A stretch of DNA of 40,000 bases. It comes from Deinococci bacterium (GTDB lineage: Bacteria > Deinococcota > Deinococci > Deinococcales > Trueperaceae). The DNA lies in contig JASBRS010000065.1 of assembly GCA_030149325.1 (NCBI GenBank), positions 1 to 40,000 of the forward strand, given 5' to 3'. The translations under genes were made by a program, and so were the position numbers. The notes beneath the pieces are model-generated. The model had not been told where the DNA came from. It did not search any database and saw nothing but the letters and a program-made list of their open reading frames with translations. Each line of letters starts with the position of its first letter. The stretch's first letter is position 1. This document shows, piece by piece, positions 1-40,000 of this stretch.

Positions 1-2
1 TG

Positions 3-872
3 AGCCTGGGCGTCCTGATCTACTTCATCCACCACGCCGCCGAGAGCGTCCAGGTCAGCTACGTGCTGGCGCGGGTGGGGCGGGAGCTGACGCAGCAGAT
101 CCTGGCGCTCCCCGAGGCCGGCGCCGACCCCCAGCGCGCGCCGGGGGACGGCGCCCCGGGTCTCCCCGAGGGCTTCGAGGACGAGGCCGTCACCGTCCCC
201 GCCGGCCGAACGGGCTACGTCCAGGCCATCGACCTGGCCGGGCTGGTGGCGCTCGCCCGCGACCAGGGGGCGGTGGTGCGTCTGCACCACCCGCCCGGCA
301 GCTTCGTGATGCTCGACGGCCCGCTGGCCGACGTCCATCCGCCCGAGGCAGCGGAGGCGCTGGAGGGTCGGATCGATGGCGGCTACGCCCTGGGGGCGGT
401 GAGGACGCCGCACCAGGATCCCGGCTTCCTGTTGGATCAACTGCTGGAGGTGGCCGTGCGGGCGCTGTCGCCCGGCACCAACGACCCCTTCACGGCGATC
501 ACCTGCGTCGACCGCCTGGCCGAGGCCCTGAACCTGCTGGCGCACCGCCGCCTGCCCTCCGGCGAGCTGCGCGACGCCGACGGCACCCTGCGGCTGGTGG
601 TGCCGCGCGCCGAGCTGGCGGAGCTGCTCGAGCACCTGTTCGGCGAGCTCCGCGCCTACGGTGCCGGAGACCCGATGGTGGCGCGCCACCTAGCGCTCAG
701 CCTGCGTCGCCTGCAGGCCAGCAGCCCCGATCCCGAGCTGCGGCGGGCTGCCGACCGGGAGGTCGGTCGACTCCTGGAGAGCGCCGTCACGCGCCTCTCC
801 CCCTCCGACTACCAGGCGCTGACACTGGCGTCACGGCGGGTCACCGCCTGGATCCGCATCGAGAACGGCTGA
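3..872 (+). CDS. DUF2254 membrane protein, C-terminal part
   Basis: The reading frame is open from the window edge, so the 5' part is missing; 289 residues are visible. The first residues (SLGVLIYFIHHAAESVQ) and a later RALSPGTNDPFTAITCVDRL stretch are typical of the DUF2254 family, whose full proteins are about 400 residues with N-terminal membrane helices. Here only the end of the last helix and the soluble C-terminal half remain. The family's function is unknown; a membrane or envelope role is assumed from topology. The GTG at 63 is internal and not a true start. The gene ends 10 nt from the convergent glgX stop, with no visible terminator between them. Confidence 0.8.
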   Translation, partial: SLGVLIYFIHHAAESVQVSYVLARVGRELTQQILALPEAGADPQRAPGDGAPGLPEGFEDEAVTVPAGRTGYVQAIDLAGLVALARDQGAVVRLHHPPGSFVMLDGPLADVHPPEAAEALEGRIDGGYALGAVRTPHQDPGFLLDQLLEVAVRALSPGTNDPFTAITCVDRLAEALNLLAHRRLPSGELRDADGTLRLVVPRAELAELLEHLFGELRAYGAGDPMVARHLALSLRRLQASSPDPELRRAADREVGRLLESAVTRLSPSDYQALTLASRRVTAWIRIENG

Positions 873-882
873 CGCCGCGCCC

Positions 883-3015
<2,133 letters not shown>

Positions 3016-3028
3016 CGCGCCGCCGCCC

Positions 3029-3898
3029 TCACAGGTCCCAGAAGCGCAGCTCCGCGTCCTCGAAGGCGGGGTCGGTGGCGTGCGCGAAGGCCAGCAGCCC
3101 GTCGCGGTCGGGCAACTCCAGGTAGTAGCGGAAGTTCGCCAGGTAGCGCTGCACCACCGCCGGTGACAGCCCGAGCCGCTCGGCCTCGACGGCGGCGACC
3201 TCGGCCAGCCGCCCCAGGCCCGCCTCGCGCGCGGCGCGGAAGCGCGCCACCAGGAGCTCCGACGGCGGACGGTCGTCAAGCGAGGCCCACACCGCGAAGG
3301 TGAAGGGCAGGCGGGTGTGGCGGTACCAGGCCTCGCCGAGGTCGGTCACCTCGGGGTGTCGACCGTCGATCTCGCGCAGCGCGACCGCCTCGCGCAGGGC
3401 GGCGTCGCCGATCAACAAGGCGGCGTCGTGGTCGCGCAGCATGGCGTCGAGGTCGGGCGCCATCGGCACGAACGTCGCCTCCACGCCGTCGGCGTCCAGC
3501 AGCGTGCGCAGCAGCTCGACGCTGGTCGCGGAGTGGGTGGTCACCGCGACCCGCGCACCCGCCAGCTCGCGCCAGGGCCGCCAGTGGAAGAGCATGACGC
3601 TGTACACGGGCCCGAGCGTGGCGATCGAGAAGTCCGGCAGCGCCCGCAGGCGATGCCGGTTGCGGACGAACTCGATCGACGAGATCAGGGTGAGGTCGAT
3701 GCTGCCGGCCAGCAGCGCGGCGTTGAGCTCGGTGGGGACGCCGTGGACGAACTCGGAACGCCCCTCGTCGGTGCGCCATGGGGTGAGCCCCCAGTGCAGG
3801 GGGGCCACGTTGGTGTAGGAGACGATCCCCAGTCGCTCGACCCGGGCAGGCGCGCCGGCGCCCTTGGAGGCCCCCTCGACACCGCCGCCGCGGCTCAT
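3029..3898 (-). CDS. mqnA: Chorismate dehydratase MqnA (futalosine menaquinone pathway)
   Basis: MqnA converts chorismate to 3-[(1-carboxyvinyl)oxy]benzoate, the first step of the futalosine route to menaquinone. The 289-residue protein has the family start [13 protein letters not shown] at residues 22-34, and the periplasmic-binding-protein-like fold is supported by [20 protein letters not shown] and the LIGDAAL segment. About 20 Gly/Ala-rich residues precede the conserved start, so the true start could be slightly later. The gene follows mqnE by 19 nt and precedes glgX by 13 nt. Its pairing with mqnE, the next enzyme of the pathway, makes the call firm. Confidence 0.92.
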
Positions 3899-3917
3899 GG
3901 CGCGAACGTCCTCGCCC

Positions 3918-5048
3918 TCACGCGTACACCTTCAGCTCGCGGTAGAGCGCGTCACGCCGAACGGGAACTCGGCCGGCGTCCTGGACCAGCCGCACCAGCT
4001 CGCTCTCGGTCATGCCCTGCTCGGTGACGGCGCCGGAGGCGTGCGCGATGCGCTCGTCCTTGATGGTGCCGTCGATGTCGCTCACGCCGGCGGAGAGCGT
4101 CACCTGGGTGAGCTCGGGGGTGATCATGATCCAGTAGCCCTTGATGTGGGGGAAGTTGTCGAGCATCAGCCGCGACACCGCCAGGTTCCGGAGATCGTCG
4201 AGGCCGGTGGTGAAGCGCGTCCCCAGCTCGATCGCCAGGGGGTTGTTGTCGGGCTGGAAGGCCAGCGGCACGAACGAGTAGAAGCCGGGCGCCTCGTCCT
4301 GCAGCTCCCGTAGCCGGATCATGTGGTCCAGCCGGTCGGCGTGCGACTCCACGTGGCCGTAGAGCATGGTGGCGTTGGTGGGGATGCCGAGTTCGTGGGC
4401 GGTGCGGTGCACCTCCAGCCACCCCTCGGCGCTCACCTTGGCGCGCGCGATGCGCCGGCGCACGTGCTCGGCGAAGATCTCCGCGCCGCCGCCGGGCATC
4501 GCCACCAGCCCCGCCTCCTTGAGCTCCGAGAGCACCTCCCGGTAGCTGAGGCGCGGGCGCGTGATGCGCGTGAAGTGGTGGATCTCGGCGGCCGTCCAGG
4601 CCTTGACCTGGATGCCCGGGTAGCGCTGGGTCAGCCCCGACACCAGGTCGAGGTAGTACGACCAGGGGCGGGTGGGGTGGTGCCCGGCGGTGATGTGGAT
4701 CTCCGTCAGGTCGGGGTGGTGGTGCCGATCGACGTACTCCCAGACGTCGTCCAGCTCCATGTCCCAGACGCCTTCCTCGTCCAGCTTGCGCTGGAAGCCG
4801 CAGAAGGTGCAGCCGACGTAGCAGACGTTGGTCTGCGACAGCCTCAGCGAGTGAACGAAGTAGGCCTTGTCGCCCACCCGGCGCTCGCGCACCAGGTCGG
4901 CCATGCGGGCCACGGCAGCCACGTCGCGGGTCGCGAACAGCGTCATGCCGTCCTCGAGCGTGAGGCGGCGGCCCTCGAGGACCTTGTCGGCGATGGGCTC
5001 GAGCTTGGGGTCGTCGATCAGCAGGTCGCGCACTCCGGCCACGGTCAC
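3918..5048 (-). CDS. mqnE: Aminodeoxyfutalosine synthase MqnE (radical SAM)
   Basis: MqnE is a radical SAM enzyme joining SAM and the MqnA product to form aminodeoxyfutalosine in menaquinone synthesis. The [4Fe-4S]-binding CX3CX2C motif is at Cys76, Cys80 and Cys83 (TNVCYVGCTFCGF). The AWTAAEIHHF and MPGGGAEIF segments fit MqnE better than the later-acting MqnC. Length, 376 residues, is normal. The GTG start at 5048 sits 7 nt downstream of a TATACT box, so the transcript is probably leaderless, and the gene appears to head an mqnE-mqnA-glgX unit separate from the lpdA operon upstream. MqnC cannot be fully excluded by eye. Confidence 0.9.
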   Translation of the reverse strand: MTVAGVRDLLIDDPKLEPIADKVLEGRRLTLEDGMTLFATRDVAAVARMADLVRERRVGDKAYFVHSLRLSQTNVCYVGCTFCGFQRKLDEEGVWDMELDDVWEYVDRHHHPDLTEIHITAGHHPTRPWSYYLDLVSGLTQRYPGIQVKAWTAAEIHHFTRITRPRLSYREVLSELKEAGLVAMPGGGAEIFAEHVRRRIARAKVSAEGWLEVHRTAHELGIPTNATMLYGHVESHADRLDHMIRLRELQDEAPGFYSFVPLAFQPDNNPLAIELGTRFTTGLDDLRNLAVSRLMLDNFPHIKGYWIMITPELTQVTLSAGVSDIDGTIKDERIAHASGAVTEQGMTESELVRLVQDAGRVPVRRDALYRELKVYA

Positions 5049-5055
5049 GGCTCCG

Positions 5056-5061
5056 AGTATA
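5056..5061 (-). promoter_or_regulatory. -10 box of mqnE, leaderless geometry
   Basis: TATACT on the minus strand ends 7 nt before the GTG of mqnE, which would place the transcription start at the start codon. No convincing -35 box is visible. Confidence 0.55.
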
Positions 5062-5109
5062 GCCCCGGTTCGACGGCGAGCCCGAACGCCACCTTGCGGC
5101 CCAAGGCGC

Positions 5110-6504
<1,395 letters not shown>

Positions 6505-6507
6505 GCC

Positions 6508-7743
<1,236 letters not shown>

Positions 7744-7772
7744 GGGGGTTCTCTCCTCGGGTCCAGGGGGGG

Positions 7773-10565
<2,793 letters not shown>

Positions 10566-10815
10566 GGCCTCACCTATGCGGCCTTCCGGGCCGCCGGTCC
10601 GTGCGCCCGGCCCCGCGTCGCCACCTTCGTCCACGCCCCGGCGAGCGCCGGGGCCTGCGGGTTGCGTACGGGACAAGCGGGAACACGTTGCAGAGCGCCC
10701 GGACGCCGTCTCGCCCGTGCGCCGGGCGGCGGGTTCACGTCCTCAGGCATGGTCGGTTCGCGCGGCGTGCACGGCGATCTCGGACCGCGCGTAGAACCCC
10801 CTTCATGCGTCCCCT

Positions 10816-10821
10816 GTTGTA
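10816..10821 (-). promoter_or_regulatory. Possible sucA extended -10 box
   Basis: TACAAC preceded by TGA forms an extended -10 on the minus strand; no -35 is recognisable. If used, it gives sucA a leader of about 245 nt, unusually long for this window. Confidence 0.3.
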
Positions 10822-10891
10822 TCACAGTGCCCCGCAGAAGACGCCGACCCCCACGACGTCGCGGGCGCCGCGGGCGCCGCCGGGCCTGCGG

Positions 10892-10897
10892 TAGGCT
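10892..10897 (+). promoter_or_regulatory. -10 box of fructokinase gene, leaderless geometry
   Basis: TAGGCT ends 6 nt before the ATG at 10904, so transcription would begin at or next to the start codon. Confidence 0.5.
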
Positions 10898-10903
10898 GAC
10901 GGC

Positions 10904-11872
10904 ATGACTGGGTCCCCGCAGGCGGTCGCCCTGGGCGAGCTGCTCATCGACTTCGTACCGGAGGAGAACGGCGTCTCGCTGGCCGAGGCGCGCGCCTTCG
11001 TCAAGGCTCCCGGCGGCGCTCCCGCCAACGTCGCCGTCGGCCTCGCCCGGCTGGGCGTCCGTGCCGGCTTCCTCGGCAAGGTGGGGGACGACCCCTTCGG
11101 CCGGTATCTGGCCGGCGTCCTGACCGAGAACGGCGTCGACGCGTCGCAGCTCCGCTACGACGACGGCGCCCGGACGGCGCTGGCGTTCGTATCGTTGACG
11201 CGCGGCGGCGAGCGCGACTTCCTCTTCTACCGCCACCCCAGCGCCGACATGCGCCTGCGGCCCGACGAGATCGACGCGGACTACCTGGCGGGGGCGAAGG
11301 TCCTCCACATCGGGAGCATCGGGCTCATCCAGGAACCGTCGCGCTCCGCCACCCTGCGGGCCCTCGATGTCGCCGAGGAGCACGGCCTGCGCATCTCCTA
11401 CGACGCCAACCTGCGGCTGGCGCTGTGGCCCTCGCCGGACGCCGCGCGTGAGGGCATCCGCAGCGTGTGGCGACGGGCCCAGGTGATCAAGATCAGCGAC
11501 GACGAGCTGGAGTTCCTGACGGGCGGGCGCGACCTGGCGGCCGCCCGCACCCTCCGCCACGACCGCCTCGAGCTGCTGGTGGTCACGCGCGGCGCGGCGG
11601 GCGTGGGGTACCTGACGCGCCAGGGCGAGGGCGAGGTCGAAGGCTTCCGCGTCGAGACCGTCGACACCACCGGAGCCGGCGACGCCTTCACGGCGGCGCT
11701 GCTGGCGGAGCTGCTGGAGCGCGACCCGCTGGCCGCGGGGCGCGGCGCCCTCGAGGCCGCACTGCGGCGCGCCAACGCCTATGCCGCCCTCACCACCACG
11801 CGCCGGGGAGCGATCCCGGCGCTGCCCAGCCGGCAGCAGTTGAAGGCGTTCCTCACCGAGCGGGGCGGCTGA
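10904..11872 (+). CDS. PfkB-family carbohydrate kinase, probable fructokinase
   Basis: This is predicted to phosphorylate fructose, or a related keto sugar, with ATP in the cytoplasm. The 322-residue protein has both PfkB signatures: the N-terminal glycine-rich [16 protein letters not shown] and the C-terminal DTTGAGDAF with the catalytic base Asp260. The [11 protein letters not shown] start and [13 protein letters not shown] are typical of bacterial fructokinases; 2-keto-3-deoxygluconate kinase is the main alternative. There is no ribosome-binding site before the ATG, only a -10 box 6 nt away. It stands alone, diverging from sucA, with hairpins downstream. Confidence 0.85.
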
Positions 11873-11918
11873 ACGACGGAGCGGCCGAGGCGGGGCGCGA
11901 GGCCGGCCCCACGTCCGA

Positions 11919-11956
11919 GGGGCCGCGAACCCCCGCGCGCACCCGGGAGCGGCCCC
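11919..11956. repeat. Inverted repeat downstream of fructokinase
   Basis: Perfect 8-bp arms GGGGCCGC (11919-11926) and GCGGCCCC (11949-11956). The left arm can instead pair with CGGCCCC at 11904-11910, so the two hairpins exclude each other. The 10-mer CGGCCCCACG also occurs as a direct repeat at 11904 and 11950. Confidence 0.5.
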
Positions 11957-11965
11957 ACGAGAAGA

Positions 11966-11995
11966 GCGCCCTTCCGGGCGCCCGCTGTTCCTTTC
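11966..11995 (+). terminator. Terminator-like hairpin after fructokinase
   Basis: GCGCCC-TTCC-GGGCGC (11966-11981) is followed on the plus strand by a pyrimidine-rich run (TGTTCCTTT). Read on the minus strand the same stem carries a GGAA loop and is followed by TCTTCTC, so it could also end a minus-strand transcript. Confidence 0.45.
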
Positions 11996-12006
11996 GATGT
12001 AGAGGC

Positions 12007-12035
12007 ATTATAGACCGCTATGCGGGATTCGTCAA
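12007..12035 (-). promoter_or_regulatory. Near-consensus promoter facing no gene
   Basis: On the minus strand, TTGACG (12030-12035) and TATAAT (12007-12012) are separated by exactly 17 nt. This is the best sigma-70-type promoter seen in the window. Transcription would start near 12000 and run toward the antisense side of the fructokinase 3' end, with a hairpin about 20 nt after the start. Confidence 0.6.
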
Positions 12036-12087
12036 GATTATGCAGCGACACCGGCCCCATGCGCGCTCGAGCGGGCCACGCTCGTGG

Positions 12088-12093
12088 CAGACT
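12088..12093 (+). promoter_or_regulatory. Weak -10 box of the dehydratase gene, leaderless geometry
   Basis: CAGACT lies 6 nt before the ATG at 12100. It departs from TANNNT at the first base but keeps the spacing seen before other genes in this window. Confidence 0.35.
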
Positions 12094-12099
12094 TGGGGG

Positions 12100-13110
12100 A
12101 TGAGGCCGGCAGGAACGCCCCCCTTCCCCGGACACGACGACCTCGAGCAGGCGCGCCGCGCCGTCGCCGCCGCAGCCGTGCGAACCCCACTCGTACGCCT
12201 CCCCCTCGACGGTCCGGACGGCGCCGCGGTGTACGCCAAGGCCGAGAACCTGCAGCGCACCGGCTCGTTCAAGCTGCGCGGCGCCCTGAACTTCCTGGCG
12301 GCGCTGCCGCCGGCGACGCGGGCGCGCGGGGTGGTCACGCATTCCAGCGGCAACCACGCCCAGGGCGTGGCCTTCGCAGCACGCCACTACGGCGTGCCGG
12401 CGACCATCGTCATCCCCGAGGGCGCGCCGCGCGTCAAGGTCGAGGGCACCCGAGCGTTGGGCGCCGAGGTGGTGCGCTGCGAGAACAGCCAGGCCGCCCG
12501 GCACGGAACCGCGGAGCGGCTGGCGCACGAACGCGGGGCGACGCTGGTGCCGCCCTACGACCACCCCTGGATCGTCGCCGGCCAGGCCACCGTCGGGCTC
12601 GAGATCGCCGAGGATCTCCCGGACGTCGCCAACGTCCTGGTCCCGATCGGCGGCGGCGGGCTGGCGGGGGGCATGTGCCTGGCGCTGGCCGAACGCGCTC
12701 CGGACGCCCGCGTGATCGGCGTCGAACCGGAGCTGGCTGCCGACGCCCGCGACTCGTTGACCTCGGGCACGCGCACCGCCTGGCCCGCCGCCGACTTGAC
12801 GCGCACCCTGGCCGACGGGGTACGCACGCAGAGCATCGGCGAGCTCAACTTCGCGGTCCTGCGGCGCTACCTGGCCGGCGTCCGCACCGTCGACGAAGCG
12901 TCCATCCGGCGAGCGACCGCCTGGTACGTGGAGCGCGCCCGCCTGGTGGCCGAACCCACCGGCGCCCTCACTCTGGCGGCTCTGACGCACCTCCTGGACG
13001 GTCGGGGGGAGGGTCCGACGTTGGCGCCGGGACCGATCGTGGTGGTGATCTCCGGCGGGAACGTCGACGCCGAGCTGCTGTGCCGGCTCCTGGAGGACCC
13101 CGAGACCTGA
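12100..13110 (+). CDS. Threonine/serine dehydratase, PLP fold type II
   Basis: This PLP enzyme probably deaminates threonine or serine to a 2-oxo acid. It has 336 residues. The PLP lysine is Lys58 in [20 protein letters not shown] binds the substrate carboxylate, and [10 protein letters not shown] binds the PLP phosphate. There is no C-terminal ACT domain, so it resembles catabolic threonine ammonia-lyase or serine racemase more than biosynthetic, isoleucine-regulated IlvA. The frame is open far upstream, but the protein begins at the ATG at 12100. It appears to be a single-gene unit. Confidence 0.85.
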
Positions 13111-13179
13111 CGCGGCCGGGCGAGCACCGCACTCCTCTCGGGGGCCGCAGTCTTCACGCACCTTCATGAAGTCGTGGAC

Positions 13180-13185
13180 TATCCT
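13180..13185 (+). promoter_or_regulatory. -10 box of small membrane protein gene, leaderless geometry
   Basis: TATCCT ends 6 nt before the GTG at 13192 and helps decide that start over an upstream in-frame GTG at 13174. Confidence 0.5.
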
Positions 13186-13191
13186 GGGGGC

Positions 13192-13458
13192 GTGTCGGCC
13201 CTCGTCGTCATGTTGCTCCTCGGGTTCCTGCTGGTCCTCGCCGTCAGCCTGACCCTGTGGTCCGCGCTCACCCTCACGCCTCCGCCCCCCTCGGCGCTGG
13301 AGCCCGAGGTCGCGGCGGTGGCGCCGGCCCCCGTGCGACCCACCAACGATGAGGTCCGCGGCGCGCGGGCGACCGTACGCGGACGCAGCGAACCGTCCGA
13401 CGACGCCTTCGAGCGCTTCCTGCGTTCCGACCGCCGGCGCGACGAAAGCGAGTTCTGA
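13192..13458 (+). CDS. Small single-pass membrane protein, unknown function
   Basis: An 88-residue protein I do not recognise. Residues 2-26 ([20 protein letters not shown] onward) form one hydrophobic helix, followed by a Pro/Ala-rich segment and a charged tail ending [19 protein letters not shown]. No ribosome-binding site precedes the GTG; the -10 box lies 6 nt upstream. It sits alone between the dehydratase and the crotonase-fold gene. A role at the membrane is likely only from the topology; no motif suggests a specific function. Confidence 0.6.
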
Positions 13459-13534
13459 CGCCCTCGGGCGGCCAGGGCGATTCCGCACCCGCCGCGGTAG
13501 GCTGGGTTCACACTCCAACAGGGAGGGAACCCCC

Positions 13535-14338
13535 ATGCCCTTCGAGCGATACCGCCGCCTGACGCTGACCCGGCCCGAGGACGGCATCCTGGTCGTCACC
13601 ATGGATCGCCCGGAACGCCTCAACGCCGCCGACGAGGTGATGCACCGCGAGCTCGTCGACATCTGGCGCGACATCGACGCCGCCGACGACGTCGAGGTGG
13701 CGGTGCTGCGCGGTGCGGGCGCCGGATTCTCGGCGGGCGGCGACCTGGACATGGTGGAGCGCATCGCCGACGACTGGACGACCCGCGTACGCGTCTGGAA
13801 GGAGGCACGCGACCTGGTCCGCAACCTCGTCGATTGCGGCAAGCCGGTGGTCTCGGCCATCCACGGCGCCGCGGTGGGCGCCGGGCTGGTCGCGGGGCTC
13901 CTGGCCGACGTGTCGATCGCCGCTCGCGACGCCCGCATCATCGACGGCCACACGCGTCTGGGGGTAGCGGCCGGCGACCACGCCGCAGCGGTGTGGCCGC
14001 TGTTGACCGGCATGGCCAAGGCCAAGTACCACCTGCTCACGTGCGAGCCGCTGTCGGGCGAGGAGGCCGAGCGCATCGGACTCGTCAGCCTGTGCGTCGA
14101 CGGCGAGCAGCTCGACGAGCGCGCCCTGGAGGTCGCCCGCCGCCTGAAGGGCGGCAGCGCCAGCGCCATCCGCTGGACGAAGCACGCCCTCAACCACTGG
14201 TACCGCCTGGCGGCACCCACCTTCGAGACGAGTCTCGCCCTGGAGTTCCTCGGCTTCACCGGGCCCGACGTCCGCGAGGGGATCGCCTCCCTGCGGGAGA
14301 AGCGCTCGCCTCGGTTCGAGGACGCCGCGCCACTGTGA
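13535..14338 (+). CDS. Enoyl-CoA hydratase/isomerase family protein
   Basis: A 267-residue crotonase-fold protein, probably acting on an acyl-CoA thioester. The oxyanion-hole segments are visible as GFSAGGDL and [13 protein letters not shown], and MDRPERLNA is a family start motif. The region that usually carries the catalytic glutamates reads [15 protein letters not shown], so hydratase activity is not assured and the substrate is unknown. The start is the ATG at 13535 with GGGAGG upstream; a TAGGCT box at 13498-13503 would give a short conventional leader. No other fatty-acid genes are next to it. Confidence 0.85.
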
Positions 14339-14405
14339 GCCCGGACCCTGCGGACCCCGATCGCCGCGGGTCCGCCCCCCGTTTTCGCGGCCGACGGCGG
14401 CGAGC

Positions 14406-14411
14406 TACACT
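14406..14411 (+). promoter_or_regulatory. -10 box of the histidine kinase operon, leaderless geometry
   Basis: TACACT ends 6 nt before the GTG at 14418; a weak TTTTCG lies 18 nt further upstream at 14382-14387. Confidence 0.5.
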
Positions 14412-14417
14412 CGGGCC

Positions 14418-15572
14418 GTGAAGGCGCCTTCCCGCCTCCAGCGACTCGCCACCGTCAACGCCATCGGCGACGCCCTCAATGCCGCCCCCACCTTCCAGGA
14501 GGCCGCTCCCGAGGCCCTGACGCGGCTGTTGGAGCGCGTGGCCCTGAGTGCCGGCTGGTGGTTCCTGTCGACCGTCGACGAGGGCGATCCGCACGAGGGC
14601 GGCTTCCGGCTGGCGGCCGCCACCGGCCTGCCGCCCGCACTCGCTCACGACGATGCCGCACCCCTACGTCGCGCCGGCTGCGAGTGCCAGCGCCTGCTCC
14701 GCAGCGGCCAGCTCGAACGCGGCATCAACATGGTGACCTGCAGCCGGCTGCGCGACGCTCACGGCGACAAGGGGGGGCTGACCATCCACGCCAGCGTTCC
14801 GCTCCCCGGCCACGACGGCCCGGTGGGCATCCTGAACCTGGCTGCGCCCGGGGATACCCGGTTCGACGACGAGACGCTGGCCTTCCTCGCGGCAGTGGGG
14901 CGACAGCTCGCCGTCGCCTACGATCGCTCCCGGCTGCTGGACGAACGCACCCGGCAGGCGCGCTACGCCGCTGCCCTCGAGGAACGTCAACGTCTGGCCC
15001 AGGACATGCACGACTCCCTGGCCCAGCTCCTGTTCGCGGCCGACCTGTCGCTGACCGTGGCGGCCCAGCACCCGGAGCCCGCAGGGCGCCAGCGAGCCGC
15101 GGACGATGCCGCCGAGTCGGTCCGAGCTGCGCTCGCCGAGCTGCGGTCGCTGGTCGAGGTGATGCGGCCGGCCGACCTCTCGGCCGGCCTTCGCACGGCC
15201 CTCCAGCGCCTCGCGCGCCGAACGCGAGGCTCGCTGCGCGTGCACCTGGAGCTCCCCGACGAGGAGCCCGACGCGGAGCTGGCCGAGGCCCTCTACCGCA
15301 TCGCCCAGGAGGCGGTCCACAACAGCCTCCGGCACGGGGGCGCCTCCAGCCTGTGGCTGCGCCTGGAGCGCTCCGGTGATCGCCTTCGTCTGGTCGTGGA
15401 CGATGACGGCGTAGGCTTCGGTCCCCACCCCGAAGAGCGCCTGGGCAGCGGTTTCGGGCTGGCGGGGATGCGTGACCGCGCCCTGCGGGTGGGGGGCACC
15501 GTGACGTTCGGCAACCGCCCGCAGGGCGGTGTCCGCATCGAGGCGGAGGTCCCGTGGTCAGCCGCGTCCTGA
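14418..15572 (+). CDS. GAF-domain histidine kinase, NarL/LuxR-system type
   Basis: Sensor kinase of a two-component system, 384 residues, with no membrane helix or signal peptide, so it probably senses a cytoplasmic or diffusible signal. Residues 15-170 look like a GAF domain with several cysteines (CECQ, TCSR). A HisKA_3 dimerisation segment carries the phosphorylated His198 ([13 protein letters not shown]). The C-terminal ATPase domain has the N-box ([10 protein letters not shown]), the G1 box DDDGVGF and [12 protein letters not shown]. The GTG start sits 6 nt after a -10 box. The 3' end overlaps the response regulator by 19 nt, which implies translational coupling. The ligand is unknown; a metal or heme site in the GAF domain is possible but unproven. 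Confidence 0.9.
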
Positions 15573-16159
15573 TCGTCGACGATCATCCGGTGGTACGCGC
15601 CGGGCTGCGGTCGTTCCTGGAACTCCAGCCCGACTTCGAGGTCGTGGCCGAGGCCGGCGACCTGCGCAGCGCGGCCGAGGCCTTCGAGGCGACACACCCC
15701 GACCTCGTGCTCCTCGACGTGCAACTCCCCGACGGCAACGGCCTCGCGCTCCTCGATGCCTTCGTCGGGAGCGCGCGCGTGCTCGTCCTGAGCAGCTACC
15801 TCGACGAGGGCAAGGTGCGCCAGGCCATGCGCCTCGGCGCGGCCGGCTACGTCCTCAAGCACGCGGGTCCGGCGGCCCTGCTCGACAAGGTGCGCGCCGC
15901 CCTGCGCGGAGAGCTGCCGCTCGATCCCGAAGCGGTACGGGCGCTGACGTCGGCCGACGTCGACCCCTTCGCCGAGCTCACGCCGCGCGAGCGCCAGGTG
16001 CTCGCGCTCATGGCCGAGGGCCTCAGCAACAAGGCTATCGCCGCGCGGCTGACGATCAGCGAGAAGACGGTCAAGACGCACGCCAGCCACGTCTTCGCCA
16101 AGCTCGACGTGCGCGACCGGGTGCAGGCGGTGCTGATCGCCAAGCAGCACGGCTGGTAG
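15554..16159 (+). CDS. LuxR/NarL-family response regulator
   Basis: DNA-binding partner of the overlapping kinase, 201 residues. The receiver domain has the acidic pair in [10 protein letters not shown] and the phospho-acceptor Asp55 (LVLLDVQLPDGNG). A C-terminal LuxR-type helix-turn-helix spans about residues 140-200 (LTPRERQVLALMAEGLSNK, then KTVKTHASHVFAKL). The GTG start lies inside the kinase gene. Its targets are unknown; nothing nearby shows an obvious binding site. It ends 15 nt from the convergent SDR gene. Confidence 0.92.
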   Translation: MVSRVLIVDDHPVVRAGLRSFLELQPDFEVVAEAGDLRSAAEAFEATHPDLVLLDVQLPDGNGLALLDAFVGSARVLVLSSYLDEGKVRQAMRLGAAGYVLKHAGPAALLDKVRAALRGELPLDPEAVRALTSADVDPFAELTPRERQVLALMAEGLSNKAIAARLTISEKTVKTHASHVFAKLDVRDRVQAVLIAKQHGW

Positions 16160-16174
16160 CAGCCCGGGCCCGGC

Positions 16175-17041
16175 TCACTCCCGATCGGCGGCCGTCGCCA
16201 CCACCGGCTCGGTGGTCGATACCCGCACCTCGATCTCGCGCCCGGGACGCTGCAGCAGCCTCCGAACGAGCTCCCGCACGACCCCCGCCAGCATGCGCCG
16301 GGGCGTCAGCAGGCTCGGGGCGAGCCCGGTCTTCCCGTCGGTGGCGCTCGAGGCCAGCTCGACGACCGTCCCGGCCGGCACGTCGGGGTCCTCGCCCCAG
16401 AGCCGCAGCACCGTCGCGAACGGCCGCATGCGGTCCTCGTAGCCTCGGATGGCCCGCACCTCGCCGACCATGTCGGTCAGCATCAGCCCGGGATTGAAGG
16501 CGAGGACGCTGATGCCGCTCCCCCGCGTCTCCCGGGCGAGCGCCAGCGTGAAGCTCCGTACCCAGGCCTTGGACGAGGCGTAGGCGTTCTGGTTGGGGAC
16601 CGGGCCGCGGTCGCCCCGGCCGAGCGTGTTGATCAGCTTGCCCGAGCCCTGGCCGAGGAAGTGGCGGACCGCGACCATCGAGCCCAGGTACACGCCGCGC
16701 ACGTTGGTGTCGAGCACGCGCAGGAAGTCCTCGTCCGGGACCGCCGGGGTCGGGCCGTAGGGGCCGGACACGCCGGCGTTGTTGACCCACACGTCGAGCC
16801 GCCCGAAGCTCGCGAGCGCGGCTCGCGCCAGGGCCTCGTGGTCTTCACGCCGCGTCACGTCGGCCACCACGCCTACGGACACCTCCGGGCCGAGCTCCGC
16901 TACCGCCGCGTCGACCGCCGCGCGCGAGCGCGAGCTCACCACCACCCGAGCGCCCTCGCGAACGAAGGCGGCAGCCGTGGCCCGCCCGAAGCCGCGCGTG
17001 CTGCCGGTGACCACCGCCACCCTCCCGTCGAGCCTTCCCAT
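16175..17041 (-). CDS. Short-chain dehydrogenase/reductase
   Basis: A 288-residue Rossmann-fold SDR, probably using NADP(H). The nucleotide motif is TGSTRGFG (residues 12-19), NNAG occurs in WVNNAGVSG, and the catalytic Tyr and Lys are in YASSK. The position normally holding the catalytic Ser reads LINTLGRGD, so that residue may be replaced or shifted. The C-terminal 40 residues extend beyond a minimal SDR. The start is the ATG at 17041 with GGGGAGG 7 nt upstream; longer in-frame starts lack support. It diverges from the four-gene operon starting at 17178. Substrate unknown. Confidence 0.85.
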   Translation of the reverse strand: MGRLDGRVAVVTGSTRGFGRATAAAFVREGARVVVSSRSRAAVDAAVAELGPEVSVGVVADVTRREDHEALARAALASFGRLDVWVNNAGVSGPYGPTPAVPDEDFLRVLDTNVRGVYLGSMVAVRHFLGQGSGKLINTLGRGDRGPVPNQNAYASSKAWVRSFTLALARETRGSGISVLAFNPGLMLTDMVGEVRAIRGYEDRMRPFATVLRLWGEDPDVPAGTVVELASSATDGKTGLAPSLLTPRRMLAGVVRELVRRLLQRPGREIEVRVSTTEPVVATAADRE

Positions 17042-17177
17042 CGTCCCGCCTCCCCGGGCCGGCGCTGCACGCCGGCGCTCGTCGCCGCCTGCGACCATGG
17101 TCGTAGGTCCAACTCGGTCCGAGCGCCGAGGCGCTCGTGGGCACCCAGCCACCATACTCGCGCTCGGAGGTACCGTC

Positions 17178-17351
17178 ATGCCCTTGGACCACTCCCTCGC
17201 CACGGAGGCCCTGATCGCGCGCAGCCTGCGCGAGGCCCGTCGCGCCGCCCGCCAGGACCCCTACAGCCCGACCGCGCCCGATCGATCCTCGGCCCGTCGA
17301 CGTCCCAGCTGGGCCGAACTCGTCCGCCCCGGTCGCGCGACGAACGCATGA
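17178..17351 (+). CDS. 57-residue protein, first gene of an overlapping four-gene operon
   Basis: I do not recognise this protein. It begins MPLDHSLATEALIARSLREA, an Arg-rich amphipathic stretch, followed by a basic, Pro-rich, probably disordered C-terminus. It has a good ribosome-binding site (GGAGG at 17166-17170, 7 nt from the ATG), and a CATACT box at 17153-17158 may be the -10. Its stop codon overlaps the ATG of the next gene (ATGA at 17348-17351), which argues that it is really translated. Whether the peptide has its own job or mainly couples translation of the SDR cannot be told. Confidence 0.6.
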   Translation: MPLDHSLATEALIARSLREARRAARQDPYSPTAPDRSSARRRPSWAELVRPGRATNA

Positions 17352-18094
17352 GCGCCGACCGCATGCCGAGCTCGCCGGCGCCCAGGGCCGTCGTCACCGG
17401 CGCCAGCCGCGGGCACGGCCTGGCGCTGGCGCGCTTCCTGGCGGGCGCCGGCTACGAGGTCGTGGTGACGGCCCGGGACTCCGCCGCCCTGGCGCTGGCG
17501 CGAGCCGAGATCGCGGCGGTGGGGCGCGTCAGCGCCGTCCCAGGCGACGTCGGCGACCCCGCCCACCGCGCGGCCCTGGTCGAGCGCGTCGGCGATCGCC
17601 TCGACCTGCTCGTCCACAACGCTTCGGAGCTCGGGCCCAGTCCGCTGCCCGCCCTGGCGACGGCCGACGCCGCCGCCTTCCGAGCCGTCCTCGAGACCAA
17701 CCTGGTCGCCCCGCTCGCCCTCACGCAGGCGCTGCTGCCCGCCCTGCGGCGGGCCGGCGGCCTCATCGCCGCCGTCTCCTCCGACGCCGCCCAGGGCGCC
17801 TACCCGGGCTGGGGCCTGTACGGCGCCAGCAAGGCCGCGCTCGAGCTCCTGGCCCGGACGCTGGCCGCCGAGATCGGCGACGTCGCGACGGTGATCGTCG
17901 ATCCCGGCGACATGCGGACCCCCATGCACCAGCTCGCCTTCCCGGGCGAGGACATCGGGGACCGACCGCTCCCCGAGGTCACCCTGCCGTTCTGGGCGTG
18001 GCTGATCGGCCAGTCCCGGACCGCCGTGACCGGCGGGCGCTTCGAGGCCCAGGCCGACGACTGGACCCTCCCCGTCGACACGGTCGCGTCGTGA
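17348..18094 (+). CDS. Short-chain dehydrogenase/reductase in the QueA-like operon
   Basis: A 248-residue SDR with the nucleotide motif TGASRGHG (residues 17-24), VHNAS in place of NNAG, catalytic Ser in AVSSDA and Tyr/Lys in YGASK. The C-terminal segment (WLIGQSRTAVTGGRFEAQADDW) is typical of SDRs acting on small carbonyl or hydroxyl substrates. Both ends overlap neighbours by 4 nt: ATGA with the 57-residue gene and GTGA with the QueA-like gene. The substrate is unknown; the context suggests it works with the QueA-like and metallo-beta-lactamase proteins. Confidence 0.88.
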   Translation: MSADRMPSSPAPRAVVTGASRGHGLALARFLAGAGYEVVVTARDSAALALARAEIAAVGRVSAVPGDVGDPAHRAALVERVGDRLDLLVHNASELGPSPLPALATADAAAFRAVLETNLVAPLALTQALLPALRRAGGLIAAVSSDAAQGAYPGWGLYGASKAALELLARTLAAEIGDVATVIVDPGDMRTPMHQLAFPGEDIGDRPLPEVTLPFWAWLIGQSRTAVTGGRFEAQADDWTLPVDTVAS

Positions 18095-19122
18095 TCCCCG
18101 CAACCCGCCCGCCCGTGGCCGACCGCCCCCCCGAAGCTCGCGGACGGGCACGCGACCAGGTGCGGTTGCTGGTGTCCACGGACGCCGACGACCGCCACGC
18201 CGAATTCCGCGATCTGCCCGACCTCCTCGCTCCGGGCGATCTGCTGGTCGTCAACGACAGCGCCACCCTGGCGGCTGCCCTCCCCGCCGAGGCCGCGCTG
18301 GGGCCCTTCCGTCTCCACCTCTCGACGCGCTACGCTCCCTGCCTGTGGCTGGCCGAGCCGCGCTGGAGCGTGGAGCGCCCCGGCCCGCTGCCGCTCGCTG
18401 CCGGCGAGGGGATCCACGTCGGCCGGCGAGAACGGATCCGCGCCCGGATCGTCGCTCCCCATCCGCAGCTCCCGCGCCTGACGTTCGTGGCGACCGAGAG
18501 ACCCCTCGATCCCACCCTGGCCGCCGACGGCGAGCCGATCCGCTATCGCTACCTGGCGCGGCCGCAACCGCTCGACGCCTACCAGACGGTGTTCGCGCGC
18601 ACGCCCGGGAGCGCCGAGATGCCCTCGGCCGCACGCCCCTTCAGCGCGGCGACGGTCACGGCCCTCCGGGCCGCCGGCATCGAGCTGGCCAGCCTCACGC
18701 TGCACACCGGCGTCAGCAGTCTGGAGGCCGGCGACGCTCCGGTGCTCTACGCCGAGCCGTTCCGCGTCGAGCGCGCCACCGCCGACGCCATCGCACGGAC
18801 CCGCGCGCGCGGCGGTCGCGTCATCGCGGTGGGAACGACCGTGGTGCGCGCCCTCGAGACCGCCTTCCGCGACGGGGCGGTCCGGCCCAGCCGCGGCTTC
18901 ACCCGGCGCTTCGTTCGGCCCGGACAGGTGCACGGCGCTGCCGACGGGATGATCACCGGCTTCCACGAAGCCGCCAGCACCCACCAGGCCCTGCTCGCCG
19001 CCGTGGTCGGCCCCGAGGTGGTCCACCGCGCCTATCGCACGGCCCTCGCGACGGGGTACCTGTGGCACGAGTTCGGCGACAGCCACCTGCTGCTGCGACG
19101 GCACGGATCGTCCCTGGCATGA
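18091..19122 (+). CDS. QueA-like protein (SAM:tRNA ribosyltransferase-isomerase family)
   Basis: A 343-residue member of the QueA fold. True QueA transfers and isomerises ribose from SAM onto 7-aminomethyl-deazaguanine in tRNA. Family landmarks are present: LLAPGDLLVVNDSATL, YQTVFARTPGSAEMPSAARPF, TLHTGVSSLE, VIAVGTTVVRALE, DGMITGFHEAAST and a final GDSHLL. Several differ from true QueA, which has versions such as APTAGLHF, TLHVGAGTF and ITNFHLPxST. It is therefore better called a paralogue whose reaction is unknown. The GTG start overlaps the SDR stop (GTGA), and the end overlaps the next ATG. No other queuosine genes are visible here. Confidence 0.8.
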   Translation: MIPATRPPVADRPPEARGRARDQVRLLVSTDADDRHAEFRDLPDLLAPGDLLVVNDSATLAAALPAEAALGPFRLHLSTRYAPCLWLAEPRWSVERPGPLPLAAGEGIHVGRRERIRARIVAPHPQLPRLTFVATERPLDPTLAADGEPIRYRYLARPQPLDAYQTVFARTPGSAEMPSAARPFSAATVTALRAAGIELASLTLHTGVSSLEAGDAPVLYAEPFRVERATADAIARTRARGGRVIAVGTTVVRALETAFRDGAVRPSRGFTRRFVRPGQVHGAADGMITGFHEAASTHQALLAAVVGPEVVHRAYRTALATGYLWHEFGDSHLLLRRHGSSLA

Positions 19123-20018
19123 TGGGAGTCGAGGAGGTCCCCGATGCCCTGCGACGGGAGAGCCCGAGCGTGAGCGGCGCCACGACCTTCGTGTGCGCGA
19201 CCTGCGGCACCGCCTTCCCACCGGCCGACCGGCCGCCGGAGCACTGCCCGGTGTGCGAGGACGTCCGTCAGTACGTGCCCGAAGGCGGGCAGCGCTGGAC
19301 CACGCCGGTGGAGCTGGCCTCGGTGCACGGCAACCGCATCGAGCGGCTCGAGCCCGGCCTCTACGCCATCCGCAGCGACCCCGCCTTCGCCATCGGACAG
19401 CGCGCCCTGCTGCTGCAGACGGCCGACGGCAACGTGCTGTGGGACTGCGTCACGCTCCTCGATCGCGCCACCGTGGAGGCGGTGCGCACGCTTGGCGGCA
19501 TCGACGCCATCGCCGTCAGCCACCCCCACTACTACAGCGCGCACCGCGCCTGGGCCGAGGCGTTCGACGCGCCCGTCTACCTGCACGGCGCCGATCGCGC
19601 CTGGGTGGTCGACCCGCACCCGCGGCTCCACGCCTGGGAGGGCGAGACCCACCGCTGGTTGGGGGGCACCACCCTGATCCGGGCCGGCGGTCACTTCCCC
19701 GGCGGCACCGTGCTCCACTGGCCCGACGGCGCCGGCGGGGCCGGGACGCTGCTCAGCGGCGACATCCTGCAGGTCGTGCCCGACCGCGGCGTGGTGGGGT
19801 TCATGTACTCGTACCCCAACTACCTGCCCCTGCCCGCCTGGGAGGTCGACGCCATCGCCGCCTCGGTCGAGCCGTTCGCCTTCGATCGCATCCACGGCGC
19901 CTTCGCCGGGCGCACCATCGTCAGCGGCGGCAAGGAGGCCATCGAGCGCGCCCGCGTGCGGTACCGGCGCGCCCTGGACGGCGATCTCCCGGGGTTGCGC
20001 CCCCGACCGGACGCCTGA
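19119..20018 (+). CDS. Zinc-ribbon metallo-beta-lactamase-fold protein
   Basis: A 299-residue protein with an N-terminal rubredoxin/zinc-ribbon-like knuckle (CATCGTAF then CPVCEDV, residues about 27-47) joined to a metallo-beta-lactamase-like domain. The usual HxHxDH metal motif is replaced by SHPHYYSAH; later ligand-like positions are GGHFPGG, LSGDILQ and IHGAF. Proteins of this type are annotated only as MBL-fold hydrolases; the substrate is unknown. The ATG at 19119 overlaps the QueA-like stop (ATGA); an adjacent ATG at 19122 and a GTG at 19170 are alternatives. It closes the four-gene operon and is followed by a convergent BrxC-like gene. Confidence 0.83.
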   Translation: MMGVEEVPDALRRESPSVSGATTFVCATCGTAFPPADRPPEHCPVCEDVRQYVPEGGQRWTTPVELASVHGNRIERLEPGLYAIRSDPAFAIGQRALLLQTADGNVLWDCVTLLDRATVEAVRTLGGIDAIAVSHPHYYSAHRAWAEAFDAPVYLHGADRAWVVDPHPRLHAWEGETHRWLGGTTLIRAGGHFPGGTVLHWPDGAGGAGTLLSGDILQVVPDRGVVGFMYSYPNYLPLPAWEVDAIAASVEPFAFDRIHGAFAGRTIVSGGKEAIERARVRYRRALDGDLPGLRPRPDA

Positions 20019-20035
20019 GGACGTCGGCCTGCACG

Positions 20036-20082
20036 CGAACGGCCCGGCGCGACCCGCAGGGGCCGCGGCCGGGCCGCGTTCG
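20036..20082. terminator. Hairpin between convergent genes
   Basis: The arms CGAAC-GGCCCGGC (20036-20048) and GCCGGGCC-GC-GTTCG (20068-20082) pair over 13 bp with a 2-nt bulge. It lies between two convergent stop codons and has no T-run. It may terminate in both directions or protect the 3' ends. Confidence 0.4.
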
Positions 20083-20103
20083 TCGGACCTCGTGTCGAGG
20101 CGC

Positions 20104-20757
<654 letters not shown>

Positions 20758-20780
20758 GCTCACGCCTCCTGCGCACTGCG

Positions 20781-20786
20781 ATTGTA
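20781..20786 (-). promoter_or_regulatory. -10 box of the BrxC-like gene
   Basis: TACAAT on the minus strand, about 24 nt before the ATG, gives a short leader that includes the AGGAGG ribosome site at 20765-20770. No clear -35. Confidence 0.45.
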
Positions 20787-20847
20787 GATTCCGGGGCCCC
20801 CCGACCGATGTCGCGGTGCGCACGCTCGTCGCGGCCGCCGCGCTTCG

Positions 20848-20876
20848 TTGACCCCCCTCGGGGCGCCTGATAGACT
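20848..20876 (+). promoter_or_regulatory. Promoter of tRNA-Ser
   Basis: TTGACC (20848-20853) and TAGACT (20871-20876) are separated by exactly 17 nt and lie about 20 nt upstream of the tRNA 5' end. Confidence 0.7.
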
Positions 20877-20897
20877 CGTCGGTGCCACCGACGGAAC

Positions 20898-20989
20898 GGA
20901 GAGGTGTCCGAGTGGTTTAAGGAGCACGCCTGGAAAGCGTGTAGGTGGGACTCCCTGCCTCGCGGGTTCGAATCCCGCCCTCTCCGCCA
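20898..20989 (+). tRNA. tRNA-Ser (anticodon GGA)
   Basis: A 92-nt class II tRNA. The 7-bp acceptor stem pairs GGAGAGG with CCTCTCC (20979-20985), followed by G and an encoded CCA (20987-20989). The anticodon stem CACGC/GCGTG encloses the loop CTGGAAA, with anticodon GGA at 20932-20934, reading UCC and UCU. A long variable arm (TAGGTGGGACTCCCTGCCTC), expected for tRNA-Ser, is followed by the T arm with GGTTCGAATCC. It has its own promoter. No terminator with a T-run is visible after it. Confidence 0.97.
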
Positions 20990-21029
20990 ACCTTCGTCGC
21001 GGCACCGCCCCGGGTCCCGGGCCGGCCCC

Positions 21030-24000
21030 TCAGTCCTCCGACATCGCCAGGAAGGCGTCGACCACCTGCGGGTCGAAGTGGCTCCCGCGCCGCTCGCGGA
21101 TGTGCTCGAGCGCCGCCTCGCGCGTCCACGCCTGCCGGTACGGGCGGTCGCTCGTGAGCGCGTCGTAGACGTCCACCACGGCGAAGATCCGGGCGGCCAG
21201 GGGGATGGCCTCCCCGGCCAGCCCGTCGGGGTAGCCCGTGCCGTCCCAACGCTCGTGATGCCAGCGCGGGATCGCCACGGCCGGTTGCAGGAACGCGATG
21301 TCCTTCAGCATGTCCGCGGCGTACACGGGGTGCCGGCGGATGACGTCGAACTCCTCCTCGGTGAGCCGCCCCGGCTTGAGCAGGATGCTGTCGGGGATCC
21401 CCATCTTGCCGATGTCGTGGAGCAGCGCGCCGCGGCGGACGTGTTCCAGCTCGTCGCGGGGCACGCCGAGTCGCTCGGCGAGGTCGAGGGTGAGTCGCGT
21501 GACGCGTTGGCTGTGGCCCGCCGTCTCCTCGTCCTTGAGGTCCAGGGCGCGCGCCCAGCCTTCGATGGTGTCGTCGTAGGCGTCCTGGAGCTCGCGGTTC
21601 GCGGTCTGCAGATCGATGACCAAGGCATCGCGCTGGATGGCGAGTGCGACCTGCTGCGCGAGCGCTTCCGTGAACACCTGCGCGTCGTCGTCCAGGTCGA
21701 GCGATCCGCTGCTGTAGAGCTCGAGCACCCCTTCGAGCCGCCCCATGCTGACCAGGGGCAGCGCGAAGCAACCTCGGAAGCCCATCTTCTCCAGCCAACG
21801 CACGTCGTACCCGGTGCTCGCGCGCGCGTCGTGGACGCGGACCGGCAGGCGCGTCCGAACGACCTCGCCGGCGAGCCCCTGATCGATGGGGACGGTGGTC
21901 CCGCCCGGAGGCATCCCTCGATCCGCCAGCCTCCGGAGATGGCGCTGTCCCGGCTCCATGCGGAACACCGCAGCCGCATCGACCCTCAGCTGCCGCGTGA
22001 TCTCGTCGAGCGTCATGGCCAGGACGGGCCGCAGCGGCCCATCGACGAGGATCGCGGTGTCGACCCGGTGGATGGCCTTGAAGCGCTCCAGGTTGCGCTC
22101 GAGCCTCTCGTTGAGCGCGCTGACGCGCTGCTCGGCAAGCACCCGTGACGACACGTCGCGGACGATCCCCTCGACGACGTCGACGCCGCCGTCCGACCCT
22201 CGGATAGGTCGGCTGTGCTGCTCCGAGTGGACGACGTGGCCGTCGCGGTGGATCCAGCGTATCGTCGACAGGAACGGCTCGCCGCGCTTGGCCGCCTCCT
22301 CGACACGGACGAGGTCGTCGGGGTGCATGACGCGCGTCAGGATGCTGGGATCGGCGTAGTGGTCTTCGGCGGTGTACCCGATGAGGGCGGCCACGGAGGG
22401 GCTGACGTACTCGAAGCGGTAGGCAGGGCGCACGCGCAACCGGAAGACGACGTCGACGGCGTTCTCCGCCAGCATCCGGTAGCGCTCCTCGCTGGCCTGG
22501 AGCTCCCGCTCGGCGTGGAGCCGCTCGGTCACGTCCTGGGCCACGGTCAAGCGGGCATCGTGCCCCTGGAACTCGAACGCGTGGGTGGTGATGTCGACCT
22601 CGAGGAGCCGGCCGTCCCGGGTGGGGTGACGCCACACCCCCTCCTGGGCCAAGGGGTCCATGGGGCCGGCCAGGCGCCGTTCCAGGATGGGGACGTCCTC
22701 GGCGGGCCGGATGTCCCGGAGCGTCATGCCCAGCAGCTCCTCCTCGGTGTATCCGTAGTACCGGACCATGGCCTCGTTGACGGCAAGGAAGGCGAGGCTG
22801 GCGCGATCGAAGACGTACATCGGCAGGGGGTTGTCCCGGAACAGCTGGCGGAACGAAGCTTCGCTGGCCCGGAGCGCCTGCTCCGAACGCCTGCGTTCCG
22901 ACACGTCCTGCTTGATGGCGATGAAGTGGGCGATGCGGCCGCCCTCGTCCAGGACCGGCGTGATCGTCTGCGCCTCGGGGTACACCGATCCGTCCTTGCG
23001 GCGGTTCAGCAACTCGCCGCGCCATACCTCGCCTTCGAGGACGGTGCTCCACAGCCGGCGGTAGAACGCGGGCGGATGCTCTCCCGACTTCAGCAGGCTC
23101 GGCTTCTTGCCGACGGCCTCGTCCAGGCCGTAGCCGGTGAGCTCGGTGAAGGCGCGGTTCACCCACTCGATGGTGCCCTCGGCGTCGGTGATGACGATCG
23201 CGTTCGCGGCCGCGTTCATCGCCGTATCGGCGACGGCCCGGCGACGGTCGCTCTCCTCGGCGGCGCGCACGAGCCGGCGGCGCTCGGAGATGTCGCGCAC
23301 CACCAGGCTGGTGCGCTCGCGGCCGACGTCGTCGACGAAGCTGGCGGCCGACACCTCGGCAGGGATGAAGGCGCCGTCGGTGTGACGGAGCCGCAGCTCA
23401 CCGAAGAAGCGGCCCTTCGCCTGCCGCGTCTCCAAGGCAGCCGTGAAGGCGGGGTCCGACTCGTCGAACAGGTCGCCGCGGCGCACGGGCCCGACGTCGT
23501 CGATCCCGTAGCCGAGCATCGCCCGGAGGGCCGCGTTGGCAGCCAGCACGGTGCCCTCGGGGTCGAGGATCACGACGCCGTCGATGCTGGTGTCGAAGAG
23601 CGCCTGGTAGGTGGCCTCCGACACCGCCCGGGCGGTCTCGGCGGCGTGCCGAGCCGAGGTGTCGCGGCCGGTGCCGTAGGCGACGCCCAGATCACGGTCG
23701 ACCTGGATGTCCCATTGCAGCCAGCGCGTCCGCCCGTCCTTGCGCTGGAACCGGTTCTCGAACGCGTCCAGGCGGCCGCTGGCGATCGCCTGCCGGGAGG
23801 CCGTTCGGGTCCTGGCAACGTCGGTCGGGTGCAGGAAGTCGCTCAGCGGACGACCCACGACCTCCTCGGGAGCGTAGCCGAGCACGCGAGCCCAGGCACC
23901 GTTGGCGTAGCGGACGGTGCCCTCGAGGTCGACGATGGCGAACAGGTCCTGGGCGAGACCGAACAGGCGTTGGAAGGCCTCGGAGTCGAGGGCGAGCGTG

Positions 24001-24089
24001 GAACCGTGCCGTCCGGCCGCGCCCGTGACGGCAAGGCCGGGGCCGTTCCGATGCTGCGTTGCGGAGCGAGGATCGCGTCCGTGGTCCAC
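21030..24089 (-). CDS. Multi-PAS/GAF HD-GYP cyclic-di-GMP phosphodiesterase
   Basis: A large cytoplasmic signalling protein, about 1019 residues, with no membrane helices. Reading in order: five PAS domains (about residues 36-146, 160-270, 290-400, 410-520, 535-650), a coiled linker, a GAF domain (680-820) and an HD-GYP domain (840-1010). HD-GYP residues are intact: HDIGKMGIPD, then HHERWDGTGYPDGL. It is expected to degrade cyclic di-GMP in response to signals sensed by the PAS/GAF units; no diguanylate cyclase domain is present. The start is uncertain: I chose the GTG at 24089. A GTG at 24179 sits 5 nt after a TACGCT box and would add 30 low-quality residues. The longer open frame upstream reads through a palindrome and is not real coding sequence. 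Confidence 0.87.
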   Translation of the reverse strand: MDHGRDPRSATQHRNGPGLAVTGAAGRHGSTLALDSEAFQRLFGLAQDLFAIVDLEGTVRYANGAWARVLGYAPEEVVGRPLSDFLHPTDVARTRTASRQAIASGRLDAFENRFQRKDGRTRWLQWDIQVDRDLGVAYGTGRDTSARHAAETARAVSEATYQALFDTSIDGVVILDPEGTVLAANAALRAMLGYGIDDVGPVRRGDLFDESDPAFTAALETRQAKGRFFGELRLRHTDGAFIPAEVSAASFVDDVGRERTSLVVRDISERRRLVRAAEESDRRRAVADTAMNAAANAIVITDAEGTIEWVNRAFTELTGYGLDEAVGKKPSLLKSGEHPPAFYRRLWSTVLEGEVWRGELLNRRKDGSVYPEAQTITPVLDEGGRIAHFIAIKQDVSERRRSEQALRASEASFRQLFRDNPLPMYVFDRASLAFLAVNEAMVRYYGYTEEELLGMTLRDIRPAEDVPILERRLAGPMDPLAQEGVWRHPTRDGRLLEVDITTHAFEFQGHDARLTVAQDVTERLHAERELQASEERYRMLAENAVDVVFRLRVRPAYRFEYVSPSVAALIGYTAEDHYADPSILTRVMHPDDLVRVEEAAKRGEPFLSTIRWIHRDGHVVHSEQHSRPIRGSDGGVDVVEGIVRDVSSRVLAEQRVSALNERLERNLERFKAIHRVDTAILVDGPLRPVLAMTLDEITRQLRVDAAAVFRMEPGQRHLRRLADRGMPPGGTTVPIDQGLAGEVVRTRLPVRVHDARASTGYDVRWLEKMGFRGCFALPLVSMGRLEGVLELYSSGSLDLDDDAQVFTEALAQQVALAIQRDALVIDLQTANRELQDAYDDTIEGWARALDLKDEETAGHSQRVTRLTLDLAERLGVPRDELEHVRRGALLHDIGKMGIPDSILLKPGRLTEEEFDVIRRHPVYAADMLKDIAFLQPAVAIPRWHHERWDGTGYPDGLAGEAIPLAARIFAVVDVYDALTSDRPYRQAWTREAALEHIRERRGSHFDPQVVDAFLAMSED

Positions 24090-24247
24090 CGTGCTCGCCG
24101 CCCCTCGTTCGACACGATGCCAGCTGGCCGGTTCCCGGCAGCTGCGCGGCCCCGCCCACGACGGGCAGCATCCACGCACCCCCGAGCGTAGCCGCACGCG
24201 TCTGACGGCGTTCTTACGAGCTGGGAGGTTGCGCGACGCCGAGAGCC

Positions 24248-24264
24248 TTCCCGATATCCGGGAA
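24248..24264. promoter_or_regulatory. Operator-like palindrome upstream of the HD-GYP gene
   Basis: TTCCCG-ATATC-CGGGAA, 6-bp half-sites with a 5-nt spacer, about 60 nt upstream of the possible -10 box at 24185-24190. This fits a dimeric regulator site but no factor is identified. Confidence 0.3.
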
Positions 24265-24374
24265 TCGCCTCTTCTGCCCCCCGCCGGCCCTTGGATACCG
24301 TCGGAGTGTGCCGGGGCCACCCCCCAAGGTTCCGGCACCATCCTTCCTCCGACCCGACGGACCCCGTGCCCGTC

Positions 24375-24416
24375 CGCCCAAGCGGGCGCGCCCACGTGGG
24401 CGCGCCCGCTTGGGCG
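24375..24416. repeat. 42-bp perfect palindrome
   Basis: The arm 24375-24395 (CGCCCAAGCGGGCGCGCCCA plus C) is the exact reverse complement of 24396-24416, with no spacer. Symmetry stops at both ends. As RNA it would form a very stable hairpin; as DNA it could extrude a cruciform. Confidence 0.85.
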
Positions 24417-24437
24417 ACGCGGTGGGTGCGTCACGTT

Positions 24438-24471
24438 CGAGCGCCTCCGGACCGGGGTCCGGAGGCGCTCG
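24438..24471. terminator. 15-bp perfect hairpin after the PDO gene
   Basis: Arms 24438-24452 and 24457-24471 (CGAGCGCCTCCGGAC and its complement) with loop CGGG. It lies 53 nt past the PDO stop on the minus strand. There is no T-run after it, so it may act as a 3'-end stabiliser or a Rho-related boundary rather than a classical terminator. Confidence 0.5.
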
Positions 24472-24523
24472 TCGGCGTTCGGTAGGGCGCGCGGCGCCGC
24501 CGGAGCGCCCGCTGCCAAGAACG

Positions 24524-25207
24524 TCAGGCCTGGGCCGGCGCCTGGCTCACCTGCTTGAGCGCCTCCGCGAAGGCGTGCTCCGGCTGCGCACCGAGCACCC
24601 GGGTAGCGTTGGTGCCGGTCACGATGGTGTCGGGCACGCCCGAGATGCGGTGCTGCTGGGACAGCGTCGGGAACTCGTTGGCCTCGACGCCCTCGGCCAC
24701 GATGCGATCGTTGACCAGGGCGAAGCGGTAGGCGGTCAGCACGGCGCGCGGGCAGTACGGGCAGGTCGGCGTGACGAACGTCTGCAGGTGGATGCTCTCG
24801 TCGATCGCCTGCACGCTCTCGAGCGTGGGCGTCACCTCGACGTCGTCGCCTCCCAGCATGATCAGCGTCTCGAGCAGCGTCGTGAACTCGTAGCCGCTGG
24901 GGATGCCCAGGAAGCGGATGTTGCTGCGCGCCGTGCCCTTGCGACGGAACAGCGTGGTCGGGGCGCGCGTGATGCCGAGGGCGGCCGCCTCGTCGTCGGC
25001 GGCCAGGCTGCGCTCGACCACGTGCACGTGGTCGTTGAGGGCCGCGACCTCGTTCAGCAACTGGAGGGTGGCGTCCTGTTCTCCCGCAGGATCCTGGCCG
25101 GGAACGACGACCTGACCGGCCTTGTACACGACCATCTCCACGTCGTGCTGAAGGCCGCTGAGGGCGTCCCGGACCTGACCCTGGATGGACTCATCGAGAA
25201 AAGCCAT
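24524..25207 (-). CDS. PDO-type glutaredoxin-like disulfide oxidoreductase
   Basis: A 227-residue protein of two tandem thioredoxin folds, as in the protein disulfide oxidoreductase family best known from thermophiles. The C-terminal unit keeps the active site Cys149-Pro-Tyr-Cys152 (FVTPTCPYCP) and a cis-proline loop (ISGVPDTIV). The N-terminal unit keeps RAPTTLF but has no cysteine where many family members carry a second CXXC. It probably reduces disulfides or handles thiol/persulfide stress in the cytoplasm. The start is the ATG at 25207 after an AAGGAAGGGAG ribosome site. A CsoR/CstR-like inverted repeat overlaps its promoter. Confidence 0.85.
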   Translation of the reverse strand: MAFLDESIQGQVRDALSGLQHDVEMVVYKAGQVVVPGQDPAGEQDATLQLLNEVAALNDHVHVVERSLAADDEAAALGITRAPTTLFRRKGTARSNIRFLGIPSGYEFTTLLETLIMLGGDDVEVTPTLESVQAIDESIHLQTFVTPTCPYCPRAVLTAYRFALVNDRIVAEGVEANEFPTLSQQHRISGVPDTIVTGTNATRVLGAQPEHAFAEALKQVSQAPAQA

Positions 25208-25244
25208 GGTGGCTCCCTTCCTTCGAACCTCACTCAACGACGTC

Positions 25245-25250
25245 AGCCTA
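25245..25250 (-). promoter_or_regulatory. -10 box of the PDO gene
   Basis: TAGGCT on the minus strand would start transcription near 25238, giving a leader of about 30 nt with a ribosome site. The expected -35 position falls inside the adjacent inverted repeat. Confidence 0.5.
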
Positions 25251-25252
25251 GC

Positions 25253-25273
25253 ACATACCCCTGGTGGGTATGT
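25253..25273. promoter_or_regulatory. CsoR/CstR-like operator
   Basis: Perfect inverted repeat ACATACCC-CTGGT-GGGTATGT. Its form (ATACCC...GGGTAT) resembles operators of the CsoR family, which sense Cu(I) (CsoR) or persulfides (CstR). It covers the -35/-10 spacer of the PDO promoter, the right place for repression. No CsoR-family regulator gene is in the window. Confidence 0.6.
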
Positions 25274-25340
25274 TGTCGGGCGGGCGACGTCGGTCTCACC
25301 CTGGTCACCTACGTCCTACGACGGTCTCACTCCGGACGCC

Positions 25341-25346
25341 TAGGCT
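25341..25346 (+). promoter_or_regulatory. -10 box of the 72-residue protein gene
   Basis: TAGGCT, about 54 nt before the ATG at 25400. The nonamer CGGTCTCAC is repeated directly upstream at 25291-25299 and 25322-25330. The leader holds a small hairpin (GGCGCC-GTCCT-GGCGCC, 25368-25384) just before the ribosome site. Confidence 0.4.
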
Positions 25347-25399
25347 GGAGGCGAAGCGAGCGATGGAGGCGCCGTCCTGGCGCCAGAGAGGGGAGCCCC

Positions 25400-25618
25400 A
25401 TGCGACCCAGGGATCATGTCTGGCTACGTGACGATCAGGGTGTGCACGTCGCGACGGTCGTCCCCCCCGCGGCCTGGCGGGGGGAGCGCGCGTGCGTGGT
25501 AGGGCCCTTCAGCAACGCCCAGTGCGCCCGTACCTTCCTGATGTTGCGCAACGGGCGACGGGGCGGTGCACGCGTGTTCCCGGCCGGGTCCGCGTTCTAC
25601 GTCGAGATGCTCACCTGA
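25400..25618 (+). CDS. 72-residue protein of unknown function
   Basis: Not recognised. It reads as a small soluble protein, beginning MRPRDHVWLRDDQGVHVATV and ending FYVEMLT, with two cysteines and alternating hydrophobic residues that suggest a small beta-rich fold. The ATG follows AGAGGGGAG, a good ribosome-binding site, and a plausible -10 box is present. It diverges from the PDO gene, so the CsoR/CstR-like site between them could in principle influence both. Confidence 0.55.
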   Translation: MRPRDHVWLRDDQGVHVATVVPPAAWRGERACVVGPFSNAQCARTFLMLRNGRRGGARVFPAGSAFYVEMLT

Positions 25619-25686
25619 ATCGAGGTGGCGACGCCGGGCGGGCGTCGGGCGCGGGATGCCCCACGTCGGAGCCGAACTCCGGGTGG

Positions 25687-25692
25687 TAAGCT
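25687..25692 (+). promoter_or_regulatory. -10 box of murI, leaderless geometry
   Basis: TAAGCT ends 6 nt before the GTG start of murI; no ribosome-binding site is visible. Confidence 0.5.
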
Positions 25693-25698
25693 ACGCCC

Positions 25699-26514
25699 GT
25701 GCCGGACCTCGCCACCCAGCCACTCGGCGTCTTCGACTCCGGGGTCGGTGGCCTCACGGTGCTCGCCGCCTTGCAGCGCGAGCTCCCGCACGAGTCCCTG
25801 CTCTACCTGGGCGACACCGCGCGCGTGCCCTACGGCTCGAAGCCGATGGACATGGTGCGCCAGTTCGCGCGTCAGATCAGCCACGAGCTGCTGCGGCGCG
25901 GCGTCAAGGGCATCGTGGTGGCGTGCAACACGGCGTCGGCCGCCAGCCTCCCGGCGCTCGCCGACGAGCTGCCGGTGCCGGTCTGGGGCGTGATCGAGCC
26001 CGGGGTCGCGGCCGCGTTGGAGGTCAGTCGCTCCGGTCGGATCGGCGTCCTCGGCACCGTCGGCACCATCGCGGCCCGCGTCTACCAGGACCGGCTGGAG
26101 CGCGCCGGCGCTACCACCTGGGGGAAGGCCTGCCCCCTGTTCGTGCCGATCGTCGAAGAGGGCATCTCCGACTCCGACATCGCCGCCCTCGTGGCCGACT
26201 ACTACCTCCAGGACCGACCGCCCTTGGACACCGTCATCCTCGGCTGCACCCACTACCCCGCGCTCACCGCCACCTTGCGTCGAGCGCTCGGCCCCGACGT
26301 GAGCCTCGTCGACTCCGCCGACTCCACTGCCGCCGTGGTGGCCCGCGACCTGCACGCCATGGGCCTGGCCGCGACCGGGCCGGGTCCCGGTGAGGTGCGC
26401 CACCTCGTCACCGGCGACGTGGCCAGCTACCTCCACACGGCCCGCATCCTCGGCGGTCCCCTGGGTCCCGCCGAGCGCGTCGAGCTGGGCGCGTTCGAGC
26501 CGTCGCCGAGCTGA
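25699..26514 (+). CDS. murI: Glutamate racemase
   Basis: MurI makes D-glutamate for peptidoglycan, using two cysteines and no cofactor. The 271-residue protein has the motif GVFDSGVGGLTVL (residues 10-22), YLGDTARVPYG, the first catalytic cysteine at Cys76 (VVACNTASA) and the second in VILGCTHYP. The GTG start lacks a ribosome-binding site and is preceded by a -10 box 6 nt away. It heads a murI-rph-rdgB operon, 2 nt before rph. Confidence 0.95.
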   Translation: MPDLATQPLGVFDSGVGGLTVLAALQRELPHESLLYLGDTARVPYGSKPMDMVRQFARQISHELLRRGVKGIVVACNTASAASLPALADELPVPVWGVIEPGVAAALEVSRSGRIGVLGTVGTIAARVYQDRLERAGATTWGKACPLFVPIVEEGISDSDIAALVADYYLQDRPPLDTVILGCTHYPALTATLRRALGPDVSLVDSADSTAAVVARDLHAMGLAATGPGPGEVRHLVTGDVASYLHTARILGGPLGPAERVELGAFEPSPS

Positions 26515-26516
26515 GC

Positions 26517-27227
26517 ATGCGAGAGAACCGGCGTCCCGACGAGCTCCGCCCCATCAAGGTCACGCCCGGATACAGCCGCTACGCGGAGGGTTCGGCCCTG
26601 CTCGAGTGGGGGGGCACCACCGTGCTGGCCACCGTCACCATCGACAACCGCCTGCCGCCGCATCTCCGCGGTCGCCGCGCCCGCGGGGGCTGGCTGACCG
26701 CCGAGTACGCCCTCCTGCCGCGCAGCACGCAGGAGCGCAGCCCGCGGGAGCGGCTGTACGCGGGCGGGCGCACGCAGGAGATCCAACGCCTCATCGGCCG
26801 CGCCCTGCGCAGCGTCGTCGACCTGAGCATGTTCCGCAACCAGACGCTGATCGTCGACGTCGACGTGCTCCAGGCCGACGGCGGTACGCGCTGCGCCGGC
26901 ATCACCGCCGGGTACGCCGCGCTGCACCACGCCGCCAGCCGCCTGGTCTTCGACGGCGTGCTGTCGGAGTGGCCCCTGCACCACGAGCTCGCCGCCGTCA
27001 GCGTCGGCACCGTCGACGGCGAGACCTACGTCGACCTCCAGTACAGTGAGGACGTGCAGGCCGAGGTCGACCTCAACGTCGTCGCCACCCGCGACGGCGA
27101 GGTGGTGGAGGTCCAGGGCGGAGGCGAGGACCGCCCCATCCCCGCCGAGAGCTACGTGACGCTCGTCGCCACCGGGGTCACGGCCGTGCAGCGGGTCCTC
27201 GACATCGTGAGGCCGCAGTTGCCATGA
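26517..27227 (+). CDS. rph: Ribonuclease PH
   Basis: A phosphate-dependent 3'-5' exoribonuclease that trims tRNA 3' ends. It has 236 residues, near the family length. It starts RRPDELRPIKVTPGYSRYAE and contains GRTQEIQRLIGRALR (phosphate binding) and DVDVLQADGGTRCAGITAGY. The C-terminal QGTAEG-like segment reads QGGGEDRPI, a modest departure from the family. It starts 2 nt after murI, and its stop overlaps the rdgB start (ATGA). Confidence 0.94.
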   Translation: MRENRRPDELRPIKVTPGYSRYAEGSALLEWGGTTVLATVTIDNRLPPHLRGRRARGGWLTAEYALLPRSTQERSPRERLYAGGRTQEIQRLIGRALRSVVDLSMFRNQTLIVDVDVLQADGGTRCAGITAGYAALHHAASRLVFDGVLSEWPLHHELAAVSVGTVDGETYVDLQYSEDVQAEVDLNVVATRDGEVVEVQGGGEDRPIPAESYVTLVATGVTAVQRVLDIVRPQLP

Positions 27228-27868
27228 GTCGACTCCGCATCGTCATCGCCACCGGCAACGACGGCAAGCTCCGCGAGTTCCGACGCGCCCTCGCCCGCCT
27301 CGACGTCGAGCTGGTCTCGGCGCGCGAGGCCGGCATCGCCCGCTTCCCCGAGGAGACCGGCGCCAGCTACGAGGAGAACGCCCTGCTCAAGGCGGGCTTC
27401 GCCGCCCTGCAGACCGGCCTGCCGGCGCTGGCCGACGACTCGGGGTTGGAGGTCGACGTGCTCGAGGGCGCCCCGGGGATCTACTCCGCCAGGTTCGGCG
27501 GCGAGATCGGCGACGGCGAGCGCATCGCGTTCCTGCTCGAGAAGATGCGCGACGTCCCGCGCGGCGCGCGCGGCGCCAGCTTCGTCAGCACCGTGGTCCT
27601 GGCCACGCCCGGCGGCGAGGTCAAGAGCTTCGTGGGGGAGTGCCGCGGCGAGATCCTCGAAGGGCCCCGCGGCGACGGCGGCTTCGGGTACGACCCGGTC
27701 TTCTTCAGCCCCGAGCTCCACCGCACCTTCGCCGAGGCCGACGGCTACGCCAAGGGCCGCGTGAGCCACCGCGGGCGCGCCCTGCAGAGGTTCCTGGAGT
27801 GGGCGTTGACCCCGGTCGGGAAGCGCACCATCCAGGAGACCGCCCCCCGGCGCAACCCCAACCTCTGA
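27224..27868 (+). CDS. rdgB: XTP/dITP pyrophosphatase (Ham1/RdgB)
   Basis: It hydrolyses non-canonical purine nucleoside triphosphates (dITP, XTP) to the monophosphates, keeping them out of DNA and RNA. The 214-residue protein has IATGNDGKLREF near the N-terminus, ADDSGLEVDVLEGAPGIYSA mid-protein, and the substrate loop GDGGFGYDPVFF followed by KGRVSHRGRA. The ATG overlaps the rph stop by 4 nt; the rph-rdgB pairing is common in bacteria. It is convergent with the gene at 27880, with 11 nt between the stops. Confidence 0.95.
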   Translation: MSRLRIVIATGNDGKLREFRRALARLDVELVSAREAGIARFPEETGASYEENALLKAGFAALQTGLPALADDSGLEVDVLEGAPGIYSARFGGEIGDGERIAFLLEKMRDVPRGARGASFVSTVVLATPGGEVKSFVGECRGEILEGPRGDGGFGYDPVFFSPELHRTFAEADGYAKGRVSHRGRALQRFLEWALTPVGKRTIQETAPRRNPNL

Positions 27869-27879
27869 GGGATCCGACC

Positions 27880-28641
27880 TCACCAGCCTCCGGGCGGCGG
27901 GCTCCCCAACGTCTCCGTAGCCTGCTGCAGGTCGGCGGCGAAGCGCTCCTCCCAGACCGCGCGGCCAGCGCCGGTCGCGAGCTCCAACGCCTCCTCGCCG
28001 TCGCGGCCGGGGTCCTCGGCCAGGCGCCGGCGCCAGGTGCGGATCCAGTCCGGGTGGTAGCGCGCCAGCGTCTGCCCGCGCAGCAGGCACTGCGCCGAGG
28101 CGACCACGCGCTGCCGAGGGTTGAGCCGCCGCATGTCCCGGAGCAGGGGCTCCGCGAAGGGCTTGCGCCAGCGGAACAGCGCCACCTGTTCCGCGACCGC
28201 GTCGAGCCAGGCGCTGCGGTCGACCCACACGTGTCGGAGCGGCAGCAGCGCCGCCTCGGGCAGCCAATCGGGGTGGCGCGGGCCGCTGCCGGGATAGTCG
28301 CCGTCGCGGCCGGCACGGTACAGCAAGAGCCGCCCCAGCTCGTAGCTGAGCGAGCCCGCCGAGAGGGGCGAGCGCTCATCGAACCCGCGCAGGGAGTGGA
28401 GCAACGTGCCGGTCACCGGGTTGGCGCCGCTGGCGCGGGCGACCTCGAGCAGCTCCAGCCGCACGCCCCCCTGCCAGGACACCCCCAGGTAGCGGGCCAC
28501 CACCGGCCTCAGCACGTCCACCAGGTCGGCGGCGGCTTCGGCACGGGTCTCCTGGCCACGCGGGAAGCGCAGCTCGAGGTCGCCGCGCTGCAGGCTGGCG
28601 ACGCCATCGAGGCGCAAGGAGGGTCGGGAACCGTCGCCCAC
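27880..28641 (-). CDS. Hypothetical protein resembling a degenerate gluzincin peptidase domain
   Basis: A 253-residue protein without a confident family. The middle reads SLSYELGRLLLY (Tyr100, Glu101, Arg104) followed 25 residues later by HPDWLPEAALL (Glu129). This spacing copies the HELTH...WLxEGLA pattern of peptidase-MA-like gluzincins, but both zinc-binding histidines are replaced, so it would be catalytically dead. No signal peptide is seen. The start is probably the GTG at 28641, 17 nt after glpX; the ribosome site is weak and the open frame continues into glpX antisense-like sequence. Likely co-transcribed with glpX. Confidence 0.6.
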   Translation of the reverse strand: MGDGSRPSLRLDGVASLQRGDLELRFPRGQETRAEAAADLVDVLRPVVARYLGVSWQGGVRLELLEVARASGANPVTGTLLHSLRGFDERSPLSAGSLSYELGRLLLYRAGRDGDYPGSGPRHPDWLPEAALLPLRHVWVDRSAWLDAVAEQVALFRWRKPFAEPLLRDMRRLNPRQRVVASAQCLLRGQTLARYHPDWIRTWRRRLAEDPGRDGEEALELATGAGRAVWEERFAADLQQATETLGSPPPGGW

Positions 28642-28658
28642 GGAACGCCGGGGCGCGC

Positions 28659-29699
28659 TCAGACCTGGACGGTCACGCGCGCGCCGTCGCCCAGGAGGTG
28701 GACGGCGTCGCTGAAGCGGATCACCTTCGAGCGCCAGCCCATGGTCACGCTGTGGGTCCGGGCCCCGTTCTTGAAGAACTTGACGCCTCTCAGCAGGTCG
28801 CCGTCGGTGATGCCGGTAGCGCTGAACACCACGGTACGGCCCGGGGCCAGGTCCTCGGTACGGTAGATGCGGTCCTCCGAGGCTCCCATCGCCTCGAGCC
28901 GGGCGCGCTCGTCGTCGTTCCGCGGACGGAAGCGCCCCTGGATCTCGCCGCCCAGGCACTTCAGGGCGGCCGCCGCCAGCACCCCTTCGGGCGCCCCGCC
29001 GATCCCCATCACGGCGTGCACCCCGGTACCCCGGACGGCCGCCGACAGGGCAGCGATGACGTCGCCGTCGCCGATGAGCTTGACGCGCGCGCCGGCATCG
29101 CGGACCTCCTGGATCAGCTCGGTGTGACGCGGACGGTCGAGGATGACCACCGTCAGGTCGTCGACCTTGCGATCGAGCGACAGCGCCACCGAGCGCAGGT
29201 TCGCTCCCACCGGCCAGGACAGGTCGACCGTCCCCGCCGCCGGCGGGCCGACCACCAGCTTCTCCATGTAGGTGTCGGGGGCGTGGAACAGCCCCCCCTG
29301 CTCGGCCAGCGCGATGACGGCCACCGAGTTGTTGATCATCCGCGCCGTGATGTTGGTGCCCTCGACCAGATCGACGGCGATGTCGACGGCCCAGGCGCCG
29401 GGCCCGGCACGCCCCAGCTTCTCGCCGATGAACAGCATCGGGGCCTCGTCGCGCTCACCCTCGCCGATGACGATCTGGCCATCGATGTCGAGCTCGTTGA
29501 GCACCGACCGCATGGCGTCGGTGCCGGCCTGGTCCACCAGCTCGGCATCGCCCTTGCCGGCGACACGGCTGGCGGCGATGGCCGCCTGCTCCGTCACGCG
29601 GACGGTATCGAGCACCAGGGCACGTTCCATGTCGACACTGCTGCTCCCAGCCGCACGCCCACCGGCCCGCGGCCCCGCCGATCTGTTGGAGGAGGCCAT
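28659..29699 (-). CDS. glpX: Fructose-1,6-bisphosphatase class II (GlpX)
   Basis: GlpX removes the 1-phosphate from fructose 1,6-bisphosphate in gluconeogenesis. The 346-residue protein has [12 protein letters not shown], the metal/phosphate loop [11 protein letters not shown] (usually with Pro where this has Leu) and [15 protein letters not shown]. About 22 Gly/Ser/Ala-rich residues precede the conserved [15 protein letters not shown] chose the ATG at 29699 because a GTGACA/CACAAT promoter with a 17-nt spacer lies 7 nt upstream; the ATG of MERALVL and longer starts are alternatives. Confidence 0.93.
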
Positions 29700-29706
29700 G
29701 CCCTGC

Positions 29707-29735
29707 ATTGTGTCAGCCCGCGGAGCCTTTGTCAC
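29707..29735 (-). promoter_or_regulatory. glpX promoter, leaderless geometry
   Basis: GTGACA (29730-29735) and CACAAT (29707-29712) on the minus strand are 17 nt apart; the -10 ends 7 nt before the chosen ATG at 29699. Confidence 0.6.
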
Positions 29736-29787
29736 GTTGTACGGCGCCGGGAGCGGTGCGTTCGGCCGGCCGGCCGCGGAGCCGCGC

Positions 29788-30474
29788 TCAGGCCCGCTCG
29801 GGGGCCTCGCGGTGCCGCGACGCCAGCTCGTCGGCGACGCGCTGCGGATCCACGCCGCGCTCGGCGAGCAGCACCGTGAGGTGGAACAGCAGGTCGGCGG
29901 CCTCCGCCACCAGCTCGTCGTCCTTGTGTTCGAGGGCGGCCACCGCGCTCTCCCCCGCTTCCTCGATGACCTTCTGCGCCACGTAGCCCACGCCGCGCTC
30001 GTGCATGCGCCGCACGTAGCTGCCCTCGGGGAGCAGGCGCAGACGCTCGTCGACGACCGACGTCAGCAGCTCCAGGACGTCGCCCAGGCGTTCCGTGCCG
30101 CCCGGGGCCGATGCGATCCGCCCGGCATCGTCGTCGCCGTCGGCCGCGCCGCCCGACGGCGGGAGCGTACGGAAGAAGCAACTGCGATTGCCGGTGTGGC
30201 ACGCCGGTCCGGTCGGATCCACCCGGTAGAGCAGGGCGTCCTCGTCGCAGTCGTACCGCACCTCCAGGACGCGCTGGATGTTCCCGCTGGTCTCACCCTT
30301 GCGCCACAGGCGCCCGCGCGAGCGGCTGTGGTAGTGCGCCTGCCCGCTCGCCAGCGTGGCCTCGAGGGCCTCCCGGTCGGCGTAGGCGAGCATCAGGACC
30401 TCGCCGGAGGCGGCGTCCTGCGCGATGACCGGGAGCAGGCCGCGATCGTCGAAGCGGAAGCTGGGGTACGTCAT
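29788..30474 (-). CDS. hisIE: Bifunctional phosphoribosyl-AMP cyclohydrolase / phosphoribosyl-ATP pyrophosphatase
   Basis: Carries out steps two and three of histidine synthesis. The N-terminal HisI domain (about residues 1-115) has WRKGETSGN, the metal-binding YDCDEDALL and [10 protein letters not shown]. After a Gly/Asp-rich linker, the C-terminal HisE domain (about 135-228) has [14 protein letters not shown] and [10 protein letters not shown]. Total 228 residues, normal for the fusion. The start ATG at 30474 has a TAGACT box 7 nt upstream, so it may be transcribed on its own besides reading through from hisF and the metB-like gene. Confidence 0.95.
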
Positions 30475-30481
30475 GCCGACC

Positions 30482-30487
30482 AGTCTA
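30482..30487 (-). promoter_or_regulatory. -10 box of hisIE, leaderless geometry
   Basis: TAGACT on the minus strand ends 7 nt before the hisIE ATG, in the 26-nt gap after the metB-like gene. Confidence 0.5.
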
Positions 30488-30500
30488 CGGCGCACGCGCG

Positions 30501-31637
30501 CTAGCTCGCGAGCGCCTGCGCCAGGTCGGCGATCAGGTCGTCGGGGTGCTCGAGCCCGATCGAGAGGCGCAGCAGGTCGTCGGGCGTGGTGGTGCCGGGC
30601 CCCTCGATCGACGCACGGTGCTCGGCCAGGCTCTCCACGCCCCCCAGGCTGGTGGCGCGCGTGAACAGCCGCAGCCGGGCCGCCACCGCCATCGCCGCGG
30701 CGCTGCCCGCGGCGACCCGGAACGACAGCATGCCGCCGAAGCCGCGCATCTGCCGGGCCGCGAGCTCGTGCCCCGGGTGGTCGGCCAGGCCGGGGTAGTA
30801 GACGCGCGCGACCTCCGGGCGGCCCGCGAGGAAGGCGGCCACCCTGGCCGCCCCCTCGGTGTGGGCGCGCATGCGGTACGGCAGGGTGCGTATCCCGCGG
30901 AGCACCAGCCAACAATCGAAGGGGCTGGGGACGGCGCCCTCGTTCTGCTGGAGGAAGCGCACGCGGCGCCAGGCCTCGTCGACGCGCGCCGTCACCACCG
31001 CGCCCCCCAGCACGTCGCTGTGGCCCGACAGGTACTTGGTGGTGGCGTGCACCACCACGTCGGCTCCCAGCGCCAGGGGGTCGGCGACACCGGGGGGCGT
31101 CCAGGTGGCGTCGACCGCCACACGAGCGCCGCGCTCGTGGGCGAGCTCCGCCACGGCCGCCACGTCGGTGATGCTGAGGAGCGGGTTCGACGGGGTCTCC
31201 ACCCACACCAGGCGGGTCTCGGGGCGCCAGGCGGCCGCGACCGCAGCGACATCGGTCATGTCGACGGCCTCGGCCTGCAACCCCCACGGCCGCAGTGCGC
31301 CGTCGATGAGCTTGCGGATGCCGTGGTAGAGCTCGCGCGGGACCAGGACGTGATCGCCGGGCTCGACGCTGCGCAGCACGGCAGCGGCGGCTGCCGATCC
31401 GGAGGCGAAGCCGGCCGCCTCGGCGCCACCCTGGAGCGCCGCCAGCGCCTCCTCCAGGGCGTTGCGGTTGGGGTTGCCGCCGCGGGTGTAGACGTAGCCG
31501 TGGGGGTAGCTGCCGTCGGCGTCGCGCTCGAACGTGGTGCTGAGATGGATGGCCGGCGTCACCGCGCCGGTGGCGGCATCGACCGCGCTGCCCGCGTGGA
31601 CGGCGAGCGTCTCCAGATGGGGTCGTTCTTCGCGCAC
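30501..31637 (-). CDS. Cys/Met-metabolism PLP enzyme (cystathionine gamma-synthase/lyase type)
   Basis: A 378-residue PLP enzyme of the transsulfuration family. Landmarks: [41 protein letters not shown], and the PLP lysine Lys201 in [15 protein letters not shown]. The C-terminus has [14 protein letters not shown] and [13 protein letters not shown]. Sequence alone does not separate gamma-synthase (MetB), gamma-lyase and related activities. The GTG at 31637 has GGGAGG 5 nt upstream; the frame is open far upstream over hisF without coding support. It lies between hisF and hisIE, and no other methionine gene is near. Confidence 0.88.
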
Positions 31638-31668
31638 AAGCACCTCCCGGGGCGCCCTCCGGCGCCGC

Positions 31669-32445
31669 TCAGATCCGACGGACCACCACGCCGGCCTCGG
31701 CGCAGACCCGCTTGACGTCGTCGACGGTGACCTGGCCGCTGTGGAAGATGCCCGCGGCCAGGGCGGCGTCGGCCTCGCCGTGCACCAGCACGTCCCGGAG
31801 GTGCTCGGCGCGCCCGGCGCCCCCCGACGCCACCACCGGGATGTCCACGGCGCGCGCCACCGCGCGCGTCGCCTCGATGTCGAAGCCGGTGCGCATGCCG
31901 TCGGCGTCGATGCTGTTGAGCACGATCTCGCCGGCGCCGAGCTGCTGCCCCTGCACCGCCCAGGCCACGGCGTCGAGGCCGGTGGGGCGCCGACCGCCCG
32001 CCACGTAGACCTCCCACCCGCCCCCCGGGCGGCGCTTGGCGTCGATCGACAGCACCACCGCCTGGCTGCCGTAGTGCTCGGCCGCCTCCCGCACCACCTC
32101 GGGCCGCGCCACCGCCCCCGAGTTGATCGACACCTTGTCGGCGCCCGCCAGGAACAGGGCACGGAAGTCGGCCAGCTCGCGCACGCCGCCGCCGATGGTG
32201 AGGGGCATGAAGCAACGCTCGGCGACGCGGGTGGCGACGTCGAGGATCGCCCCCCGTCCCTCGGCGGTGGCGGTGATGTCGTAGAACACCAGCTCGTCGG
32301 CCGCCTGCTCGTCGTAGACGAGGGCCAGCTCGACCGGGTCACCGACGTCGCGGAGCTCCCCGAGCTCGGCGCGACCGAACTGCTGTCCCCGGGTCACGCG
32401 TCCCGCGGCGACGTCGAGGCAGGGGATGATGCGGCGCGCGAGCAT
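31669..32445 (-). CDS. hisF: Imidazole glycerol phosphate synthase, cyclase subunit
   Basis: HisF forms imidazole glycerol phosphate and AICAR using ammonia from HisH. The 258-residue (beta/alpha)8 barrel starts [12 protein letters not shown] with the catalytic Asp11; the second catalytic Asp is at about 135 (VLSIDAKR). LTIGGGVRE and VVASGGAG are phosphate-binding loops. The start ATG at 32445 follows a TATGCT box by 7 nt; an upstream ATG at 32457 falls within that box. hisH and the rest of the histidine genes are not in the window. Confidence 0.96.
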
Positions 32446-32452
32446 GGACCGA

Positions 32453-32458
32453 AGCATA
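32453..32458 (-). promoter_or_regulatory. -10 box of hisF, leaderless geometry
   Basis: TATGCT on the minus strand ends 7 nt before the hisF ATG, directly past the stop of the upstream methyltransferase gene. Confidence 0.5.
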
Positions 32459-32464
32459 CCCGGC

Positions 32465-33700
32465 TCAACGCTCGAGGAGCGACAGCACCTCGACGTGGTG
32501 GGTGTGCGGGTAGAAGTCGAACGGTTCGAAGCGCGCCAGCTCGAGCCCTTCGGCCTGGAAGGCGGCGACGTCGCGCGCCCAGGTGACGGGATCGCAGGAC
32601 ACGTAGAGCAGGCGGCGCACGCCACTGGCGGCGATGGCCGCGCGCAGCGGCGCCGCCAGCCCGGCGCGCGGCGGGTCGACGGCGATCAGCTCGGCGTCGG
32701 AGGGCATCGGCGCCCGGCGGGCGTCGGCCCGCACGAAGCGCACGTTCGCCAGGCCCAGGCGCTGGGCGTCGCGCTCGCCGCGCGTCACCGCCGAGCGGTC
32801 GATCTCGACGGCGGTGACGGCCCGGAAGCGCTGCGCGAGGTGGAACGCCAGCGCGCCGCCCCCCGCGAAAAGGTCCCAGGCGTGCTCGCCCGGCTCCACC
32901 CAGGCCACCGCCTGGCGGTAGAGCGCGCCGGCGGCCTCGGGGTTGGGCTGCGCGAAGGAGGTCGCGCTCACCGTGAGATCGACCCGGCCGTAGCGCTGGC
33001 GGATCGTGCGGGCACCCGCCAGCCGTGAGCTGCCCTGCCGGAACCGCCCGCGCGGATCGAACGGTGCGTGCCCGACGCCGTTGAGCCCGGCGCGTACCAG
33101 CTCGTGCGCCACGGCCAGCAGCTCGCGCTCGGGGAGGCTCGTCACCAGCGCCGCCAGCACCTCGCCGTCGTCGTTGCCGCGGAGCGCCACCTCGCGCACG
33201 CCCCGGAGGTCGCCGATACGCTCGGCCAGCACGCGCCAGCCTGCCTGGACGGCGTCGTTGGCGGTGGGGTCGCGTTCGAGCGGCACCACCTGGTGGCTGC
33301 CGGCGCGCCGGTAGCCGAGTCCGCGCTTCGAGACCGCGGGCTGGACGGCGGAGCGGTAGCCCCACGCGCGGGGTGCCGGGCGCACCGGGGGCACCGCCTC
33401 GACCTTCGCTCCCGCCCGCCTCAGGGCGTCGGCGAGCACCTCGCGCTTCAGCTCGAGCTGACGGGAATAGCTCGCGTGGCCGTAGTCGAGGCCGGGGTGC
33501 TCGGGAGGCGCGACGCGGTCGGGACTGGGCTCGAGCACCTCCCGGACCTCGCCCCGCAGCACCCCCTTCGCGCTCGCCAGCTCCGCCACCACCGTCTCGC
33601 CCGGCAGCCCACCGGCCACCAGCGCCACCCGGCCGTCCGCCAGGCGGGCCAGAGCGAGACCGCCGTGCACCATCCTCTCGAGCTCGAGCCGGACCTCCAC
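32465..33700 (-). CDS. TrmA/RumA-family RNA (uracil-5-)-methyltransferase
   Basis: Probably methylates a uridine in 23S rRNA or tRNA with SAM. The 411-residue protein has an N-terminal TRAM-like beta barrel (residues 1-55), a SAM motif ([16 protein letters not shown]), DPPRAGL, the catalytic cysteine in [12 protein letters not shown] and the family end [18 protein letters not shown]. The cysteines that bind a [4Fe-4S] cluster in RumA/RlmD are missing: the matching segment reads [20 protein letters not shown]. The exact target nucleotide is therefore undecided. The GTG start has a TAGACT box 8 nt upstream. Confidence 0.87.
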
Positions 33701-33708
33701 GAAGGCCC

Positions 33709-33714
33709 AGTCTA
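33709..33714 (-). promoter_or_regulatory. -10 box of the RNA methyltransferase gene, leaderless geometry
   Basis: TAGACT on the minus strand ends 8 nt before the GTG at 33700. Confidence 0.45.
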
Positions 33715-33794
33715 CCGAGCCGGAGCCCTCGTGGGACGCAGCGTCCGCACCGACCCAGCCGCACTCCGTCGCATGCCGTGCGGCACGCCCCTGC

Positions 33795-33800
33795 TATACT
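33795..33800 (+). promoter_or_regulatory. Extended -10 box of the small membrane protein gene
   Basis: TGCTATACT: an extended -10 whose TATACT ends 6 nt before the ATG at 33807, again giving a leaderless transcript. Confidence 0.55.
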
Positions 33801-33806
33801 GCCGGC

Positions 33807-34202
33807 ATGAAGCGTTCGCTGCAGGAAGTCGTCGAGCTCGTGGTCTTCGGACTGATCGCCTTGCTCATCGGCACCGGCGTGCTGTGGCTCGGCGGCTGGG
33901 TCCTGGGCCTCGTGGGACTGCTCTTCAAGTTCGTGGCCGGTCTGATCTGGTGGCTCCTGCGCTTCATCGTTCCCGTCGCCATCGTGGCCGGCTTGATCTA
34001 CTTCCTGGTGCGCGTGCTGCAGGGCGACCGCTCGCCGGCACCGGCGGTGGCGCCGGCGCCAGCCGCCACGCCGCCGGCGCCAACCGCCCCGGCGTCCGCT
34101 CCGGCCGAGGCCACCGCCGACGCCGAGGCGACCGAGGACACGGGCGACGGCGCCACCGACACCGGGCCCGACGAGGCCGACGACGACCCCACCCACGGCT
34201 GA
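33807..34202 (+). CDS. Two-helix membrane protein with Ala/Pro-rich acidic tail
   Basis: A 131-residue protein not assigned to a family. Residues about 8-70 are very hydrophobic and form two or three membrane helices rich in Gly, Leu and Trp (GTGVLWLGGWVLGLVGLLF, then FIVPVAIVAGLIYFLV). The rest is a low-complexity Ala/Pro tail that becomes acidic (TEDTGDGATDTGPDEADDDP), probably disordered. It is leaderless by promoter geometry and stands between the RNA methyltransferase (divergent) and the cytochrome gene. A small GC hairpin follows the stop (around 34204-34215). Confidence 0.65.
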   Translation: MKRSLQEVVELVVFGLIALLIGTGVLWLGGWVLGLVGLLFKFVAGLIWWLLRFIVPVAIVAGLIYFLVRVLQGDRSPAPAVAPAPAATPPAPTAPASAPAEATADAEATEDTGDGATDTGPDEADDDPTHG

Positions 34203-34289
34203 GCCCGCCTGCGGGCGCTCGCCGTCCCCCATCGCGGCTCGGCACCGCAGCCCGAGCCTGCGGGTCGGCTGCGGACGCTAGGCCCGATC

Positions 34290-34907
34290 ATGCGACGTTT
34301 GCTGCTCTCCCTGCTCGCGCTCGTCCCCCTGACGCTGACCGCCGTCAGCCTGTCCGACTCGGGCCAACCGGGCCCGCTCCCACCGCCCCCCGGCAGCCCC
34401 GCAGGGGCGGCGTCGGTGGCGATGCCGGAGACGCGCAGCGACCAGCCTACGGCGGGGCAGCTCTACGTGCAGCAGCTCCTCGTCGACGCCTCCCCGCAGG
34501 TACGGGCCGGAGCGGCCGAGTACCACATGGTGTGCGAGGCCTGCCACGGGGCCAGCGGGCTGGGGATGGCCGAAGGGCGGCTGTCGTTCGACCCCGCGCA
34601 CCGCTACTGCGAACGCTGCCACAAGCCCTTCAACGCGCCGCTGTGGGACGACGTCCACATCGGCCAGTTCAACTCCTTCAACCTCGGCGACGCCCCGCCC
34701 CTCCGCGGTCCCGGCGCGCTCGCGGACCTGCCGAACGCCCGCGTCCTCTACGGCTACCTGAAGGCGGCGATGCCGCGCTACCGGCCGGGTGACCTGACCG
34801 ACGCGCAGTACCTGGAGATCACCGCCTTCGTCGCCGCGCTGCGGGGCGACCTGCCTCCCGACGGCAGCCTGACGCTACAGGACGCGGCCGACGTCACGCT
34901 GAAGTAG
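34290..34907 (+). CDS. Exported c-type cytochrome with two CXXCH motifs
   Basis: A 205-residue secreted electron-carrier protein. Residues 1-20 form a signal peptide, followed by a Pro/Ala-rich spacer. CEACH (Cys82-His86) starts a cytochrome c domain whose C-terminal helix region (AMPRYRPGDLTDAQYLEITA) supplies a likely axial Met. A second motif, CERCH (Cys107-His111), follows only 21 residues later, so the protein may hold two hemes or use one motif differently. The role is probably electron transfer at the outer face of the membrane. A TAGGCC box 5 nt before the ATG may be the -10. It is not near any oxidase gene here. Confidence 0.83.
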   Translation: MRRLLLSLLALVPLTLTAVSLSDSGQPGPLPPPPGSPAGAASVAMPETRSDQPTAGQLYVQQLLVDASPQVRAGAAEYHMVCEACHGASGLGMAEGRLSFDPAHRYCERCHKPFNAPLWDDVHIGQFNSFNLGDAPPLRGPGALADLPNARVLYGYLKAAMPRYRPGDLTDAQYLEITAFVAALRGDLPPDGSLTLQDAADVTLK

Positions 34908-34948
34908 CGCGCGTCGGCCGCGTCGGGAGCGCCGGATCGGCCGGCGGG

Positions 34949-35998
34949 CTAGCTGCGGACGTCGAGCACGTCGCGGACGGCGTCGCCCAGCAGGTTCCAG
35001 CCCAGGACGAAGATGACGATCACGATGCCGGGCCAGAACGACACGAACCAGTAGGCGAACGGCTGGCCGGGAGGCCCCTGGATCCAATCGCGCGCGAAGC
35101 TGATCATCTGGCCCCAGTCGGCGTAGCCGACCGGAGCGCCCAGACCCAGGAAGCTCAGCGCCGCCGCCGTCAGCACGATCGAGCCGATGTCGAGGCTGGC
35201 GATGACCAGCAGCGGCCCGATCGAGTTGGGCAGGATGTGCCGGAGCACCACGCGCGGCCCTCGTGCCCCCAGGGCACGCGCGCCGTCGACGAAGTCGCGC
35301 TCCTTGATGGCCTGGATGTCCCCGCGGAGGATGCGCGAGTAGGGCGCCCAGGCGACCGCCGCGATGGCGATCATGACGTTGGTCAGGCTCTGCCCCAGGA
35401 TCGTCACGATGACGATGGCGATGATCAGGCTGGGCATGGAGAAGATGACGTCGACGAGCCGCATCAGGATGTTGTCGGCGATCCCCCCGAGGTAGCCGGC
35501 GATGCTGCCGACGATGCCCCCTGCCACCAGCGCGAAGCCGATCACCAGGAGGCCGACGTAGAACGCCGAGCGCGTGCCCCACACCAGGCCGTAGTAGATG
35601 TCGTAGCCGCCGGAGGAGGCGCCCAGCCACAGCTTCGACGACATCGGCGCCGGCACCGAGGAGTAGCTGGCGCGGGGGATGTCGAAGCACGATGCCGGAG
35701 GCGCGACCATGGCGTGCCAGAACACGCCCTTGAGCGGGTTGGCGATGTTGTGCACGTTGTCGAAGCCGAGCCCGAGATCGCGCACGCAGGTGTTGCGGAA
35801 CGTCGAGAGCTGCGTGACGGTGAGCTGCGGCGCGAACACCGCGACGAGGATGTAGAAGAGCACGATGAGGGCGCCGGTGATGGCCAGCGGGTTGCGCCGG
35901 AAGCGCTTGAACGTCTTCGAACGCCAGAAGCCCGAGGGCTGGGCGTTCGCGGGGTGGAGGTCGTGCTCGGACGGATCGAGGAGGGGTTCGGTGGTCAT
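34949..35998 (-). CDS. Peptide-type ABC transporter permease, DppC/OppC class
   Basis: Inner-membrane permease of a family 5 (peptide/nickel/sugar-oligomer) importer, 349 residues. After a polar N-terminus come a first helix (NPLAITGALIVLFYILVAVF) and a roughly 100-residue external loop, then the transmembrane core. The EAA-type cytoplasmic motif is GARALGARGPRVVLRHILPN. The ATG at 35998 is one nucleotide past the stop of the other permease, so the two are translated together. The ATPase subunits are not in the window; it ends 41 nt from the convergent cytochrome gene. Confidence 0.92.
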   Translation of the reverse strand: MTTEPLLDPSEHDLHPANAQPSGFWRSKTFKRFRRNPLAITGALIVLFYILVAVFAPQLTVTQLSTFRNTCVRDLGLGFDNVHNIANPLKGVFWHAMVAPPASCFDIPRASYSSVPAPMSSKLWLGASSGGYDIYYGLVWGTRSAFYVGLLVIGFALVAGGIVGSIAGYLGGIADNILMRLVDVIFSMPSLIIAIVIVTILGQSLTNVMIAIAAVAWAPYSRILRGDIQAIKERDFVDGARALGARGPRVVLRHILPNSIGPLLVIASLDIGSIVLTAAALSFLGLGAPVGYADWGQMISFARDWIQGPPGQPFAYWFVSFWPGIVIVIFVLGWNLLGDAVRDVLDVRS

Positions 35999-35999
35999 G

Positions 36000-37037
36000 T
36001 CAGTTGTACCGGATGCGTGGGTCGACCAGGCCGTAGAGCACGTCCACGACCAGATTGGCGAGGACCACGATGATGGCGATGAAGACGGCGCCGGCGAGCA
36101 CCGATGAGTAGTCGAGCTGCGTTGCGGCGTTGGCGATGAACGAACCCATCCCCGGGTAGTTGAAGATCGTCTCGGTGATCACCACGCCACCGAGCAGGCC
36201 GATGATGGTGAAGCCGGAGAGCGTCAGGACCGGGATCAGGGCGTTCTTGCGCGCATGCTTGTTGTTGACGACCACCTCGGCCAGCCCCTTCGAGCGTGCC
36301 GTGCGGACGTAGTCCTGCCCCAACGCGTCGAGCAGCGACGAGCGCATCACGCGCATGATCTGCGCGCTCGACACCGCCGCCAGGGTGATCACGGGCAGCA
36401 CCAGGTGCTTGAGGTCGTCGAGGAAGATGTCGAAGCGGCCGTTCAGCAACGAGTCGATCGTCAGGAAGTGGGTGTAGCGGTGGAAGGTGCCGTTGGCGAT
36501 CTCGTTGGCGAGCTCGATGGCGTGCTTGCCGGTGATCTGCCCTGGCGTGAACCAGTTGAGCGCGCCGTAGAAGATGACCAACAGCCAGATCCCGAGGACG
36601 AACGTCGGTAGCGACCAGCCCACGATCGACATCACGCGGGTGACCTGGTCGATCAGCTTGTCGCGGTTCAGCGCCGCCGCCGTGCCGAACCAGATGCCCA
36701 CCCCCACGATGGGCAGGAGCGCGGCGAGGGCCAGCTCGACGGTCGACGGGAAGCGCTCGCCGATAGCCTTCAGGACGGGCATCTTGGCGACCTTGGAGTA
36801 GCCGAAGTTGCCCTTGGCGGCCTCACGGAGCCAGGTCCAGTACTGGACGTACCAGGGGTCGGCGAGGTGGTAGCGCTTGATGATCGCCTCGACGTTGGCG
36901 AGCTGCTGCGGCGAGGTCACGTAGGAGGCCGCGCGCTGGGTGGGGCTGAGCAGCTGCATGAGCAGCACGATGCCGAGGGTGACCCCGACGAAGACCACGG
37001 GCAGGAATAGCAGACGTCGAATAATGAACGTGAACAA
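36000..37037 (-). CDS. Peptide-type ABC transporter permease, DppB/OppB class
   Basis: Second permease of the importer, 345 residues, starting with the typical FIIRRLLFLPVVFVGVTLGI. The DppB-type external segment (ANVEAIIKRYHLADPWYVQY) and the coupling motif (ARSKGLAEVVVNNKHARKNA) are present, with about six membrane helices. The start appears to be TTG at 37037, since no ATG or GTG fits the conserved N-terminus. It follows the binding-protein gene by 73 nt that contain an 18-bp hairpin, a layout that usually lowers permease expression relative to the binding protein. Confidence 0.92.
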   Translation of the reverse strand: MFTFIIRRLLFLPVVFVGVTLGIVLLMQLLSPTQRAASYVTSPQQLANVEAIIKRYHLADPWYVQYWTWLREAAKGNFGYSKVAKMPVLKAIGERFPSTVELALAALLPIVGVGIWFGTAAALNRDKLIDQVTRVMSIVGWSLPTFVLGIWLLVIFYGALNWFTPGQITGKHAIELANEIANGTFHRYTHFLTIDSLLNGRFDIFLDDLKHLVLPVITLAAVSSAQIMRVMRSSLLDALGQDYVRTARSKGLAEVVVNNKHARKNALIPVLTLSGFTIIGLLGGVVITETIFNYPGMGSFIANAATQLDYSSVLAGAVFIAIIVVLANLVVDVLYGLVDPRIRYN

Positions 37038-37063
37038 GATCGGCTCTTCTCGATAACAGAGGG

Positions 37064-37101
37064 CCGCTCCGGTGGGGGGCCGAGGCCCCCCACCGGAGCG
37101 G
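37064..37101. repeat. 18-bp perfect inverted repeat between binding-protein and permease genes
   Basis: Arms 37064-37081 and 37084-37101 (CCGCTCCGGTGGGGGGCC and its exact complement) around GA. It begins 9 nt after the binding-protein stop. As RNA it is a very stable hairpin without a strong T-run, fitting an mRNA-protecting or partial terminator element. Confidence 0.8.
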
Positions 37102-37110
37102 GGACGAGGT

Positions 37111-38865
37111 CTACTTGGAGATGTCCTTCCAGAGGAACTGACCGCTGTACATCGGGTTCAGGTAGACACCCTGGACGTCCGAGCGCAGTTCCATCATGGG
37201 CCGCTGCTGCGGCAGGTTGATGTAGGGCGCGAGGTCGTACGCGAGGTGCGCAGCCTGGCTGTACAGCAGCTTGCGGGCCTCGGGGTTGGTCTCCGTGGCC
37301 GCCTGCCGCACGATCTGGTTCATCTGGGCGTTGTTGAAGCCCTCGTACGCGGCGTAGTAGCCGTTCTCGCCGTCGTAGTAGGTCGTCACGTAGTTGTCCG
37401 GGTCGGCGTAGTCGGGGGCCCAACCGGAGATGTAGACCGGCAGCTCCTTGGCGCGCTGGGCGGCCAGGAAGTCAGGCCAGGCGATGCCGCGGACCTCGAC
37501 GTTGAACTTCGGGTTGAGGTACTCGAGGTTCGACTTGAGGATGTCGGCCACGGTCTGGCGCTGCAGGTTGCCGGTGTTGTACGAGATCACCAGCTTCATG
37601 CCGTTGGACCAGAGCTGACCGTTCCACGCCAGCTTGCACTCCGCCGCGGCCTTCTCGAGGTCGAAGGTGTACTCGGGCACGTTCTTGTCGTAGCCGAGGA
37701 ACGACGGGGGCAGCAGGAAGTTGATGGTGTTGCCCATCCCGAGCAGCACCTGCTTGATGTACGCCTGGTAATCGAAGGCGTAGTTGAAGCACTTGCGGAC
37801 GTGGACGTCGGTGAAGAAGTCCGGCGGGATGCCCTTGCCGTCGAGCTTGCCCGAGCCGATGCTGGGGTTGTTGTCGGCCTTGATCTTCTCGTTCATCGAC
37901 ACGGCGCCGACCGTGACCGAGGTCCAGCCGAGGTCGCCGTTGCGGTTGTAGACCTTCACGCCGGGGAGGCCCTCGACCTGCGAGAGCGCCGACAGCGAAC
38001 CGAGGCTGATGCGGTCGGCATCACCGTTCTTGAGGGCCAGGATGCGGGCGTTCTGGTCGTCGACGATCTGGTAGAGCACGTTCTTGATCGCCGGCGCGCC
38101 GCCCCAGTAGTTCTCGTTGGCCTTCAGCACGACGCGCTGACCGGGCGTCCAGGACACGAGCTGGTAGGCGCCGGTGCCGCTGGCGTGATCGTTGAGGTAG
38201 GTGTTGTGGCCGTCCTGGCCGATGTACTTGCGCCAGGTGGCTTCGGTGCCGTCCCAGGCGCCGTTGGCGATCGCCCACTTGCTGTCGATCGGGTAGGCGG
38301 CCGGGAAGGCCATCTTGGCCAGGAACGCCGGATCGGCGGCGTGCAGGTGCATGACCGCCGTGTAGTCGTCGGGGCAGGTCACGGCGCCGTCGATCATCTT
38401 CCAGTACTTGGCGTAATCGGCGTCGGTAGCGTCCTTGCCGAGCGCGTCGCTGGCGTTGGCGGCCGAGCCGGTGAACGGCTGCGCCAGGAACCAGATGGCC
38501 GACGCCGGGTTGTTCGTCACCAGGTCGCGCTTGATGGTGTAGGCGACGTCCTTACAGGTGAAGTCGTTGCCGCTCTGGAACTTCACGCCCTTGCGCAGCG
38601 TGTAGGTGACGGTCTTGCCGTCCTGCGAGACGGTGACGCCGGTCGCCAGGCGCGGCGCGTACTCGCTGGCGCTGTCGCCCTTGTAGCCCATGAGGGGCTC
38701 GTAGACGTTCTCCAGGATGGTGCCCGACGAGGTGTCGTAGGCCATGGCCGGGTCGAGCGTGTCGACCCCACCGAACGTCTGCCACACGAAGGTGTCCTTG
38801 GCGGACTGGCCGAACGCGACCATCGCGAAGGCAGCCACCGCAACTAGAATGAGTACTCTTTTCAT
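37111..38865 (-). CDS. ABC transporter substrate-binding protein, family 5
   Basis: Extracytoplasmic binding protein of the importer, 584 residues. Residues 1-20 (MKRVLILVAVAAFAMVAFGQ) are a signal peptide; there is no lipobox cysteine. The family 5 start is visible as TLDPAMAYDTSSGTILENVY, with LATGVTVSQDGKTVTYTLRK and the SGTGAYQLVSW segment later. Three or four cysteines (for example FTCKDVAYT, VTCPDD) could form disulfides. The ligand, peptide or oligosaccharide, cannot be told from sequence. The ATG at 38865 follows GGGAGG; the long open frame upstream is not coding. It heads the transporter operon. Confidence 0.93.
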   Translation of the reverse strand: MKRVLILVAVAAFAMVAFGQSAKDTFVWQTFGGVDTLDPAMAYDTSSGTILENVYEPLMGYKGDSASEYAPRLATGVTVSQDGKTVTYTLRKGVKFQSGNDFTCKDVAYTIKRDLVTNNPASAIWFLAQPFTGSAANASDALGKDATDADYAKYWKMIDGAVTCPDDYTAVMHLHAADPAFLAKMAFPAAYPIDSKWAIANGAWDGTEATWRKYIGQDGHNTYLNDHASGTGAYQLVSWTPGQRVVLKANENYWGGAPAIKNVLYQIVDDQNARILALKNGDADRISLGSLSALSQVEGLPGVKVYNRNGDLGWTSVTVGAVSMNEKIKADNNPSIGSGKLDGKGIPPDFFTDVHVRKCFNYAFDYQAYIKQVLLGMGNTINFLLPPSFLGYDKNVPEYTFDLEKAAAECKLAWNGQLWSNGMKLVISYNTGNLQRQTVADILKSNLEYLNPKFNVEVRGIAWPDFLAAQRAKELPVYISGWAPDYADPDNYVTTYYDGENGYYAAYEGFNNAQMNQIVRQAATETNPEARKLLYSQAAHLAYDLAPYINLPQQRPMMELRSDVQGVYLNPMYSGQFLWKDISK

Positions 38866-39010
38866 GTTCCTCCCACATCCGAAAGCGTGTCGTGATCCTC
38901 TCGGCCGCCTGATGCAGCGGCTCGACGAGGGCCGGTAAGGTTCAAAGAAGTTGCCTCGCCACGCCTCCTTTCGTTCAGGGCATTGGCGCCCCCGTTCGGA
39001 CGGTCGACGC

Positions 39011-39016
39011 AGTCTA
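39011..39016 (-). promoter_or_regulatory. Possible -10 box of the ABC transporter operon
   Basis: TAGACT on the minus strand; no convincing -35. It would produce a roughly 140-nt leader before the binding-protein gene. Confidence 0.4.
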
Positions 39017-39145
39017 CCAAACCACGCCCACCCCGTCGCATGAGCGTGCATGAGGGGGGAACTCACGCAGCGCTCGCTCACGCCTGCCATGCTCGTGCCA
39101 TGGAAGGTCCCACGCCCCGCCGCGCGCTCCCGGTCCGCGGTGCGA

Positions 39146-39151
39146 TAGACT
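39146..39151 (+). promoter_or_regulatory. -10 box of the lipoprotein gene, near-leaderless
   Basis: TAGACT ends 8 nt before the ATG at 39160, which has no ribosome-binding site. Confidence 0.5.
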
Positions 39152-39159
39152 TCGGTTCG

Positions 39160-39807
39160 ATGCGCGCCCGTTCGACCCTCTCCGCCGACCGGCGCCGCCC
39201 GTGGCGCCGCCGCGCCGGACTGCTCGCCCTGCTGGCGACCGGCCTGGTGCCGCTGTTGTCGGCGTGCATGGGCCGCGGCGACTCGACGCCGCCCATCGTG
39301 GCGATCACCGATCCCAAGAGCGGGACCACCCGCACCGCCGACAACCTCACCATCACCGGCTACGCCATGGACGACTTCGGCGTCGCCTCGATCGACATCA
39401 ACGGCACCAACGTCATGGCCGACCCCGCCTACGCCACCGAGCGAGGCAAGCGCCTGGTGCGCTTCCGCTTCACCGTCGGGGGCCTGAAGGACGGCGAGGT
39501 CACCACCCACATCGACGTGGCCGACGTCAACGGCCGCACCTCCAAGCTCGACTACCACCTCACCATCGACAACACGCCGCCCACCGTCGACCTCACCAAG
39601 GTCGAGTCGGCGGGCAACGGGCAGCTCCACGTCGAGGGCGAGGCCAAGGACAACAACCGCGTCGCCAGCATCACCGTCGACGGCCAGCCGCTGGCCTTCA
39701 CCCCGGGCCCGGACGTGCCCTTCTCGGTCGACGTGCCCGCCCAGACGGGCGGCGAGATCGTGGTGGAGGACAGCGCCGGGAACAAGACGAGCCGGCCCTT
39801 GCGATGA
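39160..39807 (+). CDS. Lipoprotein with two Ig-like repeats
   Basis: A 215-residue exported lipoprotein. An Arg-rich N-terminus and a hydrophobic stretch (LLALLATGLVPLLSAC) end in the lipobox LSAC, with the modified cysteine at residue 36. Two tandem beta-sandwich repeats follow, each opening with a TPP(I/T)V motif (TPPIVAITDPKSGTT and TPPTVDLTKVESAG) and ending in VADVNGRTSK or VEDSAGNKTS, the pattern of bacterial Ig-like domains. It probably sits at the cell surface; partner unknown. The stop overlaps the next ATG (ATGA). Longer upstream starts lack support. Confidence 0.8.
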   Translation: MRARSTLSADRRRPWRRRAGLLALLATGLVPLLSACMGRGDSTPPIVAITDPKSGTTRTADNLTITGYAMDDFGVASIDINGTNVMADPAYATERGKRLVRFRFTVGGLKDGEVTTHIDVADVNGRTSKLDYHLTIDNTPPTVDLTKVESAGNGQLHVEGEAKDNNRVASITVDGQPLAFTPGPDVPFSVDVPAQTGGEIVVEDSAGNKTSRPLR

Positions 39808-40000
39808 CGCTGGCCCGCAGGGAGGACGCGCACGAGGCCGTCCTCCCCTTCGCGACCGCCGACCTGCTCGGCGAGGCGCCCCCCTCCGACAGCCTGAGGC
39901 TCGAGCAGCGCTACGGCAATGGCGACCTGTTCAAGGTGCTCGAGATCCTCGGGGTGGCCGGCCCCTTGCGCGTGGAGAGCCCCTGGGAGCTCCGCGACGA
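39804..40000 (+). CDS. Start of a probable class III aminotransferase (partial)
   Basis: Only the first 65 codons are in the window; the frame stays open to the edge. The ATG overlaps the lipoprotein stop by 4 nt, so the two are coupled. The segment LRLEQRYGNGDLFKVLEILG followed by a gap and ELRDE resembles the N-terminus of class III (acetylornithine/putrescine-type) aminotransferases, where a conserved NPQL-like segment precedes a DxDGxxYLD motif. The PLP-binding part is not visible, so this remains a tentative call, and a link to the lipoprotein is unexplained. Confidence 0.5.
   Translation, partial: MTLARREDAHEAVLPFATADLLGEAPPSDSLRLEQRYGNGDLFKVLEILGVAGPLRVESPWELRD

Follow-up and report, generated by a model that had tools for sequence, protein, structure and literature searches.

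A QueA-like protein encoded in a conserved pair with an SDR: a two-gene unit of bacteria and archaea, often accompanied by redox-type regulators

The closest described counterparts of the locus analyzed here come from queuosine synthesis, from the classical SDRs, and from redox-controlled operons. For QueA (PF02547; TIGR00113; PDB 1WDI, 1VKY, 1YY3), a conversion of the SAM ribose via a sulfonium ylide into an epoxy-cyclopentane on an amine has been proposed (PMC10491745), and the reduction following the QueA reaction is assigned to the epoxyqueuosine reductases QueG or QueH. Classical NADP(H)-type SDRs, e.g., YciK-like and sepiapterin-reductase-like structures, are marked by a Rossmann motif, an N-S-Y-K tetrad, and an arginine that follows strand 2, and stress operons are known to be controlled by regulators of the SoxR, SufR, and NarL types. 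Relatives of QueA, of the classical SDRs, and of these regulators meet around a gene pair, SDR-QueAL, for which no description was found in the open-access literature searched (QueA-like, QueA with SoxR, QueA in natural-product clusters; subscription papers and preprints lay outside this scope), nor was any regulon of the three regulator types containing the pair found in the literature searched.

The window, i.e., the whole stretch of 40,000 nt that was analyzed, is an entire contig (C45) of a Trueperaceae genome of 3.04 Mb in 102 contigs. The features relevant to this study are as follows:

14418..15572, + strand, GAF-HisKA_3 sensor histidine kinase (Pfam GAF_2, HisKA_3, HATPase_c) with C-x-C and CSRL cysteines
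15554..16159, + strand, response regulator of the NarL/LuxR type that pairs with the kinase (Pfam Response_reg, GerE)
16175..17038, - strand, second classical SDR, unrelated (adh_short, 5.4e-44), between the response regulator and the pair
17178..17351, + strand, 57-aa ORF, no homologue, atypical codon-position GC, not called as a gene
17348..18094, + strand, SDR of 248 aa, first core gene of the pair (Pfam adh_short, 9.6e-36)
18091..18094, + strand, GTGA overlap of 4 nt, SDR stop over QueAL start, read in the sequence
18091..19122, + strand, QueAL, QueA-like protein of 343 aa with GTG start, second core gene of the pair (Pfam Queuosine_synth, 1.9e-66)
19170..20018, + strand, zinc-ribbon MBL-like protein, likely start GTG 19170 (placed at 19119 in the original prediction) from comparison with locus L119
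20104..20823, - strand, bacilliredoxin BrxC/AbxC-like protein (Pfam BrxC, 8.5e-22), convergent

The original prediction had joined the 57-aa ORF, the SDR, QueAL, and the MBL-like protein into one operon with three 4-nt overlaps and a shared pathway, and these four ORFs were indeed found where it had placed them. Our analysis led to a different unit, consisting of the two genes for SDR and QueAL.

In QueAL, the Queuosine_synth domain spans residues 10-334 with 224.9 bits (cut-off 25). The QueA fold, which had been predicted from the letters alone, was confirmed by an AF2 model (pLDDT 93.5), for which Foldseek returned QueA structures as the only significant matches, with E-values of about 1e-23 to 1e-20 and 24-29% identity. 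In contrast to this shared fold, the protein stays below both NCBIfam queA equivalog cut-offs (NF001140, 174.9 of 324 bits; TIGR00113, 130 of 267.45 bits), and a quick maximum-likelihood tree separated QueAL from canonical QueA by a single branch of length 0.91 with 100% SH-aLRT support. The same division appeared among 61 genomes of the window's own order, where PF02547 scores were bimodal: canonical QueA with about 390-445 bits occurred in families other than that of the window, the family of the window itself had QueAL at 187-258 bits, and one genome of the order (G041) harbored both. As a side observation, the closest named relative carrying QueAL (L044) is a Trueperaceae MAG.

Residue by residue, QueAL shares with QueA a set of core positions, including N55, Y164-Q165, G173-S174, H205, G207, G248-T249-T250, R253, E256, and H292, but other stretches were replaced by different invariant motifs. 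Thus, among 87 homologues, PTAGLHFT, LPPYI, and TNFH of QueA correspond to PSAxRPF, IRYxY, and TGxH in QueAL, and canonical YRFYSLGDA reads YLWHEFGDS. This pattern suggests a kept donor site and a changed acceptor site, retention of the SAM site being judged from conservation only, since no ligand-bound QueA was among the solved structures found.

One explanation for such a protein would be a divergent but working QueA in queuosine synthesis, with the SDR replacing QueG or QueH as epoxyqueuosine reductase. Family and fold agree with it, as does the window's own genome, which possesses a TGT and, besides QueAL, no PF02547 protein. The distribution of TGT across genomes argues against it. Of 40 QueAL genomes, 17 showed no TGT; several of these TGT-negative genomes are draft MAGs, whereas the isolates among them are large assemblies. 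A single PF02547 match was obtained in 14 of the 17, so that 14 of the 40 had no TGT and also lacked, or nearly lacked, another PF02547 protein of full length. Isolates of actinobacteria dominate these 14 (three Mycobacterium, two Nonomuraea, Acrocarpospora, Yinghuangia, Planotetraspora, Segeticoccus, and others), and preQ1-tRNA cannot be the substrate of QueAL in them because they show no TGT. About 15 other QueAL genomes already hold a canonical QueA. In most archaeal members, the only TGT match had a lower score and presumably represents the enzyme of archaeosine synthesis, and most genomes of the window's family carry a TGT but neither QueA nor QueAL. Since TGT occurs without QueAL and QueAL without TGT, the two are uncoupled. 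Together with the motifs exchanged in the QueA substrate region, this makes a queuosine role for QueAL very improbable; as a replacement for QueA, it was rejected based on the absence of TGT and on its co-occurrence with canonical QueA. Of the substrates originally proposed, a SAM-derived one is still likely; for the alternative, tRNA or a nucleoside, these data speak against queuosine in tRNA. As a consequence for annotation, a Pfam scan labels QueAL proteins as queuosine enzymes, which is probably wrong in about one fifth of the sampled actinobacterial genomes (58/296) and in many archaea.

The SDR encoded upstream revealed the hallmarks of its family. Among 37 homologues, the tetrad N118, S145, Y158, and K162 as well as R43 were invariant, and T17-G18, G22, and G24 of the TGxxxGxG motif were invariant or nearly so. 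An Arg after strand 2 is typical of NADPH users, and by these residues the protein would belong to the NADPH-type classical family. It differs from the known classical NADP(H)-type SDRs by a C-terminal signature of its own (DPGDMRTxMHQxAFPGEDISDRPLP), and it passed no NCBIfam cut-off among the best 25 SDR matches listed. With the second SDR of the window (16175..17038), it shares only 33% identity.

Gene neighborhoods tied these two genes together. In all eight QueAL-carrying relatives from the window's own order, an SDR gene with 47-61% identity lies directly upstream of QueAL on the same strand, and seven further loci of the phylum showed the same order. A search of the genome collection gave 574 confirmed stretches, and among the best 80 of these the SDR was found directly upstream in 79, a few with a short insert between the two genes, while in the eightieth the upstream sequence ends after 95 nt. 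These 80 loci derive from Thermoplasmata, Bathyarchaeota, Chloroflexota, Actinomycetota, Acidobacteriota, Eremiobacterota, Alphaproteobacteria, and others. Because they are the best scorers, an even sample of 296 genomes across the actinobacterial phylum was additionally searched, and 58 of these genomes carry QueAL; here, the SDR was located upstream at all 57 QueAL places tested (56 genomes), including two seeming exceptions (G202 and G290) that turned out to be broken SDR reading frames. The 4-nt overlap seen as GTGA at 18091, one of the three junctions originally described, is real and represents the commonest type, found in 55 of about 86 homologue gene models. Divergence of the SDR and of QueAL was correlated (Mantel r 0.745, 0/999 permutations), and the QueAL tree intermixes Deinococcota, Thermoplasmata, and Alphaproteobacteria, so that the two genes seem to travel together as a horizontally mobile, translationally coupled module. 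Searches of plasmids and phages for QueAL yielded only one actinomycete megarecord plus canonical-like matches.

The two outer genes of the predicted operon behaved differently. For the 57-aa ORF, the ATGA at 17348 is present in the DNA, but the ORF itself is doubtful: its codon-position GC (0.74/0.68/0.84) departs from that of the SDR (0.79/0.56/0.97) and QueAL (0.78/0.57/0.90), a codon-usage gene finder did not call it, and no relative was detected in any QueAL locus examined. It is preceded by a good ribosome-binding site (GGAGGT) and is probably either non-coding or a lineage-specific leader outside the conserved unit. In the case of the MBL-like gene, the GTG start of its nearest homologue (L119) aligns with GTG 19170 of the window, leaving a gap of about 47 nt to QueAL, so that the ATGA overlap at 19119 is probably lost. 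The cysteines of its zinc ribbon are visible as predicted, but no Pfam or NCBIfam model was passed, and the MBL fold is weakly assigned through a match to 2zwr (E 9e-4), with SHPHYYSAH at the place of HxHxDH.

An MBL gene stood beside QueAL in none of 88 other loci; homologues in relatives were located on contigs other than that of QueAL and also in genomes lacking it. The gene is an unlinked local neighbor of the pair. Thus, when homologues of the QueA-like protein are followed through other genomes, they are accompanied by the SDR, at every locus with enough upstream sequence in Archaea and several bacterial phyla, but not by the MBL gene or the unconserved 57-aa ORF. One pathway built from all four genes, for which the tight spacing in the window speaks, is therefore hardly credible and was discarded as a candidate: neither outer gene is linked to QueAL in any of the 88 other loci, the MBL homologues exist independently, and the likely MBL start removes an overlap.

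Further hints on the role of the pair came from its regulators. In 47 of 87 loci, a redox-type regulator directly flanks the pair, belonging to three unrelated families (a GAF-HisKA_3 kinase with a NarL regulator, a SufR-like protein, or SoxR) in six arrangements; about half of the loci showed no recognized regulator beside it. One divergent arrangement is shared by 13 of the 47 regulator-flanked loci, mostly from Streptosporangiales, and the association is in part inherited. All three families correspond to the types known from stress operons. SoxR of locus L074 scored 197 bits against an equivalog cut-off of 116.9, and the motif CIGCGCLSLxRC was present in 7 of 7 cases. The SufR-type regulator of L066 reached 108.8 bits, below the SufR equivalog cut-off of 178.8; since this cut-off was missed and the proteins, linked to the pair in archaea and Acidimicrobiia, have three invariant cysteines, they are called SufR-like only.

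In the window, the kinase and its response regulator (14418-16159) are not directly flanking but lie one gene upstream of the pair. By similarity, the kinase clusters with 38 other kinase ORFs near SDR-QueAL, and it is 54% identical to kinases encoded downstream of QueAL in three loci of its own phylum (L125, L126, and L129). A GAF domain with a C-x-C followed by a CSRL cysteine was identified in 16 of the 39 kinases, including that of the window, and the response regulator belongs to a group of 39 such proteins encoded close to SDR-QueAL. The kinase is a putative redox sensor of the module.

Based on these observations, we favor, with a probability of roughly 55%, an SDR-QueAL pair under redox control whose QueA-like member would direct SAM chemistry at an acceptor other than tRNA, with the SDR handling a linked intermediate. 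QueAL would most likely be a QueA paralogue that still takes SAM as donor of ribosyl carbons, with adenine and methionine being released, and that may attach or cyclize these carbons on a small-molecule acceptor instead of preQ1 in tRNA. The SDR could then reduce, or beforehand prepare, a linked carbonyl or epoxide intermediate; in the former case it would fill the same logical role as QueG and QueH, although these belong to families unrelated to it and epoxide reduction by an SDR is hypothetical. Expression of both genes would be joined by translational coupling and switched by redox-type regulators that vary between lineages. More specifically, and only tentatively, the pair may represent an undescribed SAM-consuming pathway to a carbocyclic, epoxy-cyclopentane-type molecule or conjugate formed upon redox stress; such a pathway would have spread horizontally among bacterial and archaeal lineages and would have no connection with queuosine in tRNA. 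If QueAL uses the SAM ribose on a small molecule, the ylide chemistry of QueA would, to our knowledge, be seen outside tRNA for the first time, a partner enzyme being at hand and linked regulators hinting at inducing conditions.

A related proposal sees the pair as the source of a small carbocyclic metabolite, diffusible or resembling a cofactor, that would be built from SAM when oxygen is low or the cell is under redox stress. The fixed two-gene core and its wide spread over two domains would fit, as would the epoxy-cyclopentane that QueA chemistry yields from the SAM ribose (PMC10491745), but two enzymes only, with no transporter and no consistent third biosynthetic gene, make this unlikely.

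The non-tRNA use of SAM favored here also has to be seen against the other genes surrounding the pair. In over a dozen loci, including those of Rubrobacter-like actinobacteria, Anaerolineae, and relatives from the window's own phylum, VOC/glyoxalase domains were found fused to the C-terminus of the SDR or encoded in the same operon, and one of these VOC partners showed its best matches, though weak, to Fos thiol transferase families. Fos-type VOC enzymes catalyze the thiol opening of epoxides. A bacilliredoxin-like protein is encoded close to the pair not only in the window (AbxC model 6e-61, under the cut-off) but also in L031 and L035. These neighbors, together with the SoxR, SufR-like, and GAF-kinase regulators, are what a function in detoxification or self-protection might look like, in which QueAL would spend SAM on modifying or consuming a compound that is redox-active or electrophilic, with reactive carbonyls and epoxides being reduced or opened by the SDR together with VOC proteins and further accessory enzymes. 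PMC5288332 describes SoxR as a sensor of redox-active compounds, which agrees with this idea. Weighed against the facts that the same regulators also govern biosynthesis and Fe-S homeostasis, that the accessory genes vary, and that any toxin substrate is hypothetical, we consider detoxification possible but rather doubtful.

Other partners downstream of QueAL vary as well, with SnoaL-like proteins (L033 and L028), FadD4 in mycobacteria, and the MBL-like protein in the window being identified there, so that the slot 3' of the pair looks like a variable accessory position.

In most TGT-bearing genomes of the window's family, QueA and the QueA-like protein (QueAL) were both absent, and these genomes may rely on queuine salvage or carry a Q-precursor base. 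In most genomes of this family, TGT, the enzyme supplying preQ1-tRNA, also contains about 30 inserted residues close to position 91. One copy is listed along with the genomes of this family (f1):

G000, contig C85, 67686-68855: TGT

Analysis of other loci with the SDR-QueAL pair revealed a VOC/glyoxalase domain at the C-terminus of the SDR in L087, L112, L124, L125, and L129, the fused gene lying immediately 5' of QueAL. Directly 3' of QueAL, a SnoaL-like gene was detected in L033 and L028, followed in both by the GAF-HisKA_3 sensor kinase gene.

L087, 6667-7773: SDR-VOC/glyoxalase fusion
L112, 6826-7932: SDR-VOC/glyoxalase fusion
L033, 5970-6338: SnoaL-like protein, 4-nt overlap with QueAL
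L028, 891-1268: SnoaL-like protein

Three mycobacterial loci (L071, L074, and L111) harbored a divergent SoxR gene upstream of the pair, which was followed by genes for an acyl-CoA ligase of the FadD4 type and for a protein resembling enoyl-CoA hydratase.

The zinc-ribbon MBL-like family, present in 9 of the 61 genomes of the order without linkage to QueAL, matched no model in Pfam or NCBIfam; in the window protein, SHPHYYSAH replaces the usual HxHxDH motif.

Window 19170-20018: zinc-ribbon MBL-like protein
Window 20104-20823, minus strand: bacilliredoxin-like protein, C-terminal match to a colicin-immunity-like domain
Window 24524-25237, minus strand: protein with Thioredoxin_3 match

The bacilliredoxin-like gene is convergent with or near the SDR-QueAL pair in three loci (the window, L031, and L035), and the Thioredoxin_3-match gene represents a second thiol-redox gene, about 5 kb or less from the pair. 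The window (1-40000) corresponds to one complete contig of the assembly, with a length of exactly 40000 bases, so terminal genes may be truncated.
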